Origin: Streptomyces agglomeratus
GTDB taxonomy: Bacteria; Actinomycetota; Actinomycetes; Streptomycetales; Streptomycetaceae
Length of the DNA: 64,000 nt
NCBI RefSeq assembly: GCF_001746415.1
Contig: NZ_MEHJ01000001.1
Coordinates: 5,028,501-5,092,500, forward strand
Direction of reading: 5' to 3'
Program-made: the position numbers and the translations under genes
Notes under the pieces: generated by a model
Seen by the model: the letters and a program-made list of their open reading frames with translations, nothing else
What the model was told of the DNA's origin: nothing
Database searches by the model: none
In this document: piece by piece, positions 1-64,000 of the stretch
Numbering within the stretch: position 1 is the stretch's first letter
Layout: each line of letters begins with the position of its first letter

Positions 1-48
1 ACCCGTTATCGCCAGGCGGCGAGCACGGCGGCTCGGACGGTATTTCAT
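1..48 (-). CDS. glxA: GlxA-type copper radical oxidase, first 16 codons only (cut by the window edge)
   Basis: An ATG on the minus strand overlaps the TGA stop of cslA in the ATGA arrangement and opens a frame that runs off the left edge. It reads MKYRPSRRARRLAITG, a short Arg-rich start like the cytoplasmic leader of a membrane-anchored secreted protein. In streptomycetes the gene directly downstream of and coupled to cslA is glxA, a galactose-oxidase-like mononuclear copper enzyme needed with CslA to make the glycan at hyphal tips. The identification rests on position and the N-terminal residues; none of the catalytic domain is in the window. Confidence 0.75.
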   Translation of the reverse strand, partial: MKYRPSRRARRLAITG

Positions 49-1991
49 TTCTTACGTCCCCCAAGGGCGATCTGCATGGTCTGGTCGGAAGCGGCCCAGG
101 TGGGCTTGGGCTGAGGCGCGTGGGTCTCCGGCGGGGGGCCGGCCGGCGGCTGCGACTGGCTCGGCGGCGACCCGTGCGGGCCCGGCTTCTTCTTGTTCTT
201 CTTCTCCTGGCGCATGGTCCAGCGCCAGGCGAAGATCGGCGCCGCCGTGATCAGCAGGGCGAGCGTGGCCCAGGTGATCATCGCGGGGTGGTTGTGGCCG
301 AAGAAGAAGGACGAGCCGAGGGAGCCGCCGAAGACCAGGATGAAGAAGAGGTGGATACGGAAGGTGCCGAAGAGCGTGTCGGGGCTGGAGGAGTCGCCCT
401 TGGGCGTCACCACGAAGCCGGACTTGCGGCGCAGCACGGCGTCCATCAGCGAGCGCGCGTAGATCGGCGCCGAGAGCGCGGACATCACCATGCCGGCCAG
501 GCCGCCGGAGCCTTCGGGCTCGTGCGGCGAGACGTTGTGGCGGCGGTTCCAGATGTAGAGGCCGATCTGGAGCGCCGAGGCGTTGCCGTACAGCATCATC
601 CAGATCGCCGGGTCGATCTGGACGCCGGAGGCGCCCATGCCCAGGAAGAGCGCGCAGCTGAGGGCCGCCAGAATCCAGTTCATGGCGGACATCGGATAGA
701 AGATGATCATCATTGTGTAGTTGAAGAGCTTGCCTGCGGGCAGCGAGCCGTAGCCCCTCCAGTACTGCTTGAGGATCGTCTCGTACGTACCGCGCGACCA
801 GCGCAGCTGCTGGGTGAAGAAGTCGGTCCACGCGGTCGGGCCCTCGCCGACGGCCAGCACGTCCGGGGTGTAGACGGACCGCCACTTCCTGCCGGTGGCC
901 GGGTTCGTGGCGCGGTGGATCTCGAAGCCGGTGGCCATGTCCTCGGTGATCGAGTCGTACAGGCCGCCGATCTGCTTGAGCGCCCTGATGCGTACGGCGT
1001 TGGACGTGCCGACGAACATGGGGGCGCCGTAGCGGTTGCCCGCGCGCTGGATCAGGGCGTGGAACAGGAACTGCTGCGACTCGGCGGCCTTCGTGACGAA
1101 GGTGTCGTAGTTGCCGTACACCTGCGGACCGATGACGAAGCCGATGTCCGGGTCGCGGAAGTAGCCGAGCATCCGCTCCAGGTAGTTGGGCAGCGGCACG
1201 TGGTCGGTGTCGACGGAGGCGAAGAAGTCGTAGGCGTCGCCGTGCGCGTCGAGCCAGGCGTTGTAGTTGCCGTGCTTGGTCTTGGCGCGGTGCGGGCCCT
1301 TGGCCTGGTTCCACTTCGCGATGCCCTTGCGGGAGAAGTGGTGCACACCGAGGCGCTCGCAGACCTCCCTGACCGCCGGGTCGTTGCCCTCGTCGAGGAG
1401 CCATACGTGCATCAGGCCGCGGTGGCGGATCTTGACCGCCGCCTCCAGCGTCTTCGTCACCATCTCCAGCGGCTCCTTGCCGGGGACGAAGGAGGTGAGG
1501 AAGGCCACACGGGTGCCGGTCTCGGGCACCACGGGGACGGGATCACGGGCGACCAGGGTCGCGTGTGCGTTCGACAGGACGTTCATCGTGCGGAAGAGCT
1601 CGATCAGGCCGATCGAGACCAGCATGACGATGTCGAGGATCAGCAGCGTGTCGTTCTTGAGGTTGGGGTCGCGCTCGGTCCAGTGCTCGGGCTGCATCAG
1701 CCAGACGAACAGGCCCAGCGAGAGCAGCGGCGCGGCGCACAGCAGCAGGGCGGCGCGGATGCGGTGCGGCTCCTGCGAGAGCAGTGAGCGGTACTGCACG
1801 GTGTAAGGCTTGGCCGGGTCGGGCTGGGTCAGTGGCCCGGCGAGCCGGCTGTAGTGCTCGTAGTCGTACCTCGGCAGCGGCTTCTTGGCCCGGATGCGCG
1901 ACCCCCCGGTCCGCAGCTGCGGGGGTATCCGAAGCTGCGCCGTCCGGGAAGGGTCGTTGTTGTGCCGGGCGCCGGTCGGCGTCGACGTCAT
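45..1991 (-). CDS. cslA: Cellulose-synthase-like family 2 glycosyltransferase CslA
   Basis: A 648-residue processive membrane glycosyltransferase that should polymerise a beta-glucan-like polymer at hyphal tips. Two membrane segments lie near residues 78-98 and 113-135. The GT2 core follows with DEGND, the DxD-type SVDTDH, TED (TEDMATG) and QQLRW, matching the D,D,D,Q(Q/R)xRW signature of cellulose synthases. Several C-terminal membrane helices (about 415-590) and a Pro-rich, charged tail complete it. No PilZ domain is visible. The stop overlaps the next gene's ATG (ATGA), so CslA and GlxA are probably translationally coupled. The ATG at 1991 follows a 440-bp non-coding leader. S. coelicolor CslA is of similar length and order, so the assignment is strong. 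Confidence 0.93.
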   Translation of the reverse strand: MTSTPTGARHNNDPSRTAQLRIPPQLRTGGSRIRAKKPLPRYDYEHYSRLAGPLTQPDPAKPYTVQYRSLLSQEPHRIRAALLLCAAPLLSLGLFVWLMQPEHWTERDPNLKNDTLLILDIVMLVSIGLIELFRTMNVLSNAHATLVARDPVPVVPETGTRVAFLTSFVPGKEPLEMVTKTLEAAVKIRHRGLMHVWLLDEGNDPAVREVCERLGVHHFSRKGIAKWNQAKGPHRAKTKHGNYNAWLDAHGDAYDFFASVDTDHVPLPNYLERMLGYFRDPDIGFVIGPQVYGNYDTFVTKAAESQQFLFHALIQRAGNRYGAPMFVGTSNAVRIRALKQIGGLYDSITEDMATGFEIHRATNPATGRKWRSVYTPDVLAVGEGPTAWTDFFTQQLRWSRGTYETILKQYWRGYGSLPAGKLFNYTMMIIFYPMSAMNWILAALSCALFLGMGASGVQIDPAIWMMLYGNASALQIGLYIWNRRHNVSPHEPEGSGGLAGMVMSALSAPIYARSLMDAVLRRKSGFVVTPKGDSSSPDTLFGTFRIHLFFILVFGGSLGSSFFFGHNHPAMITWATLALLITAAPIFAWRWTMRQEKKNKKKPGPHGSPPSQSQPPAGPPPETHAPQPKPTWAASDQTMQIALGGRKK

Positions 1992-2436
1992 GAGTCATCC
2001 CCCCGCACGCATGCTGGCTGCGTGTGTTCGTCGGTCTTCGCCCGGTGGCGGTCCCCCTCGACCATCCCGGGCGCACGAGTGGCCTGCTGTCATCCCTTCA
2101 GACATGGGACGACAACCTTCCGGTTGCATGATGTCGCCCCGGGATCTTTTCACGACGGGGCCCCCGCCCCCCTGTGCTTCGTCAGCCCCCCGGCTGCCGG
2201 TCTCGCCCCCAACTTGCCGAAACCGCCCGCCCCATTGGAGCCACCGGCTCCAGGATAGGGTCTACGACCAACCTCTTGATCGCAAGGGTGAAACAAGGTC
2301 TTTACCGGTCATACGCGGTCTTTGAGGGTCACCTGGGACATGGGTTCGGAATGGGCCGGTCGCAGTGCGGCCCCGATCCGACATGGACCCGGTGCGGGCC
2401 GGGGCCCGGCGCTGCCCGGCGGCGTGTCCGGAAACC
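1992..2436. other. Non-coding interval upstream of cslA
   Basis: About 445 bp between the cslA start and the tRNA-Lys terminator hairpin. It presumably holds the cslA promoter. It is somewhat richer in pyrimidine runs than its surroundings. A GGTCTACGACC stretch near 2259 vaguely resembles a DasR half-palindrome but has the wrong spacing. No credible small gene was seen. Confidence 0.5.
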
Positions 2437-2473
2437 GTCGAAGCCCCCTCACGCTCGGTGAGGGGGCTTCGAC
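2437..2473 (-). terminator. Perfect 16-bp hairpin downstream of tRNA-Lys copy 1
   Basis: The left arm is 2437-2452 and the right arm 2458-2473, with a 5-nt loop and no mismatch. It begins 6 bp beyond the 3' end of the minus-strand tRNA. There is no long U-tract, which is usual for streptomycete terminators. Confidence 0.85.
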
Positions 2474-2479
2474 GTCATG

Positions 2480-2553
2480 TGCGCCGCCAGGGACTCGAAC
2501 CCCGGACCCGCTGATTAAGAGTCAGCTGCTCTAACCAACTGAGCTAGCGGCGC
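2480..2553 (-). tRNA. tRNA-Lys (CUU), copy 1
   Basis: On the minus strand a cloverleaf folds with acceptor arms GCGCCGC/GCGGCGC and D arm GCTC/GAGC. The anticodon stem is GCTGA/TCAGC around loop CTCTTAA (anticodon CUU), and the T loop is TTCGAGT. The discriminator base is A and CCA is not encoded. The 74 nt are identical to the copies at 6070 and 19602. Confidence 0.97.
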
Positions 2554-2661
2554 CTGTCTGACTCCGAGAACTTTACCCGACCCTCGCGGGTGCTCCGGAC
2601 CGGCCACGCCGCGTACTGTCCGTTTGATTATCATTTGGACCGTCAACATGCGTTATGTCCA

Positions 2662-2679
2662 GACAGTTGAAACACTGTC
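2662..2679. promoter_or_regulatory. Inverted repeat GACAGT-N6-ACTGTC upstream of the NlpC/P60 gene
   Basis: A perfect 6+6 palindrome about 45 bp before the chosen start of the downstream gene, in an AT-richer stretch (2620-2690) that looks like its promoter region. It could be an operator; the regulator is unknown. Confidence 0.35.
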
Positions 2680-2725
2680 ACCCGTGCAGATGTGCCGAAA
2701 AAGAGACCCACGGGAGGGGAACCGC

Positions 2726-4069
2726 ATGACGATGCCGGTTTTCGAGGAGTTCGAACCCGCGGCCGACTGCGGCTGCCCGGGCTGCGCCCAGGACCGCCGG
2801 GCCGCCGCCCTCGGCCTGCCGGTCGCGGCCGGCGGCCACCCGGCCGCCCACGGAGCCCGGCGCGCGCTGGTGCTCGCCACCGCCGCGGGCGTGGTCCTCG
2901 GCGGCGGCGCGGGCGGCGCGGCGGGCGCCGTCGGCCCCGGGCAGGCCCCGGCCCGTACGGGAGCCGACCACGACCCCGACACCCCGCAGGGCGGGCCCGG
3001 CCCGCTGCACGGCGGGCCGGGCCACCACGGCCAGACCGCGCAGGCCACCCCGACGGCCGCCCGGCCGGCCCTGCGGATCACCAGCAGGGCCGAGATCATC
3101 AACCGCGCCAAGCGGTGGCTGGACGCCAAGGTCCCGTACAGCATGGAGAAGTACTGGAGCGACGGATACCGGCAGGACTGCTCGGGCTACGTGTCGATGG
3201 CCTGGAACCTCGACGGCAACGAATGGACCGGGAGCCTCGCGCAGTACGCCACGGCGGTGGAGCGGGACCAGCTGGAGCCCGGCGACATCCTCCTCTTCCA
3301 CAATCCGGCCGACCCGAACAAGGGCTCGCACGTCACGATCTTCGGCGGCTGGACCGACTCCACCCACACGCACTACATCGCGTACGAGCAGACCCGCCCC
3401 CACACCCGCAAGCAGGCGACCCCGTACGCCTACTGGAACAACTCCTCCCGCTACATCGGATACCGCTACAACGGCATCGGCAGCGGGACCGCCGGCGGCG
3501 GTGCCGCCACGACGGCGTATCCCGGCGCGAAGCACTTCGGGCCGGGCGCGAACAACCGGTACGTCACCCGGCTCGGCAAGATGCTCGTCGCCCGGGGCGG
3601 CAAGCGGTTCTACACCGAGGGCCCCGGACCGGCCTGGGGCGAGGCGGACCGGCGCGCGACCGAGGCGTTCCAGCGCGCCCAGGGCTGGCGCGGCGCGGAG
3701 GCCGACGGGCTGCCGGGGCCGCACACCTGGCGGCTGCTGGTCTCCAACGGGGGCAAGGACATCCCCCCGCAGGACAGCGGCCAGGGCGGCGACAAGGACA
3801 ACGGCGGCGGTACGGGCTCCACGGCCGGCGCCCCGGCCTTCCCCGGCCGGCAGCACTTCGGGCCCGGCCGGTCGAACGAGTACGTCGAGCAGCTCGGCAG
3901 ACAACTGGTGAAGAAGGGCTACGGCAAGTACTACGTGTCCGGTCCCGGACCGGGCTGGACAGAGGCGGACCGGCGCAACGTCGAGGCGTTCCAGCGTGCG
4001 CAGGGCTGGCGCGGCGCGGAGGCCGACGGCTACCCCGGCCCGCAGACCTGGCGACGGCTCTTCGCATGA
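2726..4069 (+). CDS. Secreted/anchored NlpC/P60-type cell-wall protein with two peptidoglycan-binding modules
   Basis: A 447-residue protein. The start ATG at 2726 follows GGGAGGGG with good spacing; a longer in-frame start at 2624 lacks such a site. The N-terminus has a Cys-rich DCGCPGCAQDRR motif and a hydrophobic Ala/Gly stretch near residues 45-65, probably a membrane or export segment. The catalytic module (about 120-250) has DCSGY as likely nucleophile Cys, SHVTIFGGW as likely His region and a GDILLF motif, as in NlpC/P60 amidases and endopeptidases. Two roughly 65-residue repeats follow (HFGPG start, GWRGAEADG near the end), of the peptidoglycan-binding type common in Streptomyces. It likely trims or binds wall peptides. 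A gap of only 10 bp to the SPFH gene suggests an operon. Confidence 0.82.
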   Translation: MTMPVFEEFEPAADCGCPGCAQDRRAAALGLPVAAGGHPAAHGARRALVLATAAGVVLGGGAGGAAGAVGPGQAPARTGADHDPDTPQGGPGPLHGGPGHHGQTAQATPTAARPALRITSRAEIINRAKRWLDAKVPYSMEKYWSDGYRQDCSGYVSMAWNLDGNEWTGSLAQYATAVERDQLEPGDILLFHNPADPNKGSHVTIFGGWTDSTHTHYIAYEQTRPHTRKQATPYAYWNNSSRYIGYRYNGIGSGTAGGGAATTAYPGAKHFGPGANNRYVTRLGKMLVARGGKRFYTEGPGPAWGEADRRATEAFQRAQGWRGAEADGLPGPHTWRLLVSNGGKDIPPQDSGQGGDKDNGGGTGSTAGAPAFPGRQHFGPGRSNEYVEQLGRQLVKKGYGKYYVSGPGPGWTEADRRNVEAFQRAQGWRGAEADGYPGPQTWRRLFA

Positions 4070-4079
4070 CGGAGGAACG

Positions 4080-5300
4080 ATGAGCACCACGACTTCAGAG
4101 ACCTCGGAGCCCGACGGTTCCGCCGCACCGGCCGCTCCCGGGCGGCCGGGCGCCGAGACCGCGCCGAGGGCCCCGGTGATCAGGAACGAGTCCACCGTCG
4201 AGATCCCGGTGCACCTCCTGTTCCGCGACGACACCGGGCCGGCGGCGCTGACGCTGCCGTCCGGCGCCTCGGTGATCAGCCGCAGGAAGGGCACCGGCGA
4301 GCAGCCGCGTGTGACGGCCGGCGCCGCCGGTTCCCGGCCGGCCCATGGGGCGTCCGGGCCGGCGTCCGCCCAGGTGGGGCCGTCCCGCCCCGCCGTGCCC
4401 GCCGACCCCGGCCTCACGGAGCGGCCGGGCCCCGCGCTGCCCGGCTGGTGCGGGGTGGCCGTGGGTGCGGGAGCGCTCGCGGCGGGCGCGGCGCTGGTGT
4501 GGTGGACGGGAGCGGTGCCGCCGCCCGCCGCCGTACTGTTCGGGCTGCCCCTGCGCCCGTACGACGGGATCGCGCTCGGGACCTGGGCGGTGCTGGCCCT
4601 GCTGGTGACGGTCGTCCTGTTCGCCTTCGGCGGTCTGGCCCGCGGGCGGGTCGGATACGCGTGGGTGCTCTCGCTGTTCGGCGACTACCGGGGAACCGTG
4701 CGGCGCAGCGGCCTGGTGTGGGTGAGTCCGCTGCTGCTGCGCCGCCGGGTCGACGTCAGGCTCCGGCACTGGCGCGGCGAACCGATGGAGGCCGTGGACG
4801 CGCACGGCGTCGCGCTGCGGGTCGTGGTGCTGGTGGTGTGGCGGATCCGGGACACGGCGCGGGCGGTGCTCGCCGTCGAGGACCACGTCCAGTACCTGCG
4901 CGAGCAGGTGGAGGCGGCGATGGCGCGGGTGCTCTCGCAGCTGCCGGCCGACGCCTTCCACGACACCGCGCCGACGCTGCGCGACGCGGAGGCGGTCGGC
5001 GGCGCGCTGACCCGGATGCTGGCGGCGGAGGCGGCGCCGGTCGGTATCGACGTCTTCTCGGTGCAGCCGACGCGGATCGAGTACGCGCCCGAGGTCGCGG
5101 CGGCGATGCGGCGACGGCGGGTGGCGGCGCTCGACGCGCAGCACCGGGACAGCGTGCTGACGTCGGTGGTGGACGCCGTGGACGACACGGTGACGCGGCT
5201 GACCTCGCGCGGGCTGGTCGAACTGGACGACTACGAGCGCAAGGCGCTCGTGAAGGACCTGACGGTGGCCTTCTACACGGGGCGTGGGGAGGGACTGTGA
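4080..5300 (+). CDS. SPFH/Band 7 (stomatin-prohibitin family) membrane protein
   Basis: A 406-residue protein starting at an ATG behind GGAGG, 10 bp after the wall-protein gene. The first ~115 residues are disordered and rich in Pro/Ala/Gly. Two hydrophobic segments (about 122-142 and 160-185) follow, then GRVGYAWVLSLFGDYRGTV. The SPFH core includes SGLVWVSPLL, RVDVRLRHW and VVWRIRDTARAV, followed by a helical stretch with several charged heptads. Band 7 proteins oligomerise on membranes and organise microdomains or stabilise membrane proteases. No protease partner (NfeD) is adjacent. Its substrate is unknown; coupling to a wall hydrolase hints at an envelope role. Confidence 0.85.
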   Translation: MSTTTSETSEPDGSAAPAAPGRPGAETAPRAPVIRNESTVEIPVHLLFRDDTGPAALTLPSGASVISRRKGTGEQPRVTAGAAGSRPAHGASGPASAQVGPSRPAVPADPGLTERPGPALPGWCGVAVGAGALAAGAALVWWTGAVPPPAAVLFGLPLRPYDGIALGTWAVLALLVTVVLFAFGGLARGRVGYAWVLSLFGDYRGTVRRSGLVWVSPLLLRRRVDVRLRHWRGEPMEAVDAHGVALRVVVLVVWRIRDTARAVLAVEDHVQYLREQVEAAMARVLSQLPADAFHDTAPTLRDAEAVGGALTRMLAAEAAPVGIDVFSVQPTRIEYAPEVAAAMRRRRVAALDAQHRDSVLTSVVDAVDDTVTRLTSRGLVELDDYERKALVKDLTVAFYTGRGEGL

Positions 5301-5312
5301 ACGCGCCGCGAT

Positions 5313-5363
5313 TGGTCTGGACATGTTCATGACCCGTTAATACATTGGGACTTGGTCTAGACC
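5313..5363. promoter_or_regulatory. Two DasR-like (dre) sites upstream of the LPMO gene
   Basis: TGGTCTAGACC at 5353-5363 is a perfect core of the DasR/chitinase-promoter palindrome (consensus about TGGTCTAGACCA). TGGTCTGGACA at 5313-5323 matches it less well. Start-to-start spacing is 40 bp. Tandem sites of this type sit in Streptomyces chitinase promoters and respond to glucosamine-6-phosphate/GlcNAc through DasR. The perfect site lies 57 bp before the LPMO start. Confidence 0.85.
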
Positions 5364-5419
5364 GCAACACAACGCGCGCAGCACGGCTCACAGAACTGCC
5401 CCCACGTTCAGGAGCAAGC

Positions 5420-6010
5420 ATGCGAATAAAGACAGGTGCGGCCGTCATCGGCCTCGCGATGGCCGGGGTGTCCTTCCTCGCCACCGGCAGCGCGAGCAGT
5501 CACGGCTACACCGACTCACCGATCAGCCGCCAGAAGCTCTGTGCCAACGGCACGGTGACGGGCTGCGGAAACATCCAGTGGGAACCGCAGAGCGTCGAAG
5601 GGCCGAAGGGATTCCCCACCTCCGGTCCGGCCGACGGCAAGATCTGCGCCGGCGGCAACAGCCAGTTCGCCCAGCTCGACGACCCGCGCGGAGGTGCCTG
5701 GCCCGCCACCAGGCTCACCGGCGGCCAGGGCTACGGCTTCCGCTGGCAGTTCACCGCCCGGCACGCGACCAGCGACTTCCGGTACTACATCACCCGGAAC
5801 GGATGGGACTCCAGCAGGCCGCTCACCCGCGCGGCCCTGGAATCGCAGCCGTTCCTGACCGTCCCGTACGGCGGCAAGCAGCCTCCGTCGACCCTGACGC
5901 ACCAGGGCACGGTCCCGGCCCAGAAGACCGGGCGGCACATCATCCTGGCGGTCTGGAACGTCGCGGACACGACAAACGCCTTCTACGCCTGCTCCGACGT
6001 TCAGTTCTGA
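5420..6010 (+). CDS. AA10 lytic polysaccharide monooxygenase (chitin-binding protein)
   Basis: A 196-residue secreted copper enzyme that cleaves or binds crystalline chitin. A signal peptide (MRIKTG then a hydrophobic stretch) ends in GSASS before His-Gly-Tyr. This makes His the first mature residue, the essential N-terminal ligand of the copper histidine brace. The second brace His is probably in the FTARHATSDF segment. Paired cysteines (CANG, GCGN, KICAGG, YACSD) fit the usual disulphides. The domain is single, with no carbohydrate-binding module, as in Streptomyces CHB proteins. The ATG has AGGAG 5-6 bp upstream. DasR-like sites upstream predict chitin/GlcNAc control. A terminator and a tRNA-Lys follow. 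Confidence 0.92.
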   Translation: MRIKTGAAVIGLAMAGVSFLATGSASSHGYTDSPISRQKLCANGTVTGCGNIQWEPQSVEGPKGFPTSGPADGKICAGGNSQFAQLDDPRGGAWPATRLTGGQGYGFRWQFTARHATSDFRYYITRNGWDSSRPLTRAALESQPFLTVPYGGKQPPSTLTHQGTVPAQKTGRHIILAVWNVADTTNAFYACSDVQF

Positions 6011-6034
6011 CCCCGGGAGGCAGGAAGAGCACAA

Positions 6035-6063
6035 AAAAGACCCTCGCTTCCGCGAGGGTCTTT
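6035..6063. terminator. Hairpin terminator between LPMO gene and tRNA-Lys copy 2
   Basis: GACCCTCGC/GCGAGGGTC arms around a TTCC loop, flanked by an A-run on the left and a T-run on the right. It can terminate both the plus-strand LPMO transcript and the minus-strand tRNA. Confidence 0.85.
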
Positions 6064-6069
6064 CGTCTG

Positions 6070-6143
6070 TGCGCCGCCAGGGACTCGAACCCCGGACCCG
6101 CTGATTAAGAGTCAGCTGCTCTAACCAACTGAGCTAGCGGCGC
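6070..6143 (-). tRNA. tRNA-Lys (CUU), copy 2
   Basis: Identical over 74 nt to the copy at 2480-2553, with the same cloverleaf, anticodon CUU and discriminator A. It is on the minus strand with its own hairpin terminator 7 bp downstream. Confidence 0.97.
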
Positions 6144-6214
6144 TTGACTCGTAAATAGTACCTGGTCTGCAGGGGTGCCCCGAACCAGGCCCGGTCACGG
6201 CGGCGCCGCGGCCG

Positions 6215-6973
6215 TCACAGGGCCAGCGACAGCACCACCGGGGCGGCCCTCCGGTTCAGTGTGTCCGCCGCCGAGCGCAGGCGGTGGGCGTGCTCCACCG
6301 GCAGGGACAGCGCCAGGCAGCCCACCGAGGAGCCCGCCGTGAGCGGCACGGCCGCGCAGACCGTGCCCACGGCGTACTCCTGGAGGTCGAGGACCGGGAC
6401 CGTGGGCGGCTGGCTGTCCAGCGTGGAGAAGAGCACCCGCTCGTTGGTGATCGTCTTGGACGTGAGCCGGGCGGTCTTGTGGCGGGACAGGTGGTCGCGG
6501 CGGCCGTTCTGGTCGAGCTGGGTCAGCAGGCACTTGCCGATCGCGCTCGCGTGGGCGGCCGACCTGAAGTCCACCCACTCGTTGACCCGGGGCGTCTGCG
6601 GCCCCTCGGCGATCTGTGTGACCTTGATCTCACCGTCGATGTAGCGGCTGATGTAGATCGCCGCGCCCACCGTGTCGCGCAGGTGGTCGAGGGTCTGCTG
6701 GAGCTTCGCCTGGAGTGCCTCGCGCCGGGTGGAACCCGATCCGATCAGGACGAGCGAGTCGCCGACGACGTACGCGCCGTCCGTCACCTGCTCGACGTAC
6801 CCCTCGCGGCGCAGCATCAGCAGCAGGGAGGTCAGGTGGGCGGTCGGGAGTCCCGTCTCTCGGGCGATCTGTACATCGGTGACACCGCTGCCGTGCCTGG
6901 AGACCGTCTCCAGTACACGCAGGGCGTACTGCACCGAGTGGAACGGTGCGGTCGGCTCCGGCTTCAGCGCCAC
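6215..6973 (-). CDS. IclR-family transcriptional regulator
   Basis: A 252-residue regulator. The N-terminal winged helix (about 10-75) contains GVTDVQIARETGLPTAHLTSL as helix-turn-helix. The C-terminal IclR effector domain (about 85-250) contains HASAIGKCLL, the typical effector-loop motif, and a late CLALSLP segment. IclR proteins usually repress or activate neighbouring catabolic genes in response to a small acid. It is transcribed in the same direction as the ehu operon, 165 bp beyond that operon's terminator, so it has its own promoter. Its most likely targets are the transporter and enzyme genes at 7.1-14.6 kb; this is inference from position. Confidence 0.88.
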   Translation of the reverse strand: MALKPEPTAPFHSVQYALRVLETVSRHGSGVTDVQIARETGLPTAHLTSLLLMLRREGYVEQVTDGAYVVGDSLVLIGSGSTRREALQAKLQQTLDHLRDTVGAAIYISRYIDGEIKVTQIAEGPQTPRVNEWVDFRSAAHASAIGKCLLTQLDQNGRRDHLSRHKTARLTSKTITNERVLFSTLDSQPPTVPVLDLQEYAVGTVCAAVPLTAGSSVGCLALSLPVEHAHRLRSAADTLNRRAAPVVLSLAL

Positions 6974-7059
6974 GGTTTCCCCCTACCAGGTTGTGACCGT
7001 TTGCATCCGTTCCACGATAGCCGCCAATACCCCGCTGCGGGGGCGGTGTTGACCACAAT

Positions 7060-7096
7060 GTGGCGCGCCCCGGCTCCGCGAGCTGGGGCGCGCCAC
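7060..7096 (-). terminator. Strong hairpin after the ehuBCDA-type operon
   Basis: GTGGCGCGCCCC...GGGGCGCGCCAC with inner GGCT/AGCT pairing gives about a 16-bp stem (one G-U) around a 5-nt loop. It sits just beyond the last gene of the ABC-transporter operon. Confidence 0.8.
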
Positions 7097-7138
7097 AACG
7101 GCATATGACGGAGGCAGGATTCCGGGTCGAAGCGGAGG

Positions 7139-7894
7139 TCAGAGCACCGCGCCGAGGAACTCGCGGGTACGTTCGTGCTCCGGATCGTTGAAGATCTTTT
7201 CCGGTGATCCGGACTCGATGACCCGCCCCGCGTCGAACATCAGCACGTCGTCCGAGATGTCCCGGGCGAAATTCATCTCGTGCGTGACGCAGAGCATGGT
7301 GATGTCCGTCGTACGGGCGATGTCGCGCAGTACGTCGAGAACGCCCGCCACCAGCTCCGGGTCGAGCGCCGACGTCACCTCGTCCAGCAGCAGCACCTGC
7401 GGACGCATCGCCAGCGCCCGCGCGATGGCGACCCGCTGCTGCTGGCCGCCGGAGAGCTGGGTCGGCTTCACGTCCTGCTTGTCGCTGAGCCCGACCAGGT
7501 CCAGCAGGCCCTTGGCGCGCTCGGCGGCCTCGTCCTTCGACATGCCGAGGACCCGCACGGGCGCCTCGGTGACATTGCGCAGGACGTTCATGTTGGGGAA
7601 GAGGTTGAACTGCTGGAACACCATGCCGATGTTCTTGCGTACCTCGCGGACCTCCTTCTCGCCCGCGGGGAAGAGCTGCCCGCCGTTCACCCGGATCACG
7701 CCCTCGTCGGGCTTCACCAGCGTCATCAGCAGCCGCAGGATCGTGGTCTTGCCCGACCCGGACGGTCCGATCAGCGTCACGTGCTTCCCGCTTCGCACCG
7801 AGAAGCACAGGTTGTCCAGGACGGTGTTGTCGCCGAACCGCTTGGTGACGTTGTCGAAACGGATCAGCTCGTTGGGGGTCGGGTCAGCGGACAA
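7139..7894 (-). CDS. ehuA: Polar amino acid/ectoine ABC transporter ATPase (EhuA-like)
   Basis: A 251-residue ATPase that energises the importer encoded by the three upstream genes. Walker A is GPSGSGKTT, the signature [15 protein letters not shown], Walker [13 protein letters not shown], and the H-loop is in CVTHEMNFA. The length is typical of GlnQ/HisP/EhuA ATPases. The start overlaps the ehuD stop by 11 bp, and the gene is last in an overlapping B-C-D-A operon. The EhuA label depends on the EhuB-like binding protein; the ATPase alone only shows polar amino acid class. Confidence 0.8.
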
Positions 7895-8534
7895 GACGAC
7901 GCTCCAGGGCTCGCATGAGAAGAGAAGCCGGGTAGGCGATGAGGATGAAGGCGACGCCGACGACGGTCAGCGGCTCGGCGTACTGGAAGCTCTGCGCGCT
8001 CGCCAGCCTGGCCTGCTGGAGCATCTCCAGCACGCCGATGGCCATGAGCAGCGGAGTGTCCTTCAGCATCGAGATCACGTAGTTGCCCAGCGCCGGCACG
8101 ATCCGGCGGATCGCCTGCGGGAGGATCACCGCGAACCACGTACGGGAGACCGGCAGGCTGAGCGCCGTCGCCGCCTCCCACTGCCCGGCCGGGACCGCGT
8201 CGATGCCGGCCCGGTAGACCTGCGCGGTGTACGTCGAGTAGTGCAGCCCGATCGCGAGCGTGCCGGTCGTCAGCGCCGACGCCTGTACGCCCCACTCCGG
8301 CAGGACGAAGTAGAAGAAGAAGAGCTGCACCAGCAGCGGGGTGTTGCGGATGAACTCGGTGACGATGTTCACCGGCCAGCGCACCCAGCGCGGCCCCCGG
8401 TAGCCGACCGCCCAGAGGAGGCCGAGCGTGAACGAGAGCAGTGAGCCGAGCACCAGCACCTGGAGCGTGACGAGCAGGCCGTCCAGGAACGCCGGCATGA
8501 AGTCCGAAACCGCGGACCAGTCCCAGTTGTTCAT
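7884..8534 (-). CDS. ehuD: Amino acid/ectoine ABC transporter permease (EhuD-like)
   Basis: A 216-residue HisM/GlnP-type inner-membrane permease with about five helices. The family segment [17 protein letters not shown] lies near residues 60-80, and the EAA cytoplasmic loop is around [22 protein letters not shown]. The ATG overlaps the stop of ehuC (ATGA), and its own end overlaps ehuA by 11 bp. It should pair with the next permease to form the channel. Confidence 0.8.
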
Positions 8535-9205
8535 CGCGTCCCTCCGGCTGCGGCGGTGATCCCGACACCGGCTTTGGTCTTGCGTTCGAGGGCGCGCATG
8601 CCACGGGTGAGGACGAAGGCGATCACGAAGTAGATCACCAGGGTCACCGAGTAGATCTCCACGCTCTCCTGGGTGGCCAGGCGCACCAGGTACGCGGAGA
8701 ACGAGGTGTCGGCCACGCCGAGCAGCGACACCAGCGCCGTGCCCTTGAGCAGCTCGATCAGCAGGTTGTTGAAGGGCGGGATCATCTCGGGCACCGCCTG
8801 CGGCAGCAGGATCAGCCGCATCCGCTGCCAGGGCGTGAAGCTGAGCGCGACGCCCGCCTCACGCTGCGCCGGGGCCACCGAGTTCAGGGCGCCGCGCACG
8901 ACCTCCGCGCCGTACGCCCCGTACGACAGTCCCAGCGCCAGGACGGCCGCCCACATCGGGACGAGCGCCCAGCCGAACAGTCCCGGCATCACGAAGAACA
9001 GCCAGAACATCAGGACCAGCGCGGACGTGCCGCGGAAGACCTCGGTGTAGAAGCCCGCGAGGAAGCGGACGACGCGCGAATGGTGGGTGCGGGCGATGCC
9101 GATGCCGAAGGCCACGACGGCCGCGAGGGCGGCGCTGTACACGGTCAGCTGGATGGTGATCCAGATGCCGGGGAGAATCCAGTTGGTCCACAGTCCGGCT
9201 GTCAT
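8531..9205 (-). CDS. ehuC: Amino acid/ectoine ABC transporter permease (EhuC-like)
   Basis: A 224-residue permease, the partner of EhuD. It has FRGTSALVLMFWLFFVMP near residues 60-77, which corresponds to the conserved FRGTPLL region. The EAA loop is REAGVALSFTPWQRMRLILLPQA. The start was set at 9205, where ATG overlaps the ehuB TGA (ATGA) and GAGGAG lies 8 bp upstream. A GTG two codons earlier is possible but less likely. Confidence 0.8.
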   Translation of the reverse strand: MTAGLWTNWILPGIWITIQLTVYSAALAAVVAFGIGIARTHHSRVVRFLAGFYTEVFRGTSALVLMFWLFFVMPGLFGWALVPMWAAVLALGLSYGAYGAEVVRGALNSVAPAQREAGVALSFTPWQRMRLILLPQAVPEMIPPFNNLLIELLKGTALVSLLGVADTSFSAYLVRLATQESVEIYSVTLVIYFVIAFVLTRGMRALERKTKAGVGITAAAGGTR

Positions 9206-10104
9206 GCGCACAGCTCCTCTGCGGTCATCGTGGTCATCTCCGCCCGGGTGAAGCCGAACGGCCGCAGGATGCGGAAGAGTTCACCGCTCTTCTTCATCTT
9301 GTGGATCTCCACGTTGAAGGCGTCGCGCAGCTCCGCGTCACCGAGCCGGAAGGCGAACCCGCCGCCGTCCACCTTCTTCTTGCCGTCGACGAGCGGCGCG
9401 AAGGGCTTCGTCGCCTCCGCCCTGGTGCTCTTCCTCACCACACCGCGGCTGGTCAGCGCGGTGCCCGCGAAGACGTCGACCCGGCCGGACTCCACGGCGT
9501 TCAGGCCCGCTACCGGGTCCTGGAAGATGGCTATCTCCTCGCGCGGGATGCCGGCGGCGACCGCGTAGTCGATCTCGGCGTATCCGGCACCGGTGGCGAT
9601 CTTCGCCTTGGCCTCGACGACGTCCTGGTACGAATTGAGCTTCTTCGGGTTGCCCTTGCGCACGAGGAACGAGTCGAGCATCTGGTACTCGGGGTCGGCG
9701 AAGAGGACTTGGGCGCAGCGTTCCTTGTTGATGTACATCCCGGCCGAGACGACGTCGAACTGCTGCGACTGAAGACCGGGGATGAGCGAGGAGAAGTCGG
9801 TGGGGGAGGGCTGCACCCTGGGCACGCCCAGCCGCTTGAAGATCACCTTGGCGAGTTCCACCGCCTCGCCGGTGAACGCCCCCTGCTCGTCGATGTATCC
9901 GTACGGAGCCTCGCCCGCGATGCCGAGCCGGACGGTGCCCTGCGACTTCAGCCGGGCGAGGGTGTCGCCGGACGGAACCTTGGCGCATCCCGCGGCGCCG
10001 AGCGCCCCCGCGGCGCCCAGCGCGGCCGTGCCGAGCAGGAGCGAGCGCCGGCGTATGGAGTGTCTTGTGGAGTTGTCTGAGTCTTTCCCTGGTGGTGGAG
10101 CCAT
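9202..10104 (-). CDS. ehuB: Extracellular solute-binding lipoprotein, ectoine/hydroxyectoine EhuB-like
   Basis: A 300-residue type 3 solute-binding protein. The N-terminus has a twin-arginine start (RRRSLLLG) and a lipobox ending in GAAGC, so it is probably a Tat-exported lipoprotein. The mature part matches my recollection of EhuB: GTVRLGIAGEAPYGY, SSLIPGLQSQQFDVVSAGMY, the RCAQVLFADPEYQ region and FLVRKGNPKKLNSYQD. EhuB binds ectoine or hydroxyectoine, but the downstream eutBCDE catabolic genes are missing here, so the ligand may differ. It is first gene of an overlapping B-C-D-A operon. The divergent DUF3830 gene starts 96 bp away, so the promoters share this gap. Confidence 0.78.
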   Translation of the reverse strand: MAPPPGKDSDNSTRHSIRRRSLLLGTAALGAAGALGAAGCAKVPSGDTLARLKSQGTVRLGIAGEAPYGYIDEQGAFTGEAVELAKVIFKRLGVPRVQPSPTDFSSLIPGLQSQQFDVVSAGMYINKERCAQVLFADPEYQMLDSFLVRKGNPKKLNSYQDVVEAKAKIATGAGYAEIDYAVAAGIPREEIAIFQDPVAGLNAVESGRVDVFAGTALTSRGVVRKSTRAEATKPFAPLVDGKKKVDGGGFAFRLGDAELRDAFNVEIHKMKKSGELFRILRPFGFTRAEMTTMTAEELCA

Positions 10105-10200
10105 GGGCGCGCGGCTACCCCGGCGCAGCGGAGGTATGCCGATGAATTCCGGCCCCTTTCACGGCCGGTGCGGCCTTGACCCGCCGGGGACCATGGGGAG

Positions 10201-10713
10201 ATGACCGACCGATTCGTGGACGTATCGCTCGACAAGCGCGGTGTGCGCTGCACCGCGGAACTCCTGGACGACCGGGCGCCGGTCACCTGCGAGGCGGTGT
10301 GGCAGGCGCTCCCTCTGGGCGGGGACGTGTATCACGCGAAGTACGCCCGCAACGAGATCTACGCCCTGGTTCCGCCCTTCGCCGCACAGGAGCCGCCGCT
10401 GGAGAACCCCACCGTCACCCCCATCCCCGGTGACCTCTGCTACTTCGCCTTCTCCGACACCCAGTTGGGCACCGCCTCCCACGGCTACGGCCCGCAGCCC
10501 ACGCTCCGGGCCGGCCACGGCGTCGTCGACCTCGCCCTCTTCTACGAACGCAACAACCTGCTGCTCAACGGCGATACGGGCTGGGTCCCCGGCATCGTCT
10601 GGGGCACCGTCGTCGAAGGTCTCGACCGAATGGCCGACGCGTGCCAGGACCTGTGGCGCGCGGGTGCGGCCGGCGAGACCCTCACGTTCCGGCGGGGCGG
10701 GGCACCGGGCTGA
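10201..10713 (+). CDS. DUF3830 protein (cyclophilin-like fold)
   Basis: A 170-residue cytoplasmic protein with no signal peptide. It resembles DUF3830, a cyclophilin-like beta-barrel family: CTAELLDDRAPVTCEAVWQALP near the start, HAKYARNEIYALVP, then a GDLCYF segment. The family is recurrently found beside ABC importers, hydantoinase/amidase genes and Asp/Glu racemases, but its activity is unknown. It is divergent from ehuB, and its last 32 bp overlap the amidase gene tail-to-tail. The position inside the catabolic block suggests a role in the same pathway. Confidence 0.72.
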   Translation: MTDRFVDVSLDKRGVRCTAELLDDRAPVTCEAVWQALPLGGDVYHAKYARNEIYALVPPFAAQEPPLENPTVTPIPGDLCYFAFSDTQLGTASHGYGPQPTLRAGHGVVDLALFYERNNLLLNGDTGWVPGIVWGTVVEGLDRMADACQDLWRAGAAGETLTFRRGGAPG

Positions 10714-12091
10714 CCGCCGCCGCCCCGCTCCCGTACAGCGCGTGCGCCGCGCGCAGCACCAGGTCGTCCCGGTGCCGGGCGGCCACCACCTGCACCCCGA
10801 CCGGCAGCCCGTCCGAGCCCGTCCCGCACGGCACGCTCGCGGCGGGCTGCTGGGTGAGGTTGAAGGGGTACGTGAACGGCGTCCACCCCGTCCAGCGCCG
10901 GTGTCCGGACCCCTTCGGCACCTCCGCGCCCGCCTCGAAGGCGGTGACCGGCAGGGTGGGCGTGACCAGCACGTCGTACGTGGAGTGGAAGCGGCCCATG
11001 CGCCGGCCGAGATCCATGCGGACGTCGACGGCCGCCAGATAGTCCAGTGCGCTGTACCGCGCCCCGCGCGCCGCGATCTCGCGCAGGCCCGGATCCAGCA
11101 GGTCCCGCTGCTCCTTGCCGAAGTGCTGCACCAGCCGTGCGGCCCCGCTGAACCACAGGGTGTGGAAGGACTCCACCGGGTCCGCGAAATCCGGGTCCGC
11201 CTCCTCCACGTACGCCCCCAGCTCCGCCAGCTTCCCCACGGCCGCACGCACCGCCGCCGCCACGTCCGGCCGTACCGCCACCTGCCCGCCGAACGACGCC
11301 GAGTACGCCACCCGCAGGCCCTTCACCCCGCCGTCGAGGGCCGCCGTCATGCTCCCGCCCGGCGCGAGCTGCGACCAGTCGCGCCAGTCGGGGCCGCTGA
11401 CGACGTCCATCAGCAGGGCCGCGTCCGCCGCGTCCCGCGTCATCGGGCCCACGTGCGCGAGCGTCCCGAAGGGGCTCGACGGATACAGCGGAACGCGCCC
11501 GTACGTCGGCTTCAGCCCGAAGATCCCGCAGAACGACGCCGGGATGCGCACGGATCCCCCGCCGTCCGTACCGAGCGACAGCGGACCCGCCCCGAGCGCC
11601 ACGGCCGCCGCGCTGCCGCCGCTGGAGCCGCCCGCCGTGCGCGAGGGATCGTACGGATTGCCCGTCACGCCGGACAGCGGTGAGTCGGTGACGCCCTTCC
11701 ACCCGAACTCGGGTGTGGTCGTCTTGCCGAGGAACACCGCGCCGTGCTCCCGCAGCCGCGCCACCGACGGCGCGTCCTCGTCCCAGCCGCCCCGCGCGCG
11801 CGTCGTCCTGGAGCCCCGCAGGGTCGGCCCGCCGCGCATCAGCAGCAGGTCCTTCACGGACACCGGCACCCCGTCGACCAGCCCCAGCGGCTCCTTGCTC
11901 CGCCACCGCGCGGCGGACGCCTCGGCCTGTGCGAGCGCCTCGTCGCCGTCGACCCGGACGAAGGCGTTGACGAGGGGCTGTACGGCTTCGATCCGGGCCA
12001 GGGCGGCCCGGGTCGCGTCGACGGGGGAGAACTCACCTTTCTCGTACCCGGCCAGCAGTTGACGGGCGGTCAGTGCGCTCAGGTCAGTCAT
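10682..12091 (-). CDS. Amidase-signature-family amidase
   Basis: A 469-residue amidohydrolase. The Ser-cisSer-Lys triad is visible: Lys in PVSVKDLL (about 83), the cis-Ser in TAGGSSGGSAAA (about 158) and the nucleophile Ser in GTDGGGSVRIPASFCG (about 180). It should hydrolyse a carboxylic amide; the substrate is unknown. The ATG at 12091 was chosen because it overlaps the dehydrogenase stop by 8 bp, implying coupling; a longer frame exists but has no better start. The 3' end overlaps DUF3830 by 32 bp on the opposite strand. Confidence 0.87.
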   Translation of the reverse strand: MTDLSALTARQLLAGYEKGEFSPVDATRAALARIEAVQPLVNAFVRVDGDEALAQAEASAARWRSKEPLGLVDGVPVSVKDLLLMRGGPTLRGSRTTRARGGWDEDAPSVARLREHGAVFLGKTTTPEFGWKGVTDSPLSGVTGNPYDPSRTAGGSSGGSAAAVALGAGPLSLGTDGGGSVRIPASFCGIFGLKPTYGRVPLYPSSPFGTLAHVGPMTRDAADAALLMDVVSGPDWRDWSQLAPGGSMTAALDGGVKGLRVAYSASFGGQVAVRPDVAAAVRAAVGKLAELGAYVEEADPDFADPVESFHTLWFSGAARLVQHFGKEQRDLLDPGLREIAARGARYSALDYLAAVDVRMDLGRRMGRFHSTYDVLVTPTLPVTAFEAGAEVPKGSGHRRWTGWTPFTYPFNLTQQPAASVPCGTGSDGLPVGVQVVAARHRDDLVLRAAHALYGSGAAAVSPVPRPAGT

Positions 12092-13034
12092 GCATGGGGA
12101 CGTACCCACGTTTCTTGTCCACCACGTTCGGCAGCGGGTCTCCGGCCGCCCAGATCTCGTACAGTCCGACGAACTGCGCGCCCAGTTCGTCGCGCCAGCC
12201 GACCGTGTCGCCACTCATGTGCGGGGACACGATCAGGCCGGGCACGTCCCACAGCGGGCTCCGCGGCGGCAGCGGCTCCTCGCCGAACACATCGAGCGCC
12301 GCGCCCGCGATCCGCCCGTTCCGCAGGGCTGCCACGAGAGCGTCCTCCACGACGAGCGGGCCGCGCCCCACGTTGATGAAGCGCGCCGAGGCCGGCATCG
12401 CCGCGAAGGCCGCCGCGTCGAACATCCCGCGCGTCGCGTCCGTCAGCGGCGCCGCGCACACCACCCAGTCGGCGCGTGAGAGCAACGGCGTCAGCTCGTG
12501 CGCGCCGTGCACGCCGGGGCGCGCGGTCCGGCCGACGAGCGCCGTGACGACGCCCAGGGCCTTCAGCAGCCGGGCGATCTCCCGCCCGATCGGCCCCGAG
12601 CCCACGACCACCGCCCTGCTGCCCGCCACCCGCAGGGTCTCGCGGTGGCGCCAGCGTCGCTGCCGCTGGAGCTCCAGGGTGCCGGGAAGGTCCTTGGCCA
12701 TGGCGATGACCAGGCCCGACACGTACTCGGCGATCGGCAGGTCGAAGATCCCCCGGGCGTTGGTCACCACCGTGTCGGACGCGATCAGCTCCGGGCACAT
12801 GAGGTGGTCGACACCGGCGCTGGCGGTGTGCACCCAGCGCGGCCGGGGCCCGTCACCGGGCCAGGCGCGGCGTACCGCGTCGGAGGTGAAGTCCCACACC
12901 AGCAGTACGTCCGCGAGGGGCAGTTGACGGGCGAGCGTCGACTCGTCACCGTGCAGGATGCGGGCGCGTCCGGTCAGCCGGTCCAGGCGGGGCGGCGGGT
13001 CGGCGTCGAGGACGAGAAGGGTCTCCTTGGACAT
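12084..13034 (-). CDS. NAD-dependent D-isomer-specific 2-hydroxyacid dehydrogenase
   Basis: A 316-residue oxidoreductase that interconverts 2-oxo acids and D-2-hydroxy acids. The dinucleotide motif is VVGSGPIG. The catalytic Arg is in FINVGRGPLV, the Glu in LDVFGEEPLP and the His in IVSPHMSG. GVDHL near residue 85 is another family signature. It is upstream of and overlaps the amidase, so the two probably act in sequence. The start ATG (MSKETLL) is preferred over an extension 22 codons longer. A divergent promoter region with a tandem 11-bp repeat separates it from the racemase genes. Confidence 0.86.
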   Translation of the reverse strand: MSKETLLVLDADPPPRLDRLTGRARILHGDESTLARQLPLADVLLVWDFTSDAVRRAWPGDGPRPRWVHTASAGVDHLMCPELIASDTVVTNARGIFDLPIAEYVSGLVIAMAKDLPGTLELQRQRRWRHRETLRVAGSRAVVVGSGPIGREIARLLKALGVVTALVGRTARPGVHGAHELTPLLSRADWVVCAAPLTDATRGMFDAAAFAAMPASARFINVGRGPLVVEDALVAALRNGRIAGAALDVFGEEPLPPRSPLWDVPGLIVSPHMSGDTVGWRDELGAQFVGLYEIWAAGDPLPNVVDKKRGYVPMHD

Positions 13035-13062
13035 GAGGGCGAAACCCCTTCGGCACGTCTGA

Positions 13063-13085
13063 GATGTACGGATTGATGTACGGAT
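13063..13085. repeat. Tandem direct repeat in the divergent promoter (2 x GATGTACGGAT)
   Basis: Two perfect 11-bp copies with start-to-start spacing of 12 bp, at 13063-13073 and 13075-13085. They lie between the divergent dehydrogenase and racemase genes. Spacing close to a helical turn makes it a plausible operator, perhaps for the IclR regulator at 6215. Confidence 0.5.
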
Positions 13086-13140
13086 CGACCACGCTCGCAC
13101 CCGAACCCACGGTCGTCAACACAGGCATCTGGGGGCCGCA

Positions 13141-13926
13141 TTGGACATCTCCTTCCTCGGCGGACCAAGGCCACAGCGCGGCGTAGGCGTCGTGGCCCCC
13201 TTCGACTTCGCGCTCGACCGGGAACTCTGGCGCTGGGTTCCGGACGAGATCTCGCTGCACCTCACCCGCACCCCCTTCGTTCCCGTCGAGGTCAGCCTCG
13301 ATCTCGCCCGGCTCGTCAGCGAGCACGAGACGCTGCGTGAAGCGGTGCGGGCGCTGTGCGCGGTGGCGCCGGAAGTGATCGCGTACGCCTGTACGTCGGG
13401 GAGCTTCGTGGCGGGCGTGGCCGGGGAGCGGGCCATGTGCGAGGCGATGACGCAGGCCGGGGACCTGCCGTCGGTGACGACGTCCGGCGCGCTGCTCGAC
13501 GCCCTCGCCGGGATGGGGGTGCGGCGGATCGCGCTGGTCACCCCGTACACCGAATCCGTCACCAGTTCGCTGGAGGAATATCTCGCCCAGGCCGGGATAG
13601 CGGTCACGGGACGCGCTTTCCTCGGACTGACCAGGCACATCTGGAAAGTCCCCTACCGGGATGTGGTCGACATGGCGAGACAGGCGGTGGTGGGGGCGGC
13701 GGACTGCCTCTTCATCAGCTGTACGAACCTGCCGACGTACGACGTGATCCCGCAGCTGGAGGCCGAACTGCGCATGCCCGTGCTGTCCGCGAACCAGGTC
13801 ACGATGTGGGGCGCGCTGCGGCGGATCGGGGCGTGCGCGGTGGGCCCGTACCAGCGGCTGCTGATCGACGAGGCCGCGCGGGCGCGAGCGCGAGAAGAGT
13901 CCCAGCAACAGCGACACGAGGGGTAA
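13141..13926 (+). CDS. Asp/Glu racemase-superfamily enzyme (maleate isomerase/EutA-like), two-cysteine type
   Basis: A 261-residue enzyme of the Asp/Glu/hydantoin racemase superfamily. Both cofactor-independent catalytic cysteines are present, Cys84 in ACTSGSF and Cys194 in ISCTNLPTY. ANQVTMWGALR, typical of maleate cis-trans isomerase and EutA, lies near residue 220. The start is a TTG behind GGGGG (CTGGGGGCCGCA), so the exact start is uncertain. The next gene's ATG overlaps its stop (taATG). A maleate-isomerase-like, racemase or EutA role fits the residues; the substrate is unknown. Confidence 0.82.
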   Translation: MDISFLGGPRPQRGVGVVAPFDFALDRELWRWVPDEISLHLTRTPFVPVEVSLDLARLVSEHETLREAVRALCAVAPEVIAYACTSGSFVAGVAGERAMCEAMTQAGDLPSVTTSGALLDALAGMGVRRIALVTPYTESVTSSLEEYLAQAGIAVTGRAFLGLTRHIWKVPYRDVVDMARQAVVGAADCLFISCTNLPTYDVIPQLEAELRMPVLSANQVTMWGALRRIGACAVGPYQRLLIDEAARARAREESQQQRHEG

Positions 13927-14648
13927 TGATGACAGCGGTCGGGTTCCTCTATCCGGGGCACTCCGCGGAGGACGACTATCCGCGGATCGAGATGCTGCTG
14001 GACAGCGACGTACGGCTGTCCGTCGTGCACACGGACATCGGTGAGGACGCGCACCGCGTCGACGCCCTCCTGGAGATGGGCTCGCCCGCGCGCCTGGCGG
14101 CCGGGGTGGAGGAGCTGCGGCTCGCGGGCGCGGAGGCGGTGGTGTGGGCGTGCACGAGCGGAAGCTTCGTCCACGGCCCGGACGGCGCGCGGGACCAGGT
14201 CGCGCTGCTGGCGCAGGCGGCCGGACTGCCCGCGTCCAGTACGTCGTTCGCCTTCACACAGGCGGTACGGGACGTGGGCGCCTCCCGGGTCGCGATCGCG
14301 GCGACGTACCCGGACGACGTGGCGGCGTACTTCGCCGACTTCCTGAAGGCGGCGGACATCGAGGTGGTCGCGGAGCGCGGCAGCGGCATCCTCACGGCCG
14401 CCGAGGTGGGCACGTGGGGCCGGGAGGAGGTCCTGGCGCTGGCCCGCGCGGGCGACCATCCGGACGCGGACGCGGTACTGCTGCCGGACACGGCGCTGCA
14501 CACGGCGGCGTACCTCCCGGAGCTGGAGGAGGCGCTGGGCAAGCCGGTCCTCACGGCGAACCAGGTCACGGTCTGGGAGGGGCTGCGGCTGGCGGGCCGC
14601 CGGGTCCGCGCGAAGCACCTGGGCACGCTCTTCGCGGGCCGCGCGTAG
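13926..14648 (+). CDS. Second Asp/Glu racemase-superfamily paralogue, one-cysteine type
   Basis: A 240-residue paralogue of the preceding gene, coupled by a 1-bp stop/start overlap. The first active-site region is kept (Cys76 in ACTSGSF), as is ANQVTVWEGLR near the end. The second cysteine is replaced: the aligned segment reads VLLPDTALHTAAYLPEL, with Asp188 where the partner has Cys194. One-cysteine members such as arylmalonate decarboxylase do not racemise but decarboxylate, though there the other cysteine is kept. This protein may be a decarboxylase or isomerase with altered chemistry, or a non-catalytic subunit of the first. Confidence 0.82.
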   Translation: MMTAVGFLYPGHSAEDDYPRIEMLLDSDVRLSVVHTDIGEDAHRVDALLEMGSPARLAAGVEELRLAGAEAVVWACTSGSFVHGPDGARDQVALLAQAAGLPASSTSFAFTQAVRDVGASRVAIAATYPDDVAAYFADFLKAADIEVVAERGSGILTAAEVGTWGREEVLALARAGDHPDADAVLLPDTALHTAAYLPELEEALGKPVLTANQVTVWEGLRLAGRRVRAKHLGTLFAGRA

Positions 14649-14950
14649 GGCGGCGCGGCGGGTCCCGGGCGGCGTGCGGCGGGTCCCTGGGGCGCCGCCG
14701 CGGTCCCGCAGGGCGGCACGCCGAGGGTCCCTGGGCGCCGCCGCGGGAGCTGCTCGGGCCGGCCGGCGCTCGTGGGCACGCCCGGAGGGCGTCCTTACGG
14801 TCCGGGGCCCGGGCGGGCCCCGGTCCGGGCAGGGGAAGCCCGCCGCCGGCGAGTCCGGGGTGCCCTCCGCCCCTCGGGGAATAACCGGAGCCACCCTCCT
14901 GTTGCCGCCCACGTTGCACGCGACGCACCGCACTACCCAGGAGGACACCG
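14649..14950. repeat. 302-bp GC-extreme gap with a 22-bp imperfect direct repeat
   Basis: 14681-14703 and 14725-14746 share GGGTCCCTGGG followed by CGCCGCCGCGG, differing by one G in a run. Further GGCGG/GGGTCCC fragments surround them, suggesting local slippage duplication. No coding signal was seen. The LLM gene promoter must lie toward the right end. Confidence 0.5.
14798..14827 (+). terminator. GC-rich hairpin after the racemase pair
   Basis: CCGGGGCCC/GGGCCCCGG arms (14802-14810 and 14815-14823) around a 4-nt loop, extended by CGG/CCG across a T-T mismatch. It sits between the racemase genes and the LLM gene on the same strand. Confidence 0.6.
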
Positions 14951-16012
14951 GTGGACGCCATCCGAGGCACGGCGAGCGGAAGCGCGCCCGTACCCCTTTC
15001 CGTACTCGACCTGGCCACGGTGGGCAGCGGCACCACCGCCACCGAGGCGCTGCGCACCAGCGTCGCCCTCGCCCGCCGGGCGGAGGCCCGCGGATTCCAC
15101 CGGTACTGGGTCGCCGAGCACCACTCCATGCCCGGTGTCGCCAGCTCCTCCCCGGCCGTGATCCTCGCCCACATCGCCGCCCACACCGACCGCATCCGCC
15201 TCGGCTCGGGCGGCGTCATGCTGCCCAACCACGCGCCGCTGGTCATCGCCGAACAGTTCGGCACCCTCGAAGCGTTCGCCCCCGGCCGCGTCGACCTCGG
15301 TCTCGGCCGCGCCCCCGGCACCGACGGCGCCACCGCCGCCGCCCTGCGCCGCACCGACCGCCTGAACGAGGGGGCCGACGACTTCCCGCAGCAGCTCGCC
15401 GAGCTGACCCGGTTCCTGGACGACGACTTCCCCGACGGCCACCCGTACGCCCGCATCCACGCGGTCCCCGGTCCCGTCCAGGGCCCCTCCGCCCGCCCGC
15501 CGGTCTGGCTGCTCGGCTCGTCCGGTTTCAGCGCCCGCCTCGCCGCCACCCTCGGCCTGCCGTTCGCCTTCGCCCACCACTTCTCGGCGCAGAACACCAT
15601 CCCTGCGCTCGACCTCTACCGGGAGTCGTTCCGCCCCTCGGCCGTCCTCGACGCCCCGTACGCCCTCATCGGCGTGTCGGCCCTCGCCTCCGACGACGAG
15701 AAGGAGGCCCGCCGCCAGGTGCTCACCGGCGCCCTGTCGATGGTCCGCCTGCGCACCGGCCGCCCCGGTCTGATCCCCACGCCGGACGAGGCGGCGGCGT
15801 ACGAGTTCAGCCCCATGGAGCGGGAGTTCGTCGACAGCTGGCTCGGCAACGTGGTCCACGGCACCCCGGACGCCGTCCGCGCCGGGCTCGACGACCTGGC
15901 CAAGCGCACCGGCGCCGACGAGCTGATGATCACGGGCACCGCGCACGGCGCCGACGCCCGCCTGCGCTCGTACGAACTGATCGCCGACGCGTACGGCCTG
16001 CCCCGCGCCTGA
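14951..16012 (+). CDS. LLM-class (luciferase-like) flavin-dependent oxidoreductase
   Basis: A 353-residue TIM-barrel flavoenzyme of the bacterial luciferase-like family. Typical signatures are HRYWVAEHHSMPG near residue 50, RIRLGSGGVMLPNH near 80, AEQFGTLEAFAPGRVDLGLGRAPG near 100 and WLLGSSGFSARLAA near 175. The start is GTG behind AGGA. FMN rather than F420 is likely from the EHH motif, but sequence alone does not decide. The substrate is unknown. It is convergent with the GGDEF-EAL gene, leaving 22 bp between the stops. Confidence 0.88.
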   Translation: MDAIRGTASGSAPVPLSVLDLATVGSGTTATEALRTSVALARRAEARGFHRYWVAEHHSMPGVASSSPAVILAHIAAHTDRIRLGSGGVMLPNHAPLVIAEQFGTLEAFAPGRVDLGLGRAPGTDGATAAALRRTDRLNEGADDFPQQLAELTRFLDDDFPDGHPYARIHAVPGPVQGPSARPPVWLLGSSGFSARLAATLGLPFAFAHHFSAQNTIPALDLYRESFRPSAVLDAPYALIGVSALASDDEKEARRQVLTGALSMVRLRTGRPGLIPTPDEAAAYEFSPMEREFVDSWLGNVVHGTPDAVRAGLDDLAKRTGADELMITGTAHGADARLRSYELIADAYGLPRA

Positions 16013-16034
16013 TCACCCCGCCCGACGGTCGCCG

Positions 16035-17945
16035 TCAGACCCGCTGCGGGCTGACGGCGATCATCGCGGCGATCCGCTCCGGTGTCACCGCGCGCGAGTA
16101 CAGCCACCCCTGCCCCGTGTCGCACCCGATCCGGCGCAGCCGAGCCGCCTGCCCCGACGTCTCCACGCACTCCGCCGTGACGGTCAGCCCCAGCCGGTGC
16201 GCGAGCTGCACCAGCGCCTCGACGATCGTCTCGTCGGCCGGGTTGGCGTGCGCCTCGTCCTGGAAGCCGCGGACGAACGACCCGTCCAGCTTGAGCACCG
16301 AGACGGGCAGCCGGCTCAGGTACGCGAGGTTCGAGTAGCCGGTGCCGAAGTCGTCGATGGCGATGTGCACGCCCATGTCGCTCAGTGCCTGAAGGGCCTG
16401 GAGCGGCCGTCCCGCCGACCCCATCACGGCCGACTCCGTCAGCTCCAGTTGCAGCAGGTCCGGCGGGAGACCGGTCTCGGCGAGGATGCCGGCGACGTCC
16501 GCGACCAGGTCGGAGTCCCAGACCTGGCGTACGGCGACGTTGACGCTGACGAAGATCGGCGGCGTGCCCGGGTGCGCGATCTGCCACTGCCTGGCCTGCC
16601 GGCAGGCGGTCCGCAGCACCCAACGGCCGAGCTGGACGATCGAGCCGTCCTCCTCGGCGATGGAGATGAACCGATTCGGCGCCAGCGTCCCGAACTGCGG
16701 GTGTTCCCAGCGTACGAGCGCCTCCACCCCTCGTACGCCGCCGCCCTCCAGGTCCACCAGCGGCTGGTACTCCAGCGTGAACTCGCCGCGTTCGACGGCC
16801 GGCCGCAGGGTGCTGGACAGGGCCTGGCGGGTCATCCGGTGGGCGTTGCGCTCGGGGTCGAAGAGCGTCCAGCGCGCCTTGCCGTCCGCCTTGGCCCAGT
16901 ACAGCGTCGTGTCCGCCGCCTGCATCAGGCCGGTCGCCGTGGTGCCGGCCGCGACCCGTTCCACGACGCCGATGGACGCGGACACCGCCAGCCGCTGGCC
17001 CGCCAGGTCGAAGGGCTGCTGAAGGGCGGTCAGTACGGCCTGGGCGAGGTCGGCGAGCTGTTCCGTACCGGTGGAGTCCTCGACGAGCAGGGCGAATTCG
17101 TCGCCGCCGAGCCGCGCGACCAGGTGACCGCCGGCCCGTGCGTAGCCGTACTGGTCGGCGCACCGGGCCAGCCGCGACGCCACGGCGGTCAGCAGCCGGT
17201 CGCCGACGCGGTGGCCGAGCGTGTCGTTGACGGCCTTGAACCCGTCGAGGTCGAGATAGCAGACGCCGATCCGGCCGGTGCCCCCGTCGTCGTACGCCGA
17301 ATTCTCCAGCGCGGAGGTGAGCCGCTCGAAGAAGAGCGTGCGGTTCGGGAGCCGGGTCACCGGGTCGTGCATCTGGAGGTGGCGGAGCCTGGCCTGGAGT
17401 TCCCGCCGGTCGCTGGTGTCCGCGACCGACAGAAGGACGGTCGCCGTGTCCGGTACGGGCGTGACGGTGACCTCGGCCCACAGCGAGCGGCCGTCCGGGT
17501 GTTTCAGCCTGCGCGTGCAGCGGAAGCGGGCGCGTCGCCCGGCGAGGACTTCCAGGTAGGCGTGGAAGCTTCGGGCGTCGGCCGCGAGGTCGAGGAGGTC
17601 CGCGGCGGACTGCTCGCGCAGCTGGGCGGCGCCGGTGCCCAGGAGTGCGGCGAGGGAGGGGTTGGCGGTGACGACGAGGCCCTCGCGGTCCACGACGGCC
17701 ATGGCGAGGTGCGCGGCGTTGAAGGCGGCGCGGTAGTCGCGCAGGTCGGAGGCCGGACGCCCCGCGCCGTTACTCCGTGTGACCGGCGGCCGGATCGTGT
17801 CGGGGGCTGAACCGGGTCCTTCGAAGGTTCCGCTCACCGCTCGCTCCCGCAGGGCATCGATTCGCTTACAAGGGTCGTCGGGGTCGTCGGCGGGGTGGAG
17901 AGCCCCGCACGGGGCTGATTCCACGCAGGAAAGTGTGCCGATCAT
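16035..17945 (-). CDS. cdgA: PAS-GGDEF-EAL cyclic di-GMP enzyme (CdgA-like)
   Basis: A 636-residue protein predicted to make and/or degrade c-di-GMP. A PAS domain (about 70-190) contains DLRDYRAAFNAAHLAMAVVD. The GGDEF domain (about 200-360) keeps RLGGDEFALL and LPNRTLF. The EAL domain (about 375-630) keeps EALVRWEHP, LTESAVM and DDFGTGYSNLAYLS, so both active sites look intact. No membrane segment is present. In S. coelicolor a protein of this architecture at the corresponding place is CdgA, a target of the developmental regulator BldD. I searched the upstream region for a BldD box by eye and found no good match. The N-terminal start is not supported by a clear ribosome site. Confidence 0.85.
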   Translation of the reverse strand: MIGTLSCVESAPCGALHPADDPDDPCKRIDALRERAVSGTFEGPGSAPDTIRPPVTRSNGAGRPASDLRDYRAAFNAAHLAMAVVDREGLVVTANPSLAALLGTGAAQLREQSAADLLDLAADARSFHAYLEVLAGRRARFRCTRRLKHPDGRSLWAEVTVTPVPDTATVLLSVADTSDRRELQARLRHLQMHDPVTRLPNRTLFFERLTSALENSAYDDGGTGRIGVCYLDLDGFKAVNDTLGHRVGDRLLTAVASRLARCADQYGYARAGGHLVARLGGDEFALLVEDSTGTEQLADLAQAVLTALQQPFDLAGQRLAVSASIGVVERVAAGTTATGLMQAADTTLYWAKADGKARWTLFDPERNAHRMTRQALSSTLRPAVERGEFTLEYQPLVDLEGGGVRGVEALVRWEHPQFGTLAPNRFISIAEEDGSIVQLGRWVLRTACRQARQWQIAHPGTPPIFVSVNVAVRQVWDSDLVADVAGILAETGLPPDLLQLELTESAVMGSAGRPLQALQALSDMGVHIAIDDFGTGYSNLAYLSRLPVSVLKLDGSFVRGFQDEAHANPADETIVEALVQLAHRLGLTVTAECVETSGQAARLRRIGCDTGQGWLYSRAVTPERIAAMIAVSPQRV

Positions 17946-18205
17946 AGAGGCTGCCGGGAGGGCCGATCCAGCTGCACCACCGTGATGCGAAGCACCCGAC
18001 GCCCGCGGACGATCGTTTCTGCACAGGTGTGCCTTGCGGTGTTCCTACGTGATCGATTGTGACTTTCCGTGATGTCGTCGGGGTGTCGGCCGCCGTGACC
18101 GCCGAGGGGGCGGGTCACTCGTGTGGGGCAGTGGAACAGGGCATACCTGACGAAAACACAACAATGTGGGTGGCGTGCCCCGTATTTCCGTACCCGGAGG
18201 TCGAC

Positions 18206-19480
18206 GTGGTCCGCCAGCAGGTCCGCCAGCAGACGCCCGGGGGAGTGGACCCGTCCCGCCGATGCCGGCGCGAGCGCCTGCGCAGTACGGCCGCCGTGTT
18301 CACCTCCCTCACGGCGCTCGCCGCCACCTCGCTCGTCGCGGGCCCGGCGGTGGCGGCGCGGGGTGACGAGCCCTGCGTGCTGGCGCGCACCGCGGCGCAC
18401 CATTCCCTGGGCCTCGACACCTGGAATCCGGCGTACCCGCGGCCCCTGAACACCCTCGACGCGGTCATGATCTTCCTGGCGTTCCCCGACGCGGAGCCCA
18501 CGACCACCCCCGAGGACCTCGCCGCCGACTACTTCCCGGCCACCAGCGACTTCTTCCGGCAGGCCTCGTACGGCAAGTTCGCACTCCGGCCGCATCCGCA
18601 GCGCGAATGGGTCGAGATGCCGCAGGACTCCACGGCGTACGGGATACAACGCGACTGGGAGGCCGGGCGGCGCTCGGCCTACCTGCGCGACGCGGTGGCG
18701 GCGGCCGACGAGCGGGTGGACTTCACGCGGTACGACATCGTCTACCTCGTCGCCGACCCGGACGCGCCGGGCGTCGACTCCGACGCGACGAAGGTCGTCA
18801 ACTTCGACAAGCCGCTGCACGCCGACGGACAGGACATCCGGCGCGTCGTCACCGTCTTCGAGCAGCATCCGCCGGACCGCAATGTGCTCGCCCACGAGAC
18901 CGGCCACGTCTTCGACCTGCCGGATCTCTACCACCGGCCGGTGGACGGCAAGGGCGACTGGGACACGCACGTCGGTGACTGGGACGTCATGGGCAGCCAG
19001 TTCGGGCTCGCCCCGGAACTCTTCGGCTGGCACAAGTGGAAGCTCGGCTGGCTGGACCGGCGGCAGGTGGCCTGCGTGGCGGGGACCGGCGAGACCAGCC
19101 TCACACTGCACCCGCTGTCGGCCGAGCGGCCCAGGGGGGCGTCGGGCGGTACGCGCCTCGCGGTCGTACGGACCGGGAAGGGCAGCGTGCTCGCCATCGA
19201 GGCGCGCGGGGCGGCGGGCAACGACGAGTCGCTGTGCACGGAGGGCGTACTGATCTACCGGGTACGCAACGGGGCGGCCTCGGGCGGCGGGCCGGTCGAG
19301 GTGGTGGACGCCCACCCGGAGACCGACGCGTGCTGGGACCGCTCGGTGTATCCGCCGCTGGCGGACGCGCCGGTACAGGAGGGCGAGACGTTCACGGTGC
19401 CCGGCGAGGGGACCCGGGTGGAGGTGGCGGACCGCACGCGGTCGGGCGGGTGGACGGTGCGGATCACGCCGGGTGTGTGA
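18206..19480 (+). CDS. Secreted M6-like zinc metalloprotease
   Basis: A 424-residue secreted protease. The GTG at 18206 was chosen because GGAGG lies 5 bp upstream; longer frames from 18059 lack this. An Arg-rich n-region (RRCRRERLRS) and hydrophobic core form a signal peptide ending around AVAARGDE. The metal site is LAHETGHVFDLPDLYH (HExxH), followed by GDWDVMGSQFG, the Met-turn-like region of immune-inhibitor-A (M6) proteases. Four or more cysteines in the mature part may form disulphides. It probably degrades extracellular protein. About 260 bp of non-coding DNA precede it and a tRNA-Lys follows. Confidence 0.82.
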   Translation: MVRQQVRQQTPGGVDPSRRCRRERLRSTAAVFTSLTALAATSLVAGPAVAARGDEPCVLARTAAHHSLGLDTWNPAYPRPLNTLDAVMIFLAFPDAEPTTTPEDLAADYFPATSDFFRQASYGKFALRPHPQREWVEMPQDSTAYGIQRDWEAGRRSAYLRDAVAAADERVDFTRYDIVYLVADPDAPGVDSDATKVVNFDKPLHADGQDIRRVVTVFEQHPPDRNVLAHETGHVFDLPDLYHRPVDGKGDWDTHVGDWDVMGSQFGLAPELFGWHKWKLGWLDRRQVACVAGTGETSLTLHPLSAERPRGASGGTRLAVVRTGKGSVLAIEARGAAGNDESLCTEGVLIYRVRNGAASGGGPVEVVDAHPETDACWDRSVYPPLADAPVQEGETFTVPGEGTRVEVADRTRSGGWTVRITPGV

Positions 19481-19562
19481 GGCGCGACACGCGTGACGGG
19501 CGCCGGGTGCGTGAGCGGCGACAGGGGTGACCGCGGCGGGCCCCGGCGTCGTCCGGGCAACG

Positions 19563-19592
19563 AAAAGGCCCCCCGCTTCCGCGAGGGGCTTT
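19563..19592. terminator. Hairpin between the M6 protease gene and tRNA-Lys copy 3
   Basis: AAAAGGCCCC.. and ..GGGGCTTTT arms around CCGCTTCCGCGA, with A- and T-runs on the two sides, so it can act in both directions. It ends 9 bp from the tRNA gene. Confidence 0.8.
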
Positions 19593-19601
19593 TCCCGTCT
19601 G

Positions 19602-19675
19602 TGCGCCGCCAGGGACTCGAACCCCGGACCCGCTGATTAAGAGTCAGCTGCTCTAACCAACTGAGCTAGCGGCGC
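19602..19675 (-). tRNA. tRNA-Lys (CUU), copy 3
   Basis: Identical over 74 nt to the copies at 2480 and 6070. The last codons and TAG stop of the upstream minus-strand gene lie in its first ten nucleotides. Confidence 0.97.
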
Positions 19676-20316
19676 CTGCTGACGTCGTAGACATTAGCAC
19701 CCGGATCGGCAGGAGGAAAAATCGATATCGAGGGCTCGGCGGGCGGGCGCGGACGGGCCGCCCGTACGCACGCCCAGAGCATCGCCTCGGCGCCCGGCAG
19801 CCACGGACGGCGCACGTCGGGGGCCACCAGCCAGCGCGGCCCGCCCCCCGCGTGGGCGGCCGGGGCGCTCAGCGGCGGGACGGTCACGGCGTCCCCGGCG
19901 CCGTGGCACAGGACCGGCGGCACGGTCGCCCGGGCGCCCTCGCCGCCGGTGCTTTCCGTACGTCCGGTACGCCCCCACTCCTCCCAGGCGAGCAGCGACG
20001 GGAGCCGCTGCGCTGTGCCGGGGCAGGCGAAGAGCAGCATCCGGCCGCGATGCGTGGCGACCGGCCCCGAGCCGGGCCCGTCCTCCCATAACCGGTCCAG
20101 CATCCGGCGGCCGAAGACGGCCGGGACGCTCACGACGTCGAACACGGAGCCGCAGGGCAGGACGCCCGGGTCGGTGGGGCGGGACTCCCAGAGCGAGAGC
20201 GTGCTGCGCGGATACGCGGCGGCGGAGGCCAGCCAGGCGGCGCCGGCGGCGGTGACCTCGGCGGGGGTGTTGGAGTGCGGGTATGCCGGGATGTCGTGCT
20301 GCGTGAGAGCGGTCAT
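19666..20316 (-). CDS. Conserved actinobacterial protein, possibly PrimPol-N-like
   Basis: A 216-residue soluble protein that I associate with short Streptomyces proteins annotated as bifunctional primase/polymerase N-terminal domains; that family call is weak. Visible features are TLSLWESRPTDPGVLPCGSVFDVV, RRMLDRLWEDGPGSGPVA, LLFACPGTAQRLPSLLAWEEWG, WLVAPDVRRPWLPGAEAMLWACVRAAR and an ISIFPPAD tail. No full PrimPol catalytic triad can be confirmed by eye. The start ATG was chosen where the conserved region begins; a longer frame to 20412 is possible. The gene ends inside the 5' end of tRNA-Lys (AGG CGC CGC TAG), so processing of a read-through RNA would trim the mRNA. Confidence 0.6.
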   Translation of the reverse strand: MTALTQHDIPAYPHSNTPAEVTAAGAAWLASAAAYPRSTLSLWESRPTDPGVLPCGSVFDVVSVPAVFGRRMLDRLWEDGPGSGPVATHRGRMLLFACPGTAQRLPSLLAWEEWGRTGRTESTGGEGARATVPPVLCHGAGDAVTVPPLSAPAAHAGGGPRWLVAPDVRRPWLPGAEAMLWACVRAARPRPPAEPSISIFPPADPGANVYDVSRRR

Positions 20317-20419
20317 GACACCCACATGTACCGGGCGTAGCGGTTCCGTTCCGTAGGGTTGCCGGAAATCGGGACACGGCGGGGCGGCAGGGAGTATCTT
20401 GCCGCCGGGCATATGCCAA

Positions 20420-20452
20420 GAGCCCGTGACCCCGGCGGCGGATCATGGGCTC
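20420..20452 (-). terminator. Imperfect hairpin at the end of the nuclease/helicase operon
   Basis: GAGCCCGTGA pairs with TCATGGGCTC (one G-U pair) around a 13-nt loop, 20 bp beyond the stop of the last minus-strand gene. Confidence 0.6.
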
Positions 20453-20471
20453 CCGCGATGTCCGGCCCGGG

Positions 20472-20813
20472 CTACGGGTTCTTCGGGCCGCGCAGGAGAT
20501 CGCGGCCGAACTCCACCATCTTCTTGGCGTAGTCCTCGGTCCAGTCCGCGCGCTGCGCGATGTCCGCCGTCGTGAGCCGGTCGAAGCGCCCGGGGTCGGC
20601 GAGCTGGGCGGCCGCGATGGCCTGGAACTCGGTGGCCCGGTCGGTCGCCGTCCGGAACGCGAGCGTCAGTTCCGTGGCACGTTCCAGCAGCTCACCGGGG
20701 TCTTCCATCGACTCCAGGTCGAAGAAGTGCTCGGGATCGGCGGCTGCCTCCGAAGGCTCGAAGAGCAGCGGCGCGGGGCGCAGCCGCCGCTCGGTCCGCT
20801 CGGGTTCCGCCAT
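20472..20813 (-). CDS. Small conserved protein of unknown function with HTH-like C-terminus
   Basis: A 113-residue protein. The ATG follows AGGAA (GGGAAGGAACGACC). It is acidic and helical, with TADIAQRADWTEDYAKKMVEFG resembling a helix-turn-helix, but no family was recognised. It sits 107 bp after the helicase gene and before a hairpin, so it may be the last gene of that operon or a separate unit. Confidence 0.65.
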   Translation of the reverse strand: MAEPERTERRLRPAPLLFEPSEAAADPEHFFDLESMEDPGELLERATELTLAFRTATDRATEFQAIAAAQLADPGRFDRLTTADIAQRADWTEDYAKKMVEFGRDLLRGPKNP

Positions 20814-20920
20814 GGTCGTTCCTTCCCTCTCGCGGCCACGTGTGCTCGATGGCCACCGTCCATTGTCCCGGACCACGCAAGTACGCCTCGGGGCGCGCCC
20901 GGTCCGGCAGACCGCGCGCC

Positions 20921-22276
20921 TCACCCCCGGTAGCGCACGCGGTGTTCCGTCAGGTGCGCCAGGACCGCGTGGTTCGCCTCCCAGCCGTCCGGGAACTTGA
21001 CCGTGACGCCCAGCTGCACCGGCTCCGTCGAAGGGTGCTGGTCGAGCAGGTCCGCCACCCCCTCCCGGCACACCACCACGCACGCGTGCCGGTGCCGCGA
21101 AGCCAGGACGCACAGCCGGCCCGTCTCCAGGTGGAACGCCGTCGCGTCGGGCCGCCCCGACAACGGATGCAGCACCACCGTCACGTCGAACTCGCGGCCC
21201 TGGAGGCGGTTCGCCGTGTCCACCGCGACCCCCGTGACGCCGAGGCCGGCCAGCGCCGCCCGGACCGCCGCCGCCTGGTCGCGGTGGGCCGTGCCGACCG
21301 CCACCCGGTCCGCCGTGAGCGGGACCGGGTCCGGGGAGCGCTCGCTGACCGCCGCGCCGCCCCGGTCCAGCAGGCGGCGTACGACCTGGGCGACCGCCCC
21401 CACCGCCTCCGGGTCCGTGCGCGGGGTGTGGCGGGCGGGCAGCTCCAGGAGCCCCCAGCCCGAAGCGGCCGCCTCGTCCAGCACCCGGTCGGGGCCCGAG
21501 CCGTCGGACGGGACGCCGAAGGACAGCCGCCGGTCGCCGTGGTCCGTGCCGCTGCGGAAGGGCGTGTACGGGTAGAACGCGTCCGAGACCAGCGGCGCGG
21601 CCGACGCCGGGAGCCGCCAGGACACCGGCAGGCGGTGCTGCGGGAGTTCGGGGTTGTGGGCCAGCAGCGTCGAGACCGCGCTGGCCGACGGGTCGTACGA
21701 CAGCCCGGCCCACTGGTCGGCGCCGACAATGGAGAACGGGTCCAGCTGACCCGGGTCGCCGACGAACAGCGCCCGCTCGAAGAGCCCGGCCACGGCGAGC
21801 AGCGCGTCCGAACGCATCTGGTACGCCTCGTCGACGATCGCGTGCGTCCACGGCTCCGTGGTCTTCACATGGGCCCACTTCGCGGCCGTCGAGATGACGA
21901 CACCCAGACCCGCGAGGTCGGCGGCCTTCGAGGACTTCCGTACGTGTCCCAGGTCGTCGAGGGCCTTGTCGTACGGGTCGGTGTCACTGCTGTGGAGCCG
22001 GCCGACCGGGAGGTCAGGTGCTTTCTCCGCGAGCCGCAGGACCAGGTCGTCGACCTGGGCGTTGGTCTGCGCGATCACCATCAACGGGCGCCCGGCTCCG
22101 GCCAGTTCGAGCGCGGCCCGTACCACGAGCGTCGACTTGCCCGCGCCGGGCGGCGAATCGACGACGACGCCGCGGTGCGTGCCGTGCAGCGTGTCGTGGA
22201 GGATCGCCGCCGTCGCCCGGCCGGCCTCGGCGCCGGGGTCGAAGGCCGGAGCTCCGGCGGAGAGGGGCCGGTTCAC
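20921..22276 (-). CDS. DNA2/UPF1-type superfamily 1B helicase
   Basis: A 451-residue ATP-dependent helicase. All core motifs are visible: Walker A DSPPGAGKST (about 40), motif Ia VIAQTNAQVDDLV, motif II HAIVDEAYQM (DEAxQ), motif III LFVGDPGQLDPF, motif IV-like RLPVSWRLPASAAPLVSDAFY, motif V DTANRLQGREFDVTVVL and motif VI VLASRHRHACVVV. This is the AAA_11/AAA_12 arrangement of Dna2, Upf1 and Senataxin, without accessory nuclease or zinc domains. The GTG start overlaps the stop of the preceding gene (GTGA), so it is translationally coupled. The nuclease encoded two genes upstream has the domain that Dna2 carries fused, suggesting that the two work together on DNA. Confidence 0.87.
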   Translation of the reverse strand: MNRPLSAGAPAFDPGAEAGRATAAILHDTLHGTHRGVVVDSPPGAGKSTLVVRAALELAGAGRPLMVIAQTNAQVDDLVLRLAEKAPDLPVGRLHSSDTDPYDKALDDLGHVRKSSKAADLAGLGVVISTAAKWAHVKTTEPWTHAIVDEAYQMRSDALLAVAGLFERALFVGDPGQLDPFSIVGADQWAGLSYDPSASAVSTLLAHNPELPQHRLPVSWRLPASAAPLVSDAFYPYTPFRSGTDHGDRRLSFGVPSDGSGPDRVLDEAAASGWGLLELPARHTPRTDPEAVGAVAQVVRRLLDRGGAAVSERSPDPVPLTADRVAVGTAHRDQAAAVRAALAGLGVTGVAVDTANRLQGREFDVTVVLHPLSGRPDATAFHLETGRLCVLASRHRHACVVVCREGVADLLDQHPSTEPVQLGVTVKFPDGWEANHAVLAHLTEHRVRYRG

Positions 22277-23868
22277 AGAATGTCCTCCGGGGTCACGGGG
22301 TCGGGACGCTCGGCGCCCGCGCCCGGTGGGCCGCCGTGGGTCCATGGGGTGGCTTCCGGGTCGGGGAGCTGCGGGCCCCCGCGCTGGTCGTGCTCGAAGA
22401 GGGTCCAGCAGACGGGCTCGCCCTTCTCCGGTACGGACCCCGGCGCCGGTTCCTTGCCGCGGCCCATCTTGTCCGTGATCCGCAGCACCAGGACGCCGGC
22501 CTCCTCCTCGTACCGTACGAACTCAGCCGTCTGCGGCCTGCCGTCCAGCGAGCGGTAGACCTTCGTGCGCTCGCCCAGGTGCGGGGCGTCGTCGGTCCGT
22601 ACCGTGACCAGGGGGCGGGGGCTCGGCCGTTTGCCCTCGCTCATGGTCATCTCCACGTCCAGCACCTCGCCGGCGAACGCCTCGCCCGAGAGCCGCCGTC
22701 CGGCCATCACCAGCGGGTCGTCGAGCGCCTCCTGCGCCTCCAGCTGTGCCTGCGCGCTCTCGCGCGAGGCGAGCTTCTGCGCGGCGGTCACCGCGTCGTC
22801 GCGCCGGGGCTGCGGCGGCTCCCCGGCCCGTACGCGGTCGCGGTGGCCGGTGTACGACCACCGGTCGCGCGTCCAGCGGTCCGCCGCCCGCTCGCCCTCC
22901 GGCAGCTCCCTCAACAGGTCGAGTGCGCGCCACACCGCGTCCCAGGTGGGCCGCATCTGCGCGGCGAGCAGTTCGCGGATGTGCCGCTCGGCCCGGCTCA
23001 GTTCGCCGAGGTGCGCGTCCGCCGCGAGGCCGTCCTCGGCGGCGGCGAGCGCCTTGCGGGCCAGGTCGTAGCGGTCGATGGCGGGGGCCAGCAGCTTGTT
23101 GTCGAACGCCGGGTCGGTCGCCGGGCCGGCCGGCGGGCACACCAGCTGCCCGCCCCGGTCCCGCTCCAGCTCCGCCCGCAGCGCCGCCTCGGCACCGGAC
23201 CCGCCCGCCGGGCCGTCCGGGTCGATCCAGGCGAGCAGGGCGCCCAGGTGCTGGTCCTCCAGGCTCGACTGCCCGGTCGCCCAGTGGCGGCCCAGCAGGT
23301 CCGTGGCCGCCAGAAGGAGCGAGGACCCGGGCACCCGGGCGCGCTCGCCGAAGTGCGTCAGCCAGCGCCCGAGCAGCGGGATGTGCGGCGGCGCGGGATA
23401 GGGCGTGTCCGGATCCTGCTCGGCCGTCCGCCGGAAGCGCGTCGAACGCCCGAGGAGCCGTACGTACTCGATGCCCGCCCGGCTCGGCACGATCAGCTGC
23501 GGTGCGTCCGCGCACAGTTCGACCTCGACCTTGACCCGCTTGCCGGTCCCGGGGTCGGTCTCGTTGCGCTCGGCCGCCTCGACGTCGTCGCCGTACCCGT
23601 CGATATACGGCAGGACGGAATCGGCCAGTTCGGCGAGGAAGGCGAAGCGCAGGTCGCGGTCGCGCGGCTGCGTCACGGCGAGCAGCCGCGGCGCGTCCCG
23701 GTCGGTCCCCACGAGCGCGCCGAGCGGCGCGCCCGCCTCGCCCGCGGTGGTCAGCGGCACGAAGACCATCGGCCGCCCGGACAGGTGGCGGTGCCGGACG
23801 GTGGCCAGCGGCTGGGCCCGTCCGCTGCGCACGGCGTCGAGCCGCGCCAGCGTACTGATCAGCGACAT
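22273..23868 (-). CDS. Unknown 531-residue partner in the nuclease/helicase operon
   Basis: A 531-residue soluble protein that I cannot place in a family. The N-terminal half is mixed alpha/beta with FVPLTTAGEAGAPLGALVGTD, RDLRFAFLAELADSVLPY and EVELCADAPQLIVPS. The middle (about 230-390) is long, helical and very charged, probably coiled. The C-terminal part has FAGEVLDVEMTMSEGKRPSPRPLVTVRTDD and TKVYRSLDGRPQTAEFVRY, beta-rich and possibly an OB or DNA-binding barrel. The ATG overlaps the nuclease gene by 10 bp and the stop overlaps the helicase start. It may bridge the two enzymes, but this is inference. Confidence 0.75.
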   Translation of the reverse strand: MSLISTLARLDAVRSGRAQPLATVRHRHLSGRPMVFVPLTTAGEAGAPLGALVGTDRDAPRLLAVTQPRDRDLRFAFLAELADSVLPYIDGYGDDVEAAERNETDPGTGKRVKVEVELCADAPQLIVPSRAGIEYVRLLGRSTRFRRTAEQDPDTPYPAPPHIPLLGRWLTHFGERARVPGSSLLLAATDLLGRHWATGQSSLEDQHLGALLAWIDPDGPAGGSGAEAALRAELERDRGGQLVCPPAGPATDPAFDNKLLAPAIDRYDLARKALAAAEDGLAADAHLGELSRAERHIRELLAAQMRPTWDAVWRALDLLRELPEGERAADRWTRDRWSYTGHRDRVRAGEPPQPRRDDAVTAAQKLASRESAQAQLEAQEALDDPLVMAGRRLSGEAFAGEVLDVEMTMSEGKRPSPRPLVTVRTDDAPHLGERTKVYRSLDGRPQTAEFVRYEEEAGVLVLRITDKMGRGKEPAPGSVPEKGEPVCWTLFEHDQRGGPQLPDPEATPWTHGGPPGAGAERPDPVTPEDIL

Positions 23869-25127
23869 GCGGCCTCCTCCGGCGCGAGGGGCGACGGCGC
23901 GACGGAGGACGGCGCGACGGAGGACGATGCCGCCCCGCCGGTTGTCCCCGCCAGGGCGAGTGCCTGCGCCCGCAGCGCCGCAGCCCGGCGCAGCGCGGCC
24001 ACCGCCGGATCGGCCGGGTCGCCGGCCGCGCCCTCCGCCGCCGCCAGGACCTCACCGACCGTCGTCAGCCCGCCGAGCTCCCCGCGCACACTGCGGCCCA
24101 GCGCCTCCACCGCGCCCGCCGCCCGCGCCTTCGCGCGGCAGTGGAACGCCAGCTCGCACGCGGCCAGGCATTCGGGGGCGTACGCCGCGTCGACCGATTC
24201 GACCGCCGCCGCCAGCTCCTCCGCCGGGCGGTCCACGTCGAAGGTCGTGCCCTCGGGGAGCGCGGCGGCCAGGTCCTCGATCCGGGTCAGCCGGTCGAGC
24301 TGGCGCCGGGTCACCGACCGCTGCTTGCGTACGTCGACGACCGAGGCCGCCGGCAGGTTCGAGAAGTCCTTGGGGCAGACCAGCAGTACCGAATGCCCGA
24401 CCCGCGCGCCCGTCACCTTCGCCGCGACCCGCTCCAGCGCCAGGACGTACACCGCGGCCTGGCGGGCCGCCGCGCCGACCTTCGCCGCGTCCGCCGAGTC
24501 GTCGATCATCGGGAACGACTTGATCTCGACGACCGTCCAGTGCCCGTCCGGGTGCACCACCACCGCGTCCGGCTCCAGGTACGCGGGGGAGCCCGCCACC
24601 TCCAGGGCCAGCATCGGGTGGTCCAGCAGCGTCCAGGCGGCGGCCGCCGTCGCCTCGCGCAGCGCCAGCGCCGTACGGGCCGCCCGGCCCTCCGGCCCGG
24701 CCGCCGCCAGGTCGGGTACGCGCGTCTCGCCGGGGACGGGCGGCTCGGCACCGGCGCCCGTGCGGGCGTACAGCAGCCGCATCAGCTCCGTACCGCCGTC
24801 GGCCTTGACCCGGGCCTCGAAGGCATTGCCCCGCATGAACGCGAACTGCGACTGCCCGAACGCGGCAGGCGATCCGAGCGCCGTCGCGAGCGCCGCCTTG
24901 TTCACCCCGGCCCCGTCGAGCAGCGCGCGGCGCTTGCAGCCCGGATTGGCGGCGAGCGCCGCCAGCGCACGCGCGTCCAGCGGCTGCGGCGCGACGGACG
25001 GTCCGCGCAGCTCAGCGAGCCGCTGCCGGAGCGCCGTCGCCGGCGCCGGCGTCGGCGTCGGTGGCGCCGCCTGCGGGGGCACTCGCGGAGGTGTGGGTAC
25101 GGGTCCGCTGCCCAGGGATTCGCTCAC
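23859..25127 (-). CDS. PD-(D/E)XK nuclease with Cas4/AddB/Dna2-like four-cysteine (Fe-S) pattern
   Basis: A 422-residue protein. The RecB-type nuclease core is visible as FMRGNAFEARV (Glu104), EPDAVVV (Asp187) and WTVVEIKSF (Glu201-x-Lys203), followed by AARQAAVYVLALE, the usual QxxxY-type helix. Cys64 (NPGCKRRALL) precedes the core; Cys320, Cys324 and Cys330 (PECLAACELAFHCR) follow it. One cysteine before and three after the core is the layout that holds a 4Fe-4S cluster in Cas4, AddB and Dna2. A GTG start at 25127 gives a Pro-rich head and overlaps the PAP2 gene by 116 bp; a GTG about 15 codons later is an alternative. The gene overlaps the next by 10 bp. Confidence 0.83.
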   Translation of the reverse strand: MSESLGSGPVPTPPRVPPQAAPPTPTPAPATALRQRLAELRGPSVAPQPLDARALAALAANPGCKRRALLDGAGVNKAALATALGSPAAFGQSQFAFMRGNAFEARVKADGGTELMRLLYARTGAGAEPPVPGETRVPDLAAAGPEGRAARTALALREATAAAAWTLLDHPMLALEVAGSPAYLEPDAVVVHPDGHWTVVEIKSFPMIDDSADAAKVGAAARQAAVYVLALERVAAKVTGARVGHSVLLVCPKDFSNLPAASVVDVRKQRSVTRRQLDRLTRIEDLAAALPEGTTFDVDRPAEELAAAVESVDAAYAPECLAACELAFHCRAKARAAGAVEALGRSVRGELGGLTTVGEVLAAAEGAAGDPADPAVAALRRAAALRAQALALAGTTGGAASSSVAPSSVAPSPLAPEEAACR

Positions 25128-25947
25128 CCTCGGAAGTCTCGCATCCGGTACTGACAATGCCGGTGGCGATCGCCGATCCGGCCGCGCCCCGTCCGGGCCC
25201 GAAGCGCTCCCGCACCCGGTCCGCACCTCGTATGAACGGCCTGGTGAGGGCGGCTCCGAGACCCATCACCGCGGCCCCGGCGACCGCGTCGAGGAAGTAG
25301 TGGTTGGCGGTACCCATCACCACGAAAGTGGTCAGCAGGGGGTACGCGACGCCGAGCGTCCTCATCAGCGGCGTACGCCCGTGCCGCCACAGCATCACCC
25401 CGCACCACAGCGCCCAGCCCACGTGCAGGCTCGGCATCGCGGCGTACTGGTTGGTCATGCCGCCGAGACCGCGCGGCGCGCTCGCCTCGGCGCCCCACCA
25501 GCCGTACACGCTGTACTGCGCCATCGTGTCGACGAAGCCGTGCCCGGCGTCGAGGAGGCGCGGCGGGCAGGTCGGCGCGAACGTGAAGCCGACGAGGCCG
25601 AGGAGGGTCGAGAGCATCAGCCAGGTGCGCGCGGCCCGGTAGCGGGCGGTCCGCCGCCGGAAGAGCCAGACGAGGATCGCCGGGGTGACGAGGTAGTGCA
25701 GCGACGCGTACGCGAAGTCGGCGGGTATCCCGAGCCAGGAGTGTTCGGTGAACAGCCGGTTGAGGGGATGTTCGGCGTTCAGCCGCAGGAGCTTCTCGGC
25801 ACGCAGTATCGACAGCCCGTTCTCGACCGCCGCCGCCTCGCCGCCGCGAACGAACAGCCGCCCGCCCGTGTAGGCGGCGTAGACCACCACGACGAGCAGC
25901 AGCTCGGTCCACCAGCGGGGTCTTCTGCGGGGCGCGGTGTCCTGCAT
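25012..25947 (-). CDS. PAP2-superfamily membrane protein (Aur1/IPC-synthase-like)
   Basis: A 311-residue multi-pass membrane protein. The phosphatase/transferase signature is [13 protein letters not shown] (PSxH motif) and [13 protein letters not shown] (HxxxD motif), as in the PAP2_3 group with inositol-phosphorylceramide synthase. About six helices span residues 15-245. It may transfer or hydrolyse a phosphate on a lipid carrier. The ATG at 25947 is preferred because GGAG lies 9 bp upstream; ATG 25962 has no such site. Its hydrophilic tail overlaps the nuclease gene by 116 bp. Whether it belongs functionally to the nuclease/helicase set or is just a neighbour is open. Confidence 0.83.
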
Positions 25948-26164
25948 CCGGACGCTCTCCATTTGTCTGATGTGCGGCCTACGGGCTGACTGGCCACCCT
26001 TTCAACCGTACGGTGTACGAGAACAACTGTGCGCACCGGGTGCGCGAGTAGGTGGACGTGGAAAATGCCCCGGAGGTTGCCCCTGGGCCCGGTGCGCGAT
26101 GATGGTGCGGGCGGTTCGCCCCGCCCGCACCACGCACGCTTCGCACGTCCAGGGAGACATCGTC

Positions 26165-26761
26165 ATGGCACCGCGCATCCTGCTGGCCCGGCACGGACAG
26201 ACGGAGTGGTCCCTCTCCGGGAAGCACACCGGCAGGACCGACATCCCCCTGCTCGACGAGGGCCGCCGCGGCGCGAAACTCCTCGGCGAGCGCCTGCACC
26301 GGGCGCCGCTCGACGGCCTCCCGGACGCCGAGGTGCGCACCAGCCCCCTGCGGCGGGCGAGCGAGACCTGCGCCATCGCCGGGTTCGCCGACCGCGCGCA
26401 GGAGTGGGACGCGCTGATGGAGTGGGACTACGGGGCGTACGAGGGCATGACGCCGGCCGAGATCAAGGAGCGGCAGGCCGACTGGTTCATCTGGCGCGAC
26501 GGGGTGCCGGACGGTGAGACGCTCCAGCAGCTCTCGGACCGCGCGGACGAGGTCATCGCCTGGGCGCACTCGGCCGACCGCGACGCGCTGATCTTCGCGC
26601 ACGGCCACATCCTGCGCGCGCTGGGCGCCCGCTGGCTCGGCCTGGACGTGTCGTTCGCCGCCCGCATCCGGCTGGACCCGACGTCCCTGTCCGTCCTCGG
26701 CTGGGCGTACGGCGACCCGGCGATCGAGCGCTGGAACGACACGGGCCACCTCACGGCCTGA
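26165..26761 (+). CDS. Histidine phosphatase family protein (phosphoglycerate mutase-like)
   Basis: A 198-residue soluble phosphatase. The phosphohistidine motif [11 protein letters not shown] is at residues 6-16, with the second catalytic His in [13 protein letters not shown] (about 140), Arg in [12 protein letters not shown] and Glu in [10 protein letters not shown]. This is the broad-specificity acid phosphatase/phosphoglycerate mutase fold; length and motifs fit bacterial GpmB/CobC-type enzymes, substrate unknown. The start ATG follows GGGAG. It is divergent from the PAP2 operon across a 217-bp gap and convergent with the TPR regulator, leaving 25 bp. Confidence 0.9.
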
Positions 26762-26786
26762 CCCGCGCCCGCCCCCCCGGCGAGAC

Positions 26787-28124
26787 CTACGCGCCGCTGC
26801 GTGAGGTGTTCGCGTGCCGCGTCAGGAACGGGGCAACCGACGGTGAGCGGCGGTGCGGCAGCAGCACACGGGTCGTCTCGGACAGCATCGTCCGTACGCG
26901 CGCGGACTGGACCTCCTCCAGGAGATCGAGTACGCCCTGCCCCACCGCCGCCGCCTCGTCCGGCGCCCCGGCCCGCGCCAGGTCGTCGGCGAGTTCCGCG
27001 CTGTAGAGGGCCAGGTTCCGGGTGAAGTGGGGGTCCTGGAGGGCCGCCGCGCGGCGGGCGTGCCGCGCCGCGCGGGCCCAGTCGCCCAGCGCCGACCAGC
27101 ACTGCGCCTCCAGCCCCTCCAGCTCCGCCTCCCCGAAGAAGCTCATCCACTCGGGGTCGGCGTCCGCCGTGCCGCGCTCGAACTGGAACTTGGCGCGCAC
27201 CAGTGCCTGTTCGCAGCCCGCCCGGTCACCGAGCCCCGCCCAGCCGCCCGCCTCGCGCAGGGTGAGCAGCGACAGCAGCCGGGGCGAAGCCACGTGCTGC
27301 GCCGCGCGCTGGCCCGCCTGGGCCGCCCGTACCGCCTCGCGCGGGCGTCCCGTGTCGCGGGCGAGGAACGCGGAGTTGCTGAACGCGTGCGCCTCCAGCG
27401 CCGGGTCACCGGCCACCCGGGCCGTCGCCAGTGCCTCGGCGTAGTGCGAGCGGGCGTCGTCGAAGCGGCCCGAGTCGTGCGCCAGCCAGCCCACCGAGAG
27501 GGCGAGTTCGCCGGCGCCCGTGTGCAGCCGGTCGGCCATCGCCCTGCGGGAGGTCGTACTCGCGTCGAGCAGGGCGTAGGCGGTACGCAGGGGCTGTGCG
27601 GCCCGCTTGTAGAGGCCGTCGGCGCCGTGCCGGTCGTCCAGCAGCCTGATCTGGCGCACCGCGTCCTCCACGGCGCTGACCTCGGCCTCGCCGACGCGGC
27701 GGGGCGTGCCCGGAAGGGCGGCCGGGGCCGGGGGGTGGGCGGCGGCGGAGGCGCCCGGCGCGGTGCCGAGGCCCAGGGATGCGGCCGCCATGGTGGCGGT
27801 GCCGCTCGTCATGAACGCGCGACGCAGCACGTCGCTCTCCTCGTCACTGTGGCTAGGGGTCGTGGTGGTGCGCGCCCCCCTGCCACGTACCGTTTCTCGG
27901 GCCGAGAAGCCCAGGTCCGCCAGCGTCAGGCCGGGGAACATGTACAGGAAGACGCGCTCGTACGCATAGTTGGGACAGCGGATCTCGCCGGCCTCGACGC
28001 GTCCGATGTAGCGGGCGTCGCATGCGACCTGTTCACCGATCTCACGCGCAGCCCGGCGGACGGCGGCGGCGAATTCGGCCGGTGAACGAGACCCTCGCAG
28101 TCGGCGGAAGTCGTTGTTCGGCAT
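26787..28124 (-). CDS. TPR-containing regulator with Xre-like N-terminus (NsdA-type architecture)
   Basis: A 445-residue protein. Residues 1-75 (SPAEFAAAVRRAAREIG to CPNYAYERVFLYMFPGLTLADLGF) resemble a divergent Xre/HTH domain. A short hydrophobic segment near 105-130 (TMAAASLGLG) is followed by tetratricopeptide-type helical repeats to about 430. Streptomycete regulators of this shape, such as NsdA and NsdB, repress sporulation and antibiotic production, but I cannot show orthology. The start ATG (MPNNDF) sits where homology plausibly begins. A 160-bp region rich in start options precedes it. Confidence 0.72.
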   Translation of the reverse strand: MPNNDFRRLRGSRSPAEFAAAVRRAAREIGEQVACDARYIGRVEAGEIRCPNYAYERVFLYMFPGLTLADLGFSARETVRGRGARTTTTPSHSDEESDVLRRAFMTSGTATMAAASLGLGTAPGASAAAHPPAPAALPGTPRRVGEAEVSAVEDAVRQIRLLDDRHGADGLYKRAAQPLRTAYALLDASTTSRRAMADRLHTGAGELALSVGWLAHDSGRFDDARSHYAEALATARVAGDPALEAHAFSNSAFLARDTGRPREAVRAAQAGQRAAQHVASPRLLSLLTLREAGGWAGLGDRAGCEQALVRAKFQFERGTADADPEWMSFFGEAELEGLEAQCWSALGDWARAARHARRAAALQDPHFTRNLALYSAELADDLARAGAPDEAAAVGQGVLDLLEEVQSARVRTMLSETTRVLLPHRRSPSVAPFLTRHANTSRSGA

Positions 28125-28361
28125 GGCCAAGACCTCCCGCAAGGTTCGCGTGCTTCGGCGGAGCAAAAACGTACCGGCTGTGACGAGTCGAACACGCGGT
28201 GTTTCGCTACAAACGGGATATCTCACCCACGATCTGCCATGAACTGCCATCCTTTGCGGCGGCGCGGCGCCGTAGCCGTTTACCGGGGCGCGCGTTGAAC
28301 CATGAGGAGTGGGAGCGCGGCTCCCACTCGAGCGAGGAGGGTTCCCTTGTTGGAGGCCGGT

Positions 28362-28853
28362 ATGGAGATCAGCGGCTCACGGGCAGGCTCACGGTCAACG
28401 GCCCAGCACAGGCCCAGCCAGGACTTCAGCGCCGTCCCCCCTCCCGCGGACAGCCCCGGTACCGGCCCGTGCGACCTGGTGACGGTCCCGGTGCGCCAGG
28501 GCCTGGAAGCGGTGGACATCATCCGCCGCGCCTCCGCCCCCGCCGTCGGCCCCGTCCTGCACGACGGTTCGTGCGCCACCCTGGGCTTCCTGGTGCCGCC
28601 GGGCACCGCGGACGCCTGGGACCTGCCGGGCAGCGCCTGTACGCAGACCTCGGGACGCGGCCTGCGCCTCCCGCTCGCCCTGACCGGGGACATCGGGGCC
28701 GACGCCCCGTCCCTGGCCCCGGAGCCGTCCGTCACCGGCACCGGCTGGCTGCTGCCGCCGGACGACACGGGCCCCGTCACCGACCCCGCCGTGCTCAGAG
28801 CCGCGCTCGGCGAGGCGGCCCGGCTGATCGAGGCGGCCGACCGCGTGCGCTGA
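28362..28853 (+). CDS. Conserved Streptomyces hypothetical protein
   Basis: A 163-residue soluble protein. ATG 28362 has GGAGG 5 bp upstream; an upstream TTG at 28347 with GAGGAGG is the main alternative. The central part VGPVLHDGSCATLGFLVPPGTADAW, followed by two cysteines in a Gly-rich context (SACTQTSGRGLRLP), is a pattern I associate with a Streptomyces-only family found near Nsd-like regulators. The end is helical (AALGEAARLIEAADRV). No function is known to me. It is divergent from the TPR regulator gene, so the two may be co-controlled. Confidence 0.68.
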   Translation: MEISGSRAGSRSTAQHRPSQDFSAVPPPADSPGTGPCDLVTVPVRQGLEAVDIIRRASAPAVGPVLHDGSCATLGFLVPPGTADAWDLPGSACTQTSGRGLRLPLALTGDIGADAPSLAPEPSVTGTGWLLPPDDTGPVTDPAVLRAALGEAARLIEAADRVR

Positions 28854-28934
28854 GCCCGCGGCACGGGCCGGTCCCGGCACGTGCGCCGAGCCCGGCCGGA
28901 CGCCCTCAGCGGCGGCGCAGCCGATACTGGCTGC

Positions 28935-29801
28935 GTGGCCAAGAACAACAAGCGGCGCGAGCGCGCCGCCCCCGAGCCCGTCGCCGCTCCCGTCGACGGC
29001 GGACTCGCCGAGCTGATACCCGACCGGGACCGCCCGCGCGGCTGGACCCTCAGGATCGACGGCGCCCCGCAGTCCCACGTGGACCTCGACGACCCGTCGT
29101 ACCTCGACTTCGCGTACCAGCGACGACTGGGCCACGTCATCGACCTCGTGGCCCCGCCGGGACAGCCCGTGCACGTCCTGCATCTGGGCGGCGGTGCCTT
29201 CACCCTGGCCCGTTACGCCGCCGCCACCCGGCCCCGCTCCACGCAGCAGGTCGTGGAGGTGGACGCGGCGCTCGTCCAGCTGGTGCGCAGGGAACTCCCG
29301 CTCGACGCCCAGGCCCGTGTCCGCGTGCGCTCCGGCGACGCCCGCGCCGGTCTCGGCAAGGTCGCGGACGGCTGGGCGGACCTGGTGATCGCCGACGTGT
29401 TCAGCGGCGCCCGTACACCCGGGCACCTCACCAGCGCCGAATTCCTCGCCGACGTACGCAGGGTGCTGAAGCCCGGGGGCAGTTACGCCGCCAACCTCGC
29501 CGACGGGCCGCCGCTCGCGTACCTGCGTGGCCAGATCGCCACCGCCGCCGCCGTCTGGCCCGAACTCGCCCTGGCCGCCGACCCGGCCGTGCTGCGCGGC
29601 CGGCGGTTCGGCAACGCGGTGCTGCTGGCATCGGACGGTGCGCTGCCGCTCGCCGAATGGACCCGCCGCGTCGCGACCGACCCGCACCCCGGCCGGGTGG
29701 CACACGGCCGGGAACTGGCCGACTTCACGGGCGGCGCCGCCGTCGTCACCGACGCGAGCGCCCGGCCCTCACCGCAGCCGCCGCCGGACGCCTTCACGTG
29801 A
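28935..29801 (+). CDS. Spermidine-synthase-like SAM-dependent methyltransferase-fold protein
   Basis: A 288-residue protein with a Rossmann methyltransferase fold. The binding motif HVLHLGGGAFTLARY is near residue 75, the acidic loop TQQVVEVDAALVQLV near 100, RSGDARAGLG near 135 and LVIADVFSGARTPGH near 150, as in the spermidine synthase family. The N-terminus is basic (AKNNKRRER). No membrane half is fused. The GTG start is at 28935. True aminopropyl transfer is unlikely without the polyamine-binding residues; substrate unknown. It is convergent with the next gene, leaving 17 bp. Confidence 0.78.
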   Translation: MAKNNKRRERAAPEPVAAPVDGGLAELIPDRDRPRGWTLRIDGAPQSHVDLDDPSYLDFAYQRRLGHVIDLVAPPGQPVHVLHLGGGAFTLARYAAATRPRSTQQVVEVDAALVQLVRRELPLDAQARVRVRSGDARAGLGKVADGWADLVIADVFSGARTPGHLTSAEFLADVRRVLKPGGSYAANLADGPPLAYLRGQIATAAAVWPELALAADPAVLRGRRFGNAVLLASDGALPLAEWTRRVATDPHPGRVAHGRELADFTGGAAVVTDASARPSPQPPPDAFT

Positions 29802-29818
29802 CGCGGGACAACAGGCGG

Positions 29819-30415
29819 TCAGGACTTCACGATCTCGACCGCCGGCGGGTGGTCGTGCCAGGTACAGAAGACCGAGACGCTCGCCGTGCCCGCCGTGAAC
29901 TCCACCCGGATCCACGACGGGTCCTTCCAGACCTGCATCGACCAGCCGGTCGCCGGCGTCGCCGAGACCAGCGTGGCGGAGGCCGTGCCCAGATCGAAGG
30001 TGACCCGGCCGCCGTCGGTGCTGTAGCTCTTGACCCGCCCGTTCGCCGCCGCCGACGGGCCCGCCGGCGAGGCGGAACCGGACGGTCCGCCGGTCTTGTC
30101 CGGCGTACGGCTGGGCGGAGGGGAGCCGGACGGGCCGGCCGGGCTGCCCGAAGGAGACCCGGAGCGACGCGGCGGCTCGGAGGGCTTCCCGTCCTCGTCG
30201 TTCCCGGGCCGCCGCGTCGACGACGCCTGCGGCTTCGCGCCCCGCGCGGCGTCCGCGCGGTCCGGCAGTCCGGTGGGGATCGGGAGGGCCTGCGGGGGGT
30301 CGTACGCGGTACCCGACATCACCGTGTGCACGCCCCACCACGACAGCGTGACCGCCGCGCCGGTGGCGAGCGACCACGCGATCGCGTGTACGAATCCTCG
30401 TTGCATCGGGGCCAT
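29819..30415 (-). CDS. Membrane-anchored/secreted hypothetical protein with Pro/Ser-rich linker
   Basis: A 198-residue protein. A hydrophobic signal-anchor (HAIAWSLATGAAVTLSWWGV) at residues 8-27 is followed by an extracellular low-complexity linker rich in Ser, Pro and Gly (about 60-120). A short beta-rich C-terminal domain contains GGRVTFDLG, WSMQVWKDPSWIRVEF and VFCTWHDHPP, perhaps a small binding domain. Starts at 30415 and 30406 are both possible. It is divergent from the response regulator across 67 bp and may be sensed or controlled by that two-component system. Confidence 0.72.
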   Translation of the reverse strand: MAPMQRGFVHAIAWSLATGAAVTLSWWGVHTVMSGTAYDPPQALPIPTGLPDRADAARGAKPQASSTRRPGNDEDGKPSEPPRRSGSPSGSPAGPSGSPPPSRTPDKTGGPSGSASPAGPSAAANGRVKSYSTDGGRVTFDLGTASATLVSATPATGWSMQVWKDPSWIRVEFTAGTASVSVFCTWHDHPPAVEIVKS

Positions 30416-30482
30416 ACTGCACCACCCGCACGCCCCGTCCCAGGGGGACCCCGCCTCCCCCACATGGCGTACGGTGCCGCCC

Positions 30483-31172
30483 ATGGCAAGTGTGCTCGTG
30501 GTCGAGGACGACCAGTTCGTACGTTCCGCCCTCATCCGGCACCTGACCGAAGCCACCCACACGGTGCGCAGCGTCGGTACGGCACTGGAGGCGCTGCGCG
30601 AGGTCGCCCATTTCAGCTTCGACGTGGTCATTCTCGACCTCGGTCTGCCGGATCTGGACGGGTCGGAGGCCCTGAAGATGCTGCGCGGCATCACCGACGT
30701 ACCGGTGATCATCGCGACCGCGCGCGACGACGAGGCGGAGATCGTACGGCTGCTGAACGACGGCGCCGACGACTACCTCGTCAAGCCCTTCTCCGTCGAG
30801 CACCTGTCCGCCCGCATGGCCGCCGTCCTGCGGCGCTCCCGCGCCGTCGCGGGCGCCGAGCCGCCGTCCCGGGTGATCCGGGTCGGCGGGCTGTCGGTCG
30901 ACCCGCTGCGCCGGCAGGCCGAACTGGACGGGTCGCGCCTCGACCTGACCCGCCGTGAGTTCGACCTGCTGGCCTTCCTCGCGGGGCGGCCCGGAGTCGT
31001 CGTGGCGCGCAAGGAGCTGCTCGCCGAGGTGTGGCAGCAGAGCTACGGCGACGACCAGACCATCGACGTGCACCTGTCCTGGCTGCGGCGCAAGCTCGGC
31101 GAGACGGCGGCGAGCCCCCGCTATCTGCACACCCTGCGCGGGGTCGGCGTGAAGCTGGAGCCGCCGCGATGA
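30483..31172 (+). CDS. OmpR-family response regulator
   Basis: A 229-residue DNA-binding regulator. The receiver domain keeps the acidic pair VVEDD, phospho-acceptor Asp in VILDLGLPDLDG (about 52), Thr in IIATARDD and Lys in LVKPFSVEHL (about 102). The winged-helix domain contains LTRREFDLLAFLAGRPG and TIDVHLSWLRRKLGE. The stop overlaps the kinase ATG (ATGA), so the pair is coupled. Targets are unknown; the flanking secreted protein and chitinase are candidates. Confidence 0.93.
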   Translation: MASVLVVEDDQFVRSALIRHLTEATHTVRSVGTALEALREVAHFSFDVVILDLGLPDLDGSEALKMLRGITDVPVIIATARDDEAEIVRLLNDGADDYLVKPFSVEHLSARMAAVLRRSRAVAGAEPPSRVIRVGGLSVDPLRRQAELDGSRLDLTRREFDLLAFLAGRPGVVVARKELLAEVWQQSYGDDQTIDVHLSWLRRKLGETAASPRYLHTLRGVGVKLEPPR

Positions 31173-32605
31173 GGTGGGCGCTGGTCAAGGTGAGCCTGGC
31201 CGTCACCGCGATGGTCGTCGTCGCCTTCGCCGTACCGCTCGGACTCGTCATCAAGGAGATGGCCAGGGACCGGGCCTTCTCCAACGCCGAGCGCTGGGCC
31301 GCCACCATCGGCCCCACCCTGTCCATCACCACGGACCGCGACTCGCTCAACCGGGCCGTCCAGACCACCGAGGTCGGCATCGAGGGGCGCATGGCCGTGC
31401 ATGTCCCGGCCACCGGCGAGGCCGGCAGCCTGCCGCTGGAGATCGGCCGGCGCCGGGCGGCGCAGCGGGATCTGGAGACCACGCGGCGGATCGGCCGCGC
31501 GTCGATCTCGGAGGTGACGGGTGGCTTCGCGCTGCTCCAGCCGACCGCGGTCGCCAGCGGGAAGATCGCCGTGGTGGAGGTGTTCGTGCCGGAGGACGAC
31601 GTCAGCAACGGCGTGGCGACGGCGTGGCTCGTGCTGGCGGGCGTCGGCCTCGCCCTGATCGTCGGCTCGGTGGCGGTCGCCGACCGGCTGGGCGTACGGA
31701 TGGTCCAGCCGGCCCAGCGGCTCGCGGGCGCCGCGCACGACCTGGGGGAGGGGCGGCTCGGCGTACGCGTCCCCGAGGAGGGGCCGACCGAACTGCGGTC
31801 CGCCGCCGTCGCGTTCAACTCCATGGCCGACCAGGTCGTACAGCTGCTGGCCAACGAGCGTGAACTGGCGGCCGACCTGTCGCACCGGCTGCGGACCCCG
31901 CTGACCGTGCTGCGCCTGAACGCCGCCTCACTGGGCGAGGGACCGGCCGCCGACCAGACCAGGGCGGCGGTCGAGCAGCTGGAGCGCGAGGTCGACACGA
32001 TCATCCGTACGGCACGTGACCAGCGGTCCCAGACGCAGGGAGCCGCCGGGTCGGGCCCCGGCGCGGGCTGTGACGTGTCGGAAGTCGTCCGCGAGCGCAT
32101 GGACTTCTGGTCGGCGCTGGCGGAGGACGAGGGCCGGAAGGTGCGACTCGCGGGCGTCGAGCGTCCGGTACGCATCCCCGTCGCCCGGCCGGAACTCGTG
32201 GCGGCGCTCGACGCGCTGCTGGGCAACGTCTTCCGGCACACCCCCGTGGGAACGGCCTTCTCGGTGGACGTGCACAACGGTGACGACGCCGTCATCGTGC
32301 TGGTCTCCGACGCGGGCCCCGGCATCTCCGACCCGAAGGCGGCCCTGGTGCGCGGCAACAGCGGGGGCAGGGACGGGTCCACGGGCCTCGGCCTGGACAT
32401 CGTGCGGCGGGTCGCGGAGTCGACGGGCGGCGACGTACGGATCGGGCATTCGGTGCTCGGCGGTACGGAGGTCCGCATCTGGATCGGGCTGGGGCCCGGC
32501 GGGCGCACGGCGGGGGACCAGAACGGTCACCGGCTGGGGCGCCGCAAGCGGGGGACAGGCGCGGGCAGGGGGCCCGGTAAGCGGTCCGCGGGCCTGAAGC
32601 TTTAA
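31169..32605 (+). CDS. Sensor histidine kinase
   Basis: A 478-residue membrane kinase. The N-terminal helix (about 5-28) and a second helix (about 152-175) flank a ~120-residue extracellular sensor loop. HAMP follows (about 180-230, VQPAQRLAGAAHDLGEGRLGVRV). The H-box is ADLSHRLRTPLTVLRL (His near 239). The catalytic domain shows the N-box LDALLGNVFRHT, G1 VSDAGPGI and G2 TGLGLDIV. The tail is basic and disordered. Its ligand is unknown; the position next to a chitinase suggests a polysaccharide or envelope signal, which is inference. Confidence 0.92.
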   Translation: MRWALVKVSLAVTAMVVVAFAVPLGLVIKEMARDRAFSNAERWAATIGPTLSITTDRDSLNRAVQTTEVGIEGRMAVHVPATGEAGSLPLEIGRRRAAQRDLETTRRIGRASISEVTGGFALLQPTAVASGKIAVVEVFVPEDDVSNGVATAWLVLAGVGLALIVGSVAVADRLGVRMVQPAQRLAGAAHDLGEGRLGVRVPEEGPTELRSAAVAFNSMADQVVQLLANERELAADLSHRLRTPLTVLRLNAASLGEGPAADQTRAAVEQLEREVDTIIRTARDQRSQTQGAAGSGPGAGCDVSEVVRERMDFWSALAEDEGRKVRLAGVERPVRIPVARPELVAALDALLGNVFRHTPVGTAFSVDVHNGDDAVIVLVSDAGPGISDPKAALVRGNSGGRDGSTGLGLDIVRRVAESTGGDVRIGHSVLGGTEVRIWIGLGPGGRTAGDQNGHRLGRRKRGTGAGRGPGKRSAGLKL

Positions 32606-32777
32606 CTGGCTCCCATGGGTTCCTTAACCGCACCCTAAGATCCGCGAGCCCCGTACGGAACCGGCGGTTTGTCCGTTTCCGGCTCGCTAGCGTGCTGCCG
32701 CACTCCTACGGCGTGTCACCCACGCCGTACCCCGGGGCCGTCCCCCCGGGTCCCCGTAACGCAGAGGCAGGCACGTG

Positions 32778-34304
32778 ATGAGCACAACGACGCACCGGCG
32801 CACGGCGAGCGGCCGGACCAAGGCGCTCGGCGCGGTCGTCGCCGCGGCGGTGACCGGTGGCGCGGCTTTCATGTTCACCGGGACGGCGCAGGCCGCTTCG
32901 GTCGGCGCGGCGTACACCAGGACCAGTGGCTGGGAAGGCGGTTACACCGGTCAGTACGTCGTCACCAATGAGACCGGCACCGCGCAGTCGGACTGGACGC
33001 TCGAATTCGACCTGCCGGCGGGGACGAGGATCGGCTCCCTGTGGAACGCCGAGTACGAGGCCGACGGCCGGCACGTGACGGTCAGGCCCGCGAACTGGAC
33101 CAGGAACCTGGCGCCCGGCGCGTCGGTGACCGTCGGCTTCGTCGCCTCCGCCGAGGGCCGGGGCACGGCGGGGGAGCCCACTGGTTGCCTGATCAACGAG
33201 GTGAAGTGCTCGGTCGACCCGGGCGCCACGCCGCAGCCGGGCGGACGGCCGACCGGGCCCACGAAGCCGCCCGCTTCCGCCACTCCCCCGCAGAAGCCGA
33301 CGAGCGCTCCCCCGGCCGGCGCCTCCCCCACGACCGCGCCACCGACGAGTGCCGCACCGACCACGGCGCCCCCGGCCACCGCGCCTGCGGCCACCGCTCC
33401 ACCGGCGGCCACCGGCGCCAGGTTCGCCCCGTACGTCGACACGTCGCTCCACCCGGCGTACGACCTGCTGGACACCGCCACCCGGACCGGCGTGAAGGAG
33501 TTCAACCTGGCCTTCATCACGTCCGGCGGCGACTGCGCGCCGCTGTGGGGCGGGGTCACGGGCCTGACGAGCGACAAGGTCGCCGCCCAGATCGGCGCGC
33601 TGCGCGCCAGGGGCGGCGACGTACGGGTCTCCTTCGGTGGCGCGGCGGGCAGCGAGCTGGCGCTCCGCTGTTCCTCGGCCGACGCGCTGGCGGACGCGTA
33701 CGGCAAGGTGGTGGACGCCTACAAGCTCACGAAGGTCGACTTCGACATCGAGGGCGCGGCCCTGCCGGACAGCGCCGCGAACACGCGCCGCGCCCGGGCG
33801 ATAGCCCAGCTCCAGAAGAAGCACCCGGACCTCGACGTGTCCTTCACGCTGCCGGTGATGCCCGAGGGGCTGACCCAGCCGGGCATCGGCCTGCTCGCCG
33901 ACGCCAGGGAGAACGGGGTGCGGATCAACGCGGTCAACATCATGGCGATGGACTACGGACCCGCGTACAGCGGTGACATGGGTACGTACGCCGTCCAGGC
34001 CGCGACCGCCACGCAGGCGCAGCTCAAGGGCGTGTTCGGGCTGTCGGACGCGGCGGCGTGGAAGACGGTCGCCGTCACCCCGATGATCGGCGTCAACGAC
34101 GTGACCACGGAGATCTTCAAGGTCGACGACGCGGCGCAGCTCGTGAAGTTCGCCGGGGAGAAGGGCATCGGACGGCTCTCCATGTGGTCCTCGACCCGCG
34201 ACCAGGAGTGCCCGGGCGGCGCGAAGGGCTCCGCCGACGCCACGTGCAGCTCGATCGTGCAGCAGCCGCTGGCCTTCACCAGGGCGTTCGCGGCGTACAA
34301 CTAG
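32778..34304 (+). CDS. Secreted chitinase: CBM2 + Pro/Thr linker + GH18
   Basis: A 508-residue secreted enzyme. A signal peptide (to about TAQA) is followed by a family 2 carbohydrate-binding module (about 38-150, two cysteines) and a Thr/Pro/Ala-rich linker (about 155-215). The GH18 domain starts at RFAPYVDTS. The catalytic motif is KVDFDIEG, the DxDxE of GH18 with Glu as proton donor, and the barrel also shows VRVSFGGAAGSEL and NIMAMDYGP. The architecture matches the small Streptomyces chitinases of the ChiD/ChiA-like group. ATG 32778 and GTG 32775 are both possible starts. I looked for a DasR-type palindrome upstream and saw none, so control may differ from that of the LPMO gene. Confidence 0.88.
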   Translation: MSTTTHRRTASGRTKALGAVVAAAVTGGAAFMFTGTAQAASVGAAYTRTSGWEGGYTGQYVVTNETGTAQSDWTLEFDLPAGTRIGSLWNAEYEADGRHVTVRPANWTRNLAPGASVTVGFVASAEGRGTAGEPTGCLINEVKCSVDPGATPQPGGRPTGPTKPPASATPPQKPTSAPPAGASPTTAPPTSAAPTTAPPATAPAATAPPAATGARFAPYVDTSLHPAYDLLDTATRTGVKEFNLAFITSGGDCAPLWGGVTGLTSDKVAAQIGALRARGGDVRVSFGGAAGSELALRCSSADALADAYGKVVDAYKLTKVDFDIEGAALPDSAANTRRARAIAQLQKKHPDLDVSFTLPVMPEGLTQPGIGLLADARENGVRINAVNIMAMDYGPAYSGDMGTYAVQAATATQAQLKGVFGLSDAAAWKTVAVTPMIGVNDVTTEIFKVDDAAQLVKFAGEKGIGRLSMWSSTRDQECPGGAKGSADATCSSIVQQPLAFTRAFAAYN

Positions 34305-34346
34305 CGGTCGGCAGACCGCGACCTTCCAGGACCGCCACCCCCCCGA

Positions 34347-34386
34347 GGCGCGCCCCGGCCGGATCCCCACACGGCCGGGGCGCGCC
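34347..34386 (+). terminator. Perfect 15-bp GC hairpin after the chitinase gene
   Basis: The left arm is 34347-34361 and the right arm 34372-34386, with a 10-nt loop and no mismatch. It lies 43 bp after the chitinase stop. Confidence 0.85.
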
Positions 34387-34515
34387 GTCCGCACGGACGG
34401 TCGCCGAGATGTTGCCGCCCTGATCACCCGGGGCGAGGCTGAGCGGGACGCCACCCGGCTCCAGTGCGCGCGGACGGGACCGCGCCGGCCGTGGTGGGCC
34501 GAAGGAGCGAACGTC

Positions 34516-34815
34516 ATGAGGGTCATGCTGCACGCCCATGTCGACACGGAGTCCGGGAACGAGGCGATCAGAAACGGCAAGATGCCGCAGATGATGAACT
34601 CGGTCATGGAACAGCTCAAGCCCGAGGCCGCCTACTTCTTCCCCAGCATGGGCCGGCGGTCCTGCATGTTCATCTTCGACATGCAGGACAGCTCGCAGCT
34701 GCCCCCGGTCGCGGAGACGTTCTTCATGGAACTCGGCGCGGAGGTCGAGATCGTGCCGGTGATGAACGCCGACGACCTCAAGAAGGGGCTGGAGAGCCTG
34801 AAGACCCGGGGCTGA
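34516..34815 (+). CDS. Small conserved protein of unknown function
   Basis: A 99-residue soluble protein. The ATG follows AAGGAG (GAAGGAGCGAACGTC). The family is frequent in Streptomyces: MRVMLHAHVDTESGNEAIRNG at the start, KPEAAYFFPSMGRR in the middle, then FFMELGAEVEIVPVMNADDL. The fold looks like a ferredoxin-like alpha/beta dimer, as in several DUF families. No catalytic residues are evident. It is a single-gene unit between terminators. Confidence 0.75.
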   Translation: MRVMLHAHVDTESGNEAIRNGKMPQMMNSVMEQLKPEAAYFFPSMGRRSCMFIFDMQDSSQLPPVAETFFMELGAEVEIVPVMNADDLKKGLESLKTRG

Positions 34816-34858
34816 GGGCCGAGATCCCGCTCTTCCCCGGCCCGGTACGGCGGTGGAG

Positions 34859-34926
34859 CCCCGGGCGGCCGGCGGACGGCCGCTCCGGGGCAGCGCGGTC
34901 GGACAGCGCGGTGAGACGCGCTGTCC
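34859..34926. terminator. Back-to-back hairpins between convergent genes
   Basis: The first is GCGGCCG/CGGCCGC (34865-34871/34877-34883), extended by CCCCGG/CCGGGG. The second is GGACAGCGCG/CGCGCTGTCC (34901-34910/34917-34926). They separate the plus-strand small gene from the minus-strand CBS gene and can serve both. Confidence 0.75.
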
Positions 34927-34947
34927 GGGTGGGGCCCGCCGTCCGGT

Positions 34948-35394
34948 CTATCCGGCGACGTTCGCGTAGACGCGGGTGGCGAACTCCGCGATCTGCTCGT
35001 CGGTGAGGTTCTTCGCGAGGTTGGCTTCGGTGATCATTCCGACCAGCTGGTGGCCGCCGGCGACGTCGATGACCGGGACGCGCTTGATCTGGTGCGTCTC
35101 CATGGTCTGGAGCGCCTCGTTGGCGTCCGCGTCGGCGTCGATCCAGTGCACGTGCCCGCCGAGCGTTCCGGCCTGCACCGTCGCCGGGTCCACGCCCTCG
35201 GCGCAGCACTTCACGACGATGTCGCGGTCGGTGATCAGGCCGGTGAGCCTGTTGTCGTCGCCGCAGATGGGCAGACAGCCGACGTTCAGGTCGCGCATCA
35301 TCTGCGCCGCGTCGAACAGCGACTGATGCGCACCGACGCACTGCACCCCGCTGGTCATGATGTCGCGGGCCTTGAGCTGCTTGTTCATAGCCAT
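34948..35394 (-). CDS. Tandem CBS-domain protein
   Basis: A 148-residue protein made almost entirely of two CBS domains: KARDIMTSGVQCVGAHQSLFDAAQ, with LTGLITDRDIV ending the first, and HQIKRVPVID, with LVGMITEANLA ending the second. CBS pairs bind adenosyl nucleotides or nucleic acids and regulate partners. The ATG at 35394 is chosen because GGGAGGA lies upstream; a frame to 35457 is longer. Stand-alone CBS proteins of this size are common in Streptomyces, function unassigned. Confidence 0.86.
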   Translation of the reverse strand: MAMNKQLKARDIMTSGVQCVGAHQSLFDAAQMMRDLNVGCLPICGDDNRLTGLITDRDIVVKCCAEGVDPATVQAGTLGGHVHWIDADADANEALQTMETHQIKRVPVIDVAGGHQLVGMITEANLAKNLTDEQIAEFATRVYANVAG

Positions 35395-35556
35395 GATGTC
35401 CGGGTCCTCCCGCGTCGCGTTCGGGACGTTGTTCTCTCCTCCATCCGATGACAACACGGATGGCGTACGGGCGCCCCTCGGGACCGGGGCGGCTCGGCCT
35501 TCCCCCGCGAGTGGCTTCCCCCGGGTGGCTTGCCCTGCGTCGCGGTCCCGGCGTGG

Positions 35557-35928
35557 TCAGGAGCCGGCGGGTACGGCGTAGTCCCCGAAGCCGACCCAGT
35601 CGAGGGTCACGCAGGGTTCGTCGCCGACCACCCACGCGTCGTGGCCGGGCGCGATGGAGATGAAGTCGCCGGGCCCGGCTTCGACGCTCTCGCCGTCGTC
35701 CATGACGATCTTCATCCGCCCGCCGGCGATGTAACCGGTGTGGGCCGCCTGGCAGCTTTCGGTCCCGGCGATGGGCTTGACGTGCTTGGACCACTGCCAG
35801 CCCGGCTCGAAGACCGCGCGGCCGACGGGGCCCCGGTCGGTGTTGATCAGATCGAGCCTGCCCTTGCCCTCCTCGAACGGACGGGTCTCGTCGGCGGAGT
35901 CGAAGTTCCTGCACACGAGCGTGGCCAT
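35557..35928 (-). CDS. Cupin-domain protein
   Basis: A 123-residue single cupin. The first motif region spans WSKHVKPIAGTESCQAAHTGYI, with His and Glu candidates for metal binding, and the second GPGDFISIAPGHDAWVVGDEP. The start ATG has GGGAGG upstream. Single cupins include sugar epimerases, dioxygenases and regulators; no specific reaction can be named. It is a stand-alone gene between the CBS and hypothetical genes. Confidence 0.8.
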   Translation of the reverse strand: MATLVCRNFDSADETRPFEEGKGRLDLINTDRGPVGRAVFEPGWQWSKHVKPIAGTESCQAAHTGYIAGGRMKIVMDDGESVEAGPGDFISIAPGHDAWVVGDEPCVTLDWVGFGDYAVPAGS

Positions 35929-36010
35929 GATGATCAGCCTCCCGGCGGGCGCTGGTGTCCCCGAGTCCATTTCCAGGCTACGCGCGGGGGGCCGTTTCGC
36001 AGGTCGCGCG

Positions 36011-36544
36011 TCAGTCGTCGGAAGTGGTGCCCTTCAGGAAGCGTTCCACTTCACTGGCGACCCCGGATTTCGCCGTCGAGGTGCGAGGCCCGGCGCTCGT
36101 GGAACCCTCGTGCACTCCGAGGGCACCCACCCATACGTAGCCGAAGGACGGTTCCTCGTCGATTTTCGGACTGATCTGAATATCGAGCTGCTTGAGCTTC
36201 GGAGCGGGCGCGGCGACATAGAGCGTCGCCGTCACCCGGCGCTGTGGGTAGAGGTTGAAGTCGCGAATACCGTCGGCCGCGTACTCGTCGACGAAAGCGC
36301 CGTTGCCGTTCCGGCCCACGCGGACGTCGTAGTGCTCGGGATGCCCGTGCAGATCGACCGAGAAGAACGTGGAAGCGCGATTCTCGAACGTGACCTGGAA
36401 GCTGACGTAGGTCAGTCCCTTGGCGTCGTCGTGCCGCCCGCGCGCCGGTACGGCCTTCTTGAGGCCGTGCACCCGGACGCGCAGCCCGGCCCATTCCTCG
36501 GACTGGTATTCCTGCCAGTCCCCGACGACGTTCGGCACGTCCAT
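36011..36544 (-). CDS. Hypothetical beta-rich protein
   Basis: A 177-residue protein without a signal peptide. It has WAGLRVRVHGLKKAVPA, TYVSFQVTFENRASTFFSVDLHG and RRVTATLYVAAPAPKLKQLDIQIS, consistent with an immunoglobulin-like beta-sandwich similar to DUF4352-type domains, but the family is not certain. ATG 36544 is the first with a plausible ribosome site; others at 36553 and 36574 are possible. Function unknown. Confidence 0.65.
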   Translation of the reverse strand: MDVPNVVGDWQEYQSEEWAGLRVRVHGLKKAVPARGRHDDAKGLTYVSFQVTFENRASTFFSVDLHGHPEHYDVRVGRNGNGAFVDEYAADGIRDFNLYPQRRVTATLYVAAPAPKLKQLDIQISPKIDEEPSFGYVWVGALGVHEGSTSAGPRTSTAKSGVASEVERFLKGTTSDD

Positions 36545-36752
36545 GGTCCCCACCATCCCACCCGTTCGGCTCACGGAAGCCTAGAACGAACGCTGATCCC
36601 AGCACAGTCCGCCGGATGAAGATCAGCCCTTCAGGCACCTCACGGGCGGAAGGCGCGGGTCCGCATAATTCCCGCGTAATCGGACGGGGGAAGGGCACCT
36701 GATGCCAGGTCAAGCATTCAACTGAACGACCATCACGGAAAGTGGAGGTTCC

Positions 36753-37625
36753 ATGTTCGAGTTACGCAAGGGCCTGAGGACCGGAGCCATGGGCGTGGCG
36801 GGAGCCGTCGCGTGCACCGCGTTGGTGGCGTGCGGGAGCGACAGCTCGGACGCGGGTGACAAGTCGGCCGAAAAGAACCAGGCCGAGAAGAAGAGCCCGG
36901 GCGTTCAGGAGGACGGCACCGCGGCTGTGCGTACCGCCTACGACAAGACCGCTGAGGCGGAAACCGCGCGCATGACGCTGACCACGCGCACCTCCGCCCA
37001 GGGCAAGTCCGTGGCCGCCAAGGGCCAGGGCGTCATCGACCTCTCCGAGGGCGACAGCGAAATGACGCTCTCGGCCGGGGGCCAGAGGATCGAGCAGCGG
37101 GTGGTCGACGGCATCGTCTACCAGAAGCTGCCCAAGGCGCAGCAGGCGAAGGTCCCCGGCAAGAAGCCCTGGGTCAAGATCGACCTCGCCAAGGCTGCCC
37201 AGCAGAACGGCGGTTCCTCGCAGGTGAACGACCCGGCCGAGTCCGCCGGCTTCGCCAAGGGCGTGACCGACAAGGACGTCAAGAAGATCGGCACGGAGCA
37301 AATCGCCGGCACGAACACCACCCGTTACCGCGTCACGGTCGACGTCGACAAGCTCGCCCGCACGGGCGACCCGGCCAAGGCCGACCGGCTGAAGAAGCAG
37401 CTCGGGCCGACCCTGCCGATGGACGTGTGGCTGGACGACGACGGGCGAATCCGCCGCCAGCAGATGGACATGCACCTGAAGGCGCCCGGCGGCGCGGCGG
37501 CCGACGGCCCGCAGAAGGCCGACGTCCGGACCGTCATCGAGTTCAGCGACTTCGGTGCCGAGCTGGACGTCGAACCCCCGGCAGCGGCCCGGACCGCCGA
37601 CCTGACCGGCAGGGCGAAGCAGTAG
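36753..37625 (+). CDS. Lipoprotein with LolA/LppX-like fold
   Basis: A 290-residue secreted lipoprotein. The signal peptide ends in a lipobox (TALVACGS), followed by a Lys/Glu-rich linker. The rest (about 60-285) reads like the LppX/LprAFG or DUF6612 curved beta-sheet fold: TLTTRTSAQGKSVAAKGQGVIDL, VVDGIVYQKL, GTNTTRYRVTVDVDKLA and LPMDVWLDDDGRIRR. These may carry a lipid or bind envelope components. The ATG follows GGAGG. It is convergent with bglC. Confidence 0.82.
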   Translation: MFELRKGLRTGAMGVAGAVACTALVACGSDSSDAGDKSAEKNQAEKKSPGVQEDGTAAVRTAYDKTAEAETARMTLTTRTSAQGKSVAAKGQGVIDLSEGDSEMTLSAGGQRIEQRVVDGIVYQKLPKAQQAKVPGKKPWVKIDLAKAAQQNGGSSQVNDPAESAGFAKGVTDKDVKKIGTEQIAGTNTTRYRVTVDVDKLARTGDPAKADRLKKQLGPTLPMDVWLDDDGRIRRQQMDMHLKAPGGAAADGPQKADVRTVIEFSDFGAELDVEPPAAARTADLTGRAKQ

Positions 37626-37700
37626 GCAGCCCTGTGACATGGCCGCTGACGCCCGCCCCGAACGGGAGATCCCCCGTGGCGGCAGCCCCGGGCCGGCCGC

Positions 37701-39182
<1,482 letters not shown>

Positions 39183-39223
39183 CAAAACGCTCCCGGTAGG
39201 AGAGAGAAGGGAAGTGGAGCCAC

Positions 39224-40099
39224 TCAGCCCTTGACCGCGCCCTGCATGATTCCGCCCACGATCTGGCGCCCGAAGAGCACGAAGGCCAGCAGCAGCGGCA
39301 GCGTGCCGAGCAGGGCGCCGGCCATGATGACCGACTGGTCGGGTACGAAGCCCTGCCCGAGGTTGGCGAGCGCCACCTGCACCGTCGGGTTGTCCTGCGT
39401 CAGCGCGATGATGGGCCAGAAGAAGTCGTTCCACGCGGCCACGAAGGTCAGCATGCCCAGCACCGCCATCGCCGGCCGGGCGGCGGGGAAGACGATGTGC
39501 CAGATGATCCGCAGGCTGCTCGCCCCGTCGACCCGCGCCGCCTCGACCAGTTCGCTGGGCAGCGCCTGCACCAGGTACTGGCGCATGAAGAAGACCCCGA
39601 ACGCGCTGACGAGCGTCGGCAGGATGACGGCCTGGAGCTGATCGGTCCACTGGAGCTCGGCGACCGTCATGAACAGCGGTACGACGCTGAGCTGCGGCGG
39701 CACCATCATCGTGGCCACGACCAGGAGCATCAGCAGGTTCTTGAAGCGGAATCGCAGCTTGGCGAAGGCGAAACCGGCCAGCGTCGAGAACAGCACGGTC
39801 CCCAGCGCGATGGTCCCGGCCACCACCGCCGTGTTGAGCAGGGCCAGCCCCATGTTGGCGTCGGTCCACGCGGTCTGGAGGTTCTTGAAGAGGTTCCCGC
39901 CGAACCAGAAGGGCGGCGGCGTCTGGGACAGCCGGGTGTTGTTGCGGGAGGCCGCGATCGCCGTCCACACGAGCGGGAACAGCGACCCGGCGGTGAAGAG
40001 GATCAGGACGGCGTACGTGAGGGGACCGCCGTGCAGGTGGCGTCCGGCCCGGCCGCGCAGGACCGGCCGGCGCTGCGGCGTCGGCTTCGTCGGCTTCAT
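39224..40099 (-). CDS. cebG: Cello-oligosaccharide ABC permease CebG
   Basis: A 291-residue MalG-type permease with about six helices. The EAA loop is [22 protein letters not shown]. The ATG overlaps the cebF stop (ATGA). With CebF it forms the membrane channel. There is no ATPase gene in the cluster; Streptomyces sugar importers share the ATPase MsiK encoded elsewhere. Confidence 0.9.
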
Positions 40100-41127
40100 T
40101 GGCTCTTCCTCAACCGGCGGGCGACCAGCAGGTGGACGCCCGCCACGATCAGCAGGATCAGGAACATCGACCAGGCGATCGCGGAGGCCCGCCCGAGGTG
40201 GAAGTTGAACCAGCCCTGTTCGTACAGGTAGAGCCCGAGCGTCTGGAACTGGTGCGACGCCCCGCCCTTCTGCCCGCCCGCCCCGCCGAACAGCAGCGGC
40301 TCACCGAACAACTGCGTGGCGCCGATCGTCGAGACGACGACCGTGAAGAGGATCGTCGGCCGCAGCGACGGGATGGTGACGTGCAGGAACTGCTGCCACC
40401 GGGTGGCCCCGTCCAGCGCGGCCGACTCGTACAGATCGTTCGGCACCGCCTGCATGGCGGCCAGATAGATCAGCGCGTTGTACCCGGTCCACCGCCAGAT
40501 CACGATCGTCGACACCGCGACCTGCGAGGAAAGCGTCCCGCTCTGCCAGTCGACCTTCCCGAGACCCACGGCGTCCAGCACCCAGTTGATCATCCCGTAG
40601 TCGCGCCCGAACAGGAGCACGAAGACGAGGGTCGCTGCCGCCACCGACGTGGCGTACGGCGTGAGGATCGCGACCCGGAAGAAGCCCGAGGCGCGCAGCC
40701 GGTAGTTGAGCAGATGCGCGATGCCGAGCGCCATCAGCAGCTGCGGCACCGTCGAGAGGACCCCGATGGTGAAGGTGTTGCGCAGCGCGTTCCAGAAGAA
40801 CTCGTCCTCCAGGAGCCGGGTGTAGTTGTGCAGCCCCACCCACTCCATGTCGTTCGGCGCCGACAACGACACGCGGTGCAGCGACGACCACCCCGTATAG
40901 AGGAGGGGGAAGACCCCGAAGGCCGCGAAGAACACGAAGAAGGGCGCGACGAAGGCGTACGGGCTGTACTTCGTGTCCCAGCGGTAGCGCCTGCTGCGCC
41001 ACGCCCGGCGGCGGTCACCGGCCTGCGGCCGCTCCACCGCCGCTGTCGCCCGGCGGTCCGGGGCCGGGACCGCGTCCCCCGAGGAAGGGGACGCGGCCGG
41101 GCCGGACTGGTCGGTGTACGGACGCAT
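40096..41127 (-). CDS. cebF: Cello-oligosaccharide ABC permease CebF
   Basis: A 343-residue MalF-type permease with a charged ~50-residue N-terminal tail, then six helices. The EAA loop is [23 protein letters not shown]. Its start abuts the cebE stop. The order cebE-cebF-cebG-bglC is that of characterised streptomycete cellobiose loci. Confidence 0.9.
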
Positions 41128-42467
41128 CAGCCGTCCACCGCGTTGTCGATCTCCTTCAGAGCCGCCTTCCAGCCCTCCTGCGGGCTCTTGCCCTGCTGCT
41201 CCACCTGGAGGATGCCGACATCACCGAAAGCGGTACCGATCTGCTGGTCCTTCGGGCCGAGCACCAGGGTCGGGATGCCCTTGGCCGCCTCGGCGAAGAG
41301 CTGGCCGGTCGGCGCGTCGCCGAAGTACGGGTTCCTGGCGCCGGAGACCACGTCCAGGTCGTACGCCGGCGGGGTGGACGGGAAGCTCGCCTGCTTGTCG
41401 AAGAGCTTCGCCTGCTGTTCGGGCGCGGTCAGCCACGCCGCGAGCTTGATCGCCTCCGCCTTGTTCTTGCCGGCCTTCGGTACGCCGATGAACGAGCCGC
41501 CCCAGTTGGCCGGCTTGGGCGCCGCCGCGACGTCCCACTTGTCCTCGCCGGCCGTTCCCGCCTTCTCCTTGATGTAGCCGAGCATCCACGGCGGGCAGGA
41601 GACGGTGGCGAAGGTCCCGTTGGCGTACGCCTGGTCCCACGCCTTGTCGAACTGCTTCAGCTTGCCGGTCAGTCCGCCCTCGGCCGCCTGCATCGCCAGG
41701 TCCCAGGCGGTCTTCACGGCCGGGCTGTCCTTGTAGATCAGCTTGCCGTCGCCGTCGTAGAACCGCTCCGCGTAACCGTTGTTGACGGCGGCGAAGAGAC
41801 CGGCCGCCGAGTCGGTGAAGGTGGTTCCCCCGGGCCCCTTCGCCTTGTACCGCTTGCCCACGTCGACGTACTTCTGCCAGTCGCCCGCCCACAGCTTGCC
41901 CACCGCCTCGCGGTCGGTCGGCAGCCCAGCCTTCGCGAAGAGGTCCTTGCGGTAGCACAGGCCCATCGGCCCGATGTCCGTACCGAGCGCGACGGTCCGC
42001 CCGTCCCTGGCGGTCCCCTGCGCCCACTTCCAGTCCAGCCAGTTCGACTTGTCGATGCCCGGGGCCTTCGACAGGTCCTCGAACTTGTCCGCCTGCGTGG
42101 TGGCGATCTCGTTGATGTTCCCGACCTCTATGGCCTGGATGTCCTGGAGGCCGCTGTTGGCCGCGAGGTGCGTCAGCAGTTCCGGGTAGTACGTGTCGAC
42201 GCGCTCGGTCACGTCCTCCTTGATGAGGATCTCGGGGTGCAGCTTCATGTACTCGTCGTAGAGCCCGGCCTGCTTGTAGCCGAAGACGCCGAAGGTGCCG
42301 ATCTCGATGACGGTCCTGCCCTTGGCGTCCTTCTTGCTGCCACCGGAGCCACCGCCGCCGGTTCCCTCGTCGCTGTCCTCGGCGCAGCCGCCGAGCAGAC
42401 CCGCGCCGAGTGCGACCACGGCGGCGACGACCACCGCTCTGCGACGTGTTCGGGTGCTGGTGCGCAT
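41127..42467 (-). CDS. cebE: Cello-oligosaccharide-binding lipoprotein CebE
   Basis: A 446-residue solute-binding lipoprotein: basic n-region, hydrophobic core and lipobox ending GLLGGC, then a Gly/Ser-rich linker. The binding domain shows ERVDTYYPELLTHLAAN, LCYRKDLFAKAGLP and FIGVPKAGKNKAEA. It captures cellobiose or cellotriose outside the cell for the CebFG/MsiK importer. The ATG is 7 bp after AAGGAGG. The CebR operator is 117 bp upstream. Confidence 0.92.
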   Translation of the reverse strand: MRTSTRTRRRAVVVAAVVALGAGLLGGCAEDSDEGTGGGGSGGSKKDAKGRTVIEIGTFGVFGYKQAGLYDEYMKLHPEILIKEDVTERVDTYYPELLTHLAANSGLQDIQAIEVGNINEIATTQADKFEDLSKAPGIDKSNWLDWKWAQGTARDGRTVALGTDIGPMGLCYRKDLFAKAGLPTDREAVGKLWAGDWQKYVDVGKRYKAKGPGGTTFTDSAAGLFAAVNNGYAERFYDGDGKLIYKDSPAVKTAWDLAMQAAEGGLTGKLKQFDKAWDQAYANGTFATVSCPPWMLGYIKEKAGTAGEDKWDVAAAPKPANWGGSFIGVPKAGKNKAEAIKLAAWLTAPEQQAKLFDKQASFPSTPPAYDLDVVSGARNPYFGDAPTGQLFAEAAKGIPTLVLGPKDQQIGTAFGDVGILQVEQQGKSPQEGWKAALKEIDNAVDG

Positions 42468-42583
42468 TGCGTCCTCCTTGTGCCCTGACGTGCCGACCCC
42501 CCGGCCAACTGCATGGATACGTACGTGAGTTGCGGCTGCGGCGCGGGCGGGGAACGTGCGGGATGTGTATGACTCAGGTACTG

Positions 42584-42597
42584 TGGGAGCGCTCCCA
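42584..42597. promoter_or_regulatory. CebR operator (perfect 14-bp palindrome)
   Basis: TGGGAGCGCTCCCA matches the known CebR site exactly. It lies between the divergent cebE and cebR starts, so CebR should repress cebEFG-bglC and probably itself until cellobiose or cellotriose is present. Confidence 0.95.
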
Positions 42598-42750
42598 TGT
42601 GTGATGTGTTGAAGGTTCGCGGCTCCTTGCGGGGGTGTCAAGGCGCCGGACAGCAGGATTTGCTGTCCCGGATCGCTATGAGATATTGCGCAGCGCCGGA
42701 CGGCGACCGGAGGGCGCCCGGACGGCGCACAGTATGGGGAGGTCGGGACG

Positions 42751-43824
42751 ATGGTGACGCGGGGAATCCGGGGTCAGGCAGGCCGGGGGAGCCGGAGCGG
42801 CGGGCGGCCCACTCTCGAAGAAGTGGCCGCACGGGCGGGTGTGGGCCGGGGCACCGTCTCCCGGGTGGTCAACGGCTCCCCGCGCGTCAGCGACGAGACG
42901 CGCGCCGCCGTCGAGGCCGCCGTGGACGAGCTGGGGTACGTACCGAACCGCGCGGCCCGCGCACTCGCCGCCAACCGCACGGACGCCATCGCGCTCGTCG
43001 TCCCCGAGGTCGAGTCCCGCTTCTTCGCCGAGCCGTACTTCTCCGACATCGTGCGCGGCGTCAGCGCCGCCCTCGACAGCACCGAGATGCAGCTGCTGCT
43101 CACCATCGTCGGCAGCGACCGCGAGCGCGGCCGCCTGGCCAACTACCTCGCCGGCCACCGTGTCGACGGCGTCCTGCTCGTCTCCGTACGCGCCGACGAT
43201 CCGCTGCCCGAGCTGCTGGTCCGGCTCGGCATCCCGACGGTCATCAGCGGCCGCCGCTCCGAGCAGGAGCCGCTCGCCTGCGTCGACGCGGACAACGTCA
43301 CCGGCGCGCGCGGAGCGGTGACCCACCTCATATCGCGCGGCCGCCGCACGATAGCCACCATCACGGGACGGCTGGAGGTGTACGGCGCCCAGTGCCGTCT
43401 CGACGGCTACCGCGAGGCACTGACGGCGGGCGGCCTCGCCGTCGACGAGCGGCTGATCGCCCCCGCCGACTTCACCGAGGAGGGCGGCCGCCGCGCCATG
43501 AACGAGCTGCTCGAACGCAGCCCGCACCTCGACGCCGTCTTCGTCGCGTCGGACGTGATGGCGGCGGGCGCCCGCCAGGTCCTGCGGGAGCGGGGCCGCA
43601 GCGTTCCCGGAGACGTGGCGCTGGTGGGCTTCGACGACTCGCCCATCGCCCGCCACATGGACCCGCCGCTGACCAGCGTCCGCGTACCGATCGAGGAGAT
43701 GGGCCGCGAGATGACCCGCGTGCTGCTGGAGGAGATCGCCGACCGGCGCCCGGCGGGCACCCGCGCGATGGCACCGCGCCTGAGCGTGTTCCCGACCGAA
43801 CTGATCACCCGCACGTCGTCCTGA
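42751..43824 (+). CDS. cebR: LacI-family repressor CebR
   Basis: A 357-residue repressor. The LacI helix-turn-helix is TLEEVAARAGVGRGTVSRVVNG, with hinge helix VPNRAARALAANR. The effector domain has VASDVMAAGARQVLRERG and VALVGFDDSPIARHMDPPLTSV. Cello-oligosaccharides release it from TGGGAGCGCTCCCA. It is divergent from cebE with the operator between. The ATG follows GGGAGG. In S. griseus CebR is reported to affect development as well as cellulose use. Confidence 0.93.
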   Translation: MVTRGIRGQAGRGSRSGGRPTLEEVAARAGVGRGTVSRVVNGSPRVSDETRAAVEAAVDELGYVPNRAARALAANRTDAIALVVPEVESRFFAEPYFSDIVRGVSAALDSTEMQLLLTIVGSDRERGRLANYLAGHRVDGVLLVSVRADDPLPELLVRLGIPTVISGRRSEQEPLACVDADNVTGARGAVTHLISRGRRTIATITGRLEVYGAQCRLDGYREALTAGGLAVDERLIAPADFTEEGGRRAMNELLERSPHLDAVFVASDVMAAGARQVLRERGRSVPGDVALVGFDDSPIARHMDPPLTSVRVPIEEMGREMTRVLLEEIADRRPAGTRAMAPRLSVFPTELITRTSS

Positions 43825-43858
43825 CGGCGCCGCCGCGCGGCCCCACGGCAAAACGACC

Positions 43859-43890
43859 GAGCCCCTGACCTGTTTCCAGGTCAGGGGCTC
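43859..43890. terminator. Bidirectional hairpin between cebR and tRNA-His
   Basis: GAGCCCCTGACCTG and CAGGTCAGGGGCTC pair perfectly around a 4-nt TTTC loop. It can stop cebR on the plus strand and tRNA-His on the minus strand. Confidence 0.85.
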
Positions 43891-43901
43891 GGATCGATCA
43901 G

Positions 43902-43975
43902 GGTGAGTGACGGGACTTGAACCCGCGGCCACCTGGACCACAACCAGGTGCTCTACCAACTGAGCTACACCCACC
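43902..43975 (-). tRNA. tRNA-His (GUG)
   Basis: Minus-strand cloverleaf with acceptor arms GTGGGTG/CACTCAC and anticodon stem CCTGG/CCAGG around loop TTGTGGT (anticodon GUG). The discriminator is C, with a genome-encoded G at -1 (43975) opposite it, the histidine identity pair. CCA is not encoded. Confidence 0.96.
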
Positions 43976-44063
43976 GTGGCCGGTCGTTTCCGACCGGCTG
44001 AGAAAAAGTGTACAGGGTCCCAGAGGGTGCTCGCGCCCGGGTTTAACCGGGCCTCACCGGTGC

Positions 44064-44675
44064 TTACTGCCCGGGTTCCGCGGGCAGCACGTACTTCGCG
44101 GCGATCTTCTTCGCCGTTTCCGAGTCGGGCCCAGGCTGCGGCACGAAGACCGCCTCCCGGTAGTAGCGCAGCTCCGCGATGGAGTCCTTGATGTCGGCGA
44201 GCGCCCGGTGGTTGCCGTTCTTCTCCGGGCTGTTGAAGTACGCCCGCGGGAACCAGCGCCGGGCCAGCTCCTTGATGGACGAGACATCCACGATCCGGTA
44301 GTGGAGGTACGCCTCCAGCGTCGACATGTCACGCAGCAGGAAACCGCGGTCGGTACCGACCGAGTTTCCGCACAGCGGGGCCTTGCCGGGCTCCTTCACG
44401 TGTTTGCGTACGTACGCCAGGACCTGCTCCTCGGCGTCGGCCAGCGTCGTGCCGCCGGCCAGCTCGTCGAGCAGGCCCGAGGCGGTGTGCATCTGCCGCA
44501 CCACCTCGGGCATGGTCTCCAGGGCCGCGTCCGGCGGGCGGATCACGATGTCGACCCCGTCGCCGAGCACGTTGAGCTCCGAGTCGGTGACCAGTGCGGC
44601 CACCTCAATGAGTGCGTCGTCCGTCAGCGAGAGCCCGGTCATCTCGCAGTCGATCCACACCATGCGATCGTTCAT
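44064..44675 (-). CDS. orn: Oligoribonuclease
   Basis: A 203-residue DEDDh 3'-5' exoribonuclease that degrades di- to pentanucleotides, including pGpG from c-di-GMP breakdown. Motifs are VWIDCEMTGL (D, E), FLLRDMST, DVSSIKELARRW and HRALADIKDSI (H, D). The ATG lies 5 bp after the adpA stop, so they may share a transcript, as reported for ornA-adpA neighbourhoods in Streptomyces. Orn loss impairs sporulation in S. coelicolor. Confidence 0.95.
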   Translation of the reverse strand: MNDRMVWIDCEMTGLSLTDDALIEVAALVTDSELNVLGDGVDIVIRPPDAALETMPEVVRQMHTASGLLDELAGGTTLADAEEQVLAYVRKHVKEPGKAPLCGNSVGTDRGFLLRDMSTLEAYLHYRIVDVSSIKELARRWFPRAYFNSPEKNGNHRALADIKDSIAELRYYREAVFVPQPGPDSETAKKIAAKYVLPAEPGQ

Positions 44676-44680
44676 GTGTC

Positions 44681-45910
44681 TCACCCTACGGGGCGTTCCC
44701 GCTGGCCGGGCAGCGTCGGACGCCCGGGGGTGTACACGTCGGAGCCGGGCTTGCCCGGCTCCTGCGCCGCGGACGTGGTCGCCGAGGGGCCCGACGGCGT
44801 ACTCGCCGCCGCCGTGCGCCTGGCCTGCTGCGGCACCGCGTCGGCGACCTGGCCGCCCCCGGACATCCCGGACGGGACCGCGTGGATCTCGCTCTGCGGA
44901 CGCCGGGCCCGGTAGGCGGCCCGGTACGCGGCCGGGGACGAGCCCAGCTGGCGCCGGAAATGCCCGCGCAGCGCGACCGGCGACCGGAAGCCGCAGCGGC
45001 CCGCGACCTCGTCGACTGAGTAGTCGGACGTCTCCAGCAGACGCTGCGCCTGGAGCACCCGCTGAGTGATCAGCCATTGCAGGGGAGCGCTCCCGGTGAG
45101 CGAACGAAAACGCCGGTCGAACGTGCGGCGGCTCATGTAGGCGCGCGCGGCCAGCGTCTCCACGTCGAACTGCTCGTGGAGATGCTCCAGCGCCCAGGCG
45201 ACGACCTCGGCCAGCGGGTCGGCGCCGATCTCCTCTGGTAAAGACCTGTCGAGGTAGCGCTCCTGTCCACCGCTGCGGCGCGGTGGTACGACCAGCCTGC
45301 GGGCCAGCGCTCCGGCGGCCTCGGTGCCGTGGTCCGTCCGCACGATGTGCAGGCACAGGTCGATTCCGGCCGCCGTGCCGGCCGACGTCAGGACGTCGCC
45401 GTCGTCGACGAAGAGCTCGCGCGGGTCGACGTGCACCGACGGATAGCGCTTGGCGAGCGTCGGCGCGTACATCCAGTGCGTCGTCGCCGGGCGCCCGTCG
45501 AGCAGCCCGGCGGCCGCCAGTACGAAGGCGCCGGTGCACAGCCCCACGATGCGGGCGCCCTCCTCGTGGGCGCGGCGCAGCGCGTCCAGCGCCTCCGGCG
45601 GTGGCGGCGAGGTGATGGACCGCCACGCCGGTACGACGACGGTGCCTGCTCTGCTCATCGCCTCCAGGCCGTAGGGGGCGGTGAGTTCCAGCCCCCCCGT
45701 GGTGCGCAGTGGTCCGTCCTCGCCGGCACACACCAGCAGTCGGTATCGGGGCACTCCTGCATCCTGCCGGTCAATGCCGAACACAGAGAGCGGGATGGAG
45801 CTCTCGAAGATGGGGCCGCCGCTGAAGAGCAGCACCGCTACGATCTCCCGGCGGCGGCGTCCGGAGAGCTTCCGCGCGGCCTCCGGTACGGCAGTGGAGT
45901 CCTGGCTCAT
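44681..45910 (-). CDS. adpA: Developmental master regulator AdpA (AraC/XylS family)
   Basis: A 409-residue regulator. The N-terminal DJ-1/PfpI-like domain (about 25-195) includes LLFSGGPIFESSIPLSVFGID and GARIVGLCTGAFVLAAAGLLDGR. The linker at residue 224 contains a TTA codon. The AraC DNA-binding domain (about 245-345) contains AARAYMSRRTFDRRFRSLTG and VDEVAGRCGFRSPVALRGHFRR. The tail is Pro/Thr-rich. AdpA controls sporulation, secondary metabolism and extracellular enzymes, and its translation needs the bldA leucyl-tRNA (UUA). About 370 bp of non-coding DNA upstream fits its long autoregulated promoter. Confidence 0.96.
   Translation of the reverse strand: MSQDSTAVPEAARKLSGRRRREIVAVLLFSGGPIFESSIPLSVFGIDRQDAGVPRYRLLVCAGEDGPLRTTGGLELTAPYGLEAMSRAGTVVVPAWRSITSPPPPEALDALRRAHEEGARIVGLCTGAFVLAAAGLLDGRPATTHWMYAPTLAKRYPSVHVDPRELFVDDGDVLTSAGTAAGIDLCLHIVRTDHGTEAAGALARRLVVPPRRSGGQERYLDRSLPEEIGADPLAEVVAWALEHLHEQFDVETLAARAYMSRRTFDRRFRSLTGSAPLQWLITQRVLQAQRLLETSDYSVDEVAGRCGFRSPVALRGHFRRQLGSSPAAYRAAYRARRPQSEIHAVPSGMSGGGQVADAVPQQARRTAAASTPSGPSATTSAAQEPGKPGSDVYTPGRPTLPGQRERPVG
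45083..45094. promoter_or_regulatory. CebR-like 12-bp palindrome inside adpA
   Basis: GGGAGCGCTCCC is the inner 12 bp of the CebR operator; the outer T and A are replaced. It encodes Gly-Ser-Ala-Pro in the AdpA DNA-binding domain, using the less favoured codons GGG, GCT and CCC. It may be chance or an intragenic CebR site. Confidence 0.35.
45239..45241 (-). promoter_or_regulatory. TTA leucine codon in adpA (bldA dependence)
   Basis: TAA on the plus strand is in frame as TTA on the minus strand at codon 224, between the N-terminal domain and the AraC domain. TTA codons are rare in Streptomyces and need the bldA tRNA; this one in adpA is the classic bldA target. Confidence 0.95.
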
Positions 45911-46278
45911 GACGCTAAGCCCCCCTCGGTGTTCGCGTCCTCTCGGTCCTGCACGTTTCCCCTCGGTCCTGCATGATTCCCCCGCCGTATATACCCATGA
46001 TCGAATCTACTGTGTCCCGTGGCGCCGGCGTGACAACTTCGGCATTCGGCACTATGTCGACAAGGCAACTTGGCGCGAAGCATTCGATCACGAAGCGTTC
46101 CACTCGCGGCGCTCGCAGGGAAGTGCGCGTCCCGCTCATGGCCCGTCCCCGTAGGGTGCATTGGCCGGAGTCGGTCCTTTCATGCCTGGTGGAACGGGGG
46201 TTGGGAGGCCATTTCGCCAAGGGTTGGATCACAGCCGGAAGTTGGCTGAAAAGGTACGGGTCCGCGTGTGCGAGACCG
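45911..46278. promoter_or_regulatory. adpA upstream region (about 370 bp, non-coding)
   Basis: No gene fits here. It contains an AT-richer part around 45970-46010 (GCCGTATATACCC) and should hold the adpA promoter with sites for AdpA itself and gamma-butyrolactone-type repressors. I could not mark individual sites with confidence. Confidence 0.5.
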
Positions 46279-46665
46279 TCATTCCCCCGGCGCGCTCTTT
46301 CCGGCATGACGCCCGCTCCGGTGCGACCCCGCCGCTTTCGCCAAGTGCGCGGCCGCGGCCTCGGCCGCAGCCGCCGCCGCAGCCTCGGCGGCCGCGCGCT
46401 CGGACCGGCGCAGGAGCACCCGGCAGACGGCGGTCACAGTAGCGAGCCCCAGCGTGGCCGCCGCCGCGCCACCGAACGAGGTGCCGCACACGACGAGCAC
46501 CACGGGGACGAGGGCGCAGCTGAACGCGGCCCAGCGGACCACGTCGCCGGCCGGGTCGGCCCGCCGGCGGCGGCGCGGCGGCGCGCCGGCGGCGGGCGGG
46601 GAGGCGGCCTGCGGTGAGGCGGGGACTGGGGCGGTCGGAGTTCCGGGCACGGCGGGCTCCCTCAC
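46279..46665 (-). CDS. Small membrane protein upstream of adpA
   Basis: A protein of about 128 residues if it starts at GTG 46665. It has a Pro/Ala-rich N-terminus, a basic patch (PPRRRRR), two hydrophobic helices (VVRWAAFSCALVPVVLVV and GGAAAATLGLATVTAVC) and a long Ala-rich helix ending in basic residues. There is no strong ribosome site and the start is uncertain; longer frames exist. It is likely a small inner-membrane protein conserved near adpA; function unknown. Confidence 0.55.
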   Translation of the reverse strand: MREPAVPGTPTAPVPASPQAASPPAAGAPPRRRRRADPAGDVVRWAAFSCALVPVVLVVCGTSFGGAAAATLGLATVTAVCRVLLRRSERAAAEAAAAAAAEAAAAHLAKAAGSHRSGRHAGKSAPGE

Positions 46666-46737
46666 GTACACGGGTCGGCGACCGGCTAACGGGCGGCGGG
46701 CCCGTGGGGTCACTGAGGTCCGTCTGGTGAGACACCT

Positions 46738-46763
46738 GTAAGGGGCAACCGGCATTGCCTTAC
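46738..46763. promoter_or_regulatory. Inverted repeat in the gap before the stress-protein gene
   Basis: GTAAGGGGCAA pairs with TTGCCTTAC with one bulged G around a short loop. It sits in the 302-bp divergent region (46666-46967) otherwise lacking genes. It might be an operator or a small RNA hairpin. Confidence 0.35.
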
Positions 46764-46967
46764 GGGCCGGGCTCGTGCATGCTCCCTGGAGCGCCTTGTG
46801 AACGCTGAGTGAGGGAAGGCGGGCTCTGGGCGGGAGAGAAGTGTCGCCGTACCCTTGGGGGTATGGGCTTGGGAAGATGATTCCCGGACACAGCTCCACC
46901 GCTCGTTGCTGCTCCCCACCTCAATAAAAGCGACCCCTCCCAAGAGGATTTCTTCGCCGAGACACCC

Positions 46968-47489
46968 ATGGCCGGTCACGAAACCCCCGAACCCGCGGAC
47001 CGCAAGCAGGTCGTAGATCCTCTGGACGACCTCCGGGCGGTGGAACAATCACGCCACTCCTGCGATCCCGCCTTCCAGCACGGTGTCGTCGTCGGATTCG
47101 ACGGCTCCACGTCCAGTGAGCGGGCGCTTTCGTACGCCATCGGCATGGCGGTGCGGTCGGGTTCCGGCCTGATCATCGTGCATGTCGCCAACCGGCTGCC
47201 GACCACGGTCTGGGCGGGCTGCGAGCCCCCGGTCTTCGTGGACGTACCGGATCACCGCACCGAGGTGCTGGGGCTGGAACTGGCCTGCGCGGACTATCTC
47301 GCCGAGGTGCCGTGGATCCTCGTCGAGCGCGGCGGCGACATCTGCCACGAGCTGGAGGAGGTCGGCCAGGAGTACTCGGCCGACGCCATCGTCGTCGGTT
47401 CGACGCACGGCATCGTCGGGCGGATCTTCGGTTCGGTGGCGGGCCGGCTGGCGCGGCGCGCGCAGCGGCCGGTCATCGTGATCCCGTAG
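46968..47489 (+). CDS. Universal stress protein (UspA family)
   Basis: A 173-residue single-domain USP with an extra ~35-residue acidic head. The ATP-binding motif VVGSTHGIVGRIFGSVAGRLA is at the end, followed by RPVIVIP; VVVGFDGSTSSERALSYAI starts the domain. USPs of this type bind ATP and are often induced by hypoxia or stationary phase. The ATG has only a modest ribosome site, so the start is moderately certain. It is convergent with glmS, with 33 bp between. Confidence 0.87.
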   Translation: MAGHETPEPADRKQVVDPLDDLRAVEQSRHSCDPAFQHGVVVGFDGSTSSERALSYAIGMAVRSGSGLIIVHVANRLPTTVWAGCEPPVFVDVPDHRTEVLGLELACADYLAEVPWILVERGGDICHELEEVGQEYSADAIVVGSTHGIVGRIFGSVAGRLARRAQRPVIVIP

Positions 47490-47522
47490 CGCACGGGACC
47501 ACGACGACGCGGCGTCCGGCTG

Positions 47523-49340
47523 CTACTCGACCGTCACGGACTTGGCCAGGTTGCGCGGCTTGTCGATGTCGCGGCCCATGGCCAGCGCCGTGTGGTACGC
47601 GAAGAGCTGGAGCGGGATGCCCATGAGGATCGGGTCCAGCTCCGTCTCGTTCTTCGGGACCACGATGGTGTGGTCGGCCTTCTCCTGCTCACGGTGCGCG
47701 ACCGCCAGGATCCGGCCGCTGCGCGCCTTGATCTCCTCCAGCGCCGCCCGGTTCTTCTCCAGCAGCTCGTCGTCGGGCACGATCGCGACCGTCGGCAGGG
47801 CGGGCTCGATCAGGGCGAGCGGGCCGTGCTTGAGCTCGGAGGCGGGGTACGCCTCGGCGTGGATGTAGGAGATCTCCTTCAGCTTGAGGGATGCCTCCAG
47901 CGCCACCGGGTAGCCCCGGACGCGGCCGATGAACATCATCGACTGGGCGCCCGCGTACTCCTCGGCGAGCTTCTTGATGTCGTCCTCGCCCTCCAGGATC
48001 TCGGCGATCTGGGCGGGCAGCTTGCGCAGGCCCTCGATGAGGCGCTTGCCGTCCGAGACGGACAGGTCGCGGATGCGGCCCAGGTGCAGGGCGAGCAGCG
48101 CGAAGGCGACCACGGTGTTGGTGAAGCACTTCGTGGAGACGACGCAGACCTCGGGACCGGCGTGGACGTACATGCCGCCGTCGGCCTCGCGGGCGATCGC
48201 CGAGCCGACGACGTTGACGACGCCGAGGACGCGGGCGCCCTTGCGCTTCAGCTCCTGCACGGCCGCCAGCACGTCGTACGTCTCACCGGACTGGGAGACC
48301 GCGACGTACAGGGTGTCGGGGTCGACGACCGGGTTGCGGTAGCGGAACTCGGACGCGGGCTCGGCGTCGGCGGGGATGCGGGCCAGCTCCTCGATGAGCT
48401 GCGCGCCGATCATGCCCGCGTGGTACGAGGTGCCGCAGCCGAGGATCTTCACGCGGCGGATGCCGCGCGCCTCGCGGGCGTCCAGGTTCAGGCCGCCCAG
48501 GTGCACGGTGGAGAAGCGGTCGTCGATGCGGCCGCGCAGCACGCGGTCCACGGCGTCGGACTGCTCGGAGATCTCCTTGTGCATGTACGTGTCGTGGCCG
48601 CCCATGTCGTACGACTCGGCCTCCCACTCCACGGTGGTCGGCGTGGCCGTCGTGCGGGAGCCCTCGGTGGTGTACGTGCGGAAGTCGTCGGCCTTGAGGG
48701 TGGCCATCTCGCCGTCTTCGAGGGTGACGATCTGGCGGGTGTGGGAGACGAGCGCCGCGATGTCGGAGGCGACGAACATCTCCTTCTCACCGATGCCGAG
48801 GACGACCGGCGAGCCGTTGCGGGCGACGACGATGCGGTCGGAGAAGTCGGCGTGCATGACGGCGACGCCGTACGTGCCCTCGACGTGGCGCAGCGCCTCG
48901 CGGACCTTCTCCTCCAGCGTCACGGCCTGCGAGCGGGAGACGAGGTGGACCAGGACCTCGGTGTCCGTCTCGGAGAGGAACTCGACGCCGTCGGCGACCA
49001 GCTTCGCGCGCAGCTCGGTGGCGTTGTCGATGATGCCGTTGTGGACGACGGCGACCTTGCCCTCGGCGTCGAGGTGCGGGTGGGCGTTCTCGTCGCTCGG
49101 GGCGCCGTGGGTGGCCCAGCGGGTGTGGGCGATGCCGGTGGTGCCGGCGAAGCGCTTCGGGACCCTGGCCTCCAGGTCGCGGACGCGGCCCTTCGCCTTG
49201 ACCATCTTCAGGCCGCTGGCCTTCGGGCTGGTGATGACGATGCCCGCCGAGTCGTAGCCGCGGTACTCCAGGCGCTGGAGCCCTTCGAGCAGCAGCGGGG
49301 CGACGTCACGCTTGCCGATGTAACCGACGATTCCGCACAT
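47523..49340 (-). CDS. glmS: Glutamine-fructose-6-phosphate aminotransferase GlmS
   Basis: A 605-residue enzyme making glucosamine-6-phosphate from fructose-6-phosphate and glutamine, the entry to wall amino-sugars. The N-terminal Ntn glutaminase domain begins with Cys2 (MCGIVGYIG). Two SIS sugar-isomerase domains follow: ILGCGTSYHAGMIGAQLIEE with SQSGETYDVLAAV, then FIGRVRGYPVALEASLKLKEISY. The Lys of the C-terminal LAKSVTVE is typical. It is close to the hexosaminidase and LPMO genes in function, and glucosamine-6-phosphate is the DasR effector. Confidence 0.95.
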   Translation of the reverse strand: MCGIVGYIGKRDVAPLLLEGLQRLEYRGYDSAGIVITSPKASGLKMVKAKGRVRDLEARVPKRFAGTTGIAHTRWATHGAPSDENAHPHLDAEGKVAVVHNGIIDNATELRAKLVADGVEFLSETDTEVLVHLVSRSQAVTLEEKVREALRHVEGTYGVAVMHADFSDRIVVARNGSPVVLGIGEKEMFVASDIAALVSHTRQIVTLEDGEMATLKADDFRTYTTEGSRTTATPTTVEWEAESYDMGGHDTYMHKEISEQSDAVDRVLRGRIDDRFSTVHLGGLNLDAREARGIRRVKILGCGTSYHAGMIGAQLIEELARIPADAEPASEFRYRNPVVDPDTLYVAVSQSGETYDVLAAVQELKRKGARVLGVVNVVGSAIAREADGGMYVHAGPEVCVVSTKCFTNTVVAFALLALHLGRIRDLSVSDGKRLIEGLRKLPAQIAEILEGEDDIKKLAEEYAGAQSMMFIGRVRGYPVALEASLKLKEISYIHAEAYPASELKHGPLALIEPALPTVAIVPDDELLEKNRAALEEIKARSGRILAVAHREQEKADHTIVVPKNETELDPILMGIPLQLFAYHTALAMGRDIDKPRNLAKSVTVE

Positions 49341-49376
49341 GTAATGGGTATCCCTCGAGTCGTTGGGTGTGTGCTC

Positions 49377-49658
49377 TCAGCCGTAGACGATGCGGCGCAG
49401 CTGCCGGAGCGAGAGCTCCGGCGGCGCCACGGCGCGGTGCGGCAGCTCGGCCGCGATCCGCTCGAAGATCTCCGCGTTCACCAGTCCGCCGGACTGGAGC
49501 TCCCGGTGGCGGCGGCGTACGAAGTCCTCCGCCGTCTCGTCGAAGTACGCCAGTACGTCGAGCACCACCCGGCCGGCCTCACCGCGCGGGAGCGCGGTGC
49601 TGCGGACCAGATGGTCGATGAGGTCGTCGTACGGGGACGACGGGCGGCGTTCGAGCAC
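49377..49658 (-). CDS. Small conserved protein of unknown function
   Basis: A 93-residue acidic, helical protein; GTG 49658 is the likely start. It has PSSPYDDLIDHLVRSTALPRGEAGRVVLDVL and YFDETAEDFVRRRHRELQSGG, resembling a DUF of small actinobacterial proteins found beside glmS. Its end is 36 bp before glmS, so it probably shares the glmS transcript. Function unknown. Confidence 0.68.
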   Translation of the reverse strand: MLERRPSSPYDDLIDHLVRSTALPRGEAGRVVLDVLAYFDETAEDFVRRRHRELQSGGLVNAEIFERIAAELPHRAVAPPELSLRQLRRIVYG

Positions 49659-49809
49659 CCGTAGATACTGCGGGTGGGCCGGGGGCGTTCGCAAGAAATC
49701 TGCCCGTAATCGGGCAGGATTTCGGTCACAGGGCGAAAAATGCAGCTCGCAACCGTGGGTCAGTGTGCTGTCGGCTTGTACGTCGGGCGGGCGACACGGA
49801 GCGGAGAAG

Positions 49810-49820
49810 TGGTCTACACC
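49810..49820. promoter_or_regulatory. DasR-like site upstream of the GH20 hexosaminidase
   Basis: TGGTCTACACC matches the DasR core TGGTCTAGACC at 10 of 11 positions. It lies 88 bp before the hexosaminidase start, in the right place for control by GlcNAc. Confidence 0.72.
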
Positions 49821-49908
49821 CTTGACCCTGAAGCGGGGCGCGCGATACGCATGGTGACCGTTCGCCTGCACCACGCCACTGTCGCGAAGCCCGCTGAAGG
49901 GACCGCCC

Positions 49909-51516
49909 GTGAGTCAACGCAGAAGGATTCCACGCCTGTTCGCCCCGCTGCTCCTCGTCGCCGCCGCCGGCGCGACGGGTGTCGCCGCCGTCCCGGCCGC
50001 CGCCGAGCAGGCCGTGCGGGCGAGACCGTTGGGCCAAGTGATTCCGGCGCCCGCCTCCGTCTCCGAGGGCGGGCCTTCTTATGCCCTCACGGGTCGCACG
50101 CGCATCCGGGTGGACGAGGACTCGCGCGAGGCGCGGCGGATCGGCGCGTACCTCGCGGACATACTGCGTCCCTCCACCGGCTTCGAACTGCCCGTCACCG
50201 CGCGCGACGCCAAGGACGGCATCCGGCTGCGGCTCGGCTCCGGGGACACCTCGCTGGGCGACGAGGGCTACCGGCTGGAGTCCGGCCGCCACGGCGTGAC
50301 CATCACCGCCCGCAAGGCCGCCGGGCTCTTCCACGGCGTCCAGACGCTCCGTCAGCTCCTGCCCGCCTCGGTGGAGAAGGACACCCGGCAGCCCGGTCCC
50401 TGGACGGTCGCGGGCGGCACCATCGAGGACGCGCCGCGCTACGGCTACCGCGGCGCGATGCTCGACGTGTCGCGGCACTTCTTCAGCGTCGACAAGGTCA
50501 AGACGTACATCGACCAGATGGCGCTCTACAAGGTCAACAAGCTCCACCTGCACCTCTCCGACGACCAGGGCTGGCGCATCGCCATCGACTCCTGGCCGCG
50601 TCTGACGACGTACGGCGGCTCGACCCAGGTGGGCGGCGGCCCCGGCGGCTACTACACGAAGGCCGACTACCGGGAGATCCTCCGGTACGCCGCCTCCCGC
50701 CACCTGGAGGTCGTCCCCGAGATCGACCTGCCCGGCCACACCAACGCGGCCCTCGCCTCGTACGCCGAGCTGAACTGCGACGGCGTCGCGCCGCCCCTCT
50801 ACACCGGCACGAAGGTGGGCTTCAGCTCGCTGTGCGTGCCCAAGGACATCACGTACGAGTTCGTGGACGACGTGGTGCGGGAGATCGCCGAGATGACGCC
50901 CGGCAAGTACATCCACCTCGGCGGAGACGAGGCGCACTCGACGCCGCACAAGGACTACGTCGCCTTCATGGACAGGGCGCAGGCCATCGTCGGCGAGTAC
51001 GGCAAGACGGTGATGGGCTGGCACCAGCTGACCGGCGGCAACCCGGTCGAGGGCGCGGTCGCGCAGTACTGGGGTCTCGACAAGACCTCGGCGACGGAGA
51101 AGGCGCAGGTCGCCGACGCCGCCAAGAACGGGACGAAGCTGGTGCTGTCACCGGCCGACCGGGCGTACCTCGACATGAAGTACGACAAGAGCACCCCGCT
51201 CGGCCTCGCCTGGGCGGGCTACGTCGAGGTGCAGCGTTCGTACGACTGGGACCCGGGGACGTACCTGCCGGGCGCGCCGGCCGAGTCGGTGCTCGGGGTC
51301 GAGGCGCCGATGTGGTCCGAGACGGTGTGGACCAACGACCAGGTCGAGTACATGGCGTTCCCGAGGCTGCCGGGGATCGCCGAGCTCGGCTGGTCGCCTG
51401 CGGCCACGCACGACTGGGACACGTACAAGGTGCGGCTGGCGGCGCAGGGGCCGCGGATGTCCGCGCTGGGGATCGACTACTACCGCTCGGCGCAGGTCCC
51501 CTGGCCCGCGGAGTAG
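49909..51516 (+). CDS. hexA: Secreted beta-N-acetylhexosaminidase, GH20
   Basis: A 535-residue secreted enzyme that removes GlcNAc from chito-oligosaccharides. A signal peptide covers about residues 1-32. The GH20 non-catalytic domain 2 is about 40-160. The catalytic barrel carries HLHLSDDQGWRI, EVVPEIDLPGHTNAALA and HLGGDEAHS, where Asp-Glu are the polariser and acid/base of substrate-assisted catalysis (Glu near residue 343). Length and motifs match Streptomyces Hex enzymes of solved structure. The GTG start has AAGGGA upstream. A DasR-like site predicts GlcNAc control. Confidence 0.92.
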   Translation: MSQRRRIPRLFAPLLLVAAAGATGVAAVPAAAEQAVRARPLGQVIPAPASVSEGGPSYALTGRTRIRVDEDSREARRIGAYLADILRPSTGFELPVTARDAKDGIRLRLGSGDTSLGDEGYRLESGRHGVTITARKAAGLFHGVQTLRQLLPASVEKDTRQPGPWTVAGGTIEDAPRYGYRGAMLDVSRHFFSVDKVKTYIDQMALYKVNKLHLHLSDDQGWRIAIDSWPRLTTYGGSTQVGGGPGGYYTKADYREILRYAASRHLEVVPEIDLPGHTNAALASYAELNCDGVAPPLYTGTKVGFSSLCVPKDITYEFVDDVVREIAEMTPGKYIHLGGDEAHSTPHKDYVAFMDRAQAIVGEYGKTVMGWHQLTGGNPVEGAVAQYWGLDKTSATEKAQVADAAKNGTKLVLSPADRAYLDMKYDKSTPLGLAWAGYVEVQRSYDWDPGTYLPGAPAESVLGVEAPMWSETVWTNDQVEYMAFPRLPGIAELGWSPAATHDWDTYKVRLAAQGPRMSALGIDYYRSAQVPWPAE

Positions 51517-51539
51517 AGGAGCAGGCGGCAGATGGTGCG

Positions 51540-51576
51540 GCGGGCGTCCGTGAGGGCCTTGGACACGGGCGCCCGC
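51540..51576. terminator. 13-bp hairpin between hexosaminidase and desD
   Basis: GCGGGCGTCCGTG pairs with CACGGGCGCCCGC (one G-U) around an 11-nt loop, between two converging genes. Confidence 0.7.
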
Positions 51577-51593
51577 CCGCACATCCGTCCCGG

Positions 51594-53405
51594 TCAGGCG
51601 GGTGCGTACCGCGCGATCGGGTTGTCGAGGGTGCCGACGAGCTGGAGCGCGCCCGCCGGGTCCTGAAGGTCGACCATCTGCTTGTTGTTGCGCAGCTGGA
51701 GCCGGTTCAGGCAGGACAGCGCGAACTCGGGCGCGAACATGTCGTACTGCTTGAACTTGTCCGCGAGCTCCGGGTGGGCCTGCTGGTAGTCGGCCACGCA
51801 GTCCGCGACCGCCCGCCAGAAGGTCTCCTCGTCGAGTACGCCGTCGGTGGCGAGCGTGGCGCCGAGGAAGCGGAAGAAGCAGTCGAAGACGTCGGTGAAC
51901 AGCGACAGCAGCTTCATGTCCTCCGGGACCTCGGCGCGCACGCGCTCGACGGCCGGCGGGAGCACCGCGTCCGGGTCCATCACGCAGATCTCCTCCGCGA
52001 TGTCCTTGAAGATGGCGCGGGTCACGACGCCGTCCTCGACGGCGAGGATGACGTTCTCGCCGTGCGGCATGAAGACGAGGTCGTACGTGTAGAAGCTGTG
52101 CAGCAGCGGAGTGAGGTACGCGTGGAGGTAGCGGCGCAGCCAGTTCGCGGGTTCGAGGCCCGACTCGGCGATGAGGGCGCCCGCGAAGGACGCGCCGTCG
52201 TGGTCGGTGTGCAGCAGCGACGCCATGGTGGCGAGGCGCTCGCCCGGCGCGAGCGACGGGACGGGGCTCTCGCGCCACAGCGCGGCGAGCATCTTGAGGT
52301 ACGGGGAGCCCTTGGCGGTGGCCGCTTCGTACTGGCGGTGGTGGTAGCCGATGGCCGCGCGCTCGCGGATGATCGTCAGGCCGGTGGACCGGAAGGTGTC
52401 GTCACCGGCGATCAGGTTGGCCAGCCAGTCGTTGATGGCGGGCGTGGCCTCCATGTAGGCGGCCGACAGTCCGCGCATGAAGCCCATGTTGATGACGGAC
52501 AGAGCCGTCTTGACGTAGTGCTTCGACGGGGCGCTCGTGTTGAAGAAGGTACGGATCGACTGCTGGGCGAGGTAGGTGTCGTCGCCCTCGCCGAGGCAGA
52601 CGAGGCGCTGCTGGGCGACCTCGGCCGAGAAGGTGACGGACAGCTTGTTCCACCACTGCCAGGGGTGCACCGGGATGAGGTAGTAGTCGGCCAGGTCGAG
52701 CCCGAGGCCGGCCAGCGTCGCCGCGAACCGGTCGACGGTCGCGTCGCCCAGCTCGTCCCGTACGAAGCTCTCGTAGTCGAGTCCCGCGCCGGACGTGAAG
52801 GTGGCGTGGTCGCGCCGGGCCGCCAGCCAGACCAGCCGGACGGGCGCGGCGGTCTCGGGGGCGTACGCGCGGTACTCGTTGATGCCGAAACCGAGGCGGC
52901 CGTTGTTGGCGACGAAGCAGGGGTGACCCTCGGTCATCCCGGTCTCGATCGCCTGGAAGCCGGCGCGGCTGAGGGCGGCGGAGGTGACGGGCGTCTTGGT
53001 GAGCTTGTACGCCGTACCGGAGAGGGTGGAGCTGATCTCCTCCAGGTAGACGGGCAGGATCTCCGCGCTCAGGCCGAGCGCCCCGCGCAGCTCGATGAAG
53101 AATTCGAGCGCGTCGAGGGCAATCTCGGCGCCGTCGCGATGGCGGGTGATGGACTCCGGGGAGACCTGCCAGTGGTCGAGCGCGTGGCGGCGGGCGGCGA
53201 AGCGGTACTCGGTCGCGCCATCGTCCGAGCGGACGGCGTAGGTGTCGTCACCGAGCGGCTCGGGCGTCAGCAGGCGCTCGTGGGAGAACTCGGCGAGCGC
53301 CTTGCGGACGAGCAGGCGGCTCGCGTGCGCCCAGCGCTCGGGGGTGAGGTGGGAGACGGCGCCGGCCGGGGTCGTGGCGGCAGGGTCCACGGCGGCGGGG
53401 TTCAC
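51594..53405 (-). CDS. desD: Desferrioxamine synthetase DesD (NIS family)
   Basis: A 603-residue NIS (IucA/IucC-type) synthetase that joins and cyclises N-hydroxy-N-succinyl/acyl-cadaverine units into desferrioxamine E or B using ATP. Family segments include MTEGHPCFVANNGRLGFGI (about 155-175), HPWQWWNKL, KTALSVINMGFMRGLSAAYM and FMPHGENVILAVEDG. The GTG start overlaps the desC stop (GTGA). It is last in the iron-regulated desABCD operon. Confidence 0.95.
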   Translation of the reverse strand: MNPAAVDPAATTPAGAVSHLTPERWAHASRLLVRKALAEFSHERLLTPEPLGDDTYAVRSDDGATEYRFAARRHALDHWQVSPESITRHRDGAEIALDALEFFIELRGALGLSAEILPVYLEEISSTLSGTAYKLTKTPVTSAALSRAGFQAIETGMTEGHPCFVANNGRLGFGINEYRAYAPETAAPVRLVWLAARRDHATFTSGAGLDYESFVRDELGDATVDRFAATLAGLGLDLADYYLIPVHPWQWWNKLSVTFSAEVAQQRLVCLGEGDDTYLAQQSIRTFFNTSAPSKHYVKTALSVINMGFMRGLSAAYMEATPAINDWLANLIAGDDTFRSTGLTIIRERAAIGYHHRQYEAATAKGSPYLKMLAALWRESPVPSLAPGERLATMASLLHTDHDGASFAGALIAESGLEPANWLRRYLHAYLTPLLHSFYTYDLVFMPHGENVILAVEDGVVTRAIFKDIAEEICVMDPDAVLPPAVERVRAEVPEDMKLLSLFTDVFDCFFRFLGATLATDGVLDEETFWRAVADCVADYQQAHPELADKFKQYDMFAPEFALSCLNRLQLRNNKQMVDLQDPAGALQLVGTLDNPIARYAPA

Positions 53406-53938
53406 AGGGCGGCTCCCACGGCGGCGTGGAAGCTCTCACGGGTGCAGACGCTCAGGTAGGCGTCCTTCTCCGGCTTGGCGATCTTCTCGACGATCTCGAA
53501 GCCGACTGCCTCGTTGAGGCGGTGTACGGCGGTGTTGCGCACGTCGGGCTCGACGACCACGCGGCGGGTGGCCGGGTCGGCGAACAGCGTCTCCATCACC
53601 GCGGCGATCACGGCGCGGGTGAAGCCGTGGACGGGCTTGTCGGTCGGCGCGACCAGGAAGTGCATGCCGACGTCGCCGGGCTGGGCGTCGTACAGGCCGA
53701 CGAGCTCGACGTGGGCGGGGTCGTAGCGCTCCATGAGGAAGGCGGGCTCGCCCTCGTACTCGCCGATGAAGGCGTCGTGGTGCTCGGAGGCGGATATCGC
53801 CATGTACTCGCGCTCGACGTCCGGCAGCGACGCCTCCTGCATCATCCAGAAGGCCGCCTTGGGGTGCGTCACCCAGCCGTGCAGCAGCCCGGCGTCCGCG
53901 AAGGGGGCGAGAGGGCGGATGGAGAATGAGTTGTTCAT
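53402..53938 (-). CDS. desC: Hydroxycadaverine acyltransferase DesC (GNAT)
   Basis: A 178-residue GNAT-fold acyltransferase that acylates N-hydroxycadaverine with succinyl- or acetyl-CoA. AlcB-type features: [21 protein letters not shown] at the start, [27 protein letters not shown] in the middle and [17 protein letters not shown] near the CoA site. The ATG overlaps the desB stop. Confidence 0.93.
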
Positions 53939-55218
53939 ATGGCGAACTCCTGGAAAGCGATGGTCTTCTCGACCGGGTAGTACTCGGAGCCCAGCAGCTC
54001 ACCGATGATGTAGGCGTTGCGGTACGCGCTCATGCCCAGGTCGGGCGAGGTGATGCTGTGGGTGTGGACGGCGGCGTTCTGGAGGAAGATGCCGCGTCCG
54101 GTGGTGTCGATGCTGTAGTTGCGGGCCACGTCGTACCGGCCCTGCCCGTCCCAGCGGATCCGGTCCCGTACGCCCTCCAGGAAGGCGGGCGTGCGGTAGC
54201 GGTAGCCGGTCGCCAGGACCAGACCCTCGGTGAGCAGCTCGAAGTCCTTGCCCTGCTCCTCCTGGCACAGGCCAAGGGTGTACGTCCCGGTCCCCGCGTC
54301 GTGGCTCGCGGTGTTCAGCGAGGAGTTGGTGAGCAGCCGGGTGGGGACCGGGCCCTTGAGGCTCTTCTGGTAGAGCAGGTCGAAGATCGCGTCGATCAGC
54401 TCGGAGTCGATGCCCTTGAAGAGGTTCTTCTGCTGGGACTCCAGGCGGTAGCGCGTCTTCTCGGGGAGCGCGTGGAAGTAGTCGACGTACTCCGGGGAGG
54501 TCATCTCCAGCGTGAGCTTGGTGTACTCCAGCGGGAAGAAGCGCGGGGAGCGGGTGACCCAGTTGAGCCGGTAGCCGTGCACGTCGATCTCGGAGAGGAG
54601 ATCGTAATAGATCTCCGCCGCGCTCTGGCCGCTGCCGACCAGAGTGATGGACTTCTTCGCCTGGAGCGCCTCTTTGCTCTGCACATAGCGCGAGTTGTGG
54701 ACGAAGTCGCCGCCGAGGTCCTGGCAGGCGTCCGGGATGTACGGCGGGGTGCCGGTGCCCAGGACCAGGTGGCGGGCGCGGTAGGTGGTGTCCTGGGTGC
54801 GGACGACGTACAGCTCGGCCTCGGCGTCGAACTCGACGGAGGAGACCGTCTGGTTGAAGCGGATGTTGCTGAGCTTGGCGGCGGCCCAGCGGCAGTAGTC
54901 GTTGTACTCGGTCCGCAGCGGATAGAAGTTCTCACGGATGTAGAACGAGTACAGCCGCCCCGACTCCTTCAGATACTGGAGGAAGGAGTACGGCGAGGTC
55001 GGGTCGGCCATCGTGACCAGGTCCGACATGAAGGGCGTCTGGAGGTGTGCGCCTTCCAGGAACATCCCGGCGTGCCACTCGAAGTTCGGCTTCGTCTCCA
55101 GGAAGAGACCGGCCAGCTCGTCGATCGGCTCGGTCAGGCAGGCGAGGCCGAGGTTGAACGGACCGAGTCCGATACCGATGAAGTCAAGAGGCGCGAGGGG
55201 CTCAAGAGGCGTGGACAA
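53935..55218 (-). CDS. desB: Cadaverine N-monooxygenase DesB
   Basis: A 427-residue FAD/NADPH monooxygenase that N-hydroxylates cadaverine. FAD motif [14 protein letters not shown] is at the start, NADPH motif [17 protein letters not shown] near residue 195 and an [12 protein letters not shown] segment near 350. It is related to IucD/SidA. The end overlaps desC (ATGA), and the start overlaps the desA end by 17 bp. Confidence 0.94.
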
Positions 55219-56656
55219 GGGACTCTCCCAGGTACTGCTCGGCGTGGCCGGCGATGAGGTCGAGTACGGCCGCGATGTCGGTCAGCGTCGTCTCGGGGTT
55301 GAGAAGGGTGAATTTCAGGTAGTGCTTGCCGCCGACCTTCGTCCCGGCCACGACGGCGTCGCCGGAGGCGAACAGCGCCTTGCGGGCGTAGAGGTTGGCG
55401 CGGTCGATCACCGCGGGGCTGGTGACGTCGGCCGGGATGTAGCGGAAGACGAGGGTGGAGAGAGTGGGCTGGACGACGACGTCGTAGCGCGGGTCGCCGG
55501 CGAGCAGCTGCCAGCCGTCGGCCGCCAGGTCGCAGACCTCGTCGAAGAGTTCACCGACGCCGTCCGCGCCCATGGTCCGCAGCGTCATCCACAGCTTGAG
55601 GGCGTCGAAGCGGCGGGTGGTCTGGAGGGACTTGTCGACCTGGTTGGGGATGCGCTCCTCGGCCATCCGGCGCGGGTTGAGGTAGTCGGCGTGGTACGTC
55701 GCGTGGCGCAGGGTGGCGCCGTCGCGGACCAGCAGCGCGCTCGAACTCACCGGCTGGAAGAAGGACTTGTGGTAGTCGACGGTGACCGAGTCGGCCTTCT
55801 CGATGCCGTCGAGGAGGTGGCGGCGGCTGCGGGAGGCCAGCAGGCCGCAGCCGTACGCCGCGTCGACGTGCATCCAGGTGCCGTACAGCTCGCACAGCTC
55901 GGCGATCTCGGGCAGCGGGTCGATCGAGCCGAAGTCGGTGGTGCCGGCGGTGGCGACGACGGCCATCGGGACGAGGCCCTCGTTCGCGCAGCGGGCCAGC
56001 TCGCGGGCGAGGGCCACGGTCTGCATGCGCTTGTCGCCGTCGCAGGGGATCGCGATGACGGCTTCGGGGGAGAGGCCGAGGAGTTTCGCGGACTTCTGGA
56101 CGCTGAAGTGGCCGCACTCGGAGGCGAAGACGCGGAGTTTGGCGGAGTCGGTCGTCTTGGCCTCCTCGCGGGCGAGGAGGAGTGCCTGGAGGTTCGACTG
56201 GGAGCCGCCGCTGGTGAAGACGCCGTCGGCGCCGGTCTCGGCGTTCGTACCGAAGCCGATGCGGGCGGTCGTCCAGTCGACGAGGCGGCGCTCGATGAGG
56301 GTGGCGCCCGCGCTCTGGTCCCAGGTGTCCAGGGAGGAGTTCACGGCGGAGAGCACGGCCTCGGCGGCGACGGCCGGGATGACGACCGGGCAGTTGAGGT
56401 GCGCGAGGTAGCGCGGGTGGTGGAAGTAGACGGCGTCCCGCAGGTAGACGGATTCCAGCTCGTCCAGGGCGCTGGTGATGTCACCGAGCGGCCGGTCGAG
56501 GTCTATCGCGTCGAATCTGGGGGCGAGCTGCTCCGGCGTGATGCCGGTGAACGGCCGGTCGGTCGCGGCGAGTTTGTCCGCCACCCGCTCGACCGCTGCG
56601 GTGGCGGTCCGGCGATACCGCTCGGCGGTCGTGTCATTGAGCAGGTGTGAGCGCAT
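55202..56656 (-). CDS. desA: Lysine decarboxylase DesA (PLP)
   Basis: A 484-residue group II PLP decarboxylase that makes cadaverine from lysine. PLP-binding Lys lies in [15 protein letters not shown] (about 310); [17 protein letters not shown] and WMHVDAAYG carry other cofactor residues. It is the first gene of desABCD, preceded by an iron box 74-92 bp upstream. ATG 56656 follows GGGAGGA. Confidence 0.95.
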
Positions 56657-56729
56657 GAACTGTCCTCCCGGGTACGGGAATCAACGCGCCCTCAGGACAG
56701 GAGAGGGGGGCGAGGGCGCGATGTGTAAG

Positions 56730-56748
56730 TAAGGTTAGCCTACCCTTA
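56730..56748. promoter_or_regulatory. Iron box upstream of desA
   Basis: The 19-bp TAAGGTTAGCCTACCCTTA, inside a longer palindrome 56726-56752 (TAAGTAAGG...), fits the DmdR1/DtxR-type iron box (consensus about TTAGGTTAGGCTAACCTAA). Iron-loaded DmdR1 should repress desABCD. Confidence 0.93.
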
Positions 56749-56918
56749 CTTAAACTCGCAACGACCCTCGCCCCCCAGGAGGCGCAGCTGTTGTGGCAAG
56801 ACGGTGGGAAGCGGGTGGAAGGAGCGCGAACCGCGAGAAGGCTGCGGGGTCGGCGGGGGAGCCGGCCATAGGGCCGGCGGCGGGAAGGACGGTGGAAGGA
56901 CGGCCGGTGGCCGCGCTT

Positions 56919-57785
56919 CTACGCCTCTTCCTCTTCCGCCCGTTCGCGGAGCTGCTCCTCGCTCAGCCCGCGGCGCCAGTAGCCCACGAACGTCACGCGC
57001 TTGCGGTCGAACTTCCGCTCCTGGACGAGATGGCGGCGCAGCGCCCGTACACACGAGGACTCGCCGGCGATCCACGTGTACGGCGTGCCCCCGGGCAACT
57101 CCGCCGCGCTCACCGCCTCAAGGGGAGTGGGCGCTTTCTCGTCCCGTACCAGCCAGGTGATGTCCGCGTCGGCCGCCGTGGACAGCTCCAGACGGTCGTC
57201 GGCGTGCTGGACCTCGATCCAGACCTTCGCCTTCGTGCCCGCCGGCAGCCACTCCAGGGCGGCGGCCGCGGCCGGAAGCGCCGTCTCGTCCGCCCATATC
57301 AGGACCCACTCGGTGTCCTGGGGCGGGCGGAAGCGTACGGCGGTGTTGTCCTCGACGGCGGGGCCCAGGACCACGACACGGTCGCCCGAACCCGCCTGCG
57401 CCGCCCAGCGGCTCGCGGGTCCGCCGTCGCCGTGCAGGGCGAAGTCGATGTCGACCTCGTCGGCCTCGGCGCCGTCGGCGGCGCGGCGCTGCTCGCGCAG
57501 TGTGTACGAGCGCATGACCGCGCGCACGTTCTCGGGCAACGCGCGGTACGCACCGAACCAGTCCGGCTCGGTCTCCGGCGGAAGCACCGGTTCCGGCTGG
57601 CCGGGGTGCGGCAGGAAGAGCGAGAGGCTCTGGTCGCGGCCCCCGGAGGCGAAGCCCCGCAGGTCCTCGCCTCCGAACGTGACCCTGAGTAGGGAGGTGC
57701 TGAGCCGTCGCGTCCGCACGACCGTCAGGCCGAAGAAGCGGAACGGGACGGTCGTGGTGTCGGCGGCGGCTTCAGTCCCTGTCAT
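56919..57785 (-). CDS. Siderophore-interacting protein (ferric-siderophore reductase)
   Basis: A 288-residue SIP-family flavin reductase that should release iron from ferrioxamine in the cytoplasm. Features: MRSYTLREQRR near the FAD site (RxYT), IDFALHGDGGPASRWAA near 130, VLIWADETALPAAAAALEWLP near 175 and TPYTWIAGESSCVRALRRHL near 240, with FVGYWRRG at the end. ATG 57785 starts 2 bp from the desE stop, so the two are one operon under the desE iron box. Confidence 0.9.
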   Translation of the reverse strand: MTGTEAAADTTTVPFRFFGLTVVRTRRLSTSLLRVTFGGEDLRGFASGGRDQSLSLFLPHPGQPEPVLPPETEPDWFGAYRALPENVRAVMRSYTLREQRRAADGAEADEVDIDFALHGDGGPASRWAAQAGSGDRVVVLGPAVEDNTAVRFRPPQDTEWVLIWADETALPAAAAALEWLPAGTKAKVWIEVQHADDRLELSTAADADITWLVRDEKAPTPLEAVSAAELPGGTPYTWIAGESSCVRALRRHLVQERKFDRKRVTFVGYWRRGLSEEQLRERAEEEEA

Positions 57786-57787
57786 CG

Positions 57788-58846
57788 TCAGGCGACCTTC
57801 TTGGCCTTCTCGATGGCCTCGGCGAGGTCTTCGAGGATCGGCGCGCACTTGTCGTAGGAGTAGATCGGCTCCGTGGTGCGCGGGATGACCTGGCCGGCCT
57901 TGACGGCGGGCAGCCGGGTCCAGGTCGGCTTGTCCTTCAGGGCGGAGGGCTGAAGAACGGCGGTCCGGTTGTCCATCATGATGATGTCGGCCTTGTACTT
58001 GTCGACGTTCTCCCAGCTCAGGCTCTCGAAGAAGCCGGCCGCGTCGACCTTCGGCTCGACGAAGTTCACGCCCAGCTCCTGGAAGTAGAGCGTGTCGGCG
58101 GACATCTTCGCGAGGGAGACGTAGAACAGGTCCGGGCTCGCCGAGCCGATCATGACCTTGACCTTCGGGTTGGCCTTGGCGGCCTGGCGCAGGCGCTCGG
58201 CCGCCTTCTCGAAGCGGGCCTTGGCGTCAGCGGTCTTCTTGCCCTTGACGTCCGCGCCCAGGGACTCGGCGAGGTCGGCGTGGCGCTGGATCGCCTTGGG
58301 GATCGTGGTCTCGGCGGCCCACAGGGCGACGCTCGGGGCGACCTTGAGGATCTTCTTGCTGGACGCCTCGGGGACGTACCAGAGCTTGTCCTTCTCCCAC
58401 ATGGCGGTGACCAGCAGGTCCGGGTTCAGGCCGACGTACTCCTCGACGTTGAACTCGTCGTAGGCGTTTCCGATGATCTTGACCTTGTTGATGTCGAGGT
58501 CACCGGCCTGCACGTCGGCCTTGCCGTCGGCGGTCTTGGTGGGGCCGAAGACGCCCTTGACCTCGACGCCGAAGTCGTGGAGCGCGGCGGCCACGCCGGT
58601 GAACGCGACGATGTTCTTCGGGGTGGCCGGGCTCTTCACCGTCTTGCCGCGGTCGTCCTTGAAGGTCCACGGCCCCGACTTCCCGGCGGCCTTGTCCTCG
58701 CTTTTCGCGGAGGTCTCGCCGCAGGCGGTCAGCGCGGCGCCGATGCCGAGGGCGCCGCCGACGGCCAGCAGGCTGCGGCGGGAGAGGCGGGAAGCTGGGG
58801 CGTGAGGCATGACGGTGTCTGCTTTCGTACGTGCGGCTGGGTCCAT
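57788..58846 (-). CDS. desE: Ferrioxamine-binding lipoprotein DesE
   Basis: A 352-residue iron-siderophore binding protein. Twin-Arg and lipobox signal (SRRSLLAVGG to LTACGE) precede a FepB/BtuF-type fold with KNIVAFTGVAAALHDFGVEVKGVFG and ENVDKYKADIIMMDNRTAV. It binds ferrioxamine and delivers it to an ABC permease encoded elsewhere. An ATG at 58810 (MPHAPAS) would give a shorter signal peptide and is also possible. An iron box lies 20 bp before the start. It is separate from desABCD. Confidence 0.92.
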   Translation of the reverse strand: MDPAARTKADTVMPHAPASRLSRRSLLAVGGALGIGAALTACGETSAKSEDKAAGKSGPWTFKDDRGKTVKSPATPKNIVAFTGVAAALHDFGVEVKGVFGPTKTADGKADVQAGDLDINKVKIIGNAYDEFNVEEYVGLNPDLLVTAMWEKDKLWYVPEASSKKILKVAPSVALWAAETTIPKAIQRHADLAESLGADVKGKKTADAKARFEKAAERLRQAAKANPKVKVMIGSASPDLFYVSLAKMSADTLYFQELGVNFVEPKVDAAGFFESLSWENVDKYKADIIMMDNRTAVLQPSALKDKPTWTRLPAVKAGQVIPRTTEPIYSYDKCAPILEDLAEAIEKAKKVA

Positions 58847-58864
58847 CGCGGGACAAGTTCGAGG

Positions 58865-58883
58865 GTAGGTTAGCCTAACCTCA
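58865..58883. promoter_or_regulatory. Iron box upstream of desE
   Basis: The near-perfect palindrome TAGGTTAGCCTAACCT lies inside 58865-58883 and matches the DmdR1/DtxR box. It overlaps the expected desE promoter, giving iron repression of desE and the reductase gene. Confidence 0.95.
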
Positions 58884-59042
58884 CGTGATGTCCAGGGGCC
58901 GGTTCCACGAGGCGGACAGCGTCGGGGAGCGGGCGAGCCGAACTGCCTCTGGGACTAACGGCGTTGCCGCTGGACCGCGCCGAAGCCCTCGCGGGACCGC
59001 GGTGCCGGACCGTCACCTCCCCGCACCCGCCGCACGCACAGC

Positions 59043-59068
59043 GGCCCCGCACCGTGCGGTGCGGGGCC
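59043..59068. terminator. 11-bp hairpin after acdH
   Basis: GGCCCCGCACC/GGTGCGGGGCC pairs perfectly around a GTGC loop, 25 bp beyond the acdH stop on the minus strand. Confidence 0.82.
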
Positions 59069-59092
59069 GGTCTGGTCCGGTGTTACGGGATG

Positions 59093-60253
59093 TCAGCCGG
59101 TGAGGCCGAGCTCGCGGGCGATCAGCATGCGCTGGACCTCGCTCGTGCCCTCACCGATCTCCAGGATCTTGGAGTCGCGCCACATGCGGGCCACCGGGTA
59201 CTCGTTCATGAAGCCGTAGCCGCCGTGGATCTGGGTGGCCTCGCGGGCGTTGTCGACCGCGACCGTGGAGGAGTACAGCTTCGCCAGCGCCGCCTCCTTC
59301 TTGAACGGCTCGCCCTGGACCAGGCGCGACGCGGCGTCGCGCCAGCCGACGCGGGCCATGTGCGCGCGCATCTCCATGTCGGCGATCTTGAACTGGATCG
59401 CCTGGTTGGAGCCGATCGGCCGGCCGAAGGTGTGCCGCTCCTTCGCGTACGCCACGGACTCGTCGACGCAGCCCTGGGCCAGGCCGGTCGCGAGTGCCGA
59501 GATGGCGATGCGGCCCTCGTCGAGGATGCGCAGGAACTGGGCGTAACCCCGGCCCTCTTCACCGAGCAGGTTGCCGAGCGGCACCCGCACGTCGGAGAAC
59601 GACAGCTCGCGGGTGTCCGAGGCGTTCCAGCCGACCTTGGAGTACGGGGCGGCGACGGTGAAGCCGGGGGTGCCGGACGGGACGATGATCGCCGAGATCT
59701 CCGGCTTGCCGTCGGGCTTGCGGCCGGTCACGGCGGTGACGGTGACCAGGCCGGTGATGTCCGTACCGGAGTTGGTGATGAAGCACTTGGAGCCGTTGAT
59801 GACCCACTCGTCGCCCTCGCGGCGCGCGGTCGTCTTCGTGCCGCCGGCGTCCGAGCCGCAGTCCGGCTCGGTCAGGCCGAACGCGCCCAGCATCTCGCCC
59901 GAGCACAGCCGGGGCAGCCACTCGCGCTTCTGCTCCTCCGTGCCGAAGCGGAAGACGGGCATCGCGCCCAGCGAGACGCCCGCTTCGAGGGTGATGGCCA
60001 CGGAGGAGTCGACGCGGGCCAGCTCTTCGAGGACGATGCCGAGCGCGAGGTAGTCGCCGCCCATGCCGCCGTACTCCTCCGGGAAGGGCAGTCCGAAGAG
60101 CCCCATGCGGCCCATCTCGCGGACGATCTCGTACGGGAACTCGTGGCGCTCGTAGAAGTCGCCGATCTTCGGGGCGACGACGTCGTGGGCGAACTCCTCG
60201 ACCGTGCGGCGGAGTTCTTCGTGCTCGGGCGAGAGGCGGTGGTCGAGGGACAT
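59093..60253 (-). CDS. acdH: Acyl-CoA dehydrogenase AcdH (branched-chain/isovaleryl type)
   Basis: A 386-residue flavoprotein that oxidises short branched acyl-CoAs, probably isovaleryl-CoA, at the C2-C3 bond. Signatures: AFGLTEPDCGSDAGG, KCFITNSGTDITGLV, GGYGFMNEYPVARMWRDSKIL and EGTSEVQRMLIAREL; the catalytic Glu sits near 366-372. It is last in the operon after HMG-CoA lyase and the MCC subunits, so the product methylcrotonyl-CoA feeds the carboxylase. A 2-bp gap to hmgL implies coupling. Confidence 0.93.
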   Translation of the reverse strand: MSLDHRLSPEHEELRRTVEEFAHDVVAPKIGDFYERHEFPYEIVREMGRMGLFGLPFPEEYGGMGGDYLALGIVLEELARVDSSVAITLEAGVSLGAMPVFRFGTEEQKREWLPRLCSGEMLGAFGLTEPDCGSDAGGTKTTARREGDEWVINGSKCFITNSGTDITGLVTVTAVTGRKPDGKPEISAIIVPSGTPGFTVAAPYSKVGWNASDTRELSFSDVRVPLGNLLGEEGRGYAQFLRILDEGRIAISALATGLAQGCVDESVAYAKERHTFGRPIGSNQAIQFKIADMEMRAHMARVGWRDAASRLVQGEPFKKEAALAKLYSSTVAVDNAREATQIHGGYGFMNEYPVARMWRDSKILEIGEGTSEVQRMLIARELGLTG

Positions 60254-60255
60254 GG

Positions 60256-61200
60256 CTACGACTCCTTGTGGGACAGGGCACGCACGGTGCGGGAGGGGCT
60301 GGGGCGGCCCAGCCGTTCGGCCATCCACGCGCTGGTGGCGGTGAGGCGGCCGAGATCGACCCCGGTTTCGATACCGAGGCCGTCGAGCATCCACACGAGG
60401 TCTTCGGTGGCGAGATTTCCGGTGGCGCTCTTCGCGTACGGGCAGCCGCCGAGGCCGCCCGCGGAGGCGTCCACGGTGGTGACGCCGTGCTGGAGCGCAG
60501 CGAGCGTGTTGGAGAGGGCCTGGCCGTACGTGTCGTGGAAGTGCACGCCGATCGCGGAGGTCGGGACTCCGGCCTCGTTGAGGGCGGTGAGCAGGGCCAG
60601 GACGTGGCCGGGCGTGGCGACGCCGATCGTGTCGCCGAGACTCAGTTCGTCGCAGCCGAGCTCCACGAGCGCCTTGGCGACCCTGACGACCTGGGAGACC
60701 GGGACCGCGCCTTCCCACGGATCGCCGAAGCACATGGAGAGGTAGCCGCGTACGTGGACCTCGTCCTGCCTGGCGCGGGCCACGACCGGCTCGAACATGG
60801 CGAGCGACTCGTCGACGGTCCGGTTGAGGTTGCGGTTCGCGAACGTCTCGGTCGCGCTCCCGAACACGGCGATGCGGCGCGCGCCGAGCGCGAGCGCGCG
60901 GTCGAGACCACGGGCGTTCGGCACGAGCACCGGGAGGTGGGCCTCCCCCCCCAGGTCCCGCAGCATCGGGAACAGCGCTTCGGCGTCGGCCAGCTGGGGC
61001 ACCCACTTGGGGTGCACGAAGCTGGTCGCCTCGACGGTGGTGAGTCCGGCGCCGGCGAGGCGGTGGATGAACTCCGCCTTCACCTCGGTCGGCACGACGC
61101 TCTTCTCGTTCTGGAGACCGTCACGGGCCCCGACTTCGTGAATGCGTACGCGGGCCGGCAGACCGGTCGCCGTCACGCGCATCGGCAGTCCGTCGGTCAT
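60256..61200 (-). CDS. hmgL: Hydroxymethylglutaryl-CoA lyase
   Basis: A 314-residue lyase that splits HMG-CoA to acetoacetate and acetyl-CoA, the last step of leucine degradation. Motifs: [11 protein letters not shown] at the start (Arg and Asp), [30 protein letters not shown] near the end with the catalytic Cys, and [13 protein letters not shown]. The ATG overlaps the MCC alpha stop (ATGA). Confidence 0.93.
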
Positions 61201-63461
61201 GACTCCTCCAGCGGGGTGACCACGGCCAGCACCTGGTCCATGGCGACGGTCGAGCCCGGCGTCACGTCGAGCTCGGTGACGGTCCCGGCGTGCGGGGCGG
61301 AGATGACGTGCTCCATCTTCATCGCCTCGACGACGAGGAGACTCTGCCCGGCGTCGACGTGGTCCCCGACGGCCACCTTGACCACCGTGACGGTGCCGGG
61401 CATGGGCGCGGCGAGCGTGTCGACGCCGGAACGCCCGGCGCCGGTCAGCCCGGCCTCGACGGGATCGTGGACCTGGACGTGCCAGGCGTCCCCGTCGCGG
61501 CCCAGCCAGCTGCCCTCGGGGCCGCTCGCGTGGCTGAAGGTGTGCGTCACGCCCGCTAGTTCGACGGTGACGGTGTCCGCGTCGGCGGTGACGACACGGG
61601 CCCGGACGGGCAGCCGTTCGTCCTCCCCCGTCCCGCCCGTCCCCGGCTGCGGGTCCGCCGCGACGGGAGGCAGGCCGCCGGGTCCCCGGGGCGGCAGCTC
61701 GGCGCCGCCGCCGACGGGACGGCTGACCGCGTCCGCGCCCCGGGCGGAGGTCGTGTCGCCGGCGGCCGGCCGGGTCCCGCCGTCCGGGGCCACCGTCTCC
61801 AGGGGGATGGCCGTGGCCAGGTCCGGGGACGCGGGCGACGCCTCGGGGAGCAGGACCTCCTGGCCCGCCGCCGTCGTACGCAGCCGGATCTCCACCGGGT
61901 CGTGACCCGGTACGCGGGCGTGGTGCACGGTCCAGGCGGGGGAGCCGCCCAGGCGCCATCCCGTACCGGCGGAGAACGGGTCCGCCCACTGCGCCGCGCC
62001 GGCGGGCGGGGGAGTCGTCCCCCGGGCCCGCAGCAGCGCCGCCGTCGCGTACACCTCCGGCGGGATTCCCGCCATGACCAGGCTGTCCGCGTCGCGTTCG
62101 ACCAGGCCCGTGTCCAGCGCGCCCGAGAGCACGTCAGGGTGGGCCAGCAGGCGGCGCAGGAAGCCCGCGTTCGTCGGGACGCCGAGCGTGACCGTGTCCG
62201 CGAGGGCCGCGCGCAGGCGGCGCAGGGCGGTGGCGCGGTCCGGGGCGTACGCGATGACCTTGGACAGCATCGGGTCGTACAGGCTGCCCACCTCCGTGCC
62301 CTCGGTGAGGCCAGAGTCGGTCCGGACGCCGTCGCCCTGGGGCTCACGCAGCGTCAGGACCGTGCCGCCGGAGGGGAGGAAGCCGCGGGAGGGGTCCTCC
62401 GCGCAGATCCGGGCCTCCACCGCGTGGCCGGTGAGGGTGATGTCCTTCTGCGTGAAGGGCAGTTCCTCGCCGGCGGCCACCCTCAGCTGCCACTCCACCA
62501 GGTCCAGGCCGGTGATCAGCTCCGTCACCGGGTGCTCGACCTGGAGGCGGGTGTTCATCTCCATGAAGTAGTACGACGACGGGTCGTTGCCCGGGACGAT
62601 GAACTCCACCGTGCCCGCGCCCCGGTAGCCGCACGAGCGGGCCGCCTGGACCGCCGCCTCGCCCATCGCGGCGCGCGTCGCCTCGTCCAGCAGGACCGAC
62701 GGGGCCTCCTCGATGATCTTCTGGTGCCGGCGCTGGAGCGAGCACTCGCGCTCGCCCAGGTGCACCACGTTGCCGTGGGCGTCCGCCAGGACCTGGATCT
62801 CGATGTGCCGGGGGCGGTCGATCCACCGCTCCACCAGCAGCGTGTCGTCGCCGAACGACGCCCGCGCCTCGCGCCGCGCCGCCGCGATCTCGTCGGCCAG
62901 CGCCGACTCGACCCGCGTCAGGCGCATACCCTTGCCGCCGCCGCCGGCCGACGGCTTCAGGAGGACCGGCATGCCGATCTCCCGCGCCGCGGCGGCCAGT
63001 TCGGCGTCGCTCAGCCCGCTGCCGGACGAGCCGGGTACGACCGGCACACCCGCCGCCCGTACCGTCTCCTTCGCCCGGATCTTGTCGCCCATGAGGGCGA
63101 TGGCCGAGGACGGCGGGCCGATGAAGGCGAGGCCCGCGTCCGTGCACGCCTGCGCGAACGCGGCGTTCTCGGCGAGGAAGCCGTAGCCTGGGTGGACGGC
63201 CTGTGCGCCCGTACGGGCGGCCGCCTCCAGCAGGCGGTCGGTCCGCAGATAGCTTTCCGAGGCCGCCGCCGGGCCGATACGGACCGCCGTGTCCGCCTCC
63301 CGCACATGGCGGGCGTCCGCGTCCGCGTCGCTGAACACGGCCACCGAGCGCACGCCCAGCTCCCGCAGCGTGCGGATGACGCGGACCGCGATCTCGCCGC
63401 GGTTCGCGACCAGGACGGTGTCGAACATGGGGGCCATGGGGGCCATGGGGAACTCCGTCAT
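61197..63461 (-). CDS. Acyl-CoA carboxylase alpha subunit (biotin carboxylase + BCCP), methylcrotonyl-CoA type
   Basis: A 754-residue subunit. The biotin carboxylase domain (1-445) has [15 protein letters not shown] (ATP), [14 protein letters not shown] and [24 protein letters not shown] domain at the end carries biotin on Lys in VEAMKMEHV. Between them is an unusually long disordered stretch (about 543-617) rich in Gly, Pro and Ala. It carboxylates biotin for the partner beta subunit; neighbours acdH and hmgL point to 3-methylcrotonyl-CoA. The stop overlaps hmgL by 4 bp. Confidence 0.92.
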
Positions 63462-63468
63462 CTGTCTC

Positions 63469-64000
63469 TCACATCCGGAAGACGCCGAAGGCGGGCTCGG
63501 ACAGGGGTGCGTTGGCGCAGGCCGTCAGGGCCAGGCCCACGACCTGCCGGGTCTCCATCGGGTCGATCACACCGTCGTCCCACAGCCGGGCCGTCGCGTA
63601 GTAGGCGCTGCCCTGCGCGTCGTACTGCTCGCGGATCGGCGTCTTGAACGCCTCTTCCTCGTCGGCCGGCCACTCCTCGCCCCGGGCCTCCAGCTGGTCC
63701 CGCTTGACCGTCGCGAGGACCGACGCCGCCTGCTCGCCGCCCATCACCGAGATCTTCGCGTTGGGCCACATCCACAGGAAGCGCGGCGAGTACGCCCGGC
63801 CGCACATCGAGTAGTTGCCCGCGCCGTACGACCCTCCGACGACGACGGTCAGCTTCGGCACGCGCGTGCACGCCACGGCCGTCACCATCTTCGCGCCGTG
63901 CTTGGCGATGCCGCCCGCCTCGTAGTCCCTGCCGACCATGAAGCCGGAGATGTTCTGGAGGAAGAGGAGAGGGATGCCGCGCTGGTCGCACAGCTCGATG
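63469..64000 (-). CDS. Acyl-CoA carboxylase beta (carboxyltransferase) subunit, methylcrotonyl-CoA type; C-terminal part only
   Basis: About 177 codons of the C-terminal half; the gene continues past the right edge. Visible: [50 protein letters not shown] and [14 protein letters not shown], diagnostic of MccB-like subunits with an oxyanion-forming Gly-rich loop. It ends 7 bp before the alpha start, so they form one operon with hmgL and acdH. S. coelicolor has an accD1-type gene here. Confidence 0.92.

What the first reader, a model, noticed from the sequence alone, without database searches (positions are those of the whole stretch)
20921..25127. Split Dna2-like module: Fe-S PD-(D/E)XK nuclease, unknown 531-aa protein and UPF1-type helicase in overlapping genes
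Seen: three minus-strand genes overlap by 10 bp and 4 bp. The first keeps RecB-type residues (Glu104, Asp187, Glu201-x-Lys203) plus one cysteine before and three after the core (64, 320, 324, 330), as in Cas4/AddB/Dna2. The third keeps all motifs of a DNA2/UPF1 helicase. Known: in Dna2 these two domains are fused and process DNA ends and flaps. Inference: this is a two-enzyme DNA processing or defence machine with an unknown linker protein. I know of no characterised system with this gene order.
Basis: partly seen in the sequence, partly recalled or inferred. Interest (0 to 1): 0.82.

Follow-up and report, generated by a model that had tools for sequence, protein, structure and literature searches.

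The report
Three-gene split DNA2-like helicase-nuclease
Most Streptomyces species sampled carry three overlapping genes that look like one DNA2-type cut-and-unwind enzyme broken into separate subunits, with the helicase's missing domain apparently supplied by the "unknown" middle protein, and extra copies of the set often travel with a second SbcCD nuclease and sometimes with the plasmid-destroying Wadjet system.

Summary
Three minus-strand genes overlap by 10 and 4 bp: N (RecB-family nuclease with four conserved cysteines), M (531 aa) and H (DNA2/UPF1-type helicase). M is the main finding. H lacks the 1B barrel that UPF1-like helicases carry before motif I; M's predicted C-terminal barrel has such 1B domains (IGHMBP2, senataxin, Sen1) at ranks 1-3, 5 and 6 of its structural matches. 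M's N-terminal half tentatively resembles an RNase H-like exonuclease fold. N-M-H thus mirrors the part order of DNA2 and of fused bacterial TM0106-type helicase-nucleases. The two forms rarely coexist: 59 and 117 of 345 genomes, both in 3. M is in 187 of 199 same-genus genomes; of 13 without it, 11 also lack N and H. Of 11 second copies fetched in the genus, 8 have a divergent, distinct SbcCD pair; JetABCD is near in 4 of 37 non-core loci. I read the set as a three-subunit DNA2-like end/flap-processing enzyme; "defence machine" suits at most the accessory form. Against: N and M show no significant profile match to the fused proteins, other barrels lie within 1 Z, and no complex or activity is shown.

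The parts
23859..25127 (-). N: RecB-family PD-(D/E)XK nuclease with four conserved cysteines, 422 aa (start uncertain)
24519..24527 (-). N Glu201-x-Lys203
   Evidence: invariant in 32 of 32 and 80 of 80 core loci
24936..24938 (-). N Cys64, presumed Fe-S ligand
   Evidence: invariant in 32 of 32, 80 of 80
24138..24170 (-). N Cys320-x3-Cys324-x5-Cys330, presumed Fe-S ligands
   Evidence: invariant in 32 of 32, 80 of 80
22273..23868 (-). M: 531-aa middle protein; no family match over a cut-off, no PDB sequence match
22729..23778 (-). M residues 31-380: RNase H-like (3'-5' exonuclease-like) fold, tentative; no DxE seen by eye
22363..22710 (-). M residues 387-502: beta barrel resembling the 1B domain of UPF1-like helicases
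20921..22276 (-). H: DNA2/UPF1-type SF1 helicase, 451 aa, without a 1B domain before motif I
22133..22147 (-). H Walker A (GAGKS, residues 44-48)
   Evidence: intact in 78 of 78 loci covered
21821..21832 (-). H motif II (DEAY, residues 149-152)
   Evidence: D149, E150, A151 intact in 78 of 78
25012..25962 (-). Flanking PAP2_3 gene overlapping the start of N; not counted as part of the module
   Evidence: PAP2_3 3.2e-67; no hit to it beside N-M-H in L035

Best explanation
N, M and H are three subunits of one DNA2-like helicase-nuclease. Shown: conserved nuclease and helicase residues, overlapping genes, joint presence and absence, fold matches of predicted models. Inferred: H is an SF1B motor without a 1B barrel of its own; M docks on H, supplies the barrel and a catalytically dead-looking RNase H-like body, grips ssDNA and holds N. 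The motor threads a 5' ssDNA end or flap and the Fe-S-stabilised RecB-type nuclease cuts it, as in DNA2 and Bad. The window copy would be a housekeeping end-resection or flap-trimming enzyme in the place of the fused TM0106-type protein, which this genome lacks. The accessory copy, divergent from its own SbcCD, would be a fuller end-processing set: SbcCD opens the end, X-N-M-H resects it.
For: Nuclease residues and four Cys invariant; the N model matches Cas4, RecB, AddAB, AdnA and Dna2 chains. H matches DNA2 5eaw at 1.8e-8 starting at profile position 33, whereas SMUBP2 has about 200 residues before the same block. The fused TM0106 protein L128 has the order RecB nuclease, RNase_H_2, gap, UPF1-type helicase; 19 of 20 regions that I fetched, out of 117 positive genomes, encode an ORF of 1130-1301 aa like it. 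M in 59, TIGR03491 over cut-off in 117, both in 3 of 345 genomes. Both N and H absent in 11 of 13 same-genus genomes without M. SbcC and SbcD matches divergent from X-N-M-H in 13 of 37 non-core loci, remnants in 2. Bad is an Fe-S 5'-3' helicase-nuclease (PMC7430649: abstract, passages, Discussion).
Confidence: 0.6

Rival explanations
1. Defence system: the complex recognises and degrades phage or plasmid DNA, and the core copy is a fixed immune gene set.
For: Accessory copies occur on plasmids and beside JetABCD (L002, L003, L191; Jet-like hits of 24-27% identity in L195) and SbcCD; H matches the MkoC/MkoA models weakly (1.6e-7, 5.8e-6); bad genes lie beside a methyltransferase in Geobacilli (PMC7430649, Discussion).
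Against: Core copy in 187 of 199 same-genus genomes in conserved synteny; no PADLOC match for N, M or X; no relative of M in viral contigs or of H in phages.
Confidence: 0.2
2. RNA enzyme: a Sen1/IGHMBP2-like motor with a nuclease, acting on RNA or R-loops.
For: The barrel of M matches the helicases IGHMBP2, senataxin and Sen1 best, with UPF1 lower; that these act on RNA is in part recalled.
Against: The nuclease has the RecB/Cas4/AddAB/Dna2 fold, whose members act on DNA (established knowledge); accessory copies lie beside SbcCD and JetABCD, DNA machines.
Confidence: 0.1
3. M-H is an independent motor used with different partners; the nuclease is one of several, and there is no DNA2-like division of labour.
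For: On actinobacterial plasmids H' and an M-like protein follow a MoxR-type ATPase and a DUF2201 VWA protein without N (N found in only 3 plasmid records). M vs M' prob 89%, E 2e-6; H vs H' prob 100%, E 1e-51.
Against: N, M and H are jointly absent in 11 of 13 genomes. The M-M' link is modest: C-terminal halves alone give prob 11%, E 0.003, and the M profile passes the inclusion threshold with only 2 of 8 M' proteins.
Confidence: 0.1

Closest known systems
Bad, bacterial DNA2-like helicase-nuclease of Geobacillus stearothermophilus (PMC7430649)
   Same: RecB-family nuclease with four Cys, a central region of unknown function, then a DNA2-type SF1 helicase, in that order
   Different: Bad is one 1245-aa protein, called rare and sporadic by its authors; here three genes present in most genomes of a genus. 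No sequence comparison with Bad itself was run.
TM0106 family RecB-like nuclease fused to a UPF1-type helicase (TIGR03491; Rhizobium L128 and 19 actinobacterial ORFs)
   Same: Same order of parts; H matches its helicase at E 4e-27; complementary distribution
   Different: Fused; N and M give no significant profile match; L128 shows a DLE motif in its RNase H-like domain by eye, M does not
Eukaryotic DNA2
   Different: Single chain; no counterpart of the N-terminal half of M is known to me (recalled)
SbcCD (Mre11-Rad50) and Wadjet JetABCD
   Same: Neighbours of accessory copies; PADLOC JetA1-JetD1 models match in L003
   Different: Separate systems; in the own genome the two SbcD-like genes lie far from the window

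Membership tests
Iron-staple (Fe-S) RecB-family nuclease | RecB nuclease residues E, D, E-x-K, Q-x3-Y | tested here: met
   Invariant in 32 of 32
Iron-staple (Fe-S) RecB-family nuclease | One Cys before and three after the core | tested here: met
   C64, C320, C324, C330 in 32 of 32, 80 of 80
Iron-staple (Fe-S) RecB-family nuclease | RecB/Cas4-like fold | tested here: met
Iron-staple (Fe-S) RecB-family nuclease | Bound Fe-S cluster and nuclease activity | not testable with these tools
   Needs purified protein
UPF1-like/DNA2 SF1B helicase (H) | Family profile and helicase motifs | tested here: met
   AAA_11 9.9e-10 and AAA_12 4.6e-7, both over cut-off; DNA2 1.8e-8
UPF1-like/DNA2 SF1B helicase (H) | 1B barrel in the same chain before motif I | tested here: not met
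   Match to DNA2 begins at profile position 33; Walker A at residue 44
UPF1-like 1B domain (M C-terminus) | 1B beta-barrel fold | tested here: inconclusive
   Ranks 1-3, 5 and 6 are UPF1-like helicases, but other barrels lie within 1 Z
DNA2/Bad helicase-nuclease | Nuclease and helicase in one polypeptide | tested here: not met
   Three separate genes
DNA2/Bad helicase-nuclease | 5'-3' motor, 5' flap/ssDNA cleavage | not testable with these tools
   Needs biochemistry
TM0106 family (TIGR03491) | Match to the family model | tested here: not met
   No match in the own genome at E <= 0.001; none for N at E <= 0.1
Known PADLOC defence systems | Model match for N or M | tested here: not met
   None at E 0.1 or 0.001
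Wadjet | JetABCD beside the set | tested here: inconclusive
   Near in L002, L003, L191 and, divergent, L195; beside the window copy only selected ORFs were scanned and none matched

The most novel reading that the evidence does not exclude
A helicase whose 1B domain was moved to a separate subunit forms a three-part DNA2, and its accessory version is the second stage of a two-stage anti-plasmid machine: Wadjet linearises small circles, the dedicated SbcCD opens the ends, and X-N-M-H resects and destroys the linear product that Wadjet alone does not cut again.
Probability: 0.25. Interest if true: 0.87.

Novelty: new variant of a known kind. Interest (0 to 1): 0.68.

Why it matters
DNA2 is a key resection and flap enzyme in eukaryotes, while the cellular role of its bacterial relative Bad is unknown (PMC7430649, Discussion). 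A three-gene version present in most species of a genetically tractable genus makes such a role testable by gene deletion. Separate subunits would let one ask, by leaving parts out, what the 1B barrel and the nuclease each contribute. The accessory form suggests a bacterial analogue of Mre11-Rad50 plus DNA2 resection, and a possible step after Wadjet cutting, that is, how linearised plasmids are finished off.

Tried and rejected
PAP2 gene as a fourth member: set aside, since L035 has N-M-H without a hit to it; X of the plasmid form has no tblastn match in the window. The frame 25124-25912(-), tried as X, was wrong.

Sequence link of M and N to the fused TM0106 proteins by hhalign: the first run used a global flag by mistake; rerun locally, still not significant.

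Phage or viral origin: 24 pattern matches for M in viral contigs, none a relative; no match of H in phages. PLuB_AAA (NF040671): H matches its helicase part at 1.5e-14, far under the cut-off of 999 bits; in the own genome ten other places also match the model; no listed paper held the word PLuB.

Foldseek on M: 875 matches at E <= 10, none at E <= 0.001. Other VIA rows for M were mainly flavin-reductase, siderophore-interaction, riboflavin-synthase and ribosomal barrels.

Distance correlation between N, M and H (r 0.56-0.84) is expected from shared ancestry alone and gets no weight.

L088 (Arthrobacter): relatives of MoxR and VWA are present, but the 365-aa candidate M' scored only E 0.0088 in a six-protein search; left open.

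Literature: ten paper searches were sent; one search failed on syntax, nine ran; by titles and abstracts none of the listed papers treats this three-gene set. PMC7430649 was seen as abstract, passages and Discussion; PMC10586767 as passages; the rest as listings only. Multimer prediction was not on hand. No second member of the M or N family was folded.

Full report
WHAT IS THERE. The window lies in a 9.13-Mb genome (G000). Three minus-strand genes, N (23859-25127), M (22273-23868) and H (20921-22276), overlap by 10 and 4 bp. In GC-rich DNA long frames are common (77 ORFs of 100 aa or more over 20 kb, one antisense of 1323 aa), so I rely on codon-position GC and on homologues.

H. The profile matches DNA2 (5eaw, 1.8e-8) and SMUBP2/IGHMBP2 (3.8e-8). 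The matches begin at positions 33-35 of H against 643 of DNA2 and 207 of SMUBP2: H has the RecA-like core but no upstream 1B domain. I noted the idea that M supplies it after handing in the fold search but before its results.

A COLLINEAR FUSED COUSIN. Among the weakest plasmid hits of H were Rhizobium TM0106 proteins. One (L128) has a RecB-like nuclease with RNase_H_2 (TIGR03491, 11-504) and a UPF1-type helicase (about 740-1110). Of 20 regions that I fetched from TIGR03491-positive genomes, 19 encode an ORF of 1130-1301 aa like it and one an ORF of 879 aa. N-M-H has the same order of parts. By profile comparison H matches (E 4e-27), but N and M do not, so either the split is very old or the parts were assembled independently.

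DISTRIBUTION. M: 59 of 345 genomes of the class, including 32 of 33 of the genus; 187 of 199 in a larger genus sample; 60 of 120 in family f17. TIGR03491 over its cut-off: 117 of the 345; not in the own genome. Both: 3 (G031, G249, G308), about 20 expected; Fisher p 2e-8, or 0.003 outside the genus, uncorrected for ancestry. At E <= 0.001 without the cut-off, four same-genus genomes are added to the overlap (G101, G153, G163, G317). Counted from the listings, f17 has 10 M-positive and 14 TIGR03491-positive genomes and none with both; f18 has 13 and 17 (one of the 17 below the cut-off), one with both. In G249 and G308 the M copy is beside SbcCD (L124, L117).

ONE UNIT. Of 13 same-genus genomes without M (two of them only 81-82% complete), 11 also lack N and H at the thresholds used. 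G535 has N and H pieces at contig ends and G544 has H near a contig end; both are fragmented assemblies. The three M-positive small genomes searched alongside had both, 3 of 3. In G095 and G196 H lies about 36 and 49 kb from N-M, so linkage is not absolute.

THE ACCESSORY FORM. I read 37 loci outside the core place (L002, L003, L006, L114-L127, L187-L206), chosen partly for high scores and some cut by contig ends (L204 holds 3.5 kb), so fractions are not prevalences. In 13, SbcC and SbcD matches are divergent from X-N-M-H; two have remnants (L002, L190); 22 show none, 13 of these with X. Of 11 second copies fetched from the genus (L120-L123, L187-L193), 8 have the pair, one a remnant, two none; further genomes with two or more matches were not examined. 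The linked SbcD is a separate gene: 67-92% identical to the query in five genomes, while other SbcD-like genes of the same genomes and of the own genome are 30-35%. JetABCD follows in L002, L003 and L191; a divergent Jet set is near in L195. The 80 core loci were not scanned for SbcCD; in the own genome both SbcD-like genes lie elsewhere.

THE PLASMID COUSIN WITHOUT N. On plasmids of Rhodococcus, Mycobacterium, Mycolicibacterium and Xylanimonas a relative H' follows a MoxR-type ATPase, a DUF2201 VWA protein, a ~65-aa protein and M' (six of nine loci read: L004, L005, L089, L090, L091, L093; L092 has a shorter first gene, L087 only small-M'-H', L088 is rearranged). H' is 29-36% identical to H in these nine. 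M and M' are related by profiles (prob 89%, E 2e-6), more weakly by other tests. A different annotated PD-(D/E)XK gene lies some kilobases away in L005 and L087. M-H thus appears to be the constant motor core and the nuclease an exchangeable partner.

MECHANISM. Most likely a split DNA2: H motor, M barrel and scaffold in trans, N cutter. The order of events (5' end threading, 5'-3' movement, ssDNA cutting) is borrowed from Bad and DNA2 and untested here. Wadjet cleaves circular DNA and spares linear DNA (PMC10586767, passages), so a linked end-degrading module would be a logical follow-up; this is the boldest reading.

Noticed in passing
L189 (G527:C1:1-18500); L003; L002: Accessory copies lie near replicon ends: the SbcC match starts 84 bases from the end of an 8.27-Mb single-contig genome; about 278-294 kb of a 300.2-kb linear plasmid; up to the end of a 186-kb plasmid record labelled circular. 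A link to linear ends is possible.
   Followed up: partly
window 2479-2553, 6069-6143, 19601-19675: Three tRNA-Lys (CTT) genes on the minus strand within about 17 kb; no integrase was looked for.
   Followed up: no
L087 6346-11182 (Euzebya plasmid): M'-H' pair follows a DNA cytosine methyltransferase, near a DpdB gene: recalls Bad beside a methyltransferase.
   Followed up: no
L004, L005, L089-L093: Recurrent actinobacterial plasmid cassette: MoxR-type ATPase, DUF2201 VWA protein, ~65-aa protein, M', H', of unknown function.
   Followed up: partly
L120, L121 (G123:C8, G199:C41): Second X-N-M-H copies without SbcCD share other neighbours (ORFs of 546, 304, 88 and 1209 aa), perhaps a further context type.
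   Followed up: no
window 16035-17945(-): PAS-GGDEF-EAL protein in the same conserved block; hits in 64 of 85 loci.
   Followed up: no
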